From the NCBI GenBank assembly GCA_945878405.1, contig CAMCTJ010000015.1, positions 1 through 46,711 of the forward strand: DNA of 46,711 nucleotides, written 5' to 3'. Below the pieces are notes generated by a model that was not told where the DNA came from, made no database searches, and saw only the letters and a list, made by a program, of their open reading frames with translations. The position numbers and the translations under genes are program-made. The stretch comes from Bdellovibrio sp. ZAP7. Lineage in GTDB: Bacteria > Bdellovibrionota > FAC87 > UBA2466. Shown here one piece after another: positions 1 through 46,711 of this stretch. Within the stretch, counting starts at the first letter, position 1; each line of letters begins with the position of its first letter.

Positions 1-79
1 TGGGAAATTATCTCTTTGGACTTATTTACTTGTCCTTAAGTTCGCTTGAATCAGCGAGCCATAGTCTCGGCTTGCACCA

Positions 80-535
80 CTAAAATGTTTCCGGACAATA
101 CTTCCCGATGAGAGACATCAGGGTAAAAGCAGCTCCGCCAGCGCGTTCCTGCTTTGGGGTTCCACAACTACCCGTTGCGTAGAGAAGGACCTCGGCTCCC
201 GAGGAATCAAGACCATAGATCTTCGTGGATGGAAGGTCACAGATGATATTGGGTGTTTCAGTCAGTTCTTCTTGTTTGGCTTTTGAAACAACCGCTTCAA
301 GCGAGGTGTTTCCCAAAATGTGACGGTTCTCAGTAATCGTCTTTCCGGAGAATTGGTATTCGATCTCTACTCTGTCGCGGTAGAGTTTGCAGGTTTCCTT
401 AAAGAAGTAATCGTCTGGGACATATCCTGGCGAATTTATTTTAACCAAGAGCGGTTTCTGATCGTTTTGTCCCAACGAGGGCAGGCAAATGAGGGAACTG
501 AAAAAAAACAGTGACAGAATTATGAAGTGTGGCAT
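80..535 (-). CDS. Small secreted protein of unknown function
   Basis: A 151-residue protein I do not recognise. Residues 1-22 form a Sec signal peptide (short polar start, hydrophobic core rich in F and L, cleavage near SLGQ). The mature part is about 128 residues with four cysteines (49, 99, 114 and 147), which could form two disulfides in the periplasm. The ATG is well supported: an AGGAGG ribosome binding site lies about 7 nt upstream. The gene is followed on the same strand, toward the window edge, by 79 bases in which I see no gene. It lies just downstream of another secreted gene in the same orientation (gap about 100 nt), so the two may be co-transcribed. No catalytic motif is visible. 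Confidence 0.7.
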   Translation of the reverse strand: MPHFIILSLFFFSSLICLPSLGQNDQKPLLVKINSPGYVPDDYFFKETCKLYRDRVEIEYQFSGKTITENRHILGNTSLEAVVSKAKQEELTETPNIICDLPSTKIYGLDSSGAEVLLYATGSCGTPKQERAGGAAFTLMSLIGKYCPETF

Positions 536-634
536 TTACGACCTCCTATCGTTTCTAGCAAGTGCATTTCCTCTGCTAACCATAAGCTGAGGGTCGCGAC
601 TTCGAACCTCGTCCCCCGCTCAAAATTAATCCCT

Positions 635-1225
635 TCAATAAATCGGAATGGCCCCCGGTTGGCAGTTATACCACCCGTAAACGCTTTCGCCGTCGAGATA
701 GACGCTCTGAAAGTCTTTCATGCAAGGATAACTACTCATGCAAAATGCCCCAGGAATTTCTGTGCTGTCGATTCCATAATCGGCACAAGCAGAGAGGCTC
801 AGATCTTTCTTACTAAACAGTCGCCTTCCTGACGGACACAACTCATCTTTCACATTCTTTACCACACAGCCGATCATAGTCGGGTCTTCTTTGTCAGACG
901 GGTCATCAGACGAATTACTGAGAATGGGGCGGGCACCTGGATAGCAGTTGTACCAGGAAAACAAAGTATCTCCTTCTGAATAGGAGCTCGTTTGATCCTT
1001 GTAGCAACCTTGAGGGCTCTTACAGTAGAGCCCCGAGATTTCCAAAGCATCATCGCCATGAAGGACACAAACGTTGAGTCGTGAGTCAAGAGTGCTCACT
1101 AACCTGCGGCTGGATTCACAGCTGAAGTCCAGAACATTTTTTATAATACAGCCATCATTAGCATTAGAATTATTGGTTATGAGAAAAACGAGAAGGCTTA
1201 GACTCATGAGCAAGTGTTTTTTCAT
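635..1225 (-). CDS. Secreted protein with two copies of a six-cysteine module
   Basis: This 196-residue protein has a signal peptide (residues 1-23, cleavage near NANDG). The mature part is two copies of one module, about residues 25-100 and 119-196. Each copy opens with GC(I/V)(I/V)KNV and closes with WYNC.PGA.PI. The cysteines are at 26, 36, 53, 68, 74 and 94 in the first copy and 120, 130, 147, 162, 168 and 188 in the second. The spacing (10, 17, 15, 6, 20) is identical, so each module probably folds around three disulfides. The linker (about 101-118) is acidic and Ser/Pro-rich. A GAGGAATC ribosome binding site sits just before the ATG. I do not recognise the family; an extracellular binding, structural or inhibitor role is possible but unproven. 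Confidence 0.75.
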   Translation of the reverse strand: MKKHLLMSLSLLVFLITNNSNANDGCIIKNVLDFSCESSRRLVSTLDSRLNVCVLHGDDALEISGLYCKSPQGCYKDQTSSYSEGDTLFSWYNCYPGARPILSNSSDDPSDKEDPTMIGCVVKNVKDELCPSGRRLFSKKDLSLSACADYGIDSTEIPGAFCMSSYPCMKDFQSVYLDGESVYGWYNCQPGAIPIY

Positions 1226-1255
1226 CGATGATTCCTCTTTTAAAAAAATTTCCCC

Positions 1256-1310
1256 CTGAAACCAAACTGCAAAAGTGAAACCAGTTTCAGACCGCTTCTC
1301 TTAAAGAGAA
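1256..1310. promoter_or_regulatory. Palindromes in divergent intergenic region
   Basis: The 203-base gap between two divergent secreted-protein genes holds two inverted repeats. CTGAAAC at 1256-1262 pairs with GTTTCAG at 1284-1290. A perfect 15-nt palindrome, TTCTCTTAAAGAGAA, lies at 1296-1310. Such symmetry is typical of dimeric regulator sites in divergent promoter regions. I could not place convincing -35/-10 boxes for either gene here, so the role is a guess. Confidence 0.25.
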
Positions 1311-1428
1311 AGAGAGAACTTTAATCGCAGTTTGCAAGTTTCCAAGGCATTCCGAAATGTTTTTTCTTCTTTGGGAGCGCCGGTTATTTGGCCATCCTCT
1401 TGCAGTTCACTTTTCTTGAGGTGAACTT

Positions 1429-2340
1429 ATGTCAAAAAAAATATTAAATATGTTTCTTTTCTTGGCTGCACTAAACGGTGGAGCCCAAGCAGCGGAGCGA
1501 ACGATCGTGATAGAAAACCCCACCGATAGAGGGGTCTACATGGCCTACTCGGTGGAATCAGCAGACGAGATCATCAGTGAAGGATATTGGCATGCTCTGC
1601 CAAAAGACGAAAACACTCTCACTGTTACTGGAGATGGACAAATATCTCTGCGACTCAACTTTGATGAGGATACCAGTAAGCCATTGAATCTTCCGGGAAC
1701 AGAAAGGTGCGGGAGCCTTACCGAAAAATTCAAATCGATTGAGAATAAAACGGGTTCACCGAAAGTCATTCTTTATAGTGGTGACGGAGATCTGGACGGG
1801 TATGCCACAAAAAAGGAAGGGAAGGACTGTGCAGAAGCTGGTGGCGTCTTACTCACCGGATTTCACGAAGCCGTTCGTTGCAGTTCTGGTGTTTCGGGAG
1901 AAATGTGTTTTCCTTTTAGCATCGTAGATACCCATCCCGCTCAAAGCATGTATGTCGATGCTTGCAACCATACTGAGTTCTCAGGAGTCTACTTAGCCGT
2001 AAGGTTCTTTGAAGAAAACGAATGGAGGTCTGCAGGCTGGTATGAAGTTAAGAAAAACCAGTGCAAAAAAGTAGGCCCTTTCCCAAGCGAGAAACCTGTC
2101 TACGCAGTGGCAACCACTTCGAGTTATGAAGCGGACTATAAAGAATGGACCCCTGACGGTGAAAAAATCGCTAGCTGTATGAATCCCAAAACGGGTTTTA
2201 CCTATGCGGAAAAAGCGGATGGCTCTTGCGAAGCAAGAGAAGCTATTCCCGCAGATGCACCTACTTACGAGAAAATAACCTTTGGGCAATTAACCGAAGC
2301 TGGGTTTCGAGGGGTCGCTGAATTTAATATTCACCCCTGA
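1429..2340 (+). CDS. Secreted DUF1036-like protein, apparently duplicated
   Basis: A 303-residue exported protein; the signal peptide covers residues 1-22 (cleavage after AQAA). The C-terminal part (about 177-290) has the pattern of DUF1036 proteins: a Cys-Asn start (CNHT), then VYLAVRF, W.SAGWYEV, and a following Cys with an aromatic-rich stretch. An N-terminal stretch (about 24-75) looks like a weaker copy: IENPTDRGVYMAYS followed by ISEGYWHALP, without the cysteines. A Cys-rich central segment (94-160) joins them. The function of DUF1036 is not known to me. A TGAGGTGA ribosome binding site precedes the ATG. The gene converges on the next one with only 3 bases between the stops, and no terminator is visible there. 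Confidence 0.7.
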   Translation: MSKKILNMFLFLAALNGGAQAAERTIVIENPTDRGVYMAYSVESADEIISEGYWHALPKDENTLTVTGDGQISLRLNFDEDTSKPLNLPGTERCGSLTEKFKSIENKTGSPKVILYSGDGDLDGYATKKEGKDCAEAGGVLLTGFHEAVRCSSGVSGEMCFPFSIVDTHPAQSMYVDACNHTEFSGVYLAVRFFEENEWRSAGWYEVKKNQCKKVGPFPSEKPVYAVATTSSYEADYKEWTPDGEKIASCMNPKTGFTYAEKADGSCEAREAIPADAPTYEKITFGQLTEAGFRGVAEFNIHP

Positions 2341-2343
2341 CCC

Positions 2344-3579
2344 CTAGTTCGCGTGCTTCGCAGTGTACTCGTGAACCAATTGGAAGGTATCTCCCAATTT
2401 ATCGATGGACTCGATGCCGCCGGTTTTGGAAATGACCCGGAAGAAAAGCTCTGCTGAACCCTCTTTGAGTTCTTCAGAGATTTTCTTCCGGTAATTATTA
2501 CAGCCCTCTTGCGTGGATGGCATTAGTTGTCTTTGTTCAATCCGTTCGTATCGGGGAAGGCTGTCGGCGCTCAGAGTCACCTCTTCTTTAATCCAGTGCT
2601 CGATGGTGCAGCCAGTGCCGACTTCTTCTTCGTTTGCTTTAAACAGGGTGCAGGAATAGGTCTCTGTTTTTGCATCCTTCTCGGACACCAACTCACATTT
2701 TCTCATTGTATTATCTCCACCGCCTGAGATTTTGGCCGAGCGTGCATTCGGATCATGAAACAGAAGAATATTATCGATATGCTCGGGTTTGACTGACTCA
2801 TCAGGAGCATTGAAAGGTTTGCTCTCAACTAGGTTCTCCTTTGTCTCTCCATTCCAAGAAACGGTTTTCGATTGTCCTGAGTATTCTAGTTCGTAAGCCC
2901 CCGTCTGGTTTCCTTCGGGCATTTCGACTGCTTTCTCGTCTGTCTCATTGGCTTGATAGACATGGGAAAGAAGAAAAGCATCTGCAAAATCTTTTTCTTC
3001 ATTAAAAAGGCCTGCTTCTCGCATCGCCTTAAAGAATTCGGTGGCTTTATCGGTATCTAAGTCCGCGAGTAGGTTCTTCTTAAATTCTTCGCATTCTTTC
3101 GGGGTATTTTTGTGATCAAAAATGATTGCTTCGGTCCGAGTATAACGAAGATCATCTTTAATATTCCAAACGATCCCCTCGACGAAAAGCTTCTTAATCC
3201 CACACTTTGTTTTTTCATCCACCCAGGTTTCTTTGGCTAGGGGCGTGCATTCTAGTTTGATGGAAAGCATTTTGCTGGTTCCTTCGCAAAGGCGAGGAGT
3301 ATCGGATCCAGCACCCATGATAGTCGCCGAAGGGCTTTTGGGATCATGAAGCATGTAAATCGGAGCAAAGTGAGGAGGCGTTCCCACCTTTTTAAAATCA
3401 AAACCATCAACACCTGGCTTGTGTTTTGGATCATCTCGAAAAACAGTCCATAAGTCTGTTCCGACGTAAGACAATTTATAATTGCCTGAAAGACCTTGGC
3501 CCATCGGGCTAGGACTGGCAAAAAGACCGGGACTCAGCCCTAAAACAAGCAGCAATAGACGTGTAAGACAGCTTCTCAT
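2344..3579 (-). CDS. Secreted protein with duplicated ~180-residue domain
   Basis: A 411-residue protein with a signal peptide (residues 1-21). Two related domains are visible: copy 1 at about 32-211 and copy 2 at about 227-410. Matching landmarks are GNYKLSYVG / GAYELEYSG at the start, MLHDPKSPSATI.G.G / LFHDPNARSAKI.G.G in the middle and LLSHVYQA / QLVHEYTA at the end. Four cysteines align (98, 111, 126, 163 with 295, 310, 324, 360), suggesting two conserved disulfides per copy. The family is unknown to me and I see no catalytic motif. A GAGGT site precedes the ATG, and a TTGACT/TACATT promoter lies just upstream. The gene is the third in a row in this region that arose by internal duplication. 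Confidence 0.72.
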   Translation of the reverse strand: MRSCLTRLLLLVLGLSPGLFASPSPMGQGLSGNYKLSYVGTDLWTVFRDDPKHKPGVDGFDFKKVGTPPHFAPIYMLHDPKSPSATIMGAGSDTPRLCEGTSKMLSIKLECTPLAKETWVDEKTKCGIKKLFVEGIVWNIKDDLRYTRTEAIIFDHKNTPKECEEFKKNLLADLDTDKATEFFKAMREAGLFNEEKDFADAFLLSHVYQANETDEKAVEMPEGNQTGAYELEYSGQSKTVSWNGETKENLVESKPFNAPDESVKPEHIDNILLFHDPNARSAKISGGGDNTMRKCELVSEKDAKTETYSCTLFKANEEEVGTGCTIEHWIKEEVTLSADSLPRYERIEQRQLMPSTQEGCNNYRKKISEELKEGSAELFFRVISKTGGIESIDKLGDTFQLVHEYTAKHAN

Positions 3580-3599
3580 ACAACCTCAATTCTGGCGGT

Positions 3600-3628
3600 A
3601 ATGTAGCCGCTTTGACGCTTAGAGTCAA
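3600..3628 (-). promoter_or_regulatory. Sigma-70-type promoter for the 2344-3579 gene
   Basis: On the minus strand, TTGACT (3623-3628) and TACATT (3600-3605) are separated by exactly 17 bases. Transcription would begin about 13-15 nt upstream of the ATG at 3579. The -35 box faces and overlaps the oppositely oriented promoter for the gene at 3670, giving the symmetrical core TTGAC-N7-GTCAA. Confidence 0.6.
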
Positions 3629-3640
3629 ATAAAGTATTAT
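3612..3640 (+). promoter_or_regulatory. Sigma-70-type promoter for the 3670-4407 gene
   Basis: TTGACG (3612-3617), a 17-base spacer and TATTAT (3635-3640) form a near-consensus promoter. The predicted start is near 3647, giving a leader of about 23 nt with no clear ribosome binding site. A second AT-rich TATAAT (3650-3655) follows but lacks a matching -35. This promoter and the minus-strand one physically overlap, so the two genes probably compete for polymerase. Confidence 0.55.
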
Positions 3641-3669
3641 AAAAAAGAATATAATAAAATCTGATATTT

Positions 3670-4407
3670 ATGAGTATTAAAAAGGCGGTCGAAAAAATCA
3701 ATGAAGGGGGGGGGCTCCTCGTATTTCCTTTGGATAACCGACCCGATCCCCAGTCGCTTTGGTCGAAGCTCTACCCCAAAAGTGAAATGCGGTGGGAGTG
3801 GGATACATCGGGCGACGATAGGGTGGTCAGACTGTGGCATCTTCGGACAGAGCTCTCCTTATGCAAAAAGGTCGTTTATACCAAGTGGTTTAGGGGAAGG
3901 GCGACTTTCTTTTCCCTTCCTGTTTTTCAGGCCCTTTTAGTAGAACTTGCCTTTTTAAAGGAAAGCACGCGGTCTTTACCCGAGGCTGCTCGGACGGTTT
4001 TAAGAGTGTTGGAGGAGGATTCTCCCTTAAGCACCAAACAGCTTAAGAAAGAAACGGGACTCAAGGGAAAAGACCAAGAAAGTGCTTATAACAAAGCTTT
4101 GAAAAGTCTTTGGGAGCGAGGTCTTATCGTCGGATTTGGGGAGGTAGATGATGGGGCTTTTCCCTCATTGGCTATTGGAGCAAGCCAGCTTCTCTTTGAC
4201 GACTTATGGGAAGAGGCTAAGAGCCTAAGTCCTGTTAAGACTGAGAAAATTCTGAACCAGCTTTTTCAAGCGCAACCTCTCTTTAAGAAGGAATTTGAAA
4301 AAATAAAGAAGGGACTTTCTGGGTCTTTCATCTCTTCGAAAAAGGGCGGTAAAAAAAACGGGTTTGTCTTAGGAAAAGATCTTTTCCTACCGCCCCAAGA
4401 CTCCTAG
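3670..4407 (+). CDS. AlkZ-related winged-helix protein
   Basis: This 245-residue protein resembles the AlkZ-related family, short relatives of the AlkZ/YcaQ DNA glycosylases that open interstrand crosslinks. Matching landmarks are an N-terminal 'NEGGGLLVFPL..PDPQSLW' region (about 11-32), a central W/R-rich stretch with KVVYTKWFRGRATFFSL (about 67-83), and a helix-rich segment that looks like a winged helix (about 105-155, LSTKQLKKETGL). The C-terminal 40 residues are Lys-rich. The glycosylase catalytic motif of true AlkZ cannot be confirmed, so repair activity is not claimed. There is a G9 run at codons 13-15 which could cause frame slippage. There is no good ribosome binding site before the ATG. 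pyrG follows after 114 bases with its own likely promoter. Confidence 0.55.
   Translation: MSIKKAVEKINEGGGLLVFPLDNRPDPQSLWSKLYPKSEMRWEWDTSGDDRVVRLWHLRTELSLCKKVVYTKWFRGRATFFSLPVFQALLVELAFLKESTRSLPEAARTVLRVLEEDSPLSTKQLKKETGLKGKDQESAYNKALKSLWERGLIVGFGEVDDGAFPSLAIGASQLLFDDLWEEAKSLSPVKTEKILNQLFQAQPLFKKEFEKIKKGLSGSFISSKKGGKKNGFVLGKDLFLPPQDS
3706..3714 (+). repeat. G9 homopolymer near the start of a gene
   Basis: Nine consecutive G residues lie 37 bases into the coding sequence at 3670. They encode most of the EGGG stretch. Poly-G tracts of this length are classic slippage sites in phase-variable genes. Gain or loss of one base would shift the frame after about 15 codons. Confidence 0.8.
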
Positions 4408-4468
4408 TCTGTAACTGTCTGAAACCATGAGATAATTAAAGAGGTTAGTGAAAACGGTGGAAAGGGTT

Positions 4469-4496
4469 TTGAGAGAAAAACCGGGAGTGGTAATCT
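4469..4496 (+). promoter_or_regulatory. Possible promoter for pyrG
   Basis: TTGAGA (4469-4474), a 16-base spacer and TAATCT (4491-4496) would place a transcription start about 20 nt before the pyrG ATG. It is an imperfect match. No pyrG-type attenuator with an initial run of C or G is evident. Confidence 0.35.
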
Positions 4497-4521
4497 AAAG
4501 TCCAACAGAGATAATCCAGCG

Positions 4522-6204
4522 ATGAAAACAAAATATATTTTTGTAACGGGTGGAGTTTTAAGCTCATTAGGAAAAGGGCTGAGTTCCGCCTCTCTTGCAG
4601 CTCTTCTTGAAAATCGCGGACTAAAAATCACCCTCATGAAAATGGATCCTTACCTCAATGTGGATCCGGGGACGATGAATCCTTTCCAGCACGGTGAAGT
4701 GTTTGTTACAGAAGATGGAGCCGAAACAGATCTCGATTTAGGTCATTACGAACGATTCACCAATGTTAATTTAAAACGCGAAAACAGCATCACGGCTGGC
4801 CAAGTTTATGAAACAGTGATCGCCAAAGAACGACGTGGGGAGTTTCTTGGAGGAACGGTTCAAGTCATTCCGCACATCACCGATGAAATTAAAGAACGGA
4901 TCAAGCGGGTTTCTAAAGATAAAGAAGTAGCTATTATCGAAATTGGCGGCACGGTTGGAGATATTGAATCTTTGCCATTTCTAGAAGCTATCCGCCAATT
5001 CCGATTTGATGTGGGCGAGGAAAATGTGTGTTTTATTCACCTGACGTTAGTTCCCTTTATGGGGACTTCAGGGGAGTTGAAAACCAAACCCACGCAGCAC
5101 AGTGTCCAGAAATTGAGAGAAATTGGGATTCAGCCTGATTTTCTTTTGTGCAGAACTGATCGCATTTTGCCCCCGGATATTCGGGCAAAAATTGCTCTCT
5201 TTTGTAACCTTCAAGCAGACAGAGTTGTTACTGCAAAAGATGTAAAGCATATCTACGAAGTTCCTCTGGTGTATTACGAACAAGGACTCGATGAAAAAGT
5301 TTGCAAACGGCTTGGACTTAAAACGAAGAGTCGTGGTGTGGAGAACTGGGCAAAAATTGTACAAACCCTAACTTCGCCGAAACACGGACCGATTGAAATT
5401 GGAATTGTTGGAAAATATGTCGATCTCACTGAGTCTTATAAGAGTGTCTCGGAAGCTTTAGTGCACGGAGCGATTGCAAATCACTGTCAGATAAACTTGC
5501 GCTATATCGATTCAGAAAAACTAGAAAAGGCTGACAACCTCGATATCTTAAAGGGTCTTTCCGGAATACTGGTTCCAGGAGGTTTTGGAAATCGAGGAGT
5601 CGAAGGAAAAATCAAAGCTATTCGATATGCGCGAGAAAATAAGATTCCCTATTTCGGAATTTGTATTGGACTTCAATTAGCGATTATTGAGTACGCACGG
5701 CACGTGTGTGGTCTATCAAAAGCTACTAGTCGCGAATTTTCTACCACTGGGGAATTTGTCATTGATCTCATGGAAGACCAACGGCGTTTAGAAAAGGTCG
5801 GCGGAAGCATGCGGTTAGGTTCTTACCCGTGCAATTTAATGCCTAACTCGCAAGCATCGAAAGTCTATGGAAAGAATAAGATTGTTGAACGTCATAGGCA
5901 TCGTTACGAATTTAACAACCACTACAAAAAGATTTTAGAAGAGGGCGGAATCACTTTTTCAGGAATGAATCCCGACAGTGGCTTAGTGGAGATGATGGAA
6001 ATCACCAAGCACCCCTGGTTTGTAACTTGTCAATTTCATCCAGAATTTAAATCAAAGCCCTTTTTGCCTCACCCGCTTTTTGTCGGATTTGTAAGAGCGG
6101 CTCTCCAGATGTCCGCTACAAAAAGCAAAGAAGGAAAAACGAAATCTATTCCCATGAAGAAAAAAAGCCCCTTCCGAGCCGAAGCTCGAAAGGGGCTTGC
6201 TTAA
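4522..6204 (+). CDS. pyrG: CTP synthase
   Basis: CTP synthase makes CTP from UTP, ATP and glutamine, the last step of pyrimidine nucleotide synthesis. At 560 residues it has the full two-domain form. The N-terminal amidoligase (about 1-270) starts with [14 protein letters not shown] (nucleotide-binding loop) and contains [14 protein letters not shown] and [10 protein letters not shown]. The C-terminal glutamine amidotransferase (about 290-530) has the nucleophile Cys381 in FGICIG and the His506/Glu508 pair in CQFHPEF. The last about 25 residues are a Lys-rich tail. The final codons overlap a strong hairpin that acts as terminator for the convergent minus-strand operon. The ATG has only a weak ribosome binding site. 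It is a housekeeping gene. Confidence 0.97.
6157..6198 (-). terminator. Intrinsic terminator inside the 3' end of pyrG
   Basis: Bases 6165-6173 pair with 6190-6198 (AAGCCCCTT / AAGGGGCTT) and 6175-6178 with 6185-6188, interrupted by one mismatch, with a small CGAA-type loop closed by a C-G pair. Read on the minus strand the hairpin is followed at once by a run of six U. It therefore terminates the lepB-to-DsbA-like operon, whose last stop is at 6215. On the plus strand no U run follows directly, so pyrG may not use it efficiently. Confidence 0.8.
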
Positions 6205-6214
6205 GTTTCTCCTC

Positions 6215-7222
6215 TTATCCTTTTTTAAGAGCGCGGTCGATTTTCTCTTTGAAGCGCTCGAAAGGCTGAGCTCCTTGAATGAGAACTCCATTAACTACAA
6301 ATGATGGAGTAGCGGAGATTCCCACTTTCTCGCCTTCTTTACGACTGGTTTCGATCTTCTCCATGTGCGCTTTTTTGTCATAGCACTCAGCGAACTTGGC
6401 AGCATCGAGTTGCAATTTTTTTGCATACTCTTTCAGATCGGCGTCTTCCAGTTTGGCTTGATTTTCAAACAGCATATTATGCATCTCCCAGAACTTTCCT
6501 TGGTCATTGGCACAGCTAGATGCCAATGAAGCGGGAAGGGCTCGTGGGTGATTGGGGAGTGGCAAGTGGTGAAACACTATACGGACTTTTTCTGGTCCAT
6601 ATTCTTGCTTGATTCGCTCCAATGTCGGAACGGCTCGAGCACAGAAGGGACATTGAAAATCCGAAAACTCAACAATCGTCACGGGTGCTTTATTGCTTCC
6701 CCAAGTAGGTTGGCCTTCAACTGAAACAGCCACTTTTGGAGATTCAGGTTCTGTTACTAAAAGTTTTACTTTCGCAGCTTCCCTGAGTTTGGCGACATAC
6801 TGTTGTTGTTTTTCAAATTTTTGTCGGAACTTAAGATATTCTTTTACGTCTTCTTTTTTAATTCTTTTGTCAGTTAAAGACAGACCCTTAGAAGCAAGGA
6901 AATCAGTAATTTCTTTATCGGTGATTTCAGCTGCAGCTCCTCCCCCAGCTTCTTTTTCAAGCAGTTGTTCTCGAGACAAGTTCTGCTTTTTTGCTTCCAT
7001 TTCTAGGATCTTTTGATCCACGTACTCGTTAATGGCTTGTTCTTTAGTTCGGTAAGCTTCTTCTTCTAAATCAAACAAACGTGTTTTAACTTGAGCAAAA
7101 GCTTCCGAAGCTTTTACTTTCACCCCGTTAAATTCAGCAACAACGGGATCGCTTCCCCCGCCGGTACAGCCGGTCAGGATTAAGACGGTTAATGAAAAGA
7201 ATCCAATAAGTGTGTGTAACAT
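6215..7222 (-). CDS. Lipoprotein with SurA-N-like and DsbA-like thioredoxin domains
   Basis: A 335-residue exported thiol-disulfide protein. The N-terminus is a lipoprotein signal with lipobox LTGC (Cys19), so it is probably membrane-anchored facing the periplasm. Residues about 25-150 are helical and charged, like the SurA N-terminal chaperone region (EFNGVKVKASEA, then INEYVDQKILEMEA). Residues about 170-330 form a DsbA/DsbG-type thioredoxin fold with active site CPFC (191-194) in VEFSDFQCPFC and the cis-Pro segment SATPSFVVNG. It may bind unfolded exported proteins and set or correct their disulfides, fitting the many Cys-rich secreted proteins nearby (inference). AGAGGAGA precedes the ATG. 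It is the last gene of a seven-gene operon, ended by the hairpin at 6157-6198. Confidence 0.85.
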   Translation of the reverse strand: MLHTLIGFFSLTVLILTGCTGGGSDPVVAEFNGVKVKASEAFAQVKTRLFDLEEEAYRTKEQAINEYVDQKILEMEAKKQNLSREQLLEKEAGGGAAAEITDKEITDFLASKGLSLTDKRIKKEDVKEYLKFRQKFEKQQQYVAKLREAAKVKLLVTEPESPKVAVSVEGQPTWGSNKAPVTIVEFSDFQCPFCARAVPTLERIKQEYGPEKVRIVFHHLPLPNHPRALPASLASSCANDQGKFWEMHNMLFENQAKLEDADLKEYAKKLQLDAAKFAECYDKKAHMEKIETSRKEGEKVGISATPSFVVNGVLIQGAQPFERFKEKIDRALKKG

Positions 7223-7274
7223 AGTCGATTTTCTCCTCTGAAGAATCTACAGATTCGATAAAGATTAGCGGTCT

Positions 7275-7949
7275 TTAAGAGATTTTGAAACTTTTTTTGA
7301 TGGAATCCGTCAAAGAGATCGCTGCGTTGTGCCATGTTAAACTGGGGACGTGTTCCTGAAGCGAAGTAAAGACGCTTTCTGATTGCCCGCAAGGACGAAT
7401 TCCCGAGAAGAATTTTTGTTGAGGAGAAAAGCAAACGGACAAACCATGAGAAGAGATTCCGTTTTGAAATGAAAGCCCAAAGGAAACTATTTTTTTTTCC
7501 TCTAAATAAATGCCGAAGGGATTTTCTCCCGTTTGCGCAGGTAATTGCCAGGCTTGGCAACACTCAAGGACTGCCTGTCTTAGGGTTTCAACAAAGCGTC
7601 GAGCTTCTTTTGTGCTAAATCCAATCGATTTCAAATTTACTATAGGATAAATCACAATTTGACCTGGGCCATGGTAAGTCCATTTACCTCCTCGAGAAAC
7701 TTGAGCCAATCCAACCCCATTTTCTCTCAATTGAGAGGGCGACCACAGTAAATCATCTTGAGACGCATTCCTGCCGAACGTAAAAGTCGGTGAGGGTTCC
7801 GAAACAAGAAGGAAAAAGTTAGAGGGGTTTTTTGTTACTTGGCTGATGAGATCTTGTTGCAAGAGCTCGAGTTCTTGCCAGTCAATCTGTTGCCGGATGA
7901 CCGTTGTGGCTTTTAAGGAGCGGCTTGTTTCTGAGCATTCTTGAAGCAT
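7275..7949 (-). CDS. lipB: Octanoyltransferase LipB
   Basis: LipB moves the octanoyl group from octanoyl-ACP to lipoyl domains, the first step of protein lipoylation in the cytoplasm. Family motifs are clear: RGGKWTYHGPGQIVIYP, the Lys loop (EEKKIVSFGLSF) followed by SSHGLS, and GIRPCG with the catalytic Cys. I start at ATG 7949; an in-frame TTG at 7958 is also possible. Either way the gene overlaps the preceding pgsA-like gene by about 70 bases, an unusually long same-strand overlap suggesting translational coupling. A T9 run (7490-7498; A9 in the mRNA) encodes the catalytic Lys region and could slip. No lipA is visible in this window. LplA can substitute for LipB in other bacteria, but none is seen here. 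Confidence 0.93.
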   Translation of the reverse strand: MLQECSETSRSLKATTVIRQQIDWQELELLQQDLISQVTKNPSNFFLLVSEPSPTFTFGRNASQDDLLWSPSQLRENGVGLAQVSRGGKWTYHGPGQIVIYPIVNLKSIGFSTKEARRFVETLRQAVLECCQAWQLPAQTGENPFGIYLEEKKIVSFGLSFQNGISSHGLSVCFSPQQKFFSGIRPCGQSESVFTSLQEHVPSLTWHNAAISLTDSIKKSFKIS

Positions 7950-8472
7950 ATTGACCAAAAACTATCAGTTGCAAAACGGCTAGGGCAATGAACCCTACCA
8001 AGTTGATGCTGCTAACATAAGTGAACTTATTCGTTTTGCCAAAAAAACACTCACTAAATAGGATCCAACCGATCCAAATATACTGAAGAGCCGTGCTCCA
8101 TTTGCCAATCTTCAGACTAGCTTGTGGCCCCGATAGGTTAGGAATAAATTGCGAGAATAAATAACCAAATCCAAGAAAAGCAGAAGTAAGGACTAAAAGC
8201 CCTAAAAACCAGGCGGGACAAAAGCCTAGAAGGGTTAAACCCAGGAAAAACCCCAATCCGACGAGTTTATCGGAAACTTGATCGAGAACGACTCCGAGCG
8301 AAGTACACGTATTCCACCTTCGAGCAAGAAACCCATCCCAGAAATCAGTGAGCGCAATGAAAATATAGACGGCGAGAGCAAGCCCAGTGGCCCTTTCGAC
8401 AAGGAAATAAAGACTCACGGGCATGAGAATCAGTCGAGAGAGCGTTAGGAAATTGGGAATGACAGTTTTCAA
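7882..8472 (-). CDS. pgsA: CDP-alcohol phosphatidyltransferase (PgsA-like)
   Basis: An integral inner-membrane enzyme of 196 residues that condenses CDP-diacylglycerol with an alcohol. The family signature D-x2-DG-x2-AR-x8-G-x3-D-x3-D is complete (DFWDGFLAR, then G-VVL-D-QVS-D, about residues 42-67). The N-terminal IPNFLTLSRL and the later KIGKWSTALQ match phosphatidylglycerophosphate synthase, so PgsA is the most likely role; other CDP-alcohol transferases cannot be excluded. Five to six hydrophobic segments are visible. The start codon is TTG (8472), preceded by a GGGGTG ribosome binding site. It lies 18 bases after the lipoprotein gene and overlaps lipB, within the operon. Confidence 0.8.
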   Translation of the reverse strand: MKTVIPNFLTLSRLILMPVSLYFLVERATGLALAVYIFIALTDFWDGFLARRWNTCTSLGVVLDQVSDKLVGLGFFLGLTLLGFCPAWFLGLLVLTSAFLGFGYLFSQFIPNLSGPQASLKIGKWSTALQYIWIGWILFSECFFGKTNKFTYVSSINLVGFIALAVLQLIVFGQYASRMLRNKPLLKSHNGHPATD

Positions 8473-8490
8473 AAAAACACCCCAGGTAAA

Positions 8491-9462
8491 TCAGGGGGCA
8501 GGCGGAACGTAGGCCTCAACTCTATCACGTTCAAGAAATCCAGCTCCGGAGTGAACAATCGCAACAGCTCCATCCTCGCCAAAAAAATCGACTACTTTCA
8601 ACAAGCCCTTAAATCTTCCTGGCGCCATTCCGATGACCAGCCCTGACTCTTTATCTACCACAGGTTCAGCCTCTCCGAATACCCTTAGCAATTGATTGCG
8701 AGAGACACCACTTAACTCGCCTGCATTGATGTAAAAACGATGGACATCAATTTTCGCAATTCTTCCGCTCCATCCAATGCGATGGGCCTCAGAGGAAAAT
8801 AAGGGGATCACTTGTTCTACAGCTTTGCTAACCGCCCCTTCGGCTTTTACTGAGTCTGTAGATGCGATGGATCGGCTGCCAAAAAATCGAGTATTTTCCT
8901 CGGTCACCTCGGCGCTGAGATCTTTTGCAATGGTGAATTTCTGAGTGGTCACATCGAGTAATTTGATCTCCAAACTAGTTTGAACTGTGTTGTAACGTGT
9001 TTGAAAGAGGCCCACCTGATTTCCTCTTTCTTTAATTCGTACGTCCTTCAGAGTTCCAAGGACCACAGCCACAAGTCCATGGGCACGTGCAGCTTCTATT
9101 AAAGGAACTAAATCAGATTCATTAGCTGGGGTATTTAATAAGGACACTCCAGGAACATCTTGATCTCTGACTACGATAAATTCATCAACGCTATCTAGTT
9201 TATTTCTGACTTCCTCGGCAGCAAATTGACTGATCTCCTGACCGCCTACAGAACTCTCATTTCGAAAGGGGAGAACAAGAATGCGTTTCCTCAAAGCCAG
9301 TTTGGAAGAGTCTTGGGAGCTTCTTTTTCTGGTTTCTAAAACCTGAGTGTCGGGGGTACCGGTTGAAGCAATTTCTCGAGAGGAATCGGATGAGGCCTTT
9401 TCAAGATCAAGAAAAGAACAGCTAGAAAGCATGAGGCATAAAAGGAAAAGGATTTGCGCCAT
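8491..9462 (-). CDS. Lipoprotein of the CsgG/FlgT type
   Basis: A 323-residue lipoprotein (lipobox LSSC, Cys15). After an acidic Ser-rich linker, residues about 58-215 resemble the CsgG-like fold of outer-membrane assembly proteins (RILVLPFRNES, then VVLGTLKDVRI and a beta-rich KLLDVTTQKF stretch). The C-terminal about 90 residues (RIGWSGRIAKID...YINAGELSGV...LLRVFGE) resemble the C-terminal domain of FlgT, a flagellar outer-membrane-associated protein. It may therefore sit in the periplasm at an outer-membrane or flagellar ring; this rests on family resemblance only. GGGGGTC precedes the ATG. It follows an unknown exported protein by 31 bases, and the two probably work together. Confidence 0.6.
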   Translation of the reverse strand: MAQILFLLCLMLSSCSFLDLEKASSDSSREIASTGTPDTQVLETRKRSSQDSSKLALRKRILVLPFRNESSVGGQEISQFAAEEVRNKLDSVDEFIVVRDQDVPGVSLLNTPANESDLVPLIEAARAHGLVAVVLGTLKDVRIKERGNQVGLFQTRYNTVQTSLEIKLLDVTTQKFTIAKDLSAEVTEENTRFFGSRSIASTDSVKAEGAVSKAVEQVIPLFSSEAHRIGWSGRIAKIDVHRFYINAGELSGVSRNQLLRVFGEAEPVVDKESGLVIGMAPGRFKGLLKVVDFFGEDGAVAIVHSGAGFLERDRVEAYVPPAP

Positions 9463-9493
9463 ACTGACCCCCGGGGAATTAGAGAAAAAAGGC

Positions 9494-10624
9494 TTAACGA
9501 GAGTATCTCATGACTATATTGCGAGAATCAACGCGGACTAGGGTCAGCTTAACATCTGCCAAGCCCAGGTTTTCGATGCGTTGAGCCACTTCCTCACTGG
9601 CTAAATTGCTCATCGCCTCAAATTGGGCCGTGTTTTGGATAAATGTCTTGGGAAGCCACTCTGAAAAATAGTTTTGCTTACTCAGAGCATAATCAATTTT
9701 TCGATATCCTAAATAGTTCTCTATTCCTTCTACCGTGATAGTTAATGGGAGCGCAGTAAAACGTCCTTCTGCAATCACGCGTTCAAAATCCTGTTGGAAC
9801 TGATTGAAAATCGGGGTGAGCACCGTCTTTGTTTTTTCCGCATTATCCAGTTGTTTAAGGGAAATGGACAACTCTTCGCTGATCATTGAAAGTAGGCTTC
9901 CCCCGCGCTCTAGCGAATAGAGATAAATATCTAATCGAGGGGCATCACAGCTTCGGCACTTATTTAAGTATAGCCAAATCGCAGCATTCGTTCCTTCAGT
10001 CGCTAAAGTGTCTTTGAGTCGGCTGATGCCTCGTTCATCTTTTGGGGGGGACGTAGTTACAATCTCATTAGCCGGACTTACTTTTAAATTGAGTCGTCTG
10101 AGCTCTTGATTGAGAAGTTGAATTGAAGTCTGAGAGTAAGCTGAAGAGCCTTTTTGAGTAAAGTAGTCAGGCGTCGGCAAAGAAAAATCGGGGACAGAAT
10201 CGGTCATGATGAGGGAGGGGCGAATTTGCCCACCTTCTTGCCCTTTAGTGTCCGCCAATCGCAGCCACCCTTTGAGAGCTTCAGTATCGAGGTGGCCCGA
10301 AAGCTCTACGATCTCTTTATTGGGTCCTTTTTGAGTTACTTTATAATCCAAAATGTAAGATTCAGCGAATTTGGGAGTGATCAATTTTTCATAGCGAGTT
10401 GCTTTATTTCCCAAGTACTCTTTGAGCCATTGAATAATAGCTTCTTGTTTTAATTTGGAGAGAAGAGCAGGAGTTGCATCTTCGGAGGATTCAGCTTCAG
10501 CCTGAGAAGCGCCAGTAAGGGGAGCCGATACTGAGAACGGAGCTTCAGCTCGAGCCATGAATCCAAACATTATTCCCAAGGCAATGATTGAAAATCTAAC
10601 GAAACTCAATTCGAACCCTTTCAT
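9494..10624 (-). CDS. Exported protein of unknown function, partner of the FlgT/CsgG-like lipoprotein
   Basis: A 376-residue protein with a signal peptide (cleavage after ARAEA, about residue 28). The N-terminal mature part (about 55-120: AIIQWLKEYLG, then VELSGHLDTEALKGWL) has the look of the N-terminal domain of FlgT-like flagellar proteins. The central part (about 130-290) is an alpha/beta domain with one CRSC pair (about 219-222), and the C-terminal part (about 340-376) is beta-rich. I do not recognise the whole protein. It overlaps the end of dnaE by 29 bases and is followed after 31 bases by the FlgT/CsgG-like lipoprotein, so these two may form one assembly split over two genes. Confidence in the gene is high, in the role low. 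Confidence 0.6.
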   Translation of the reverse strand: MKGFELSFVRFSIIALGIMFGFMARAEAPFSVSAPLTGASQAEAESSEDATPALLSKLKQEAIIQWLKEYLGNKATRYEKLITPKFAESYILDYKVTQKGPNKEIVELSGHLDTEALKGWLRLADTKGQEGGQIRPSLIMTDSVPDFSLPTPDYFTQKGSSAYSQTSIQLLNQELRRLNLKVSPANEIVTTSPPKDERGISRLKDTLATEGTNAAIWLYLNKCRSCDAPRLDIYLYSLERGGSLLSMISEELSISLKQLDNAEKTKTVLTPIFNQFQQDFERVIAEGRFTALPLTITVEGIENYLGYRKIDYALSKQNYFSEWLPKTFIQNTAQFEAMSNLASEEVAQRIENLGLADVKLTLVRVDSRNIVMRYSR

Positions 10625-13600
10625 CTAGAAGATTCTTCATAAAGTGTACCGTTTCTCTTCGCAACGGAACAGTCCCCTTCCAACGCAGGGTGGTAGAGGT
10701 GGTAGGAAGGGTCTGAACATGGAAAAAAAGCGGGCCAAACCCTCGTTCTTCTTTCGGGTTTTGATACGACAAAAACTGTTGGAGTTGTTGCACTCGTTTA
10801 GCATCTTTTAAGAAATCGCTAGCATCTTGATCAAAGTACAAATGCATTTCTCTGGCTAAAGCCTCAAAGGCATAGCGAAGGGGCAGAACTTGAGATTGGC
10901 TCTTTTTAGATAAGAGAAGTTTCGCCCCGGATTCGCCTCTTTCTAATTGAGCTTTAACCCAAATCGGTTCATCACTTTTGAAAGTGCCTTCATTTTCTAA
11001 AAAGACATCTGAGAAAACAACCGCTTCAATTTCCCCTGATTTATCTCCCAGGGTAACAAAAGCCATTCGATCGCCTCGTTTGGTGATAATTTCTCGCATA
11101 GTTACAAGGGAAGCGGCGATAAAAACTTCTTTATTGGTGGGATGAGAAACACACTCTTGGATGGTCGCGGTAGTGTATCTTTCGGTTTCCCACTTGAACT
11201 CATCCAGAGGATGACCCGTTACATAAAATCCAATTGTTTCTTTTTCATAACGTAACTTTTCTAAGAGTGTCCAAGGTTTTACTTCGGGATAAGTAAATCG
11301 GTGTTGAGTAAAGGTGCTATCTTGCTCACCCAAGAGGTCCGAGAAACTAGGTTGTTGTTCATCTCGTAGTTTTTGCGCGCTTCCGCCGAGTTCTAGAGCT
11401 GAATCAATCGCTTTAAAGATGGATGCTCGATGAACATTAAAGCTATCGAAAGCACCTGCCTTTACCAAGGCTTCCAATACTCTTTTATTTACCATTCGGT
11501 TATTGGTTCTTGAGCAAAAATCAAATAGGTCAGTAAACTTTTCACCGGTTTTTCTGGCTTCGAGAATATTATCGATAGCAATCTGCCCAACTCCTTTAAT
11601 AGCTCCCAGTCCAAATCGAATGAGAGAATCAGAGAGTACGGTAAAGTCAGTTTCAGATTCGTTGATGTCAGGGGCAAGGACAGAAATTTGATGTTTATTA
11701 GCGTCAGCTATGTATTTGGTGATCTTGTCCGTATCTTCTCTTTCAATCGAAAGTAAGCTTGCAAAGAAGATAACCGGGTAGTGAGCCTTCAAATAAGCTG
11801 TTTGACAGGTCACCACAGAGTAAGCAGCAGCATGGGATTTATTAAAACCATAGCCTGCGAAGTTGGCCATCAGGTCGAATAATTTTTCAGCTTTGTTTCG
11901 GTCGTGGGCATTTTTGGTTGTGCCATCCAGAAAGACTTCTTTCTGTTTTGCCATTTCCTCTGGAATCTTTTTTCCCATGGCTCGACGGAGCAAATCTGCG
12001 CCACCCGCAGTGTAGCTTGCGAGCTTCATCGCAATTTGTTGCACTTGCTCCTGATAAACCATGATTCCATAGGTTTCGGCCAAGATAGGTCTCAGTTCCT
12101 CAAAGTCGTACTCAATGGGAATTTGTCCGTGTTTTCGACCTACATAATCATCCAACATCACCATAGGACCCGGACGATAAAGCGATGTGATAGCTACGAT
12201 ATCCGCAAAGCGGTTGGGTTTCGCTCTTCGAAGAAGATCCTGCATGCCCGAACTTTCAAGCTGAAAAATTCCATTCGTGTCGCCCTGACAAAGAAGCTCA
12301 AAAGTCTTCGGATCTGCAAGACTGATTTTGTCCAGTTCCAGGTGCGCTTGGGGATGTTTCTCATTTACGAGAGCTTCTGCTTTTTTAAGAAAAGTAAGTG
12401 TCTTTAACCCTAAGAAGTCGAATTTGATAAGGCCAATCTCTTCCGCCTTTTTCATATCGTACTGGATGACAAGCTCATCATTTTTTCCACGGTAAAGAGG
12501 GCAGTGCTCCACCATGGGGCGATTGGAAATCACAAGGCCGGCAGCATGAATGCCCGCGTGTCGATAGAGACCTTCAATTCTCCTGCTGATTTCAAAAAGG
12601 GTATGGATCTGAGGATCTGTCTCGGTCAGCGCTCTTAAACGAGGTTCTTTTTCAAAAGCTTCATTCAGTGTGATGTTAATTTCTTCTGGAACTAATTTTG
12701 CGATTTTGTCTACGTCTTGAGCCTGCATACCCATGACTCGGCCAACATCTCGAGTAACTCCACGAGCTTTCAAGTTTCCGAAAGTAATGATCTGTGCCAC
12801 GCAATTTGTGCCGTATTTCTGAGCAACGTACTCAATCACTTCTGGACGTCTGTCCATACAGAAGTCGACGTCAAAGTCAGGGAGAGAAACACGTTCGGGA
12901 TTTAAGAATCGCTCAAAAAGAAGACCATGTTCCAGTGGATCGAGCTCTGTAATTCGCAAACAATAGGCCACTAAACTGCCCGCTCCTGATCCCCGACCCG
13001 GTCCCACCGGAATCCCCTGTTTTTTCGCAAAACCGATAAAGTCTTGGACGATCAAAAAATAACCGGTAAAGCCCATTGAATTGATAATTCCCAGTTCTTT
13101 CTCTAATCGTTCATCGTATTTTTTAAGGTCTTCAGGAGTGAAACTGCGGTTTTGGTATTTTTTGGTTTCCTCCAAGCGAGCTTGTAAGCCAGCATGTGAG
13201 AGTTGATTTAAGTGTTCCTGTTGAGAAAGCCCCTGAGGGGGATCAAACTTTGGAAAATGATAAATCTTTTTTCCCTGTTCATCTTTGAATTTAAATTCAA
13301 AATGACAAGAGTCTACAATCTTTTGAGTGTTTTCAATTGCCTCTGGGCAAAATGAAAACTCTTGCTTCATTGTTTCTTGCGACTTGAAATAAAACTCCTG
13401 GCTGACCAGTGAAGCCCCAGACATCTCTTCCATCTTTTGTCCCGTTTGGATGGCCATTAAAACTTCCTGAGAAAGCGCATCTTCTCTGCGGAGGTAATGA
13501 CAATCTGCCGTGGCTAGAAGAGGGATTCCAAGCTCTTTTGCAAGTTCCTGAAACCTATCGTTGACCACCATTTGCTGGTGAAGGCCGTTTTGTTGCATTT

Positions 13601-14153
13601 CCAGATAAAACCGTCCTGGAAAAACTTTTTGAAACCACTTCGCTGCCTCTCGAGCGCGATCCATGTCCCCAATCATCGCAGCACTAGTGACTTCGCCTTT
13701 TAGGCAAGCCGAGGTAGCGATGAGACCTTCTGAATGCTGTGCCAGAAGTTCTTTGTCTATTCTGGGGCGGTAATAAAAGCCTTCTAAATAACCTGCGCTC
13801 ACAAGCTTACTGAGGTTTTGATAACCGATTTCATTCTGGACCAGGAGAACCAAGTGCTGGAGCCCAGAGCGTCCCAAGGCGTAGGGGGCAATCTCCTCAT
13901 CAGCATTTCCGGTATTTCCTCTCAAGAGCCGCCCCCCGGGTGCTACATAAACTTCGCAACCTAAAATAGGTTTGAGGCCATATTTTTTTGCTTTCAAATA
14001 AAAATCTACAGCTCCGAACATGTTTCCGTGGTCAGTGAGACCGACAGCAGACATCTTATATTCACACGCTAACTTAAAAACCTCATCCAGTCGGATAGAG
14101 CTCTCCAAGAGACTGTATTGAGAGTGTAGATGAAGGTGAGAGAAATTGGACAT
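10596..14153 (-). CDS. dnaE: DNA polymerase III alpha subunit
   Basis: The replicative polymerase subunit, 1185 residues, full length for a DnaE1. The N-terminal PHP domain starts HLHLHSQYSLLESS, with NHG-type metal ligands (TDHGNMFGA). The palm follows: GPGRGSGAGSL, and the catalytic aspartates in LPDFDVDFCMDRR (about residue 425). Further signatures are YQEQVQQIA, GYGFNKSHAAAYS, a helix-hairpin-helix (IKGVGQIAIDNI) and a C-terminal OB-fold (KRGDRMAFVTLGDKSG). It follows lepB after 4 bases, so the two are likely coupled, and overlaps the next gene by 29 bases. The ribosome binding site is weak, which fits coupling. No truncation or intein is seen. Confidence 0.97.
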   Translation of the reverse strand: MSNFSHLHLHSQYSLLESSIRLDEVFKLACEYKMSAVGLTDHGNMFGAVDFYLKAKKYGLKPILGCEVYVAPGGRLLRGNTGNADEEIAPYALGRSGLQHLVLLVQNEIGYQNLSKLVSAGYLEGFYYRPRIDKELLAQHSEGLIATSACLKGEVTSAAMIGDMDRAREAAKWFQKVFPGRFYLEMQQNGLHQQMVVNDRFQELAKELGIPLLATADCHYLRREDALSQEVLMAIQTGQKMEEMSGASLVSQEFYFKSQETMKQEFSFCPEAIENTQKIVDSCHFEFKFKDEQGKKIYHFPKFDPPQGLSQQEHLNQLSHAGLQARLEETKKYQNRSFTPEDLKKYDERLEKELGIINSMGFTGYFLIVQDFIGFAKKQGIPVGPGRGSGAGSLVAYCLRITELDPLEHGLLFERFLNPERVSLPDFDVDFCMDRRPEVIEYVAQKYGTNCVAQIITFGNLKARGVTRDVGRVMGMQAQDVDKIAKLVPEEINITLNEAFEKEPRLRALTETDPQIHTLFEISRRIEGLYRHAGIHAAGLVISNRPMVEHCPLYRGKNDELVIQYDMKKAEEIGLIKFDFLGLKTLTFLKKAEALVNEKHPQAHLELDKISLADPKTFELLCQGDTNGIFQLESSGMQDLLRRAKPNRFADIVAITSLYRPGPMVMLDDYVGRKHGQIPIEYDFEELRPILAETYGIMVYQEQVQQIAMKLASYTAGGADLLRRAMGKKIPEEMAKQKEVFLDGTTKNAHDRNKAEKLFDLMANFAGYGFNKSHAAAYSVVTCQTAYLKAHYPVIFFASLLSIEREDTDKITKYIADANKHQISVLAPDINESETDFTVLSDSLIRFGLGAIKGVGQIAIDNILEARKTGEKFTDLFDFCSRTNNRMVNKRVLEALVKAGAFDSFNVHRASIFKAIDSALELGGSAQKLRDEQQPSFSDLLGEQDSTFTQHRFTYPEVKPWTLLEKLRYEKETIGFYVTGHPLDEFKWETERYTTATIQECVSHPTNKEVFIAASLVTMREIITKRGDRMAFVTLGDKSGEIEAVVFSDVFLENEGTFKSDEPIWVKAQLERGESGAKLLLSKKSQSQVLPLRYAFEALAREMHLYFDQDASDFLKDAKRVQQLQQFLSYQNPKEERGFGPLFFHVQTLPTTSTTLRWKGTVPLRRETVHFMKNLLDERVRIEFR

Positions 14154-14157
14154 CGTG

Positions 14158-14931
14158 CTAATGAATCAAAGTTCCAATTTTTTCATATCGAATCCAAGCT
14201 TCGCCTCGAATCCAATCAAAAGTGAAACGGAAAAAATCAATTACGAAGTAAGCAATTTGCTCTAAGAGCGAGTGCTGTTGAACCATGCTTTCTTTTAACA
14301 AAGGATCCCAGCCAGAGAACCAAATAAAAAGGGCTTTTCCTTTCAAGTTGTCCATGGGCACAAAGCCCCAAGCTCGAGAATCATAGCTATTGTCCCGATT
14401 GTCTCCCACCGCAAACAGGTGTCCTTCCGGAACTGTTATGGGTTCTAGATATCGGCTCGGATTGCCATCTGCTAGGGAGTCAAGAATGACAAAATGTTTT
14501 TTACCCGTCAGATTTTCTACATAAAGTCGTTTATCTGAGTTTCTTTCGATATCGTACATGATGCTTCGATCGGAAAATTCAGATTTGAGCATTTCCTGGC
14601 CGTTCACATAAAGAACTCCATTTTGAATTTCCAATCGATCTCCGGGAAGTCCGACAGCTCTTTTTACATAAGTCATTTCAGGTCGGTGCGGGGCCTGAAA
14701 TAAAATCACGTCGCCTCTTTTCACTTCGCCCAAATGAAATACAGTCTGGTTCGTGAACGGGAATTTAAAATCGTAAGCACATTTGAGGGCATAGAGGCGA
14801 TCGCCAGTTTTTAAAGTAGGCTCCATGGAACCCGTGGGAACAACGTAGGGTTCTACAAGCGATGATCGCAAAGCAAAAAGCCCCAAAATCAGAAGCAAAA
14901 GTTGTGAGAAGTTTTTAATTGATTGACCCAA
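14158..14931 (-). CDS. lepB: Signal peptidase I
   Basis: Removes signal peptides from exported proteins at the outer face of the inner membrane. It is 257 residues long with one N-terminal membrane segment (about 7-25). The catalytic Ser35 lies in TGSMEPTLKTGD and Lys90 in YVKRAVGLPGD; the conserved GDNRDNS is at 176-182. The start codon is TTG (14931), supported by AGGAG 7 nt upstream and by the position of the membrane segment. It is the first gene of the operon that runs through dnaE to the DsbA-like lipoprotein. A close match to a sigma-70 promoter lies 37 bases upstream. Confidence 0.95.
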   Translation of the reverse strand: MGQSIKNFSQLLLLILGLFALRSSLVEPYVVPTGSMEPTLKTGDRLYALKCAYDFKFPFTNQTVFHLGEVKRGDVILFQAPHRPEMTYVKRAVGLPGDRLEIQNGVLYVNGQEMLKSEFSDRSIMYDIERNSDKRLYVENLTGKKHFVILDSLADGNPSRYLEPITVPEGHLFAVGDNRDNSYDSRAWGFVPMDNLKGKALFIWFSGWDPLLKESMVQQHSLLEQIAYFVIDFFRFTFDWIRGEAWIRYEKIGTLIH

Positions 14932-14967
14932 ACCGGAACTCCTAACTGTTGAGAAAATTACTCCGGC

Positions 14968-14996
14968 ATCATAGGGGGGGAGGGCTCTTAAGACAA
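14968..14996 (-). promoter_or_regulatory. Sigma-70-type promoter for the lepB-dnaE operon
   Basis: On the minus strand, TTGTCT (14991-14996), a 17-base spacer and TATGAT (14968-14973) lead into lepB. The spacer includes seven consecutive C bases next to the -10 (14974-14980, read as G on the plus strand). A change in that run would alter the spacer length. Confidence 0.6.
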
Positions 14997-15089
14997 GGAA
15001 AGTCCCTGTGGTGACGCGGTGCGAACGAAGGTTTTTTTTAATTAAAAAGTGAAAGTAACTGACCGATAAGAAGGAGATAGGGAATATTT

Positions 15090-15779
15090 ATGAAATTACA
15101 CGACTTTTTTTGGGATTCTCCCGCTTTGGACCCATATCGAAAAAACGTAAAATCGGGGGAGTTTTTATTTGAACAAGGATTTCCAGGGACGAGCTTTTTA
15201 ATCATCACTCGTGGGATTGTCGAATTGGTAGCTAAGAAAAATGACCAATTGTCTGTCATTAATTACCTGGGCGCCGGAAATATGCTAGGTGAGAAAGCCC
15301 TGTTCGACCCATCTGTTTTTGCTCGAGTGTTTGGAGCTAAGGCTCTGGGCGACGTCTCTTACCTCGAGTTTAATCAGACAGCGATTAAAGACTTGCATAA
15401 AAATTCTCCAACCCTCCTGATTGAGATTTTGGAGGCAACTCTGCGAATCGCCAATGAGCGCATTAACAGGATGAATCTGTTGGTTCAAAAGTTTCGCTCG
15501 GCTCACCCCACAGAGCGCTTTCTTCAATTGTTACTGTATTTCTCGGCTTATCATGGCCAACCCTGCTCTGAAGGAAAAGCAATCGTGGTGAACTTTGAAA
15601 CGATTAATTACTATCTAGATATTAATTCGTTTCAGCTGGAGGAAATGCTTGAAGGTCTGATTAAAACGAAATTCCTTATCAGAAAAACGGATACCGTTTT
15701 TGTTATTCCCAACGAAGAAAAACTTAAGGAAAACATTCCTAAACTAAAAGAGGAAATTGTTCCCCTCGATTTTGTTTGA
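15090..15779 (+). CDS. Crp/Fnr-type regulator with diverged ligand site
   Basis: A 229-residue protein of the cyclic-nucleotide-binding/Crp superfamily. The N-terminal beta-roll (about 20-115) contains GEFLFEQGFPGTSFLII.RGIVELV and GNMLGEKALF. The phosphate-binding loop is altered (GEKALFDPSVFARVFGAKA) and the usual PRAAT-type Arg does not align cleanly, so canonical cAMP binding is doubtful. A long helix (about 118-150) precedes a C-terminal domain (155-215) that aligns with the Crp winged helix but whose recognition helix (NSFQLEEMLEGLI) is acidic. It may regulate by protein contacts or bind DNA weakly. The gene ends 6 bases before fumC and is probably co-transcribed with it. Confidence 0.75.
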   Translation: MKLHDFFWDSPALDPYRKNVKSGEFLFEQGFPGTSFLIITRGIVELVAKKNDQLSVINYLGAGNMLGEKALFDPSVFARVFGAKALGDVSYLEFNQTAIKDLHKNSPTLLIEILEATLRIANERINRMNLLVQKFRSAHPTERFLQLLLYFSAYHGQPCSEGKAIVVNFETINYYLDINSFQLEEMLEGLIKTKFLIRKTDTVFVIPNEEKLKENIPKLKEEIVPLDFV

Positions 15780-15785
15780 GGTTCT

Positions 15786-17165
15786 ATGGCATTCCGAAAA
15801 GAAAAAGATGCTTTGGGGGAAATAAAAATCCCTAGTGACAAGCTTTGGGGGGCTGGCACTCAAAGAGCCGTAGAAAACTTTCCCATTAGCCGCCTTCAAT
15901 TCCCTTCCGAATTTTTTGAGGCCTTTGCTTTATTGAAAGAGTGTTCCGCTGAAACCAATCTGGAGCTTGGGGTCTTAGAACCTCACATTGCAAAAGCGAT
16001 TATTAAGGGTGCCGAACAAATTGCAAAAGGTGAATATCGAGATCAATTTCCCATTGATGTTTTTCAAACTGGCTCTGGAACGAGCACTAATATGAATTTT
16101 AATGAAGTTATCGCAACTGTTGCTTCTCAAAAATCGAGAAAAAGAGTCCATCCAAATGATCATGTAAACAAGGGCCAATCAAGCAATGATATTTTTCCGT
16201 CTGCTATTCATGTCAGTGCCGTTTTGATGCTGGAACGAAAACTCCTTCCCCAACTAAGAATCTTAGAAGAGGCCCTTGAGGTTAAAACGAAAGAGTTTAA
16301 GAATGTGATTAAGGTCGGGCGAACCCATCTTCAGGATGCCACGCCCATTCTTCTCGGGCAGGAATTTTCGGGCTATCGAGAACAAGTGAAGAAGTGCAAT
16401 CAACGCATTCGAAATGCTTTATCCTCTTTGTTAGAGTTGGCTGTAGGAGGAACTGCGGTGGGAACGGGATTGAATACGCATCCGGATTTTGGAGGGCAAG
16501 TCTGCCTCCGCATGTCCAAAAGGACGGGGTTTAAATTTAGGGAAGCCTCCAATCATTTTGAAGCACAGGCTTCGAAGGACGGCTGTTTGGAAATGAGCGG
16601 GACGCTTAAGACTCTTGCTGTTGCCCTTACCAAAATTGCAAATGATCTGAGGTGGCTTGCGTGTGGGCCTAGAGCTGGTATTTCCGAGATTGTTCTACCG
16701 GAAGTTCAACCGGGAAGCAGTATTATGCCTGGAAAAGTAAACCCAGTGATTCCAGAATCGCTTTTGCAAATCTGTGCAAAAGTCATTGGAAATGACTCCA
16801 CCATCACTTGGGCCGCAGCTTCTGGAAGTTTTGAACTCAATACGATGATGCCTCTGATTGCCTATGCTTTGTTAGAGTCGATTGAGATTCTTGCTCATGG
16901 GATTCAAACGTTTGAGAAGAAGTGCGTTCGTGGAATTCAAGCAAATCCGGAAAGAATGGATGAGCTTTTGAAACGCAACTTAATGTTAGCAACTCCGCTC
17001 GCCGTGAAAGTGGGTTATGACAAAGCCGCCGAAGTGGCGAAACGAGCTTATCGGGAAAATAGAACAGTGTTTGAGGTAGCCCTTGAAATGCTTTCCATTT
17101 CTGAAGAGGAGTTAGCTCGGATTTTGGATCCGCGCCAGATGTTACGAGCAACTATTCCAAAATAA
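15786..17165 (+). CDS. fumC: Fumarate hydratase, class II
   Basis: Fumarase C reversibly hydrates fumarate to L-malate in the TCA cycle and is independent of iron-sulfur clusters. At 459 residues it is normal length. Signatures are QTGSGTSTNMNFNEVIA, GRTHLQDATPILLGQEFSGY and the superfamily loop GSSIMPGKVNP with the catalytic Ser. These favour fumarase over aspartase or argininosuccinate lyase. GAGGT sits just before the ATG, inside the end of the Crp-like gene region. The 3' end overlaps the convergent OmpA-family gene by 14 bases. A class I, oxygen-sensitive fumarase is also present at 27300-28916, so the organism probably switches or combines both. Confidence 0.95.
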   Translation: MAFRKEKDALGEIKIPSDKLWGAGTQRAVENFPISRLQFPSEFFEAFALLKECSAETNLELGVLEPHIAKAIIKGAEQIAKGEYRDQFPIDVFQTGSGTSTNMNFNEVIATVASQKSRKRVHPNDHVNKGQSSNDIFPSAIHVSAVLMLERKLLPQLRILEEALEVKTKEFKNVIKVGRTHLQDATPILLGQEFSGYREQVKKCNQRIRNALSSLLELAVGGTAVGTGLNTHPDFGGQVCLRMSKRTGFKFREASNHFEAQASKDGCLEMSGTLKTLAVALTKIANDLRWLACGPRAGISEIVLPEVQPGSSIMPGKVNPVIPESLLQICAKVIGNDSTITWAAASGSFELNTMMPLIAYALLESIEILAHGIQTFEKKCVRGIQANPERMDELLKRNLMLATPLAVKVGYDKAAEVAKRAYRENRTVFEVALEMLSISEEELARILDPRQMLRATIPK

Positions 17166-18546
17166 AGAATTCAACCCGACGGTTTAACTTTCGTCCTCGC
17201 TCACTTGCATTGCTAGCTTTTGGTTTTCTTTTTCCAAAACCCTGAGTTACCAAACTGTCCTCTGGAATCCCCTTGCTGACAAGGTAGGCCTTTACCGAGT
17301 TTGCACGAGCTAAAGAGAGTTTCAAGTTATATGCTTCAGTGTGGGTGGAGTCTGTGTGACCTGAAATTAAAAGTTTTCTTACTTTATTCTCTTTGATTAC
17401 TTCCGCAATTTGATCAAGAAGGCTGTAACTATTACGTAAGAGTTCTGCACTTCCCACTTTGAAATTAATATTTTTTCGAATGACAAATTTTCGATCAACA
17501 ATATTCACATCGGATGTGGTGAAGTAGTGCTTTCGTTCAGTTTGGGTGATTCCGAAGGTGTAACTCACTTGTCCAAGGATTTGGTAGTCGGGCATGAAAG
17601 GGATTCCTGCAACAGGCGCCCCCCCGGAAAGCCCGCGATTGACTGCCACATCAGTTCCCAAAAGCAAAGCTAAGCTTTTATTATCGAGTGGAGTAAATCG
17701 AGCTCCAACGCTTAAGCGCGCTGGAGAATTGGTCCAGCCTAAGGAGCTGTTTAAATGGTGAGTGTGTTGAAACTCTAAAAAGGGAATGAAGTCGCCCAGT
17801 TTGTACTCAACTCCCAAGGCAGTATTGATGGTTGAAAAGCGGCTAAATTCATAAAAGGTTTCTGAAGCGAGAATTCCAGAGCTTGCCGAGCGGATTTGAG
17901 GCATGTGAAAGAGCAAGTTTAGATGGAAGAAAAGCGGAAGACCTGTGCTGGGATAGAGTGAAGCCGTGCCCAGCACTCCAATTCCACCACTTAAAGTGCT
18001 AACGGCAGGAGAAAGGCTATTAAAATTAGAGGCGATGAGAAAGTTTCCAATTGGGGCAATTGCGAAGGTGTCATTGATCGGAAAAGAATAAACGGCTGAA
18101 AAATTAAAATCTCCGAGTGAAGAAATAAGTTGTCTTGGGGTTCCAAAAGTTGTTGAGGAATTTCTTCGAACAACAGCCAGTGTGAGGTTATTAAGAGGGG
18201 AATATCCGACAAATAAATTTTCTGCGATAGAGTTAGCTTGCTTTCCCGTACCAAAATCTGGGGCATTGCCTACCGAGTAAAATTCACCGCCTATTCCAAA
18301 ACTGAGAGCCCCTAAAGGAAGACTTTCTGCGGAACGAGTCCGAAAGATGCCCACGGTGCCCCAATTGGAAGGGTAGAGATGCTCTTTACGATTAATAGAC
18401 GAAACTTCGTAGGTCTCTGAGGCGCTCTCTTCCTCTTGGGAAATTTCAATTCCTTTTTCTTGAGCTTCTTCGCTCGTCGTTTCTTCGGCATGAACAGGCC
18501 CCGAAAAATTTAAAAGAATGAGAAAAATGACATAAAGAGCTTTCAA
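17152..18546 (-). CDS. OmpA-family outer-membrane barrel protein
   Basis: A 464-residue exported protein. Residues 1-20 are a signal peptide, followed by a Glu/Ser-rich stretch. Residues about 60-330 contain many alternating hydrophobic strands typical of an outer-membrane barrel (VGIFRT, LGALSFGIGGEFYS). The C-terminal about 100 residues are an OmpA/MotB peptidoglycan-binding domain with ISGHTDS, LSLARANSVKAYL and NRRVEFFI. The final residues are slightly longer than a bare barrel end. The start is TTG 18546; no strong ribosome binding site is seen. The gene diverges from the FliL-like gene and converges on fumC with a 14-base overlap. It probably links the outer membrane to peptidoglycan. 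Confidence 0.85.
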   Translation of the reverse strand: MKALYVIFLILLNFSGPVHAEETTSEEAQEKGIEISQEEESASETYEVSSINRKEHLYPSNWGTVGIFRTRSAESLPLGALSFGIGGEFYSVGNAPDFGTGKQANSIAENLFVGYSPLNNLTLAVVRRNSSTTFGTPRQLISSLGDFNFSAVYSFPINDTFAIAPIGNFLIASNFNSLSPAVSTLSGGIGVLGTASLYPSTGLPLFFHLNLLFHMPQIRSASSGILASETFYEFSRFSTINTALGVEYKLGDFIPFLEFQHTHHLNSSLGWTNSPARLSVGARFTPLDNKSLALLLGTDVAVNRGLSGGAPVAGIPFMPDYQILGQVSYTFGITQTERKHYFTTSDVNIVDRKFVIRKNINFKVGSAELLRNSYSLLDQIAEVIKENKVRKLLISGHTDSTHTEAYNLKLSLARANSVKAYLVSKGIPEDSLVTQGFGKRKPKASNASERGRKLNRRVEFFILE

Positions 18547-18660
18547 TTATTCAAATTTTAACACGACTCTCATCAACCCCTTGAGCAATCTTGAAGTTTT
18601 TTTCACAATTAAACGCGGCGCGTTGTTTTGGGTTATACTGTTCGAAGAGTAGGGGGAACC

Positions 18661-19269
18661 ATGTTGAAAATTTTGGGGTTGGGGTTGGGACTGATCAGTG
18701 CAGTTGTTACTGGGTTTATCTTTTATCAGAGTATGAATTCTTTGAATCGATTTTCTAAACACTCGGCGCATATGACAGCTACTTCTGAGAGTGGCGGACA
18801 TGAAGCGGTTAAGGAAAGTGCCCATGGCGGCGGGGGGCATGAGGCTGCCAAAACAGAAGGCCATGGCGGCGGAGGACATGAGGCTGCCAAAACAGAAGGC
18901 CATGGCGGCGGAGGACATGGAGAAAGTTCTGAAGGGGAAAAACGAGAAACCGCTAGCTCAAAGGGAATGATACCGTTTTTAAGTTTAGATGAAATGTTTG
19001 CGAATATTAATCAGGAAAAAAGTAGTCATACTTTGGCTATTAAAGTCGATGTAGAGTTTTTTGATGTTGAAGCAAAGCAAGCTTTCAAAGCAAACCAGCC
19101 CGCAGTTAAAAACCTTATCATCCAGACGTCTAGAGAACAGGAATACGAACAACTTTCTACTTTGTCTGGAAAGCTCTACTACAAAGAATTGCTAATTCGA
19201 AGAATCAATGAACATTTTCACAAACCATTGGTTAAAGATGTTCATTTTGCATCTTTCTTTTTGCAGTAA
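18661..19269 (+). CDS. fliL: FliL-like flagellar basal-body protein with His/Gly repeat linker
   Basis: A 202-residue single-pass membrane protein. I start at ATG 18661 because AGGGGG lies 5-6 nt upstream; an upstream in-frame start lacks this. Residues 2-24 span the inner membrane. Residues 47-85 are three 13-residue repeats, the last two identical (HEAAKTEGHGGGG), followed by an acidic stretch. The C-terminal domain (about 115-202: TLAIKVDVEFFDVE, then SGKLYYKELLIRRINEHF and HFASFFLQ) has the FliL pattern. FliL binds the stator and supports torque. The His/Gly-rich linker could bind metal ions or act as a flexible spacer. It leads a plus-strand gene series containing pyruvate kinase and ftsB-like genes; a flagellar neighbour is not present. 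Confidence 0.75.
   Translation: MLKILGLGLGLISAVVTGFIFYQSMNSLNRFSKHSAHMTATSESGGHEAVKESAHGGGGHEAAKTEGHGGGGHEAAKTEGHGGGGHGESSEGEKRETASSKGMIPFLSLDEMFANINQEKSSHTLAIKVDVEFFDVEAKQAFKANQPAVKNLIIQTSREQEYEQLSTLSGKLYYKELLIRRINEHFHKPLVKDVHFASFFLQ
18799..18915 (+). repeat. Three 39-bp in-frame tandem repeats
   Basis: Units at 18799-18837, 18838-18876 and 18877-18915. The second and third are base-for-base identical; the first is diverged. They encode 13 residues each. The exact identity of two copies implies recent expansion, so copy number may vary between strains. Confidence 0.95.
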
Positions 19270-19307
19270 CCTTTACACTAAGACTGACTCTAGCTATCGT
19301 GTGACCT

Positions 19308-20750
19308 GTGGCCAGAAGAGCTAAAATCATCTGTACAGTCGGACCTGCTACTAGCACTCCGGAAAAAATAGAGGCACTCGCTCGCGCGGGCATGGATATC
19401 GTCCGCCTTAATTTTTCTCACGGTAATCACGCCGAGTTTTCCCGAATCATTGGCTATATCAGAGAAATGGAACCTCGATTGGGGAAGCCCCTTGGGATTA
19501 TGGCTGATATTCAGGGGCCTAAAATCCGAGTGGGGAAATTTCAAACTGGGGAAATAGAGCTAATCAATGGGAAAGAAGCCTTGATTGTGACTGAGGCAAT
19601 TATGGGTGGAATGGAAGGGGAACTTGCGGTCATCCCCACCGATTACAAAGAGTTTATAAAAGATGTGCTCCCGGGACACACTATTTTGTTAGATGATGGA
19701 TTGATTGAATTAAGAGCCGAAGAAAAAAATCCTCGAGGATTAAAGTGTCGAATCATCAACGGGGGAATCCTAAAGCCACACAAAGGGATTAGTGCGCCGG
19801 AAAGTTCTTTTTCCGCTAGAAGTATTACTGAAAAAGATTATGACGATATTTTGTTTTGTCTAGAACGAGGTGTGGACTTTATCGCCATGTCGTTTGTCCG
19901 AACGGCTCAAGAGGTAAAGCATTTAAAAAGTTTTATACAATCGCGTGGAAAAAACATTTTGCTTTTGGCTAAGATTGAAAAAAGAGAAGCCTTGGCCAAT
20001 TTAGATGACATTATCGATGTTGCGGATGGAGTTTTGGTAGCCAGGGGAGATTTAGCAGTAGAAGTCGGAAACGAACGGGTTCCCGTACTCCAAAAGAAGA
20101 TTATTAAGAGGGCAAACCTGAGAGGCAAGTCGGTGATCATTGCCACTCAGATGCTTTCTTCGATGATAGACAATCCTCGTCCGACCCGAGCAGAAGCATC
20201 CGATGTTGCAAATGCGATAGTGGATGGAACAGATGCCGTAATGCTTTCCAATGAAACAGCTGTGGGAAAATTTCCGATTGAGACTGTTCAAATGATGGTC
20301 AAGATCGTTGAGGAAATGGAAGCAGAGCCCCCGATTTGGGGAATTACTGCATTCAATGAATGGCTTTTGCCGCCTGAGGGACAAACTGCGATGGCGCTCT
20401 TACAGAGTGCCGTTAGATTAGCTTCAGTGGTTAAGTCGAAGCTTTTCGTGGTGGTCACTCAATCGGGGCATTCGGCTCTACTGACCTCCAAATGTAGGCC
20501 TGCCAATCGATTAATTGCGATGACTTCTAGCAAAGAAACCTATCGTCAATTAAGTCTGAAATGGGGCGTTGAAGCGGTGCTGGTGCCGGATCTCCACAAA
20601 TTAGGCTCTGAGTCAGCCGTCTTTGATGCCATCAGTCGAGAACTTCTCAAATTGAACCTCTGCCAAAGAGGCGATAGAATAGTAATTACTGCAGGACTTC
20701 CGATTTTGGCTCACGGATCCACCAACACGATTAAAGTCCATCAAATTTAG
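19308..20750 (+). CDS. pyk: Pyruvate kinase
   Basis: Catalyses the last step of glycolysis: phosphoenolpyruvate plus ADP to pyruvate plus ATP. The length of 480 residues is normal. The N-terminus reads KIICTVGPATSTPEKI...GMDIVRLNFSHG, the central part contains the metal/catalytic stretch LLAKIEKREAL...GVLVARGDLAVEVG, and SVIIATQML...PRPTRAEASDVANA...LSNETAVGKFP follows. The C-terminal regulatory domain (about 350-480) is present. The start codon is GTG at 19308. The gene lies 38 bases after fliL and is followed by a 58-base gap containing a small hairpin (CAGAG at 20761-20765 with CTCTG at 20782-20786), which could attenuate readthrough. Confidence 0.96.
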   Translation: MARRAKIICTVGPATSTPEKIEALARAGMDIVRLNFSHGNHAEFSRIIGYIREMEPRLGKPLGIMADIQGPKIRVGKFQTGEIELINGKEALIVTEAIMGGMEGELAVIPTDYKEFIKDVLPGHTILLDDGLIELRAEEKNPRGLKCRIINGGILKPHKGISAPESSFSARSITEKDYDDILFCLERGVDFIAMSFVRTAQEVKHLKSFIQSRGKNILLLAKIEKREALANLDDIIDVADGVLVARGDLAVEVGNERVPVLQKKIIKRANLRGKSVIIATQMLSSMIDNPRPTRAEASDVANAIVDGTDAVMLSNETAVGKFPIETVQMMVKIVEEMEAEPPIWGITAFNEWLLPPEGQTAMALLQSAVRLASVVKSKLFVVVTQSGHSALLTSKCRPANRLIAMTSSKETYRQLSLKWGVEAVLVPDLHKLGSESAVFDAISRELLKLNLCQRGDRIVITAGLPILAHGSTNTIKVHQI

Positions 20751-20808
20751 ATTAACAATACAGAGTAGGTAAATACGCCTCCTCTGTTTGAGCCTTCATT
20801 TACTTCCC

Positions 20809-21108
20809 ATGATTCCAAAAAAACAACTTCAAAGCGGTCGAGCGTTTCGTCTTGTTCTCAATGTGAATTGGATTCTCATCGCCATTCTCCTTGTGATGGG
20901 TGTGTTTGGAAAAAGAGGGTGGCTCGATTTAAGGCGCATGAGCAGCGAAAATCAGCGTATTGAAAATGAGCTATCACAGGTACAGGAACAAAAAGAAGTG
21001 CTCGTTTCCGAAATTCGAGCTCTTCAACAAGATAGACAAGCTCAAGAGCATACGATTCGAAAGGTTTTAGGGTATATTAGGCCAGACGAAACTGTGATTG
21101 AATTTTAG
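20809..21108 (+). CDS. FtsB/DivIC-like septum formation protein
   Basis: About 99 residues with a single membrane segment (about 16-32, VNWILIAILLVMGVFG) and a coiled coil (about 42-85, SSENQRIENELSQVQEQ...) followed by a short conserved tail (YIRPDETVIEF). This matches FtsB/DivIC, which forms a complex with FtsL and FtsQ at the divisome. I chose ATG 20809; a TTG seven codons upstream is possible. Neither has a clear ribosome binding site. It lies between pyruvate kinase and a GHMP kinase with no other division gene nearby; next gene is 9 bases downstream. Confidence 0.7.
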   Translation: MIPKKQLQSGRAFRLVLNVNWILIAILLVMGVFGKRGWLDLRRMSSENQRIENELSQVQEQKEVLVSEIRALQQDRQAQEHTIRKVLGYIRPDETVIEF

Positions 21109-21117
21109 AGGAATCTC

Positions 21118-22191
21118 TTGAAAAGCGTTGATAAATTTCGAGTTGTAGCTCCTTGTCGAGCAGACCTAGCTGGCGGCACCTTAGACCTCTGGCCCCTCTT
21201 TTGTCTTATTCCGTCTTCTCTTACTTTAAATATCGCCCTTGATTTGTTTGCCAGAGTGGATTTTGAGGTTTCTGAGAATTTCCAGTTTGAAGTCGTTCTC
21301 AAAAACAAAAATGATCAGTATCAAATGACAGAAGTAGATCCCGCTCTTAATTTGGGCTCAGTTCCCGACTCGCTCAAATTCCCGGTTTTTATCCTTAATC
21401 AATTTCTGATCTTACAGCGGCAGATCCCCAGAGTTTCTATGCAGATTGATTTAGGTTCTGCCGTTCCTGTTGGGAGTGGATTAGGAGGGTCTTCGACTCT
21501 TTTAGTAGCTTTGGGAAGGGGGCTGTGCCGGGTTTGTTCTGATTTCACGGAGCAAGGATGGCAGTGGCGATTTCTCCAATGGGCTAAAGACACTGAAGCT
21601 GCTTTCTTAAAAGTGCCGACAGGTACTCAGGATTATTTAGCCGCGATTTTTGGTGGTCTTCATGGCTACGAGCACCAGTTAGGTCGGATTGAGCAGACAT
21701 CTTTTCCGCCTTCTGTATTCCAGCAGCTCAACGAACGGCTTTTAGTCATTTTTTCTGGCGAAAAACACCACAGCGGGATGAGTAACTGGGAAGTTTACAA
21801 GAAAGCAGTAGAGGGCGATCCGCAGGTCATAAAAGGATTAAAAGGAATTGCCGAGGTAGCCCACAAAATGGATGCTGTTTTGAGAACAGAAAAGGTGGAT
21901 TGGGGTACCGTTGGGAGGTACTTGGATACCGAATGGGATTTGAGAAAAACGACTTTTCGAGTAAGCACCCCTACTTTGGATTCCATCATCCAGCAGACTA
22001 AAGAAATATCGGGAGTTTTAGGGGTAAAGGTATGTGGAGCGGCCCAAGGTGGGAGCCTCGTGGTTTTAGTTGACCCCGGTAAAAAAGTTTCGGTCGTTGA
22101 AAGACTAAAAAAAGCCAACCTACAGGTCTTACCTACACAAGCGACATTGATGGGTGTATCTATACAAGATGCCCATCTCGATATGGATTAG
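21118..22191 (+). CDS. GHMP-family sugar kinase
   Basis: A 357-residue kinase of the GHMP family (galactokinase, homoserine kinase, mevalonate kinase). The N-terminus FRVVAPCRADLAGGTLDLWPL resembles that of D-glycero-D-manno-heptose 7-phosphate kinase and related sugar kinases. The ATP loop PVGSGLGGSST is at about residues 116-126. The C-terminal domain (about 230-350) is complete, with GVKVCGAAQGG. The substrate cannot be told; a sugar phosphate for cell-surface polysaccharide is one option. The TTG start (21118) is supported by AGAGGAAT. The gene lies 9 bases after the FtsB-like gene and 9 bases before an FAD oxidase, so the run looks like an operon. Confidence 0.75.
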   Translation: MKSVDKFRVVAPCRADLAGGTLDLWPLFCLIPSSLTLNIALDLFARVDFEVSENFQFEVVLKNKNDQYQMTEVDPALNLGSVPDSLKFPVFILNQFLILQRQIPRVSMQIDLGSAVPVGSGLGGSSTLLVALGRGLCRVCSDFTEQGWQWRFLQWAKDTEAAFLKVPTGTQDYLAAIFGGLHGYEHQLGRIEQTSFPPSVFQQLNERLLVIFSGEKHHSGMSNWEVYKKAVEGDPQVIKGLKGIAEVAHKMDAVLRTEKVDWGTVGRYLDTEWDLRKTTFRVSTPTLDSIIQQTKEISGVLGVKVCGAAQGGSLVVLVDPGKKVSVVERLKKANLQVLPTQATLMGVSIQDAHLDMD

Positions 22192-22200
22192 AGTGGTCTT

Positions 22201-23349
22201 ATGAAAAGGCCGTCTTTTGATTGTATTGTCCTAGGCCTGGGAGCCATGGGAAGCAGCACTGCCTATCAATTAGCCTTAAAAGGAAAAAAAGTTCTCGGGC
22301 TTGAACAATTTACATGTGCCCATGACCGTGGAAGCTCTCATGGCGAAACAAGACTGATTCGAAAAGCCTATTTTGAGCACCCAGATTATGTTCCACTTTT
22401 GGAGCGGAGTTATCAGCTTTGGAAAGAGTTAGAGCTTCGTAGCGGGAAAAAACTGCTGCATGAAACGGGGTTAGTGATTTTCGGAGAGGAAAAAAAAAGC
22501 CAGGTTTTGCAGGGCGTTCGGTTAAGCTCAAGCCAGTATGGGATTTCCATTGAAGAATGGGATTACAAGACGATTCAAAAGCGATTTCCACAAGCGAATG
22601 TTTCATCTGCTTTCATCGGACTGTACGAAAAATCCGGCGGCTACTTGGAAGTCGAAAACTGTGTTCAAACTTTTTGCGAGCAAGCTGGCCATTTAGGGGC
22701 TGAGCTCCATTTTGAAGAGCCTGTGAGTTCCTGGAAGAACACTGAAAGTGGTTTTGAAGTAACGACTTCAAAAGGGACCTATTATGCTCAGCAACTGGTC
22801 ATTACGACAGGTTCTTGGAATGGCAGGTTATTGAAAGAAGCAAATCCTTTTTTAAAAGTTCACCGGGCTCCTCTTTTTTGGTTTGAATCTCAAGGAAGCT
22901 TTAAAAAAGAAAAAGGCGTTCCGTGTTTCGCATTCGATGTTCCAGAGGGATTTTTCTACGGATTTACCGAAAGCGGGGGAGAAGTGAAAATCGCTCTTCA
23001 TCAGCCCCTTGGATTAGTAGAGGATCCGAGTAGAGAAGATCGAAGTGTGAAACCTGAAGAAGCTAAGCCAGTAACTGATTTTGTGGCCGAGTACCTGAAA
23101 GACATAAACCCAGAGCCCACCCGGGGCGTGATTTGCTTTTATACGCTTTCACCCGATACGCATTTTATTTTGGATGCTATTCCCGATTGTCCTGGTGGTT
23201 TTTGGGCAGGTGGGTTTTCGGGACACGGGTTTAAATTTGCAAGCCTTATCGGAGAGGTTCTCTCCGATTTGGTAATAGACGGAAAAACGCGATCCCCGGT
23301 TCAGTTTTTAGCTATGGAAAGACTTCAAGGAAAAAACAATGGCAAATGA
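22201..23349 (+). CDS. FAD-dependent MTOX/sarcosine-oxidase-like amine oxidase
   Basis: A 382-residue flavoprotein of the monomeric sarcosine oxidase / N-methyltryptophan oxidase family, which oxidises N-methylated amino acids or other secondary amines, giving an imine and hydrogen peroxide. The N-terminal Rossmann motif is VLGLGAMGSSTAYQLA; GSSHGETRLIR follows. Cys312 (ICFYTLSPDTHFILD) matches the residue that carries covalent FAD in this family. The end GFSGHGFKFASLIG is also typical. The substrate cannot be deduced; catalysis at an N-methyl group or a pipecolate-like ring are possible. The 3' end overlaps the next gene by 11 bases. Confidence 0.88.
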   Translation: MKRPSFDCIVLGLGAMGSSTAYQLALKGKKVLGLEQFTCAHDRGSSHGETRLIRKAYFEHPDYVPLLERSYQLWKELELRSGKKLLHETGLVIFGEEKKSQVLQGVRLSSSQYGISIEEWDYKTIQKRFPQANVSSAFIGLYEKSGGYLEVENCVQTFCEQAGHLGAELHFEEPVSSWKNTESGFEVTTSKGTYYAQQLVITTGSWNGRLLKEANPFLKVHRAPLFWFESQGSFKKEKGVPCFAFDVPEGFFYGFTESGGEVKIALHQPLGLVEDPSREDRSVKPEEAKPVTDFVAEYLKDINPEPTRGVICFYTLSPDTHFILDAIPDCPGGFWAGGFSGHGFKFASLIGEVLSDLVIDGKTRSPVQFLAMERLQGKNNGK

Positions 23350-23914
23350 AATTGAAAAAAGAGCAATGGGATATCGATTTTTTCCGGGAAATAAGTGGAG
23401 TTGGGCCGCTATCCGACAAACTTACAAAGACTTTTTTAGCCAAGGTATTAGTTTCTGGACCCAGCAATCCTTTGACATCCCACTCGAAACCACTGTTCCC
23501 GTGCTTCTGGTAATCATTGCAGTAGAAAGCATCGTGCAAGGACTCTTAAACGCCCGTTATGATTTTTTAAGTCGTTTTACGGGACAGTTGGGAGACTTAG
23601 CAGGTCAAGGGATCTTCATAGGTTTTGTCGTGCTCATGAAAGAATGGTTAGAAGCGCGAGGAAGTTTTAGAGAATACTTGGCGTTTGATACGTGCGCTCG
23701 TTTTATTCTTTTGCCTATCGCATTGTTCTCGGGGTTATCCACCCAGTTAGGGCTTTTGTTAAACTCTCTTGGGACGCTTTGGATTCTTTATGCTTTTTAT
23801 CGAACCTTTCATGTGGTTCTCACTCGGTTTTTAATTCTCGTTGGAATTGTGTGGGGTATCGCTGGTCTTGCGTTCTTAGCTGCTTTTATCACCGGTCTTA
23901 AAATGTTTGGATGA
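23339..23914 (+). CDS. Integral membrane protein of unknown function (Yip1-like look)
   Basis: A 191-residue hydrophobic protein with about five membrane segments (about 51-70, 85-102, 118-136, 140-155, 165-188). An N-terminal cytosolic stretch with GYRFFPGNKWSW precedes them. The layout recalls Yip1-domain proteins, but I cannot confirm this from motifs alone. AAGGAAAA sits before the ATG. The gene overlaps the flavoprotein gene by 11 bases, and the C25 protease ATG comes 10 bases after its stop, indicating one transcript. A role in transport or membrane trafficking would be a guess. Confidence 0.6.
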   Translation: MANEIEKRAMGYRFFPGNKWSWAAIRQTYKDFFSQGISFWTQQSFDIPLETTVPVLLVIIAVESIVQGLLNARYDFLSRFTGQLGDLAGQGIFIGFVVLMKEWLEARGSFREYLAFDTCARFILLPIALFSGLSTQLGLLLNSLGTLWILYAFYRTFHVVLTRFLILVGIVWGIAGLAFLAAFITGLKMFG

Positions 23915-23924
23915 GGAGGGTTTT

Positions 23925-25619
23925 ATGAAACCTTTATTGATCTCTCTAGCTTTTCTTTCCTGTACGGTCTGGGGAAGCAGTGTCAGACACTATTCTCTTT
24001 CTTCCCATTCTCGGGGCTCTTATGTGAATTGGGAGGGGGACTACCTTGAAGTGCCGGGTAACCCCCTTCTTCCGAAAATAACCACTCGAATTCTTCTTCC
24101 TTTTCACCAGGCCATCGAAAAAGTCGAGCTCAAGGTAGTTGAGGAACAAACGTGGACGGAAAAACTGGTTTTGGATCCCGTCCCGTTTCCAAAGCCCATG
24201 TGCGAGCCTGAGAAGAATGAGCTAAAAAAAAGTTTTCGAAAAGACGGTCTTTCATATTTTCCTGAAAATCCTTTGGGCGAAGCTTTTGTCGTAGCAAAAC
24301 ACGGATACAAAATTCTTTATGTGGACGTCTATCCAGCACGCTACGAATTTGAAAGTAAAAGCCTGACCTGGCTTCCTCAATCGGAACTGGTGGTTTATTT
24401 ACAGGATGATCCGAAACCTACGGGAGGCTTTGCTCCAACGGAGGAAGATCAAAAAGCGGCTTTGAGGCTTGCAGATCAATTGGATGAGTTGGAAACCTAT
24501 CCCTCAGTATTGGAAAAAAATCCCAGTGCCGAGTATTTAGTGATAGGACCAGCTGCATTTTTCGAAGACGAATCGATTCACTCGCTAAAATCTCTCATGC
24601 TTGAAAAACGAGCTCGAGGAATCACAACAAAAGCTCTAACCCTTGAAGAGATAGGAGCCAATTATCAAGGAGCGGACACTCAGGCCAAAATTCGAGAGGC
24701 CGTCAGGGCCCATTATCGCGAAGAAGGAACACGGTATCTTCTCTTGGTGGGAAATGGATACTCCATCACCCCTACGAAAATTCTCACTGTGAACATGAGT
24801 GAGGGAAACCTCCCTTCTGATCTCTACTTCGGTTGTTTGGATGGAGACTTTAAAAGTAAGCCCTACGATATGGCGTGTGAAGTAGCTGTGGGAAGAGCCC
24901 CCGCAACAACTATCGAGGATGTGCATGTGTTTGTCCGTAAATCTCTTGCGCTCCAGGATGTAAATGAGGGGGATCCTCTGGTTTGGAAGACGGTAAATTT
25001 CGGGGAGAAGTTGGATAGTTCTACTTACGCTTCTATGAGTCTTAAGATGCTTGAGATTGGCGGGATTGCAGGGCAGGGAGTTCCCACCGTGGGGTATCCG
25101 GCACAAGCAGAGTTTTATAAACTCTATGAGACACCCAAAGTGACTTACTCTTCAACTACCGTAATTCAAAGTTTAAAACTTGCGCCTTTCTATACTTTAA
25201 ATCACCTCGGCCATTGTCAGACGACGTATTGTTTACGGCTCAAAGCAGAGGTTATTCCCGAAGTGAAAACGAGTTTTCCCTTTTTTGGAATTACTCAAGG
25301 TTGCTTTCCGGGAAATATGCGACAAGCCAATTGGGCAAGTAAGATGATTAATTTGGCAGATGGAGGCGCGGGAGCTCTAGTAGCTAATTCAAATTATGGG
25401 TGGTATGAGCCCGGGGGAGGAAACGGCCACTCTAATCGGCTTCATACGATGTTTTACGATACAGTTTTCAAAGAAGGTTCCCGGGGCCTCGGTAAGACTT
25501 TATATCGCGCAAAAGAACGGCTGATTGATCAAGCCAATTCTAATTCCTATATGAGATGGGTGCTCTACGAGACCAATCTCTTTGGCGATCCGGAAGTAGC
25601 GCTCAGGTTTCCGAAGTAA
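23925..25619 (+). CDS. Secreted gingipain-family cysteine protease (C25)
   Basis: A 564-residue secreted cysteine protease. I start at ATG 23925, where AGGAGGG lies about 6 nt upstream; a farther start adds an acidic extension before the signal peptide. The signal peptide covers residues 1-17. The propeptide has the GNPLLPKITTRILLP pattern of C25 zymogens. The catalytic domain (about 200-560) carries His430 in NHLGHC and Cys460 in ITQGCFPGN; the 30-residue spacing is close to that in gingipains. It lacks the long haemagglutinin or C-terminal sorting domain of Porphyromonas gingipains. It is the last gene of the plus-strand series and converges, 9 bases apart, on a lipoprotein with a Kunitz-like domain. 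Confidence 0.85.
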   Translation: MKPLLISLAFLSCTVWGSSVRHYSLSSHSRGSYVNWEGDYLEVPGNPLLPKITTRILLPFHQAIEKVELKVVEEQTWTEKLVLDPVPFPKPMCEPEKNELKKSFRKDGLSYFPENPLGEAFVVAKHGYKILYVDVYPARYEFESKSLTWLPQSELVVYLQDDPKPTGGFAPTEEDQKAALRLADQLDELETYPSVLEKNPSAEYLVIGPAAFFEDESIHSLKSLMLEKRARGITTKALTLEEIGANYQGADTQAKIREAVRAHYREEGTRYLLLVGNGYSITPTKILTVNMSEGNLPSDLYFGCLDGDFKSKPYDMACEVAVGRAPATTIEDVHVFVRKSLALQDVNEGDPLVWKTVNFGEKLDSSTYASMSLKMLEIGGIAGQGVPTVGYPAQAEFYKLYETPKVTYSSTTVIQSLKLAPFYTLNHLGHCQTTYCLRLKAEVIPEVKTSFPFFGITQGCFPGNMRQANWASKMINLADGGAGALVANSNYGWYEPGGGNGHSNRLHTMFYDTVFKEGSRGLGKTLYRAKERLIDQANSNSYMRWVLYETNLFGDPEVALRFPK

Positions 25620-25628
25620 AATAGTCTT

Positions 25629-27086
25629 TTAGTAAGCTTGCATGAATGGAAGGGATTGAAAACTAATGCTAGCGACAAAGCTTCCGGAGTTATCTGAAGC
25701 GCATCCCGTATCGTTCACAATTAGGTAAAGTCTTCCTGAGCTGTAGTTCACACTTGTATTCAGATAACTTCCGACGAGGAATGGGGCTCCATTAACGCCA
25801 ATTTTTCCAATCAAAGCAATGTTTCTAAAGCTTTGGCCATCGGCTGCTTTGCAAGCATGGTAAGAAGTGTTTCCAACGCCATCCGCAGAGGAGTAAGATC
25901 CCTGACCATAGTTTACCTGGCCAGAAGTGGTAATACTCAAATTAGATGTATAATAACGACTATTGCTTGGTGAAACATCGACGCCCGTATCCACCCAGTT
26001 ATTAGAGCGGGAATCGACAGAAACTTGGCGAGTAACTGGAGTTCCACCGGAGTTGCCGCCGCATCGGCCAGCAGCAACTGCTTGTTGGCAATCTGAAAGA
26101 GAGTTGAAGGGACCTCGAGGAGCGCATCCGTCCATGCCCGTGTTGAGTTGGCAACTGGTTCCATTGAAATAATAACTATAAACTATGGCCATAGTGCAGG
26201 CTCCCCCACTTGTTCCCTGATTAAGTCCACAGGAATTGGGGACTGGTCCCGGAGTTGGATTTGGATAATACCCTCCACCGGAGACATTAATTGTAATTTG
26301 CGCATCACACATCGCTCCTGTGGTTTGCGATTGTGCGCGTACATAAATCGTTTTTGAACCAGCACTATTGAAGGTCATCCAGAATTGTGACCAGGAATTG
26401 TAATAGCGACCCGTCTCAGTTAAGTCGGCAGTCCAGACGTTTACAATTTTTATTTGGTCCCCGTATCCGTAGTAGGAACTTGCATTACTCTGTACTGAGA
26501 AATAGTAAGAACCACCCACTTGAGGGTAAGCGGCTGATCCATAACTGTAGTAATTTGAACTGTAGTAATTTGAAATCGCATAAGGTCCTTGAATGGAGCA
26601 GCTGGAATAAGGCGAAGAGGCAGGAGTAGTGGTGCTGCCCGTAAAGTTCAGAGTGATACTTCCAGTAGAGTAGGTACCTGCGGCCGTAGTAACTGTTACC
26701 GTGACGGAACCAGCGCCAGAGCTCGTGACTCCGACTTGTTGGACTCCAGTAGAGCTTCCGACAAAGCTTGCTCCGATGGAATTTGTACCCAATTGAAAAT
26801 TATAAGAGTTACTCGAGCTGCCATAGGCAAACAGATAAATCACTTGTCCTACGTTTGCTGATTGGCTGGGAGCTGCAACCACATTCAGGCTGGCAACTAT
26901 ATTATTAGTTACAGAGGAAACTTGGCCATTTGCAAAAGGATCTAATGTGGGGATGACTGTTTGTGTGTCCTGAGGAGCTGAAACGAACTGAGCCATCTTG
27001 TTCGATTTACCACAAGCTGAAATTAAAACGGTTAAAGCGATAAAGCTTAGGATGCTGTAAGAAGATTTCTTCAGTTGAGCTCTCAT
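25629..27086 (-). CDS. Lipoprotein with Kunitz-like (BPTI-type) domain
   Basis: A 485-residue lipoprotein. I start at ATG 27086, with GAGGT 6-7 nt upstream; an in-frame GTG four codons earlier overlaps that site. The lipobox is LISAC (Cys25 in this numbering). Residues about 60-155 are a Thr/Ser/Gly-rich beta domain (Ig-like); 165-275 are Tyr/Ser-rich with repeats such as SNYYS. Residues about 286-342 (DNA 26061-26231) hold six cysteines laid out like a Kunitz inhibitor: GGAC before a variable loop, YYFNGTSC, GC and FNSLSDC. Spacing is 11, 15, 9, 12 and 9, with small indels from BPTI. The C-terminal part (about 350-485) is beta-rich. It could inhibit serine proteases outside the cell; inhibition of the adjacent C25 protease is only a hypothesis. 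Confidence 0.7.
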   Translation of the reverse strand: MRAQLKKSSYSILSFIALTVLISACGKSNKMAQFVSAPQDTQTVIPTLDPFANGQVSSVTNNIVASLNVVAAPSQSANVGQVIYLFAYGSSSNSYNFQLGTNSIGASFVGSSTGVQQVGVTSSGAGSVTVTVTTAAGTYSTGSITLNFTGSTTTPASSPYSSCSIQGPYAISNYYSSNYYSYGSAAYPQVGGSYYFSVQSNASSYYGYGDQIKIVNVWTADLTETGRYYNSWSQFWMTFNSAGSKTIYVRAQSQTTGAMCDAQITINVSGGGYYPNPTPGPVPNSCGLNQGTSGGACTMAIVYSYYFNGTSCQLNTGMDGCAPRGPFNSLSDCQQAVAAGRCGGNSGGTPVTRQVSVDSRSNNWVDTGVDVSPSNSRYYTSNLSITTSGQVNYGQGSYSSADGVGNTSYHACKAADGQSFRNIALIGKIGVNGAPFLVGSYLNTSVNYSSGRLYLIVNDTGCASDNSGSFVASISFQSLPFMQAY

Positions 27087-27299
27087 GTTGTACCTCACAA
27101 AGGGGCTTATGCCCTACTTGAGTGCAAGGGGTGAGCCATGGGGTGCTCACGCATGAGCAATTGGATAGGTTTATAAGGCACTTGAGCGGTGGATGATAAG
27201 TTATTGAATGTAAAGGATAAAAACTGTACAAGTTTTGTATACCTAATGAGAATACACTGCAAAGTTTTCTAAGTACTTAAAAAGACAAAGAGAACAGAC

Positions 27300-28916
27300 T
27301 TACTCTTCTCCGCCTCGTCCTCCGAAGAAGTCATTTCCCTTATCATCGACAATCACAAAAGCAGGGAAGTCTTTTACTTCGATTTTCCAAATGGCTTCCA
27401 TGCCGAGCTCTGGGTACTCGAGCACTTCTACTTTTGTAATACAGTCTTTTCCCAGACGAGCCGCAGGGCCTCCGATAGAGCCTAAATAAAAGCCCCCATA
27501 CTGTTTGCAGCTATCTGTTACTTCCTTGGTGCGATTTCCTTTACCGAGCATCACCAAAGAGCCTCCTTCTTTTTGGAAGAGGGGAACGTAAGGATCCATG
27601 CGTTGTGAAGTCGTGGGTCCAAAACTGCCTGAAGCGTGTCCCTCAGGAGTCTTAGCAGGCCCCGCATAGTAAACAGGATACTGTTTGAAGTAGTCGGGCA
27701 TGCCTTTGCCTTGCTTGATTCGCTCCAACACTTTTGCATGGGCAATGTCTCTTGCCACAATGAGTGGCCCATTGAGCATCACTCGAGTGGAAACCGGCAG
27801 CTTATGGAGTTCAGCCAAAATTTCTTTCATGGGACGATTGAGATCTAACGCGAGACCCTTATCGTTCTCTGGAGTTGAGGTGGGCAAGAAACGAGCTGGA
27901 TTTTCTTCTAGCTGTTCTAGAAAGAAGCCCTCCGCAGTAATTTTTGCTTTGATTTGTCTGTCTGCTGAACAGGAAACTCCAATCCCAATGGGGCAACTGG
28001 CTCCATGTCGAGGAAGACGAATCACTCGAACATCGTGGACAAAATACTTTCCACCAAACTGAGCTCCGATTTTGGTCTCTCTTGCCCATCGCTCGATGAG
28101 TTTCTCCATTTCCAAGTCTCGGTAAGCCCGCCCCGCTATGTTTCCAGTCGTGGGGAGGTCATCATAGTAACCACAGCTCGCAAGCTTAACGGTCTTTAAA
28201 GTCATTTCAGCTGAGGTGCCACCGACAACAAAAGCCAAGTGGTAGGGAGGGCAAGCTGCCGTTCCCAGTTGAGAGAGAGTTTCTTTCACGAAGAGTTCCA
28301 TCGATTCAGGATTAAGAACCGATTTTGTTTTCTGAAACAGATAGCTCTTATTCGCGCTCCCACCGCCTTTAGCGATAAACAGAAACTCGTAAGCCTCCCC
28401 AGGAGTCGAATAAATTTCTATCTGAGCAGGAAGATTGGTCCCTGTATTTTTCTCTTCATACATGGTTAATGGGGCTAATTGGGAATAGCGAAGATTTCTC
28501 TTTTGGTAAATTTGAAAGATGCCTCTACTTAACCATTCTGAATCGTCTGCGCCAGTGAGTACATGGTCTCCTTTTTTGCCCATTACTAAAGCTGTTCCAG
28601 TATCTTGGCATGACGGAAAAACGCGCTCAGCTGCGATAACAGCGTTCTTAAGAAGTTCTCTGGCAACAAATCGGTCATTACTGCTGCTTTCTGGATCTTT
28701 TAAAATAAAAGATAATTTTTCTAAGTGGGTGGTGCGAAGCAAATGGGATACATCATCAAAAGCAGTCTCACATAAAGCAACCAAACTTTCAGGATCAATC
28801 TTCAGAAAATTCTGATCGCCAAGCTTTTCTACTTGAGGCAGGGGCAGAGAGAGCTTGCGATAGTGGGTGTGGTCAGAATGAGATTCAAACAAAGGTTGAT
28901 AAGTAAAGGGTTTCAT
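27300..28916 (-). CDS. Fumarate hydratase, class I (Fe-S)
   Basis: A 538-residue class I fumarase of the single-chain FumA/FumB type, which interconverts fumarate and malate with an oxygen-sensitive 4Fe-4S cluster. Candidate cluster cysteines lie in [24 protein letters not shown] and [11 protein letters not shown]. The C-terminal beta domain (about 360-530) contains [21 protein letters not shown] and LGSIGGPAA. No clear ribosome binding site is visible before ATG 28916. The gene diverges from the SulP-carbonic anhydrase gene across a 76-base gap that holds a large palindrome. The 213 bases upstream of its neighbour's start contain no gene. With fumC at 15786 the window has both classes; this one may serve micro-oxic conditions (inference). 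Confidence 0.93.
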
Positions 28917-28928
28917 AATTTTTTCTGG

Positions 28929-28958
28929 AGTTTACCTGCTTTTAGCAGCATGTAAACT
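28929..28958. promoter_or_regulatory. Palindrome between fumarase and SulP-CA genes
   Basis: AGTTTAC (28929-28935) pairs with GTAAACT (28952-28958), and CTGCT (28936-28940) with AGCAG (28944-28948), with only three unpaired bases on one side and a TTT loop. It lies between the divergent starts and overlaps the likely promoter region. It could be an operator controlling both genes, or a transcript hairpin. There is no trailing U run on either side to make a standard terminator. Confidence 0.45.
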
Positions 28959-28992
28959 GTGTTACTTTTCCGGCAATTTGAGGGGCTTTTTT

Positions 28993-31287
28993 ATGGTTTT
29001 GGAAACAGTTCGAGAGTTCTTTGTAACTCGTTATCGTGGTCTGGGCGTTCGCGCGCTTTTTAAGGAATGGCGTTCTCTCTTTACCCTGAAGGATCTGCCT
29101 CTGGATCTTCGAGCAGGGCTATTAGTGGCAGGAGCTGCAGTTCCACTTTCTTTGGCAATTGCTTTGGGTTCCCAAGATGACCCAGAACTGGGGCTTCTTA
29201 GTGCCGTAGTGGGAGGCGTGATTTGCTCACTGTTTGGGGGCTCGCGCTTATCCGTCAGTGGACCGGCCAATTCCATGTTGATACTCGTTGCTGTAATTGT
29301 GGAACGAGCGGGCGTTGAGGGCCTCTTCTTTACAGGTTTTTGCTGCGGTTTAATTCAGCTGCTGATAGGGAGTTTTGGTCTAGGTAGATATGTTCGCTAT
29401 ATTCCGATTCCTTTGGTTGCAGGATTTACCGCTGGCCTAGGCGTGATTATTTTAGTGGGACAGCTCCCCAGAGCTCTCGGGCTTCCCGTTCCTCCCGCCG
29501 GTGATGTTCTTTCGGTATTAACTCATCTGGGGAGTCTCCTACATGAAAGTCAGCCTCGAGTGCTCATCGTTGCTCTGACTTCGATTCTTATCGCTCAGAT
29601 AGTCCCTCGAATTTATCCCAAACTTCCTGGGTCTTTTTTTGCTCTTCTCTTTTCAACTCTCTTAGTAGTAATCGCCGATTGGGAACTGCCTCAGATTGGA
29701 AGATTTGCAGGCGAGTTTAGTTGGCCCTCTGTTCCTGGATTTCCAAAGACAGGAGAGTTTGAGTTAGTTGAGATGGCTTTCCTTCTTTTTGCACTAGCTT
29801 CGTTGGAATCTAGACTTTCATCCATTGCAGCGGACAAAATTATTCCTGGAGAAAAGCATGATTCTGATCAAGAACTCATTGGACAGGGAATCGGCAATGT
29901 AGTTGTGGCGTGTTTTGGAGGGATTCCAGTTGCTGGTGTGTTATCACGTTCTGTTCTCAATATTCGAGCAGGTGCCCAAACTCGGCGAGCGGCACTCTTC
30001 CACGGGGTGTTTGTTTTCTTGGCTTTGGTGTTTTGTCGTCCGATCCTAAGTCATATTCCCATGGCAGCTCTGTCGGGAGTTTTGCTCTCAATTGCAATCA
30101 ACATGATCACTGCGCGAGAAATTGGTCATGTCTGGCGAACTTCTCCTGTCGAAGCCATTGTTTATTGGGTTACTTTTGGGACCGTTGTTTTGATTGACCT
30201 GATGGCGGGAGTCCAGATGGGGATTTTGGCAGCGCTTCTTATAGCACTCTGGAATCTAGGAAGAGCGAAATTGTTTTTTCAAAACACAGAAAAACAGGAA
30301 GTCATTCGAGCTTCCTTCAGTGGAAATATTACTTTCATGGCTTCCAAAAACTTCGAGGTGCTCACGAAACGGGTGCGAAGTGTGCCCGTGGTTAAAGCAG
30401 TTGTGATCGATTTGGGAGAGGTAAGAATGCTGGATACCACTGGGGCTTCGATGTTGCTCCAGTTTGTAAAAGAAATGAAAGAAAAGAGCATTCGGATTAT
30501 TTTAAAGTCCCTAAACCGAGAGAGCAGGGAAGTTTTAGGGAGAGTGGATGTCGATAAGATTGCCCAAGAATGCCACGTGGCTTCTGAATCAGAAATTGCC
30601 GAAACTTTATTAAATGAAAAGGTTTACGATCCCAGAGAAGCGCTTTTATTTGGGATTGAGCGGTATCGAAAAGAGCGAAAGAAGGCTTATGCCGATCTCT
30701 TTGATAAACTCGGGCAGGCACAAAAGCCGCATACTTTATTTATTACTTGCAGTGATAGCCGGATCAATCCTTCTTTGATTACTTCCAGCGAGCCCGGAGA
30801 AATGTTTATTGTCCGAAATGTTGGGAATATTGTCCCGGCAATGGGTACGGACGATACGCCAGCTGAAGGCGCAGCCATTGAGTTTGCTCTGGGAGCACTC
30901 GGGGTTGAGGAAATTATTATTTGTGGTCATACTCGTTGCGGAGCTCTGAAAGGAGTTTTTCACGGGATTGATCCCCAGGTTTTCCCTCATGTGGCTAAAT
31001 GGGTAGAACCCATCGGTGTGGAACGGAAGAAACACCCCGGAATTACGGATCCTGAAGAATTTGTGAAAGTTCATGTCATTGAACAGGCAAGAAATGTTTT
31101 AAGCTATCCAATTGTGCGGAAGAAGATCAGAGAAGGGCAAGTCAAAGTGCATTGCTGGATTTATGATGTTCAATCAGGAGAATTTCTTGAATGGACCGGA
31201 AAAGATTTTGAATTCGTTCCCGTGGGGCCCGAATCTCTGCATGGAAATATCCAGGCACTTCTTTCACCAACTCAGAGCGACTACTGA
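28993..31287 (+). CDS. SulP anion transporter fused to STAS and beta-carbonic anhydrase domains
   Basis: A 764-residue fusion. I start at ATG 28993 with GAGGGG upstream rather than a TTG five codons earlier. Residues about 30-425 are a SulP (SLC26-like) transporter with 10-12 helices, including LPLDLRAGLLVAGAAVPLSLA and GGSRLSVSGPANSM. A STAS domain follows (about 440-545, IDLGEVRMLDTTGASML). Residues about 555-760 are a beta-class carbonic anhydrase: Zn ligands Cys586 and Asp588 (TCSDSR), His646 and Cys649 (CGHTRCGA). The likely task is bicarbonate import coupled to its conversion to or from CO2 at the membrane, feeding anaplerosis or pH control. SulP-anhydrase fusions are known in other bacteria; the substrate here is inferred. 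It overlaps the CAP gene's 3' end by 7 bases. Confidence 0.9.
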   Translation: MVLETVREFFVTRYRGLGVRALFKEWRSLFTLKDLPLDLRAGLLVAGAAVPLSLAIALGSQDDPELGLLSAVVGGVICSLFGGSRLSVSGPANSMLILVAVIVERAGVEGLFFTGFCCGLIQLLIGSFGLGRYVRYIPIPLVAGFTAGLGVIILVGQLPRALGLPVPPAGDVLSVLTHLGSLLHESQPRVLIVALTSILIAQIVPRIYPKLPGSFFALLFSTLLVVIADWELPQIGRFAGEFSWPSVPGFPKTGEFELVEMAFLLFALASLESRLSSIAADKIIPGEKHDSDQELIGQGIGNVVVACFGGIPVAGVLSRSVLNIRAGAQTRRAALFHGVFVFLALVFCRPILSHIPMAALSGVLLSIAINMITAREIGHVWRTSPVEAIVYWVTFGTVVLIDLMAGVQMGILAALLIALWNLGRAKLFFQNTEKQEVIRASFSGNITFMASKNFEVLTKRVRSVPVVKAVVIDLGEVRMLDTTGASMLLQFVKEMKEKSIRIILKSLNRESREVLGRVDVDKIAQECHVASESEIAETLLNEKVYDPREALLFGIERYRKERKKAYADLFDKLGQAQKPHTLFITCSDSRINPSLITSSEPGEMFIVRNVGNIVPAMGTDDTPAEGAAIEFALGALGVEEIIICGHTRCGALKGVFHGIDPQVFPHVAKWVEPIGVERKKHPGITDPEEFVKVHVIEQARNVLSYPIVRKKIREGQVKVHCWIYDVQSGEFLEWTGKDFEFVPVGPESLHGNIQALLSPTQSDY

Positions 31288-32000
31288 AACATTTGGGTCC
31301 AATAAGGGCCATTGCCAACTGCCATTCCTACTCCAATAGTTGAATAACGCCGACTGAGGATGTTGGCTCTGTGACCGTCTGAATTCATCCAAGAACGCAC
31401 GACTTCTCGGGCATTCGCTTGGTTCCAAGCAATGTTTTCTCCACCCGCTGGACGAGGCGAAACTCCATGACTTAAATTTTGAGAGCGAGCCATATTAGCT
31501 GATTTTTGTCGGCTCAAGTTGAGGAGATTAGGAGCTACTTTGAGAGCAGGAAGGCCTCTCTTCATTCGCTCCTCATTGGTGTATTTGATAACCAGTTTTT
31601 CAGTTTCAGAAAGTTGGGTGCCTTGGGGATTCGGAACTGCCGGCTCTTCCTCTGATACCACGGGAGTTTCTTTCCGCGCCTTATACCAGCCATCATCTGT
31701 GCCTTTAAAGAGAACATCCCCCGTCTCATATTCGACGGTTTTTCCATTGATATCTAAAAAAGTTCCCGAATCTGAAGTGCGGTAAGCTGCTTTTGCTTTT
31801 ATCCAGTCATTTTGTGAATCGAGGTACTCAAATTTTCCATCAGCCCAGCGTCCTTTAAAATAATTTGTTTCAGCGGTAGAGGATTTTTTTTGTGCTGGTC
31901 GGTTTTTTGAAGGGGAGAAAAAGTCATGCGTCTCACCGAACGAAGTTAGGGAGATCCAAAGGGTAAAACCAATAAATGAGAGTAGACTCAAAGAATTCAT
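31281..32000 (-). CDS. Secreted CAP/SCP-domain protein
   Basis: A 239-residue exported protein with a signal peptide (residues 1-22). Residues about 45-115 contain two short beta-rich motifs (ADGKFEYLDSQNDWIKAKA and YETGDVLFKGTDDGWYKARKE) that look like a duplicated surface-binding module. Residues about 130-239 form a CAP (SCP/PR-1) domain with YTNEERMKRGLPALKV, SHGVSPRPAGGENIAW, SWMNSDGHRANIL and IGVGMAVG. Bacterial CAP proteins are extracytoplasmic and their activity is mostly unknown; the metal-binding His pattern is present (SHG and DGH). GAGGA precedes the ATG at 32000. The gene diverges from the DUF429-like gene. Confidence 0.85.
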   Translation of the reverse strand: MNSLSLLSFIGFTLWISLTSFGETHDFFSPSKNRPAQKKSSTAETNYFKGRWADGKFEYLDSQNDWIKAKAAYRTSDSGTFLDINGKTVEYETGDVLFKGTDDGWYKARKETPVVSEEEPAVPNPQGTQLSETEKLVIKYTNEERMKRGLPALKVAPNLLNLSRQKSANMARSQNLSHGVSPRPAGGENIAWNQANAREVVRSWMNSDGHRANILSRRYSTIGVGMAVGNGPYWTQMFQ

Positions 32001-32057
32001 CTCATCAGTCCTCTAAGCAGTTTTGTACACGCCCAATTTAAAGCAAAAACAAGACCA

Positions 32058-32090
32058 CCCACCAAAAGGTACGGCTTTACTTTTGGTGGG
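32058..32090 (+). repeat. Inverted-repeat copy with perfect 11-bp hairpin
   Basis: CCCACCAAAAG (32058-32068) is the perfect reverse complement of CTTTTGGTGGG (32080-32090), with an 11-base loop. In addition, bases 32065-32089 are the exact reverse complement of 32383-32407, a 25-nt inverted repeat. It lies upstream of the DUF429-like start at 32113 and upstream of the divergent CAP gene. Confidence 0.8.
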
Positions 32091-32112
32091 ATCCAAAAGT
32101 AAGTGGTTTCTT

Positions 32113-32985
32113 ATGGAAATCTTTATTGGAATCGACCAAACAGGTGCTGCCAGTTCCAATGGCAAAAAAGCTCGGCCACTGCCTATGTGCATAGCCATGA
32201 AACAGAAATCTGGCAGCTGGCGATTTATCACGGAAGGGGGAAGAAAGCCGCTTCAGGTAAGCCGGTTGCAGCCTTCTGTGATTCAAGAGACCTTTGACCA
32301 GCTTAAATTGGATTTAAACTGGAGCCAAACTGCCATTGTTTTGGATTGCGTTTTGGGATTGCCTCGGCAAGTGGTGGTCGGACCACCAAAAGTAAAGCCG
32401 TACCTTTGGGAGTGCTTTGGGAGGGCGGCGGGGTTTTCGAAAGAGGGAAAAGAATTTGGAAGAGATGTGGCTGAAGCTTTTTTCTCAGAATTTCTTTCCC
32501 CAAAAAGCCAGGGCCATCCCAAGAGGTTCTGCGAAGAAGTTTCCGGTTCTAATTCGGTCTTTCAAACACGGCCTTATCAAAAGAATATCCAAACCGGCAC
32601 GTTTCGTCTTTGGAAAGACTTGGGTTCTGTTGGAGAACCCTGGGTAAATATCTGGCCTTTTGAGAAAAAAAGTAAACATTCAGAGAAAGCTTGGATTTTT
32701 GAGGGCTATCCAAGCCTTATTTGGAAACAGTGCCTTCAATCTCCATCACGGGACTTAAAGAAGCTACGAACTCTTTGTGAGAAGGCTTTTCCCAAATTTG
32801 AAATAGATACTTGGAGGCACTTGGAAAAGTCACCTGACCTCGCTGATAGCTTTGTCCTAGCTTTCGGAGGAGTCTTTCTTCAAGAAAAAGGGCAGTTGTG
32901 GACACCTTCGGCAAGCTTTCAGACAGAACCTAACGCACCCAGAGAAGGATGGATTCTGGGACTAAAACATCCAAACGATATTTGA
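32113..32985 (+). CDS. DUF429-like predicted RNase H-fold nuclease
   Basis: A 290-residue protein resembling the DUF429 family of predicted RNase H-fold nucleases. Conserved landmarks fit a two-metal core: FIGIDQTGA at the very start (Asp8 region), VLDCVLGLPRQ (about 77-87), FEGYPSLIWKQ (Glu plus Tyr-Pro; about 200-210) and DLADSFVLAFGG near the end. I start at ATG 32113 because the protein family begins there; an ATG 30 codons upstream would read through the hairpin region. A short hydrophilic insert (about 115-180) is not conserved to my eye. Activity is not proven. The coding sequence contains one arm of a 25-nt inverted repeat at 32383-32407. The next gene begins 31 bases after its stop. 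Confidence 0.6.
   Translation: MEIFIGIDQTGAASSNGKKARPLPMCIAMKQKSGSWRFITEGGRKPLQVSRLQPSVIQETFDQLKLDLNWSQTAIVLDCVLGLPRQVVVGPPKVKPYLWECFGRAAGFSKEGKEFGRDVAEAFFSEFLSPKSQGHPKRFCEEVSGSNSVFQTRPYQKNIQTGTFRLWKDLGSVGEPWVNIWPFEKKSKHSEKAWIFEGYPSLIWKQCLQSPSRDLKKLRTLCEKAFPKFEIDTWRHLEKSPDLADSFVLAFGGVFLQEKGQLWTPSASFQTEPNAPREGWILGLKHPNDI
32383..32407 (-). repeat. Second arm of the 25-nt inverted repeat
   Basis: Bases 32383-32407 match the reverse complement of 32065-32089 exactly over 25 bases. This arm is inside the DUF429-like coding sequence (it encodes the PPKVKPY stretch). Flanking bases are also nearly shared, with one-base differences. Confidence 0.85.
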
Positions 32986-33016
32986 CGCCCCAAGCCCCAG
33001 CTTCTAAAATCTTTCG

Positions 33017-35392
33017 ATGAAAAAAATTTTTATCCAGGGTTCTTTAGCGCTGACACTCATTCTAGCTCTCCTCTCCGGGATCGGTTACTACCTGGGATCC
33101 GGTGTTCAACTAAAACTTTCTCTTACCGATCTTCTTCCCGAAAATCACCCCGCAGTTGTTAAGTTCGAAAAGCTAACTGAAGTGGTGGGTGGGGTAGGGT
33201 ATTTCGCCATTGTTCTTCATGCCGAAGATGGAAAATCCCATTTAGAAGCTGGCCCCAAAATTACTGAAGCCCTGGCTAAATCAGAATTAGTGCGGAGTGC
33301 TTTTTTCCACCGGGAACAGCGCTTCTTTGTGGACCGTCTGCTTTACTACATTGATCTTCCAAAACTGGAGGATCTCGAACAAAACATTGAAAAAGAAATA
33401 ACCCGAATGAAGCGAACGACTTTTGATTTGGGGCTTTGGGATGAGGAAGAAACGACAAAAACGGACTCTGAAGATAAGTCCATCTTTGACGGGGATTTAA
33501 AAAAATTAGCTAAAAAATCTGCCAGTATTTCCCAGTATCTTATTTCTAAGGACCAAAAAGATCTCTTGATCATGGTCAAGCCCAGTTTTGACAGTATGGA
33601 TCTGGGTAAAACAAAACAATTAGTTGCAGTAGCCCAAGACATTCTTAAATCGACTCTTCCTTCGCAGGTAACTTACGAATTTGCTGAACGCTATTACACC
33701 AAAATCGTTGAGACTGAGATGATTCAGTCCGATATTTTTCTTTTGGGATCTTTGGCTATTCTCCTCATTGCGTTGATTATTTATGCTTACTTGAGAAGTT
33801 TTCGAGCCTTGTTAATCATTTTTATTCCAGTTCTTATGGGCATGGGAATTACCCTTGGCATCACACGGCTTGTGATTGGCCATATTAATATTATTACTGG
33901 ATTCTTAATGGGAATTGTCTCTGGGTTAGGCGTGGATTACGGGATTCACTTGGTCTTGAGACTACGATTAGAAAAAGAAGAGCCTTCCAGTCAGGATCCT
34001 GATCCTGTCTGGCGCGTTCTTGCAAGCAGTGGTCATTCAGTCTTCGTAGGCGCACTTGCAGCTTCGGTATCCTTCTTTCTCCTATGCTTTAGTACGTTTC
34101 GCGCTTTCTCTGAATTTGGATTTATCTGTGGAGTTGGGATCAGTGCAGTTTTTGTTTGCTTGCTTTCCAGTTTCTCTGCTCTTTCAAAAATCTTTAAAAT
34201 GGATGTGGCACCTCACCGAAAGAGCCTGATTCCCTGGCATCCAAAGCTTCCTGTTTTGACCATTCCCAAAGGATTTTTGGCTGGGACTATTGCCACCGTC
34301 TTATTGATCTTAGTGGGCTTTAAAGTTCAGTTTGAATATGACTTTGACAAAATGATGCAGCATTCAGCCAAAATGGAGGCGCTGGGTGATTTGGTAGATG
34401 CAATTTACGATCGATCCAATACGCCTTCCGCTATTTCAGTGACAGATCGAGATGAAGCCTTGAAAATTGAGAAGGTTATCAAAGATGAGTACATGCCCGG
34501 ACTGGTCAGCGAAATGATTAGTGCAGCCAGTATTGTCCCTGATGATCAGAGTGAGAAACAAAAAATTCTTTTGAGAATCAGAGAAAAAATAAAGCCTTTC
34601 AAAGACAAGTGGATTGAGCAAGCTTTAGATGTACCAGCTAATGTTGTGCGAGATTGGGTGAATGCAGTCCCTTTTACTTTTGACGACCTTCCGAGACATA
34701 TTCAAGATTCTCTTCGAGGAACTCAAAAAGGTGGATTTCTCATTTATATTTATCCAGCGATCAGTTTGAGTGAGCTCACCGGGGTTAAAAAATATGCAGC
34801 AATGATCCGTTCAATCGAAGAGCGTTTCCCTAATATACTCACGGGGTCCGATGCTGTTATTTTTTCAGATATTTTGGATCTGATAGGAAAAGACGGATCA
34901 AAAATTCTCATCGCAATTTTTCTCTGCGTGGGATTCTTTATTTGGATAAATGTTCGAAAAGTAAACGATACACTTTTAAGCTATCTACCGCTCCTGATTG
35001 CACTCCCACTAGGAATGGGCCTCATGGTGGCGTTTGGAGTAAAGTTTAATATTTTCAACATATGTATCATTCCGACTTTTGTGGCTATGGGTATCGACGT
35101 TCCGATTCACATTGTTCATCGAGCCAGAGAATGTGGTTCTGGATTTAAAGCCGCTCGAGATCTGGCTACCAGCATTAATTTGGCGCTGATGACCGCGGGA
35201 GTAGGGTTCGGTGTTTTGATTGGAGCCAGGGCAGGAGTACTTAAAAGTCTCGGTTGGATTGCACTTTTAGCAACGCTTGCTATTTGGTGGGTTGGCTTAT
35301 TTATGTTGCCAGCTTTCCTTGAAAAATTTTCCAAGGACAAACCTGAGTCCAACGCTGCTTTAGAGCTCTGTGAAGACCAAAAGCCAACATAA
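33017..35392 (+). CDS. RND/MMPL-family exporter
   Basis: A 791-residue inner-membrane protein with the duplicated MMPL layout: one N-terminal helix, a periplasmic domain (about 30-235), five or six helices (about 240-395), a second helix near 410, a second periplasmic domain (about 440-620) and a final helix bundle (about 630-775). VSGLGVDYGIHLVLRLRLE and GIDVPIHIVHRARE mark the two SSD/MMPL-type proton-relay regions, the first with its Asp. Hopanoid (HpnN-like) or other lipid export is typical of this size without TolC partners. No adaptor or outer-membrane channel gene is adjacent. There is no obvious ribosome binding site. Its 3' end overlaps the convergent VanZ-like gene by 92 bases. Confidence 0.85.
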   Translation: MKKIFIQGSLALTLILALLSGIGYYLGSGVQLKLSLTDLLPENHPAVVKFEKLTEVVGGVGYFAIVLHAEDGKSHLEAGPKITEALAKSELVRSAFFHREQRFFVDRLLYYIDLPKLEDLEQNIEKEITRMKRTTFDLGLWDEEETTKTDSEDKSIFDGDLKKLAKKSASISQYLISKDQKDLLIMVKPSFDSMDLGKTKQLVAVAQDILKSTLPSQVTYEFAERYYTKIVETEMIQSDIFLLGSLAILLIALIIYAYLRSFRALLIIFIPVLMGMGITLGITRLVIGHINIITGFLMGIVSGLGVDYGIHLVLRLRLEKEEPSSQDPDPVWRVLASSGHSVFVGALAASVSFFLLCFSTFRAFSEFGFICGVGISAVFVCLLSSFSALSKIFKMDVAPHRKSLIPWHPKLPVLTIPKGFLAGTIATVLLILVGFKVQFEYDFDKMMQHSAKMEALGDLVDAIYDRSNTPSAISVTDRDEALKIEKVIKDEYMPGLVSEMISAASIVPDDQSEKQKILLRIREKIKPFKDKWIEQALDVPANVVRDWVNAVPFTFDDLPRHIQDSLRGTQKGGFLIYIYPAISLSELTGVKKYAAMIRSIEERFPNILTGSDAVIFSDILDLIGKDGSKILIAIFLCVGFFIWINVRKVNDTLLSYLPLLIALPLGMGLMVAFGVKFNIFNICIIPTFVAMGIDVPIHIVHRARECGSGFKAARDLATSINLALMTAGVGFGVLIGARAGVLKSLGWIALLATLAIWWVGLFMLPAFLEKFSKDKPESNAALELCEDQKPT

Positions 35393-35726
35393 GGCCCAAA
35401 CTATTGGATACTGCATCCCAGGCATTGGGCCATCTTCCTGGAATTAAGTGTTGAAGAAATTCGCATGCGATCGAATGGAAAAAAGCGATAACAAATAAAG
35501 TCGCCATTGCTTTTCTCTTCTTCAAAGTAGCTTCAGTAATGAGTAGCCCCAAAACCATATAAGCCGAAAGATGCGCCAACCAAGAGATTGGCTCAAAAGA
35601 TAAATCAAAAGGCGGATTCTCCGCTAAGGAATGAGAAAAGAGTTCCCAGGGACAGGTAATAAGCAGGCTTCGAGTGAGAAAAGCCCAATAGGCGCTAAGC
35701 GCTAGCCATTTCATTGCTGGAATCAT
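35301..35726 (-). CDS. VanZ-like membrane protein
   Basis: A 141-residue membrane protein with four hydrophobic segments. The family marks are PISWLAHLSAYMVLGLL and, further on, CEFLQHLIPGRWPNAWDAVSNSLG, matching the E.Q...pGR...D...N..G pattern of VanZ. The role of VanZ-like proteins outside glycopeptide resistance is unclear. No van resistance genes are present, so resistance is not implied. No ribosome binding site is evident before ATG 35726; ATG 35714 is an alternative. Its C-terminal 30 codons are antisense to the end of the MMPL gene, an unusually long convergent overlap. Confidence 0.75.
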   Translation of the reverse strand: MIPAMKWLALSAYWAFLTRSLLITCPWELFSHSLAENPPFDLSFEPISWLAHLSAYMVLGLLITEATLKKRKAMATLFVIAFFHSIACEFLQHLIPGRWPNAWDAVSNSLGLMLAFGLHRALKQRWTQVCPWKIFQGKLAT

Positions 35727-35807
35727 GGGAAATATAAGAAAAAAGAAGAACTAGTTAACGGATCGGAATCTTTAAATTAAAAGATGAGAGCAGCGGGTCA
35801 AAAAATA

Positions 35808-36563
35808 TTAATGATTTTTCAGAAAGAAAAGAATGTGACTGAGAAGTCGATTGATTTCAGTTTGCGTTTTTATGTAGTAACCGGCGGCACTCTTTTGAAA
35901 TTTGCCCACTCGTACACCCAAGATCTGTGGACTAGAAAGTGAAAACACGTCTTCATCTGTGAGATCGTCCCCCACATAAATGGCAGAATCTAGCTTAGCG
36001 TGTTTCATGAGTTCCAGAAGCGCTACTCCTTTATCAGGAGAACCGGGAGGTATAAGATTTACAACATATTTTCCAAGAACAATTCGAGGCGCGGGGGAAA
36101 GTTGTTCTGCTAGCTTTATTAATTGGTTTCTTTTAAGTGTTCGCTTTGAAGCAAGACGGTAATGAAGCGAAAGAGAAAAGGCTTTATCTTCTAATTGAAC
36201 TCCGCGTCCTAGTTCCAATTCTGCCAAAATCTGTTTAGTCCAATGGGAGGTGGTTTTTTTAGCGGCACTCACTACTTTTGAAGAAATAGTGGGTGATTCA
36301 ATTCCATGATTTCCGATTAAGTAATTAGGCCTAAATGGGATAAGTTTTTTTAGATCCCTAATTCCCCTTCCAGAAATAACGGCTGTAAAGGCAAGAGGTG
36401 AAATCTCGTGAAGAAGCATTTCGGTGCCTGCCGAAACTTGAGCATTCTGGGGGCGGGCAGTAAGTTTAGAAAGCGTTCCATCGAAATCAAAAGCAAGAAG
36501 CGTGTTATCTCCGCAAAAAGACTCTAATTCCTTGAGTCCTAGATTGCCAAAAATGTATTTCAT
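35808..36563 (-). CDS. otsB: Trehalose-6-phosphate phosphatase
   Basis: A 251-residue HAD-superfamily phosphatase of the OtsB type, which removes phosphate from trehalose 6-phosphate to give trehalose for osmoprotection. Motif I is FDFDGTL (about 25-31), motif II ISGRG, then LIGNHGIE with the family-specific loop; motif III is the Lys of PDKGVALLEL; motif IV is GDDLTDEDVF. A weak AAGG precedes the ATG. It starts 10 bases after guanine deaminase ends, so it is in the same transcript, though no functional link is obvious. No otsA is in this window. Residues downstream contain an imperfect ATCTTT/AAAGAT hairpin without a convincing U run. Confidence 0.92.
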   Translation of the reverse strand: MKYIFGNLGLKELESFCGDNTLLAFDFDGTLSKLTARPQNAQVSAGTEMLLHEISPLAFTAVISGRGIRDLKKLIPFRPNYLIGNHGIESPTISSKVVSAAKKTTSHWTKQILAELELGRGVQLEDKAFSLSLHYRLASKRTLKRNQLIKLAEQLSPAPRIVLGKYVVNLIPPGSPDKGVALLELMKHAKLDSAIYVGDDLTDEDVFSLSSPQILGVRVGKFQKSAAGYYIKTQTEINRLLSHILFFLKNH

Positions 36564-36573
36564 GAGCCTTTAA

Positions 36574-37890
36574 TTATAGTTGAGCGAACACTTTTTTGCC
36601 ATTTACAAAGACTGCTTCAATCAAATCTTTTTCAAAGTGAAACAGGCAGGAGAAGAAACGGTCTAAAGCCGTCTGGCTATTCTCCATTCTAGCTTTTAAT
36701 ATGGCTTTCTTTTTCCAGTTAATCACTTGGACATCAGCTTTTTTTCCAACTTCGAAATTTCCGATGTCATTTTCTAAGCCCAAAGCTTTGGCTCCTCCGA
36801 GTGTTGCTAAATAGAAAAGCTGGGCTGTAGACACATCTTGATGTCTGAGTCGTTGAATTGTGTATGCGGCTCCGAGGGTTGTCCAAAGGGAGAAACTGGT
36901 CCCAGCTCCAATGTCAGTTCCGACACTCATATTGATTTCTTTTTTCGAAAACAAATCCATCGGAAAAAGCCCGCTTCCTAGAAATAAATTAGAAGTAGGG
37001 CAATGGGAAACCTTCACGTTAAGTTTCGCCATTCGAGATATTTCAGATGAGGTGGCATGAATGCAATGGGCAAGAACCGTTCGCTCGTTTAACAATCCAA
37101 AATCTTCGTACGTGTGGAGATAGTCCTTTGACTTTGGGAATAGTTTTCTAACGAGTTGGATTTCATCAGTGTTTTCCGAAAAATGAGTTTGGATTCTCAC
37201 CCCTTTATGTTTTTGTGCTAGTTCCCCCAGCATTTTTAACATGGAGGCACTACAGGCTGGCGAAAAGCGGGGAGTGAGCGCATAAAAAAGGCGGCCTTCT
37301 TTGCCGTGCCATTTAGAAATTAATTCCTCTGAATGGTCTTTATCTTGAGACACGGAACGAGTGAGTTCCTTGGGCGCCAATCGGTCCATACTGACTTTTC
37401 CGATAATGGCCCGAGCCCCCGAAGCTTTTGCACTTTTAAAAAGGATATCGGTTGAGCCAGCATCTGAGCTACTCAAAACAAGACTCGTCGTAGTTCCGTT
37501 CTGGAAAAGTTCTCGGAAGAAGAGCGACGAAAAACGTTCAGCTTGCTTGGGGTGGCTCATGCGAAGTTCTTCGGGATAGATATATTTCTCAAGCCATCCC
37601 AAAAGAGATTCCCCATGGCAGCCAATTTGATTCATTTGAGGAAAGTGAATATGGGTGTCGACAAATCCCGGTAACAAAACACTGTCTTTGAAATGCGTTT
37701 CTTTCTTAGCTTTGAATAATTTCTTCAGGGAGGTGTAGGTACCGACCCCCAAAATCTTTCCTTGAGAGTCGATGGCGAGAGCTCCATCTGTAATTTCCTC
37801 AAAGTCTGGAGCAATAAAAGAAGAGTTGTTGCAATTCCAAAGGGTTCCTCGAAAAATCTGATCACAAACATGTTTAGTCACCGGCTTCAT
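36574..37890 (-). CDS. guaD: Guanine deaminase
   Basis: Converts guanine to xanthine and ammonia. I start at ATG 37890 (438 residues), which fits family length; an upstream in-frame start adds a Leu-rich extension within the preceding gene. The amidohydrolase Zn motif is PGFVDTHIHFPQ (His80, His82), followed by GTTTSLV, the His of THFSEN, LAHCIHA and the metal Asp in SVGTDIGAG. The stretch DTHIHFPQ is characteristic of guanine rather than cytosine deaminase. The gene overlaps the stop of the upstream membrane protein by 17 bases, suggesting coupling. With xdhA-xdhB-xdhC 1 kb away on the other strand, it completes a guanine-to-urate route. Confidence 0.9.
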   Translation of the reverse strand: MKPVTKHVCDQIFRGTLWNCNNSSFIAPDFEEITDGALAIDSQGKILGVGTYTSLKKLFKAKKETHFKDSVLLPGFVDTHIHFPQMNQIGCHGESLLGWLEKYIYPEELRMSHPKQAERFSSLFFRELFQNGTTTSLVLSSSDAGSTDILFKSAKASGARAIIGKVSMDRLAPKELTRSVSQDKDHSEELISKWHGKEGRLFYALTPRFSPACSASMLKMLGELAQKHKGVRIQTHFSENTDEIQLVRKLFPKSKDYLHTYEDFGLLNERTVLAHCIHATSSEISRMAKLNVKVSHCPTSNLFLGSGLFPMDLFSKKEINMSVGTDIGAGTSFSLWTTLGAAYTIQRLRHQDVSTAQLFYLATLGGAKALGLENDIGNFEVGKKADVQVINWKKKAILKARMENSQTALDRFFSCLFHFEKDLIEAVFVNGKKVFAQL

Positions 37891-38782
37891 CTTTGTTAGA
37901 CTTTCCCTCAATAAACTCAAGAGCACTGGCTAAGGCGGTTCCCCCGAGTCCATGCTTTTTCACCCAACTGTCTACTGGAAAAAGGCGAATGGCTAGAAAA
38001 AAGAGATAGGCCACGGCCACAGGCCTCAGGCTCTTCCAGATAAACTGTGCTTGTGAATCCTCGGCAAAATAAAAGAAAACACCGGTGAGAAAAAAGGGAA
38101 TCAGAAACAAAGGACTTTTGAGATCATAAAAGGCCCCTAGCACTGGGTGAGAAACCGACTTTTCAGATGAGGTTTTGGGAAGCCCCTTGAGGCCCCATTT
38201 GAGGAGTTTTTGATTGAGGAGATCTTGTTCATCGAAACGGGCATTCCAAGTGGCCCAAGTTAAACCACCTGCCGCGAGAGCTTTCAGAGCAGTAAATACC
38301 ACAACAAGGTTTGTTAACAGTTCCGGACTAAAATAAGAGAACATTTTTTGCAGCTGTTCCTCTCCTAAGGAAAACCCATACACCATCCAAAGGACAGCTA
38401 GAGGCTGAAACACTCCCCAGAGTGAAGAAAGAACAGCACCTAAAAAACAGCCCGGCAGGTTAGCGCCTAGCAGAAGGGTTCCCATTGAGAAGAGTAAACC
38501 CTGAACAGAAATAGCTAGCATCGGTAAGAGTTTCTTTCCAGCTGGCGAAAGGGATTTCAGTAATGCCGTGATGTTTGAAACCCGAAAAGCCAATGTATTG
38601 GAGCCTTTTCGTAGCTGGTTCAATTTCACGACCCGAGTGAGAAAAACCCCTTGATTCAGAGAAAGAAAGGTCCCCGCAAAAGGAAGTTTCATCCCATGGA
38701 GAATTCCCCCGAGCCCAATCTCTACTAGGCTCAAGATACCGGCGTAAACCCCTGTAATTCTTGAATCACTTTGATTCGACAT
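37874..38782 (-). CDS. Unknown membrane protein linked to guanine deaminase
   Basis: A 302-residue integral membrane protein with about six to seven hydrophobic segments (about 10-30, 85-110, 112-135, 150-175, 218-240, 248-265). The N-terminal GGILHGMKLPFAGTFLSLNQG, between two helices, looks conserved, but I cannot name the family. It is followed by guanine deaminase with a 17-base overlap, and diverges from xdhA across 75 bases. A transporter or membrane subunit for purines is the simplest inference; the sequence does not show a permease motif I know (it is not NCS2/AzgA-like). No ribosome binding site is evident before the ATG. Confidence 0.6.
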   Translation of the reverse strand: MSNQSDSRITGVYAGILSLVEIGLGGILHGMKLPFAGTFLSLNQGVFLTRVVKLNQLRKGSNTLAFRVSNITALLKSLSPAGKKLLPMLAISVQGLLFSMGTLLLGANLPGCFLGAVLSSLWGVFQPLAVLWMVYGFSLGEEQLQKMFSYFSPELLTNLVVVFTALKALAAGGLTWATWNARFDEQDLLNQKLLKWGLKGLPKTSSEKSVSHPVLGAFYDLKSPLFLIPFFLTGVFFYFAEDSQAQFIWKSLRPVAVAYLFFLAIRLFPVDSWVKKHGLGGTALASALEFIEGKSNKDEAGD

Positions 38783-38798
38783 GACTTGAGTCGTTTAT

Positions 38799-38836
38799 CA
38801 GAAATCCAATGAACCAACCATGAATTTCTGGATTTC
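38799..38836. promoter_or_regulatory. Inverted repeats in the xdh/guaD divergent region
   Basis: Two overlapping repeats lie in the 75-base gap: CAGAAAT (38799-38805) with ATTTCTG (38824-38830), and GAAATCC (38801-38807) with GGATTTC (38830-38836). The symmetry suggests a regulator site for both directions. An extended -10-like TGATATATA (38840-38848) lies next to the xdhA start. No known purine regulator box is recognised. Confidence 0.35.
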
Positions 38837-38857
38837 CCATGATATATAAGAGACTCC

Positions 38858-40306
38858 ATGCGAGATTATTCCTTAATTTATCTGAATGGTGTCCGCAAAG
38901 AAGTGAGGGGGAGAGAAGCGCTTCTCATGCTCGCGGATTGGCTTCGTAAAGAAGAAGGACTGACGGGAACCAAGATCGTATGTGCAGAGGGGGATTGCGG
39001 AGCCTGTACGGTTTTAAGAGCGTTTCCTCAGATTGATAATAATCCGCTCCAATTTGAAGCTATCAATTCTTGCATTGCCACTGTCGCTCAAATGGACGGT
39101 TCTCACCTCTTAACTGTCGAGGGAATCCAAAACGGACAGGAACTTTCTCCTGTTCAAAAAGCAATGAGAGAGTGCCACGGTTCTCAATGTGGTTATTGCA
39201 CTCCAGGGTTTGTCATGGCATTGACCGGAGCTTTAGAAAAACACCAGTCCCTAGATAAGAAAACGGCCTGTAATTATCTTACAGGAAACTTGTGTCGCTG
39301 CACGGGATATCAACCCATTATTGAGGCAGCCATCACTGCAAAGCAAAGTGAGGAGCACTCGGTTTCGAAACGGTATCTCACCAAAGATACTGTGGCTGAT
39401 CTTTCCCACCATCAGAAAGAATCGCTTTTGATAAAGAGCGGTCTCATAACTTTCTTTGCTCCGGTGACTCTCCAGGAAGCCGTTCAGTTTGCCTCAGAAA
39501 ATCCAGGCTTCAAGGTTCTGGGAGCTGCGACAGACATGGGGGTACAGACCAACAAAGGAAAACCGCTTCCCAAACATTTGCTCAGTTTGCATTTGATTTC
39601 TGAATTGTACGAAGTCCGGAAAGAGGACACCCGAATCAGCGTTGGGGCTCGCGTGACATTAGCTCAATTGCGGCGAGCAGTGGAAAAGACAAACCCAGAG
39701 TTTGCGGTTTTTTTAAATCTTTTTGCCTCTCCTCAGATAAAAAACGCAGCTACCCTTGTCGGGAACATCGCCAATGCGTCTCCGATTGGGGATACGCTTC
39801 CATTTCTCTTGGTTTCCCACGGCAAGGTGCACGTAGCGAGCATTGAAAAGGGAAGTGTACAAAAAAGAGAAATTGCCTTCTCTGAACTGTTCTTGGACTA
39901 TAAAAAACTCGCTCTTAAGCCTTCCGAAATTATCACGCATGTTTCTTTTGATGAGACTTGCCAAGATCAGATTCTGAAAATTTATAAAGTATCCCAACGA
40001 AAAGATCTTGATATCAGCACTGTGAGTGGCGCTTTCTTGTTGAAGACTTCCCTTCAAGGCAAAGACAAAAAAATCGAGGAGGCTCGTCTTGCTTATGGGG
40101 GCGTGGCAGCAACTCCAGTCAGATTACCTGAAGCAGAAAAAGCCCTCCAAGGAAAAGTGCTGGATTCGAAACTCATTCACGAAGTATCAGAACTCATCGG
40201 AAAGATCATTTCCCCACAAACAGATCTGCGAGGGTCTCAAACTTATCGCAAAGTTTTAGCCATGAACTTATTTAAGAAGTACGGTCGTGAGGTGCTTCAT
40301 GGGTGA
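38858..40306 (+). CDS. xdhA: Xanthine dehydrogenase, Fe-S/FAD subunit
   Basis: The small subunit of xanthine dehydrogenase, 482 residues. The N-terminal [2Fe-2S] domain carries cluster cysteines 42, 47, 50 and 72 (GDCGAC, SC) and a second set 111, 114, 146 and 148 (CGYC, CRC). The FAD domain (about 190-480) includes the KVLGAATDMG flavin loop and LVGNIANASPIGD. It passes electrons from the molybdenum site to FAD and NAD. The start is ATG 38858, with AAGAGA upstream. The stop overlaps the start of the next gene by 8 bases, so translation is coupled. Confidence 0.94.
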   Translation: MRDYSLIYLNGVRKEVRGREALLMLADWLRKEEGLTGTKIVCAEGDCGACTVLRAFPQIDNNPLQFEAINSCIATVAQMDGSHLLTVEGIQNGQELSPVQKAMRECHGSQCGYCTPGFVMALTGALEKHQSLDKKTACNYLTGNLCRCTGYQPIIEAAITAKQSEEHSVSKRYLTKDTVADLSHHQKESLLIKSGLITFFAPVTLQEAVQFASENPGFKVLGAATDMGVQTNKGKPLPKHLLSLHLISELYEVRKEDTRISVGARVTLAQLRRAVEKTNPEFAVFLNLFASPQIKNAATLVGNIANASPIGDTLPFLLVSHGKVHVASIEKGSVQKREIAFSELFLDYKKLALKPSEIITHVSFDETCQDQILKIYKVSQRKDLDISTVSGAFLLKTSLQGKDKKIEEARLAYGGVAATPVRLPEAEKALQGKVLDSKLIHEVSELIGKIISPQTDLRGSQTYRKVLAMNLFKKYGREVLHG

Positions 40307-42692
40307 TGGGCTAAAGGGGCTGCCGCCAATAGCAAGTGATCCACACGATTCTTCGTTTTCCCATGTAACGGGAAGATCCGAATACGTTGACGATCGGCCG
40401 CTTTTAAAACGCGAGTTAATATGTGGTTTGGTTTATAGCCCGTATGCGCGAGCCAATCTCAAAAGCACCGATTTTACCCAAGCGCTCCAAGTCCCGGGAG
40501 TGGTGGAAGTTGTGACAGCGAAAGATGTAGTTACAAACACTTGGGGTACGATTTTTCAAGATCAACCGGTCTTGGCCTCGACCGAAGTTCATTACGCTGG
40601 AGAAGTGATTGCAGTGCTGGGAGCGGAAACTCCCGAAGCTCTTAGGATGGGGCTAGCCCAAGTCAAAGTGGAATGGGAAAAGCTTCCAGCGATTTTGAGT
40701 GTCGATGAGGCGGTTTCAAAAAAGAGTTTTATTGGAGAAGAAAGATCCATTGCTCGTGGAGATGTGGTCGAAGCATTGAAAAACTCTCCGAAGCGACTGT
40801 CCGGGTGTTTGAAGATTCAAGGTGCTGATCATTTTTATTTAGAGAGTCAAGCAGCGGTTGTGTATCCGAAAGAAGAGGGACAACTAGAAGTTCATTCCTC
40901 TACCCAGCACCCAACGGAAACCCAGCATGTCGTTGCAAAAGCCTGTGGAGTCCCTTTCAAAGACGTTGTGTGCATTGCCAAGCGCCTAGGAGGTGGGTTT
41001 GGCGGTAAAGAGTCCCAAGCTGCTCCGATTGCGGCTTTCGCAGCTCTGATGGCTAAAAAGACCGGAAGGCCTGCCCGTTTGGCTCTTTCTAAAGATGACG
41101 ACATGGTCATTACAGGAAAGAGAAACCCATTTCAGATTTCTTATGACGTAGGATTTAACTCCGAAGGTAAAATCTTGGCGTTTGATGCGAAGCTCTTCTC
41201 AGATGGAGGAGCTTACGCGGATCTGTCGACTTCGATTATGGAGAGAGCCATGCTCCATAGTGACAATGCTTATTTCATTCCCCATATGCGAGTGTGCGGG
41301 CAAGTCTGCCGAACCAACTACCATCCCCACACGGCCTTCCGCGGTTTTGGCGGGCCCAAAGGAGTTGCTCTCATTGAGTCGGTCTTAGAGGACGTCGCCA
41401 GAGAAACAGGAAAAGACGCTTTAGATATTCGTAAACTCAATTGTTATAAACCCGGCGAGGATATTACTCACTATGGGCAAAAAGTTGAGAACAATCTCTT
41501 GCCTGGACTCTTTGAAAAACTAGAGACTGATTCGGAATACCGAAGTCGCAGGGAAGAGATAAATTCGTGGAATCAAAAAGCCATTGAAACCGGGGGCAAT
41601 CCAAGAGGGTTATCTCTGACCGCGGTAAAGTTTGGAATATCGTTTACCACTCGATTTTTAAATCAGGGAAATGCTTTGGTGATTATTCACACGGATGGAA
41701 GTGTGCAAGTGTCCACAGGAGCAGTGGAGATGGGGCAAGGGGTAAACTCCAGAATTGCTTCTATCGTTGCTGAAGAGTTTGGGCTTCCCTTATCTTCGAT
41801 TCGAATGATGCCTACTTCGACTGAAAAAAATGCCAACACGTCGCCAACAGCTGCTTCCAGCGGAACTGACATCAACGGGGCCGCTGCCCAAAAGGCTTGT
41901 CTCGAAATAAAAAAACGACTTGCGGCCTTGGCTCTCAAACTCAAAGATACCTCGAAGGAACTGTGGCCCAGCAAAACTGCTGGTTTGGGAACTGCTCCTG
42001 AAATTGAACTCGGTAAAGAAATCGAAACTTCTCTGACTCAAGTGGCTTTTGAAAACTGTCAGGTAATGTTACGAGATAAGTCTTTCCAACTTAAGTTTTC
42101 AGATCTTGTCCGTGAAGCTTATCTAAACCGAATATCTTTAAGTGAATATGGGCACTACCGGATTCCTGATTTGGGATTCGATAAGTTAAAAGGAAAGGGC
42201 CGCGCTTTTCTTTATTACACCCAAGGGGTTGCTGCCAGCGAGGTCGAACTAGATAGAGATACCGGAGAAGTGAAAGTACGCAGAGTGGATATTTTAATGG
42301 ATCTCGGAAGACCCATTAACTATGGATTGGATGTGGGGCAGGTAACCGGCGGGTTCATCCAAGGAATGGGGTGGGTTACGACCGAAAACCTAGTCTACAA
42401 TCAAGATGGCTTTCTTTTAAGCCATTCTCCGAGCACTTACAAAATTCCCAGCATTCAAGACACCCCCCGAATCTTTAACGCAAACTTAGTTCACAACGAA
42501 GGCAATACGGTAAACGTAAAAAGCACAAAAGCAGTGGGAGAACCTCCGTTGCTTCTGTGCTTGTCAGTGTGGACAGCCATTCGCGACGCGGTCATGTCCT
42601 ATCAAGGAAATAAGGTCATTCCGATGGCAATCCCCGCCACATCAGAGAGAATCTTAAGAGCTTTAACGCCTGAGGAGTTTCTCGAAACATGA
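40299..42692 (+). CDS. xdhB: Xanthine dehydrogenase, molybdopterin subunit
   Basis: The molybdenum-binding large subunit, 797 residues, which hydroxylates hypoxanthine and xanthine. I start at ATG 40299, where GTGAGGTG is placed correctly; a GTG four codons earlier would include that site. Motifs are GGGFGGKES, FRGFGGPKG (active-site Arg region), and EMGQGVNSRIASI with the catalytic Glu near the end of the protein (GEPPLL). The residues needed for a xanthine site (Glu and Arg around the purine ring) look present but should be confirmed by alignment, since other purine or aldehyde hydroxylases share this fold. A 4-base ATGA overlap couples it to xdhC. The preceding xdhA stop overlaps the start by 8 bases. 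Confidence 0.92.
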   Translation: MGDGLKGLPPIASDPHDSSFSHVTGRSEYVDDRPLLKRELICGLVYSPYARANLKSTDFTQALQVPGVVEVVTAKDVVTNTWGTIFQDQPVLASTEVHYAGEVIAVLGAETPEALRMGLAQVKVEWEKLPAILSVDEAVSKKSFIGEERSIARGDVVEALKNSPKRLSGCLKIQGADHFYLESQAAVVYPKEEGQLEVHSSTQHPTETQHVVAKACGVPFKDVVCIAKRLGGGFGGKESQAAPIAAFAALMAKKTGRPARLALSKDDDMVITGKRNPFQISYDVGFNSEGKILAFDAKLFSDGGAYADLSTSIMERAMLHSDNAYFIPHMRVCGQVCRTNYHPHTAFRGFGGPKGVALIESVLEDVARETGKDALDIRKLNCYKPGEDITHYGQKVENNLLPGLFEKLETDSEYRSRREEINSWNQKAIETGGNPRGLSLTAVKFGISFTTRFLNQGNALVIIHTDGSVQVSTGAVEMGQGVNSRIASIVAEEFGLPLSSIRMMPTSTEKNANTSPTAASSGTDINGAAAQKACLEIKKRLAALALKLKDTSKELWPSKTAGLGTAPEIELGKEIETSLTQVAFENCQVMLRDKSFQLKFSDLVREAYLNRISLSEYGHYRIPDLGFDKLKGKGRAFLYYTQGVAASEVELDRDTGEVKVRRVDILMDLGRPINYGLDVGQVTGGFIQGMGWVTTENLVYNQDGFLLSHSPSTYKIPSIQDTPRIFNANLVHNEGNTVNVKSTKAVGEPPLLLCLSVWTAIRDAVMSYQGNKVIPMAIPATSERILRALTPEEFLET

Positions 42693-43516
42693 GTCGTTTT
42701 ATTCGTGAATACTTAGTAAAAGCTCAGGAGCTTCAAACCCAAGGTGTGACTTTTGTCACTGTGACCTTGATTCAACCCGAGGGGCATGTGCCTCAAGATA
42801 TTGGAGCCAAGGCCATTATCACTACCGAAGGAATTATTTGGGGGACAGTGGGTGGGGGAAGGCTCGAGGCCCAAGCCATACACCATGCGAAAGCAATGAT
42901 TTCAAAAGCAGAACTCCAGGATTTGAAAAATCCCGTTCAACCGGAAATGGTACGCTATGATCTTCAAAAAGATTTGAATATGGTGTGCGGAGGCATGGCG
43001 AGCTTGTTTTACGAACTGTCTTCGCAACGTGCGTGGAATATCGCGGTTTTTGGAGCAGGACACGTGGCTCAAGCTGTGATTCCCTTGATCACCAGTTTTG
43101 AGTGCAATGTTTGGTGTTTAGATCCCCGAGAGGAGTGGCTTGCTCGGCTTCCACTAAAAGCAAATCTAAAGAAAATCCAATCAGAAGACTTACCGGGGTA
43201 TGTTTCCAAACTGCCCAAAGATCTTTTCTACTTGTGTATCACTCAGGGACATTTCACTGATCTTCCGATTGTAAGAGAAATTTTAAAGAGAAAAGACGCA
43301 CTCTTCCTGGGCGTGATTGGAAGTGTTCAAAAAGCAAGAACCCTCAAAAACACGCTTCGAGAAGAGGGGTTTTCTCAAGAAGAAATTAATTCCATTCACT
43401 GTCCCATCGGTCTACCCATTGGGACCAACGCTCCTGCTGAGATTGCAGTGAGTATTGCAGCTCAGCTGCTTCAGAAACGAGATGAGTTGTTGAAAACTCC
43501 TACAGAGAAGCCTTGA
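42689..43516 (+). CDS. xdhC: XdhC molybdenum cofactor insertion protein
   Basis: XdhC binds the molybdenum cofactor, assists its sulfuration and inserts it into XdhB. The protein is 275 residues. The N-terminal domain has IIWGTVGGGRLEA followed by the Cys of NMVCGGM, and the C-terminal Rossmann half starts IAVFGAGHVAQA, followed by CPIGLPIGTNAPAEIAVSIAAQLL. It starts within the xdhB stop (ATGA), so the three genes form a tight operon. The 3' end overlaps the convergent barrel protein gene by 17 bases. No moaA or other cofactor synthesis gene is in this window. Confidence 0.9.
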   Translation: MSRFIREYLVKAQELQTQGVTFVTVTLIQPEGHVPQDIGAKAIITTEGIIWGTVGGGRLEAQAIHHAKAMISKAELQDLKNPVQPEMVRYDLQKDLNMVCGGMASLFYELSSQRAWNIAVFGAGHVAQAVIPLITSFECNVWCLDPREEWLARLPLKANLKKIQSEDLPGYVSKLPKDLFYLCITQGHFTDLPIVREILKRKDALFLGVIGSVQKARTLKNTLREEGFSQEEINSIHCPIGLPIGTNAPAEIAVSIAAQLLQKRDELLKTPTEKP

Positions 43517-44366
43517 AAATAAACTGAACGACTCCATCTCTGAGACCTTCCATGATTTGAAGATCCGAAAGATCATTTTTGGTTAATCCGCTGAGATCAT
43601 AGTAAGCGAGTCCCAAAGTGTAATTAGAATCAAGTGCGTAAAAGACTTCGGGGTTTATCCAAACCAAGTTATCCCAAATACCACTTTTAGAAGCTCCCAC
43701 GCTCTCTCTCATTTTGGTGCTTTGCCAAATCAAAGGAAGCCCCAAAGTCAGTTGAGAGGTTAAATTAAAAGTAGCTTTGCCTTGAAAGCGATTTTCAAAG
43801 AGCGGGTTTGCTTTTCCTTTGAAAGCATTATCAGCAAACACATGCGCAATCGGTGTTTCCGTAAACGTCAGAGTTGCCCAAGGGGTCAGCTTTGTTCCCA
43901 AAGTAAAATAATTTCGAATAGCCGTGATCATGCCCGCATCTCGTCTTGCCGCAAAAGTGGGAAGGTAAGCTCTTCCTTCATAAGTAGTGAACCAGGCACT
44001 GTCTTCACTTTTCCAAAACTGATCAGACACGAAACTAAAAAAGCCATCGCGGGCAAAGATACTGCCTTGGGGACCGCCGGGTAGCGTGGGAGAGCTTGTG
44101 AGGTTGGACCAAACTTCTTGTTGGTAAATGAGTTTAACTTGTGAGGGAAATCGGTAGCCAAACGAAACTGAGTTTTCCATGCGGAAACTATCAGTGTCTT
44201 TAAAAAGATCGGAGGGTCGAATATCCAGAGTACCAATGAACTTTCCTGAGGGGGTCTGGGTATTCAACTCAGCTGGTTTTTCTTCAAGATTAGGAGCAGC
44301 CTGTGCTGTTCTGGCAAAGGGAAGCGTGAGGAAAAAGAGCCATGTAAAAAGTGAAAGCTTACGCAT
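43500..44366 (-). CDS. Outer-membrane beta-barrel protein of unknown function
   Basis: A 288-residue exported protein. I start at ATG 44366, where AAGGAGT lies 8 nt upstream and a clean signal peptide follows (cleavage after AQAA, about 23); a longer frame runs into the next gene. The mature part has at least ten alternating strands (YRFPSQVKLIYQQEVW, NYTLGLAYYDLSG) and ends FIFKASL, typical of an outer-membrane barrel. I do not recognise the family. It converges on xdhC with a 17-base overlap and lies 79 bases downstream of the papain-family gene. A porin role for purines would be speculative. Confidence 0.7.
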   Translation of the reverse strand: MRKLSLFTWLFFLTLPFARTAQAAPNLEEKPAELNTQTPSGKFIGTLDIRPSDLFKDTDSFRMENSVSFGYRFPSQVKLIYQQEVWSNLTSSPTLPGGPQGSIFARDGFFSFVSDQFWKSEDSAWFTTYEGRAYLPTFAARRDAGMITAIRNYFTLGTKLTPWATLTFTETPIAHVFADNAFKGKANPLFENRFQGKATFNLTSQLTLGLPLIWQSTKMRESVGASKSGIWDNLVWINPEVFYALDSNYTLGLAYYDLSGLTKNDLSDLQIMEGLRDGVVQFIFKASL

Positions 44367-44445
44367 CCGGATACTCCTTTTAAAAGTGGCAGGGTTATAG
44401 CAGTGGCGCATACCCGGATCAATGGATTTTCTGTTTAGATTTAGG

Positions 44446-45429
44446 TTAAAACGAGGGGCGAATGCGATAGAAAGTACCGAATTGATGGGCATATTCGTAA
44501 GGGAGGGAGCCATACCCTGGCGTCGTGCCTGGGCCCAAAAGGTCACTCTTGCGTCCGAAGCTTTCGATTCCCCAGGAGTTTTTAAAATAATAGACCCTTT
44601 GGACATCATCAAAGCCCACAATTATCAAAGAATGGCCCGCCTGCTTTTGGCGGGACAAAGCAATGTCTTGGGAATTGGGGATGCCCACGGTACCTCGAGC
44701 CCACAGCTCCGGGTCTGGCTCGCCAATGCCTAGCTCTGCCATTTTACGGTGGTTCCAAGCTCCATAGAAAAAATCTAATTCTAGGAGCACAGGCTCGTTG
44801 GAAAGAATCCGACGATGGACTTCTGTTAAGGAGGACACACGCAGTGCCACAGTTTGGTCTGTCTTGAAATCCTTGGCAAAATTCTTGGCTTGTTCGAGAA
44901 AGGGATTTTGATAAGGATCTCGATGGGTCTTGAGGCAGAGATCCTGTCGAAGGCCAATGAAAAAACAAGTAGCATTTCTGAGGGCTATTTCTAGGGCGGA
45001 AAGATCAGGTTTCAGCCAATCCTGGCCCTCGTAGGGCCAGACTTCCTCGGCCATCACTCCTTGTTTTCTCACTCCCAGAAAATTATCGGAAGCGGTGGAT
45101 CCTGAAAAGGGCCGCTTAGTAATCTGGGTTGTGACAATATAGGCCAAATAGTTCTCAGAAAGATCGTGGGTGATACCAGTTCTCACTTTGAGCCAGGATT
45201 CCAAAATCCCAATCGCTGAAAAAATAGAACAGACTCCCCGTCTGTCTTGGGATTTCACAGGAGTTTGTAAACTGATCAGAGCTCCCACATTATTTCGCGA
45301 GGGAAGTCGATTCTGGATGAGGTCATTCAGAGGCGGATTCGGAGAAGGGTAAGCTTCATCGAGTGGGGATTGATCTGAGCAGGCTACCGCTAAAAGCATA
45401 GCCACTGACCAAAGAAGAATTCTTTTCAT
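44446..45429 (-). CDS. Papain-family (C1) cysteine protease lipoprotein
   Basis: A 327-residue secreted lipoprotein (lipobox LAVAC, Cys17) with a papain-type catalytic domain. The oxyanion-hole Gln61 and nucleophile Cys67 are in VKSQDRRGVCSIFSA; His266 is in AGHSLIIVGFDD and Asn284 in FKNSWG. Thus all four papain catalytic residues are visible. The propeptide is short or absent, so self-inhibition is unlike cathepsin zymogens. It is probably on the cell surface or in the periplasm. AGAGGT precedes the ATG at 45429. It diverges from a small exported protein, and the window also has a C25 protease; both may feed on or modify external proteins. Confidence 0.88.
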   Translation of the reverse strand: MKRILLWSVAMLLAVACSDQSPLDEAYPSPNPPLNDLIQNRLPSRNNVGALISLQTPVKSQDRRGVCSIFSAIGILESWLKVRTGITHDLSENYLAYIVTTQITKRPFSGSTASDNFLGVRKQGVMAEEVWPYEGQDWLKPDLSALEIALRNATCFFIGLRQDLCLKTHRDPYQNPFLEQAKNFAKDFKTDQTVALRVSSLTEVHRRILSNEPVLLELDFFYGAWNHRKMAELGIGEPDPELWARGTVGIPNSQDIALSRQKQAGHSLIIVGFDDVQRVYYFKNSWGIESFGRKSDLLGPGTTPGYGSLPYEYAHQFGTFYRIRPSF

Positions 45430-45497
45430 AAGCTACCAGACCTCTCGAATAAACAAACACAGGGGAATTAGGAAGAAAAGATGCAAGAAGTCTCTTT

Positions 45498-45506
45498 TGG
45501 TATAAT
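45498..45506 (+). promoter_or_regulatory. Extended -10 element, possible leaderless promoter
   Basis: TGGTATAAT (45498-45506) is an exact extended -10 (TGN plus consensus TATAAT). Transcription would start near 45513, at the ATG at 45514, giving a leaderless mRNA. The -35 region is not evident. Confidence 0.5.
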
Positions 45507-45513
45507 TAAAAAT

Positions 45514-45897
45514 ATGAATACACTAAAAATATTTCTGACTGGAATCTTATTCTTTTCGGTAACGGGACAGGCGATCCCAAGAAAGCTTGTCTGCGTGCAT
45601 ACGGTGATGGATTATGCCCCATTCTGCACAGTCACACTGAAAGAATTAGAGGATGGGTCGTTAGAATCACCGGTGCGTATTGAGCATCAGGGTCAGCCCC
45701 AATCCAGCATCATTGAAGAAGTGGATTTGAAACCTGGCGAGCTGTATCACTTGTTTTTAGATGCAGACAAACCAGGAAAAGAAATCGAAATGATCGTAAA
45801 GAACACTACAAACGAAAAAGGGGAATACCCAGCAGTTCTTATTAATCACGAAGCTACCTTTGCGAAAGAGATGAAGGGAGTCTGCAAAGAGGAATAA
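45514..45897 (+). CDS. Small exported protein of unknown function
   Basis: A 127-residue protein with a clean signal peptide (residues 1-19, cleavage near GQA). The mature part has two N-terminal cysteines (CVHTVMDYAPFC) and one near the end (GVCKEE). An upstream in-frame ATG at 45481, with an AGGAAG site, would add 11 residues, but the extended -10 box would fall inside that extension. I therefore prefer 45514, though the choice is not certain. No family is recognised. It diverges from the papain-family gene. Confidence 0.6.
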   Translation: MNTLKIFLTGILFFSVTGQAIPRKLVCVHTVMDYAPFCTVTLKELEDGSLESPVRIEHQGQPQSSIIEEVDLKPGELYHLFLDADKPGKEIEMIVKNTTNEKGEYPAVLINHEATFAKEMKGVCKEE

Positions 45898-45972
45898 GAC
45901 CTAGCCTCTACTATTCTTTAGTTTGCTTATCGACAGCAAGAACATTTGATTCAATGGTTTGACAGATTTTGG

Positions 45973-46543
45973 TCAAATGCGTTCACAAGCTCCAATGGCG
46001 TCTATTAAAAAAGCTCGTTCTCTCTCAGACCTTTGAAATGAAAAATCATCCATTCCTTCTTTTCGCAATTGAACTAAGAGCTGGGCAATTCGGGTAGCGA
46101 CATAGGTCAGCATGTGTTGAGAGGTTCGGATTCTCTGTGCCTCTTCATTCCCGAGAAGGCCATGAGGCTACCCAGTGTAGATACTGCCGCTTAATCGTTT
46201 CACCGCGCGGAGTGTACTCATACCCAATAATGGCTAGGTTGCGACTCTGATTTACAATGCTGCCCCAAATATTACGAGCTTCCCACCACCGTTCGACACC
46301 CGCATTCACTCGAGAGACCAACAAGAGTGTGAGCACCGCCCCCGAATACTCAAAGGGGGTAATGGACAGTGACAACTCCGGGTAAAGAGATCGCAAGACC
46401 ACAATGAGCGCTGCATATGCCAGTGTAACCAAAATCCTCGGTAAGACTTTGGGAGTGACGGACCCTTTCCAAGCTAAGGCTGTCTTGAGGAAGAATTTGT
46501 TTTCTCCTCGATTAGAGATGGCTTCTAAGTCAGGTGAAAGCAA
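45973..46543 (-). pseudogene. Decayed bestrophin-family channel gene
   Basis: Two fragments in different frames together recall a bestrophin-type chloride channel. The first (46145-46543, TTG start with GGGAGG upstream) contains KGSVTPKVLPRILVTLAYA, then TPFEYSGAVLTLLLVSRVNA, ERWWEARNIWG and QYLHWVAS before a premature stop. The second (45973-46161, other frame) has RIAQLLVQLRKEGMDDF and LIDAIGACERI, which is typical of the family after about 170-230 residues, then stops. A frameshift, a loss of some 30 residues at the join and absence of the C-terminal half all point to a pseudogene. Sequencing error could explain the frameshift alone but not the missing end. Confidence 0.7.
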
Positions 46544-46711
46544 AGGGCCTCCCGTTCAAATTAATACCTGATCCCTTTTAATGTGCTTAGGACGGGAAGT
46601 GGGGAGAGGAAAAGGGAAGGATAATGCGGCCCTAGAGCACTTGAGAGGCCAATACTTTTTAGTTACTAGCTTTTTTGTGACAAAAGCAAAGGCCCATTGC
46701 CCCAATTCTTC
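46544..46711. other. Window end, no gene seen
   Basis: The last 168 bases contain no convincing gene, ribosome binding site or RNA. A GCTTTT/AAAAGC pair (46671-46691 region) forms only a weak hairpin. The first 79 bases of the window are likewise without a gene. Confidence 0.5.

Follow-up and report, generated by a model that had tools for sequence, protein, structure and literature searches.

The locus described here raises the question of whether a protease of the gingipain family and a lipoprotein carrying a putative Kunitz-like domain, encoded by adjacent genes, act together, and if so, in what way. It lies in the window, i.e., the whole stretch of DNA analysed (46,711 nucleotides), which is contig C15 of the 2.24-Mb genome (G000) of a freshwater Bdellovibrio sp. 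The protease gene (23925–25619, + strand) codes for 564 aa from its ATG and the lipoprotein gene (25629–27086, − strand) for 485 aa, likewise from an ATG. Both reading frames are intact and they converge with 9 bases between their stop codons (25620–25628), exactly as described in an initial annotation, made from the sequence without database searches, which saw in the two products a possible attack-and-protect pair, for example against proteases released during predation. In the congener G001 the stop codons are 87 bases apart, so this spacing is not conserved. Just upstream of the protease gene lies a gene for a membrane protein (23339–23914, + strand), orthologues of which, 51–60% identical, mark the syntenic site in G001 and in a second congener, G002. 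The genes for a GHMP kinase, an FAD oxidoreductase, the membrane protein, and the protease (21118–25619) are located on one strand, either overlapping or separated by approximately 10 bases, and the protease gene may thus close an operon; the search for promoter and terminator signals gave none exceeding shuffled sequence. Further along the window (28978–31287) a SulP transporter, a STAS domain, and a carbonic anhydrase are fused in a single frame of 769 aa; the fusion is present in G002 as well, but in G001 these parts occupy two neighbouring frames. The literature searched contained no earlier account of this protease/lipoprotein architecture.

The first of the two products is a predicted preproprotease of peptidase family C25. 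Its match to Peptidase_C25 (Pfam PF01364, E=1.3e-37, 130.3 bits with a cut-off of 23) covers profile positions 1–373 of 374, and its syntenic orthologue in G001 is 58% identical. A putative Sec signal peptide, read from the sequence, comprises residues ca. 1–18 (MKPLLISLAFLSCTVWGSS; 23925–23978, + strand) and is followed by a gingipain-type prodomain (residues ca. 19–195; 23979–24509, + strand) and the catalytic domain (residues 204–559; 24534–25601, + strand), whose end is also the C terminus of the protein. In the PDB, a profile of five C25 relatives matches gingipain R and 5mun, a structure of the prodomain of Lys-gingipain (E=4.1e-5), the latter aligning with the segment before residue 195, while His430 (25212–25214) and Cys460 (25302–25304), invariant in the five relatives, align with His211 and Cys244, the catalytic dyad of gingipain R (1cvr). 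In the gingipain RgpB, the prodomain keeps the zymogen latent by inserting an arginine in the S1 pocket (PMC4357240). Owing to a prodomain of the gingipain type, the protease probably carries its own latency device, predicted to be inhibitory. An identity with PorU, the type IX secretion sortase, was rejected on scores of 28–35 bits against NCBIfam cut-offs of 420–450. A Pfam search of the class (15 genomes) found C25 proteases in every genome, with 1–6 matches in each, sometimes in tandem. In G000 (L081:5184–7873, contig C13) and in G002 (L083:4395–6929, contig C63) another C25 protease gene is convergent with a gene coding for a glutamine cyclotransferase-like protein (PF05096, E=3e-17 in G000).

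The lipoprotein, which has orthologues in G001 and G002, gave no match in Pfam or NCBIfam when searched whole, and its architecture was resolved domain by domain. A lipoprotein signal peptide with the lipobox LISAC (residues 21–25), read from the sequence, ends in the predicted lipidated Cys25 (27012–27086, − strand). It is followed by two Ig-like domains, the first spanning residues ca. 64–152 (26631–26897, − strand) and beta-rich in a low-confidence AlphaFold model (pLDDT about 60–78), and the second, with Cys163 and Cys260, spanning residues ca. 160–270 (26277–26609, − strand) and weaker than the first in AlphaFold and Foldseek. The Foldseek matches of both stretches, obtained with this low-confidence model, are bacterial and other Ig-like tandems. 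Next come the six-cysteine domain (residues 286–342; 26061–26231, − strand), which is absent from the G002 lipoprotein, and a C-terminal domain (residues 352–485; 25632–26033, − strand) resembling LecA/PA-IL. The lipoprotein nature of the product and the six cysteines had been recognized in the initial annotation, which missed the tandem Ig-like domains and the LecA-like one.

The C-terminal domain appears to be LecA-like and is putatively carbohydrate-binding. The three best PDB matches of its profile, built of five copies, are all LecA/PA-IL (E=0.015), and PF07828 matches two of the five members (best E=1.1e-4), the copy in the window giving no match. Tyr393, Asp459, Asp465, and Asn466, the candidate calcium site, align with the calcium-site residues Tyr36, Asp100, Asn107, and Asn108 of LecA; the G002 copy has lost this motif. 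In the 369 genomes searched across the phylum, the LecA-like domain was confined to this genus and one genome of a sister genus. A lectin-like domain of this kind is also found in a protein of 1878 aa encoded elsewhere in the genome (L018:3896–9532, contig C5), together with 14 FG-GAP repeats and a glycine-rich C-terminal domain.

The cysteines of the six-cysteine domain, 286, 297, 312, 321, 333, and 342 (all six are present in three of the four known copies of the module), are spaced as C-x10-C-x14-C-x8-C-x11-C-x8-C, which departs from the canonical pattern (8/15/7/12/3 in BPTI), and the Kunitz alignment covers only the core from C2 to C5. With the domain alone as query, the PDB yielded a single entry at E<1, Amblyomin-X, through its Kunitz domain (E=0.1). 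When the four copies were combined in a profile, 13 of the 177,635 PDB sequences matched at E<=10, and the first 11 of these are all Kunitz domains (E 0.07–0.6), among them ornithodorin, a venom protease inhibitor, the collagen VI Kunitz domain, anntoxin, TFPI, NACI, and ixolaris, while two column-shuffled profiles in which the cysteines were kept fixed gave no PDB match at E<=10. Against a Kunitz HMM built of seven animal Kunitz inhibitors, 0, 6, 1, and 25 of 5000 cysteine-fixed shuffles of the respective four copies reached the real score, and the hhalign score was 24.3, whereas none of 300 shuffles exceeded 20.1. PF00014 has no match in three copies and one of 14.5 bits in the fourth, below its gathering cut-off of 21 bits. 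Two AlphaFold runs, with three alignment rows each, reached low pLDDT values of 60.6 and 40.5; the predicted secondary structure, a hairpin followed by a C-terminal helix, fits the Kunitz fold. Foldseek with the low-confidence model of the domain returned noise only and no Kunitz domain.

The residues that make a Kunitz domain an inhibitor are less well preserved. Kunitz domains acting on trypsin-like targets usually have Lys or Arg at P1, a feature that does not strictly define the family, whereas in all three six-cysteine copies this position is occupied by Thr. The most conserved stretch of the module is PRGPF-S-C and not the inhibitory loop, and Gly12 varies between copies. One of the copies, from G001, lacks C2 and C4 together, the two cysteines joined in Kunitz domains by a disulphide bridge (14–38). 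Of the Kunitz pattern noted initially, the six cysteines stand, and the similarity extends beyond their spacing, but the GGAC loop is not conserved, being replaced by GYC or TVC in relatives. On these sequence comparisons the domain is Kunitz-like and probably homologous to Kunitz domains without being a member of PF00014; the wording "Kunitz-like" is preferred because the Pfam score is below the cut-off, C1 and C6 are spaced non-canonically, P1 is Thr, and the AlphaFold models are of low confidence. A canonical role of the module as a trypsin-type inhibitor seems unlikely.

Clear copies of the module are confined to this genus among the 369 genomes of the phylum. Three other matches of the module search lay near E=0.001–0.005, two of them with stops, and the PF00014 matches in the same genomes, short or broken by stops and near the cut-off, were treated as chance. 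In a collection of genome contigs, a scan with the domain found only two congeners from Lake Lanier, whose metagenome bins correspond to G001 and G002, and a chance match to an aldolase, while a scan with the full-length lipoprotein found no match; no relatives were found in viral contigs or plasmids. Within the genus, the module is borne by three unrelated exported proteins. Apart from the lipoprotein of G000 and G001, it is situated at the C terminus of an S41 tail-specific processing protease of G002 (L020:8276–10453, contig C55), whose nearest relative (G012, 70% identical) ends immediately before the position of the module, and in a Gly/Arg-rich secreted protein of G001 (L029, ca. 6841–7590, contig C102), where it is the copy devoid of C2 and C4; the G000 homologue of the latter protein has a different C terminus. 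Because its three host proteins are unrelated and have homologues without it, the module behaves as a cassette, which may be spreading onto exported proteins within the genus.

The initial annotation had named conservation in relatives as a check on the pair, and the pair is indeed conserved in G001, where the order of genes (membrane protein, protease, convergent lipoprotein, and a fumarase-family hydratase) is the same as in G000, with 58.5% identity of the proteases and ca. 49% identity of the lipoproteins (L016:12141–13505 in G001). Within the lipoprotein, conservation is highest in the Kunitz-like domain (64% versus 42% and 54%). The identity of the proteases and their G+C content are in line with those of the neighbouring genes (62% for the GHMP kinase, 65% for DAO, and 51% for the membrane protein), which gives no indication that the protease gene was recently transferred between G000 and G001. 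In G002, the membrane protein gene is followed after 12 bases by the lipoprotein gene (L017:729–1961) and the hydratase gene. The C25 orthologue is absent from the G002 genome, which is not devoid of the family as a whole, since Pfam found three other C25 genes there. Missing from the G002 lipoprotein is exactly the Kunitz-like segment; its N-terminal/Ig-like and LecA-like parts are kept.

In a DnaE tree, G000 and G002 are grouped and G001 lies outside (support 98/95). The G002 DnaE gene (contig C110) is spread over several reading frames, which suggests errors in the sequence of this bin or a broken gene. As the tree joins G002 with G000, the simplest assumption under vertical descent is that G002 lost both the C25 orthologue and the Kunitz-like domain, and the losses would have been separate, because the coding stretch of the LecA-like domain separates the Kunitz-like segment from the protease gene and a single deletion cannot explain both absences. 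The distances between the lipoprotein genes, which place G000 nearer to G001 than to G002, disagree with the species tree, perhaps because the gene has changed fast in G002 or has recombined. The joint absence in G002 hints at a link between the protease and the module, and since only three species of the genus were compared, it is a single case.

The reading that we prefer, tentatively, is that the Kunitz-like module of the envelope-anchored lipoprotein serves to bind a partner that is protease-related, most probably the co-encoded C25 enzyme, rather than to act as a trypsin-type inhibitor. The protease would be exported as a zymogen with its own gingipain-type prodomain. The lipoprotein would be a lectin-type adhesin anchored in the envelope, with the two Ig-like domains as spacers, the Kunitz-like module, and the LecA-like domain binding carbohydrates. 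Through the module, this partner would be held or restrained at the envelope; foreign serine proteases would not be the target, and in this lipoprotein the module would be kept only in genomes that have the C25 orthologue. Against such a link speak the numbers of C25 genes in the class (1–6 per genome, with three others kept in G002), which make proximity to some C25 gene less special, the convergent and not operonic arrangement of the two genes, the prodomain, which would already provide latency, and the Gly/Arg-rich protein of G001, among whose neighbouring ORFs seen there is no C25 gene.

Several of the same facts would suit a module that serves for structural or adhesive binding and is unconnected with proteolysis, the adjacency to the C25 gene and the co-absence in G002 being a coincidence or the result of a single regional replacement. 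Such a role, which we consider the lesser of the two possibilities and on the whole doubtful, accords with the abundance of adhesion-type domains in the lipoprotein, the frequency of C25 genes in the class, the copy without C2 and C4 in an unrelated G001 protein, and the lack of a Kunitz-like neighbour beside the other G000 C25 genes read (L081, L082). Nevertheless, the only module gene of G000 would stand beside one of its three C25 genes by chance in ca. 0.3% of cases, according to our own estimate, and the pair is kept in G001, while neither the domain nor the protease is present at the G002 locus. Clearly less probable is the proposal closest to the initial annotation, a surface Kunitz-type inhibitor protecting the cell from serine proteases of a predator, prey, or host. 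The Kunitz resemblance speaks for it, and bacterial Kunitz inhibitors are possible because a protein with five Kunitz domains, the first of which inhibits factor Xa, has been reported from Acinetobacter baumannii (PMC11511053). It is hard to reconcile with Thr at P1 in the three six-cysteine copies, the variable Gly12, the altered C1 and C6 spacing, the copy without C2 and C4, and PF00014 scores scarcely above noise. Thus, of the pairing idea put forward initially, conservation in G001 and joint absence in G002 partly support the association, but they do not demonstrate an attack-and-protect role, given the convergent genes, Thr at P1, and the protease's own prodomain; nothing indicates predation. 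That the six-cysteine domain is unrelated and resembles Kunitz domains by convergence, as the Pfam score below the cut-off, the non-canonical spacing, and the Foldseek result with a low-confidence model might suggest, is improbable given that all of the 11 best PDB profile matches are Kunitz domains, that cysteine-fixed shuffles score lower, with hhalign likewise above its shuffled maximum, that C2 and C4 are missing as a pair, and that the predicted hairpin and helix fit.

A bolder extension of the preferred reading, in which the mobile Kunitz-like module is a dedicated partner of clan CD cysteine proteases, carried here by a lectin lipoprotein and holding their activity at carbohydrate-bound sites of the envelope, is unlikely as it stands; if true, it would mean that a classical scaffold of serine-protease inhibitors has been re-used for a cysteine protease. 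Should the link proposed here be true, the lipoprotein could be counted as a candidate for the natural partner of a gingipain-family protease. Kunitz-type domains are regarded as a hallmark of animals and few are known from bacteria (PMC11511053), and a divergent module moving among exported proteins in one genus, and absent together with the adjacent protease, would offer a testable case of adoption of the Kunitz scaffold outside animals.

Compared with the Kunitz/BPTI family (PF00014, MEROPS I2), the module shares the six cysteines, the YYF-N...C core, Gly before C4, F-x-S-xx-x-C, the C-terminal helix (here predicted), and profile similarity beyond the cysteines. It differs in how C1 and C6 are spaced, in having Thr at P1, in a score below the Pfam cut-off, and in its location in a bacterial lipoprotein. 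The C-terminal domain resembles the galactophilic lectin LecA/PA-IL (PF07828) in its profile and in candidate calcium-site positions (Tyr, Asp, and Asp/Asn-Asn), but it is fused to the end of a lipoprotein and has two cysteines. The protease corresponds to gingipains R and K (peptidase family C25) in the positions of the catalytic His and Cys, the prodomain, and the catalytic domain; unlike them, it has no C-terminal secretion domain, and the catalytic domain ends the protein. A. baumannii F6W77 is likewise an exported bacterial protein with Kunitz-related domains; however, its five domains are classical, with Arg at P1 in KABP1, the one inhibiting factor Xa (PMC11511053), whereas the single domain encoded in the window is divergent, has Thr at P1, and belongs to a lectin-type lipoprotein whose gene adjoins that of a protease. 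Finally, in the staphopain–staphostatin and C10 protease–inhibitor pairs, the gene for a bacterial cysteine protease also adjoins that of a protein partner, as may be the case here. The inhibitors in those pairs are small and co-transcribed with the protease, and staphostatins, which have a different fold, are thought to be cytoplasmic (PMC3462683), while the genes described here are convergent and the possible partner is an exported lipoprotein.

Follow-up and report, generated by a model that had tools for sequence, protein, structure and literature searches.

MEM, a membrane protein beside xanthine dehydrogenase in a Bdellovibrio genome, as a candidate importer of finished molybdenum cofactor

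What is the role of a 302-residue membrane protein encoded between a guanine deaminase and a xanthine dehydrogenase in a Bdellovibrio genome? We addressed this question on a contig of Bdellovibrio sp. ZAP7 (assembly GCA_945878405.1, contig CAMCTJ010000015.1), analysed over its whole stretch of 46,711 nucleotides, hereafter the window. The protein is abbreviated MEM, and the molybdenum cofactor Moco. On the minus strand, the gene of this candidate Moco importer (37,874–38,782) overlaps by 17 bases (37,874–37,890) with guaD, encoding guanine deaminase (36,574–37,890, ATG start), and both are accompanied by the trehalose-phosphatase gene otsB (35,808–36,563). Across a control region of 75 bases (38,783–38,857), the xanthine dehydrogenase genes run on the plus strand: xdhA for the FeS/FAD subunit (38,858–40,306), xdhB for the molybdopterin-binding subunit, which needs Moco (40,299–42,692, ATG at 40,299), and xdhC for the maturation factor (42,689–43,516). 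The coordinates agree with the gene layout described in the first-pass annotation, as do the enzyme identities proposed for guaD and xdhABC. NCBIfam cut-offs are passed by guaD (TIGR02967, 451 for a cut-off of 375.4), otsB (TIGR00685, 105.2 for 68.05), xdhB (TIGR02965, 858.2 for 849.5) and xdhC (TIGR02964, 168.8 for 161.6); XdhA has the right domains and a match over residues 8–475 of 482, below its equivalog cut-off (TIGR02963, 435.3 for 467). The xdhABC operon is thus ordinary in its subunits and maturation factor, but it stands beside MEM in a genome where no match to MoaC, MoaE or MoeA was found.

The overlapping inverted repeats previously noticed between the divergent genes are present (38,799–38,808/38,821–38,830 and 38,801–38,808/38,829–38,836), but weak as evidence. 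An 8-base perfect arm also occurs in 3.4% of 3000 random sequences with the same composition and in 55 of 1866 tiles of the window, and the divergent gap of the sister species G001 (50 bases) has a longest inverted arm of 4. In the light of these comparisons, the palindrome was not retained as a meaningful signal.

Predicted fold and sequence of the MEM family

The earlier impression of an unrecognised family was confirmed, the MEM of the window having no Pfam match at E ≤ 1, including to the ECF S-component models, the MOT1 molybdate-transporter model PF16983 and the nucleobase-permease model PF00860. The single match in NCBIfam (E 0.28) is attributable to chance, solved-structure chains gave no sequence match beyond a single chance one, and 16 members of the family returned scattered weak Pfam matches to unrelated families (best E 0.0067).

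Structure prediction supported the earlier guess that this protein may be a transporter. In the AlphaFold2 model (pLDDT 86.4, pTM 0.81), residues 1–189 are predicted to adopt an S-component-like fold, and the C-terminal part adds further predicted helices. In VIA-align comparisons, where helical bundles can reach a Z of about 13 by arrangement alone, the model scored 13.2 with 5edl (159 residues, rmsd 3.5), 10.3 with RibU (5kc0/5kbw; 155 residues for 5kc0), 8.7 with 4huq chain S and 7.7 with CbiM (5x3x), designed helical proteins giving 8.5 and 7.5. We take 5edl to be YkoE and 4huq chain S to be an S-component. Chains of 5edl, RibU and CbiM, together with 4huq chain S, occupied ranks 1–3, 5, 7 and 8, and no fold nearer to MEM than the S-components appeared among the matches listed. 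Foldseek also placed 5edl best (probability 1.00, E 0.015), with nothing below E 0.001. By fold comparison, the predicted model of MEM therefore resembles the six-helix core of ECF S-components.

MEM differs from these S-components by its lack of Pfam match, perhaps by a helix-1 AxxxA docking motif that is not strict (A14 in 42 of 63 sequences; S18 in 46, plus A in 10), and by the absence of EcfT (PF02361), found in none of the 80 genomes searched, 57 of them MEM carriers (10 of 14 control genomes were positive, 9 over the cut-off). Given this absence, MEM would work without a partner, as is assumed for BtuM. The solitary S-component transporters BtuM, for vitamin B12, and BioY, for biotin, as presented in the relevant part of PMC6072759, share with MEM the S-component-like fold (predicted for MEM), the lack of a detected EcfT and a bulky cofactor as substrate (proposed for MEM). 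BtuM reportedly binds cobalt through a cysteine, whereas the 17 positions invariant among 63 MEM sequences include no cysteine; MEM also has its extra C-terminal part and another proposed substrate. With a cytoplasmic N-terminus, its conserved basic stretch (K76, K83, K84) would face outwards, where it may bind the phosphate of the proposed substrate.

MEM and Moco synthesis across the phylum

The distribution of MEM was surveyed in 230 genomes of the phylum, including 53 MEM carriers, with PF02738 as molybdenum-hydroxylase marker. Most of these genomes are incomplete assemblies, so that some gene absences may be gaps; the MoaC counts apply to genomes of this phylum, and the genome-wide searches for Moco synthesis covered MoaC, MoaE and MoeA. 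PF02738 was found in 52 of the 53 carriers. MoaC was absent from 47 of them, all with PF02738, the combination expected if carriers use Moco enzymes without making Moco, and present in 45 of the 68 hydroxylase genomes without MEM. Among 120 genomes with PF02738, 47 had MEM alone, 45 MoaC alone, 23 neither and only 5 both (Fisher p = 1.8e-10), for 20.1 co-occurrences expected under a family shuffle and 10.1 under a genus shuffle. The sixth carrier with MoaC (G072) has no PF02738. The rest of the pathway followed the same pattern: MoeA was absent from 48 of 53 carriers and present in all 14 MEM-free MoaC-bearing genomes tested (of 45), while MoaE was found in 4 of 53 carriers versus 38 of these 45 genomes, the remaining 7 having no MoaE match. 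As MoaC and MoeA are missing, most carriers should be unable to make Moco, and the trait tracked by MEM is the absence of Moco synthesis. For instance, a genome assembled as a single contig (G161) contains MEM, PF02738 and MOSC, and MoaC, MoaE and MoeA were not found in it.

This alternation is also seen at short evolutionary range. Five genera hold both states, with ratios of MEM-only to MoaC-only genomes of 3:3 (g6), 2:7 (g64), 1:8 (g21), 2:1 (g75) and 1:1 (g95). Furthermore, MEM survives as a 33-codon remnant in a MoaC-bearing genome (G009), upstream of xdh and at the position occupied by MEM in G010. In at least 10 of the 45 MEM-free MoaC-bearing genomes, MoaC lies less than 20 kb from a hydroxylase gene. 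Finally, five MEM carriers without PF02738 and PF00174 (G072, G230, G231, G232 and G242) all have MOSC, found in 24 of the 74 other genomes of that search.

The neighbourhood of MEM points to molybdenum enzymes as well. Molybdenum-hydroxylase or xdhC genes lie near it in 42 of 61 loci; 18 of 53 carriers had no molybdenum-enzyme gene in the flank examined, some contigs being short. MEM also pairs with hydroxylases that look, by eye, Tat-exported and IorAB-like (L042, L052, L060 and L068; the domains of the L060 pair were checked by model) and, in L208, with a MOSC gene. MocA/MobA-like genes, below the equivalog cut-off or recognised by Pfam domain only, occur near MEM in the MoaC-free genomes G010 (L159) and G048 (L020).

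Exceptions are found among the 70 PF02738 genomes without MoaC, 23 of which are also MEM-free (11 in genus g46 and 4 in family f10). Such genomes would have a different route to Moco, a hydroxylase that is not in use or a gene that escaped detection. A divergent MEM in g46 was considered and rejected: a 63-row profile run at E up to 10 on all 11 genomes gave only scraps (E 0.0077–0.28, four genomes), and the xdh loci of two genomes and MOSC loci of two contained no MEM by profile and no candidate by eye.

Import of finished Moco and competing explanations

We propose, with a probability of roughly two in three, that MEM is a solitary inner-membrane importer of finished Moco that stands in for its synthesis. 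This reading is based on the fold similarity of the predicted model, the lack of a detected EcfT, the linkage to molybdenum enzymes, the anticorrelation with Moco synthesis and the deletion remnant. Since most carriers lack MoaC, MoaE and MoeA, neither pterin synthesis nor molybdenum insertion would be possible, and the imported species should therefore already contain the metal. MEM, through its S-component-like fold, would itself move Mo-molybdopterin inwards to the cytoplasm, where XdhC, in some relatives along with a MocA-like enzyme, would hand it to molybdenum enzymes, xanthine dehydrogenase among them; Moco handling is the role attributed to XdhC. The likely source would be lysed prey or other cells, so that the earlier suggestion of prey as a source stands as a proposal, for Moco and not for purines. 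Moco would also have to cross the outer membrane, and some T11SS outer-membrane proteins have been suggested for cobalamin or molybdopterin uptake, with no test in the passage concerned (PMC12282271).

We lean towards regarding MEM as the first membrane importer of finished Moco, forming a new stand-alone family with the S-component fold in Bdellovibrio relatives and some Chlamydia-like bacteria, by which predators and intracellular bacteria would run molybdenum enzymes on the cofactor of others without synthesis of their own. The nearest parallel is an animal: Caenorhabditis elegans uses ready-made bacterial Moco from its diet, besides or instead of synthesis (passages of PMC9793310 and PMC11879881), and the membrane step is described as unknown in PMC9793310, no protein being named in these passages. 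Our literature search, with preprints outside its scope and few subscription papers, found no study describing a bacterial importer of Moco; two papers on Bdellovibrio and Halobacteriovorax metabolism (PMC7529429, PMC12724312) contain no word starting with "molybd". In the sections concerned, a Geosiphon genome study, citing other work, mentions "molybdenum cofactor transporters" as one group of genes that may have come from bacteria (PMC13315312), and modelled Moco uptake in Escherichia coli was regarded as unrealistic (PMC3423039). If true, our proposal would provide a genetically linked and testable candidate from which to approach Moco transport for the first time, show how many Bdellovibrio relatives retain molybdenum enzymes in the absence of the pathway, and might be relevant to research on Moco deficiency. 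The results also caution against calling the molybdenum enzymes of moa-free genomes idle.

The same distribution would be expected if MEM were a receptor, carrier or insertion factor for scavenged Moco, another protein ensuring the transport. The S-component fold is also reported in non-transporters, namely MreD and sensor kinases (relevant part of PMC11109136), and the C-terminal part of MEM extends past the S-component core. However, solitary S-component transporters have been described, as BtuM in the part of PMC6072759 cited above, and most loci showed no further membrane protein. The most frequent one, a cluster of small proteins (one tested member being YdcZ-type), could be such a partner but accompanies MEM in only 9 of 61 loci. 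We consider this handling role unlikely.

A role in transporting guanine, xanthine or urate for the guaD/xdh pathway would fit the window, and adenosine deaminase lies near MEM in four loci (one of the four tested by model). The expected partnership with guaD is nevertheless largely absent elsewhere: in our neighbour search, guaD adjoined MEM in only 3 of 63 loci (L037, L038 on a G002 contig, and L039) and was not seen in any of 35 further carrier loci, nor was it or otsB found within the 18 kb examined around MEM in G001. The amidohydrolase encoded 2 kb from MEM in L070 is a different one (31% identity over part), and a CDA-type deaminase near MEM in four loci was not called guanine deaminase because the member scored was only TadA-like, below cut-off. 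Purine transport leaves the anticorrelation with MoaC and MoeA unexplained, as well as the association with IorAB-like hydroxylases and the MOSC gene of L208 and the three Chlamydia-like carriers without PF02738. Moreover, separate proteins of the Xan_ur_permease family (PF00860), the usual purine-permease family, already lie close to MEM in L037 and L184. We thus judge this function improbable, MEM being linked to molybdenum enzymes and missing Moco synthesis and not to guaD. As for otsB, found near guaD and MEM in the window and G002 only, it is probably unrelated to MEM function.

Equally doubtful is the import of another cofactor such as flavin, suggested by RibU among the fold matches, with the loss of Moco genes as an indirect result of reductive evolution. 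In some MEM carriers the search found MOSC or sulfite-oxidase-family proteins only, and these are not known to depend on flavin for their Moco step. Nor would reduction by itself lead one to expect MEM to be missing, or deleted, in genomes that retain moa genes. Import of molybdate, though in line with the linkage to molybdenum enzymes, is very improbable, because molybdate would be unusable in most carriers, where MoeA and MoaC are missing, and MEM-free relatives have another protein beside their moa/moe genes, of which the one tested (L161) matches MOT1 PF16983.

A last observation concerns genus g21, where moa/moe genes are found at the xdhA end, whereas G077 carries MEM at the xdhC end, separated from it by intervening genes; being at opposite ends of xdh, they do not occupy one shared slot.

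The island and the neighbours of its membrane protein

The 302-residue membrane protein of the window (MEM; 37874-38782, minus strand) is best read as a member of a candidate family of molybdenum cofactor (Moco) importers, with a predicted fold like that of the S-components of ECF vitamin transporters. The gene arrangement of the first-pass annotation was confirmed: otsB, guaD and MEM lie on the minus strand and xdhABC on the plus strand, with 75 bases separating the divergent units and a 17-base guaD/MEM overlap. Family models agree with its enzyme identities, although xdhA scores below the equivalog cut-off, and the inverted repeats of the 75-base gap exist but lie close to chance level. MEM has no Pfam match and a single chance match in NCBIfam; a profile of 16 relatives gave one chance match (E 0.67) against solved-structure chains. 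By contrast, guaD could not be upheld as its meaningful neighbour, being found beside MEM in only 3 of 63 loci (L037, L038, L039): the island is real, but was interpreted through the wrong gene. The later purine steps, unseen in this island, are present in kin, since a MEM-free relative carries a Urate_ox_N-type urate oxidase and a hydroxyisourate hydrolase (L229:13638-15604) a few kb from xdhABC.

Neighbour clustering covered 61 loci with a MEM frame (L063 and L095 dropped out). The flanks fetched for 42 of them include xdhC or a molybdenum hydroxylase gene, with an enzyme subunit in 39 and xdhC only in 3 by this clustering; the nearest such gene lay within 600 bases in 38 loci. The enzymes next to MEM come in three layouts: xdhAB, a form split into three subunits, and an apparently Tat-exported, IorAB-like one, this last judged by eye with domains checked for one such pair. 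MEM overlaps a hydroxylase gene by 4 bases on the same strand in L044, L048, L049 and L056. Across the phylum, a molybdenum-enzyme or xdhC gene lies near MEM in 35 of 53 carrier genomes (the window, 13 of 16 and 21 of 35 loci of two surveys, the former using fewer seed proteins, and none at the G072 locus); for one of the 35 the neighbour is a MOSC gene (L208). Among the other 18, a MobA/MocA-like nucleotidyltransferase adjoins MEM in genomes G048 and G057 (contig L070), and a ThiF-rhodanese protein in G072 (contig L057).

In 9 loci the gene next to MEM encodes a small protein that falls in a single cluster (L038:932-1402, YdcZ-type, PF04657; L039:10994-11440; one each in L067, L075, L086, L087, L092, L094 and L098) and is possibly a partner of MEM; in the window, MEM and guaD have no gene of this kind between them. 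Small cysteine-rich proteins, which by eye we take to be DUF5522-like, adjoin MEM at L059:9513-10028 and L076:10935-11195. Elsewhere in the window are a single long frame resembling, by eye, a fusion of a SulP anion transporter with a beta-carbonic anhydrase (28978-31287), an MMPL-family protein (33017-35392) and a probably exported papain-family (C1) peptidase (44446-45429).

Distribution of MEM and of cofactor synthesis

In an initial search, 17 of 59 genomes had MEM, that of the window included. One set of 230 phylum genomes was then searched for MEM (53 genomes with a match), the molybdenum-hydroxylase marker PF02738 (120) and the Moco synthesis proteins MoaC (64) and MoaE (57). PF02738 occurs in 52 of the 53 MEM carriers, the exception, G072, having MoaC, MoaE and MoeA. 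The 120 PF02738 genomes comprise 47 with MEM only, 5 with MEM and MoaC, 45 with MoaC only and 23 with neither, an avoidance (Fisher p 1.8e-10) that persists when MoaC is shuffled within families (5 co-presences observed vs 20.1 expected, p 5e-5) or within genera (vs 10.1 expected, p 1e-4). Of the 53 carriers, 48 have no MoeA, the protein that inserts molybdenum into the pterin; it was present in 14/14 tested MEM-free MoaC+ genomes and in 1/13 tested with neither. MoaE follows suit, with 4/53 carriers vs 38/45 MEM-free MoaC+ genomes vs 0/23 with neither. Six carriers have MoaC, including G004 (9% contaminated) and G116 (without MoeA).

The window's genome (95.75% complete) gave no match for MoaC, MoaE or MoeA, and the single-contig genome G161, with MEM and PF02738, shows the same absence. 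The window's genome does have xanthine dehydrogenase (XDH) and an apparently exported sulfite-oxidase-family protein (L170:1312-2934, contig C9), whose C-terminal portion, judged by eye, carries two CxxCH motifs. The leader of this protein has no obvious twin-arginine motif; if exported unfolded, it would need to receive Moco outside the cytoplasm.

Five genera (g6, g64, g21, g75, g95) hold both states, MEM without MoaC and MoaC without MEM. In g6, the xdh surroundings are alike in G010 (with MEM) and in the MEM-free G007, G009 and G011, whose moa/moe clusters sit on other contigs (family models were run on four genes from L160 and L161). Directly upstream of xdhB in G009, 33 codons of the MEM C-terminus survive as a remnant, with 73% identity to G010 (tblastn E 6e-13, from a search of four intergenic stretches only); tblastn found none at the same place in G007 and G011. 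In g21, moa/moe genes adjoin the xdhA end (L219, L220, L221, L226) and G077 has MEM at the opposite end, while in g64 they lie one gene past xdhC in 2 of 5 MEM-free loci inspected (L222, L223), the place occupied by MEM in G122. By the positions listed, MoaC and a hydroxylase gene are no more than 20 kb apart in at least 10 of 45 MEM-free MoaC+ genomes.

Predicted fold and proposed uptake

Sixty-three MEM loci were drawn from the GTDB genome set with the 16-sequence alignment and one conserved motif, a retrieval that would miss relatives without that motif. By our own reading of record titles, 49 are titled for Bdellovibrio-relative groups and 3 are titled Chlamydiales, Chlamydiia or Verrucomicrobia, the remainder bearing broader or other names. 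Weaker matches within longer open frames (380-623 aa; G119, G125, G128, G145) possibly represent a second subfamily. Seventeen positions are invariant in the 63 aligned sequences, including E21, H29, N43, Q44, K76, Q94, W122 and Q126.

AlphaFold2 models from 16 sequences (pLDDT 80.5, pTM 0.75) and 63 sequences (pLDDT 86.4, pTM 0.81) both matched S-components best: 5edl (Z 12.9) and RibU 5kbw (9.4), followed by a designed protein (8.6), for the former, and 5edl (13.2), RibU (10.3), 4huq chain S (8.7) and CbiM (7.7) for residues 1-189 of the latter, with designed helical proteins ranking among them (8.5 and 7.5). MEM shares 7 to 14 percent sequence identity with the matched structures; S-components share about 15% among themselves (PMC11109136). 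EcfT, their transmembrane partner, was found in 0 of 80 genomes. BtuM is reported to function in an E. coli strain that has no ECF module, which PMC6072759 takes to mean that this S-component transports on its own.

Loop charges mostly obey the positive-inside rule with the N-terminus inside, the exceptions being a slightly acidic N-terminus and a basic, nearly invariant outer loop, SLSPxGKKL (K76 63/63, K83 62/63, K84 as K or R 63/63), plausibly an anion site for the cofactor phosphate. For a cell that lacks MoaC, MoaE and MoeA, both pterin synthesis and metal insertion should be out of reach, and the only useful cargo would be finished Mo-molybdopterin or a nucleotide form that is trimmed afterwards. 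MocA needs Mo-molybdopterin as substrate, and the MocA-like genes of MoaC-free genomes (L159, below the equivalog cut-off; L020, by Pfam domain) thus fit uptake of finished cofactor. MEM would bind Mo-molybdopterin in the periplasm and carry it inward, perhaps by facilitated diffusion, the cofactor being trapped by XdhC and apo-enzymes.

Carriers without the hydroxylase and genomes with neither MEM nor MoaC

PF02738 was found in 14 of 20 genomes reached via MEM loci, some being the same genomes again. The six without it are G230, G231, G232 (Chlamydia-like by title), G234, G236 (the G072 genome) and G242. G234 has two proteins with the sulfite-oxidase-family marker PF00174; the other five lack this marker too and all have MOSC (G072 tested in place of G236, the G231 matches being fragments), vs 24/74 other genomes of that search. 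The G230 protein carries MOSC_N and MOSC, the YcbX/mARC layout. The presence of MOSC in all five is suggestive, though short of proof.

Among the 23 genomes with neither MEM nor MoaC, another importer, idle enzymes or assembly gaps are the alternatives. All 11 genomes of genus g46, 7 of them single-contig, carry PF02738 but neither MEM nor MoaC; a diverged MEM was sought there and not found, MoeA was absent in 5/5 and MOSC present in 3/3 tested genomes. This genus has molybdenum enzymes without a visible cofactor source. G150 resembles this pattern, with a MocA-like gene by eye (L133); the remainder comprises four members of family f10, in which PF02738 matches only weakly, and seven genomes scattered elsewhere, of which one has MoeA and some are <90% complete. 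In g46 (for example G071 and G055), loci L130, L131, L231 and L232 between them hold XDH and a MOSC_N/MOSC protein (L231 tested), and in L130 an adenine deaminase adjoins the XDH genes.
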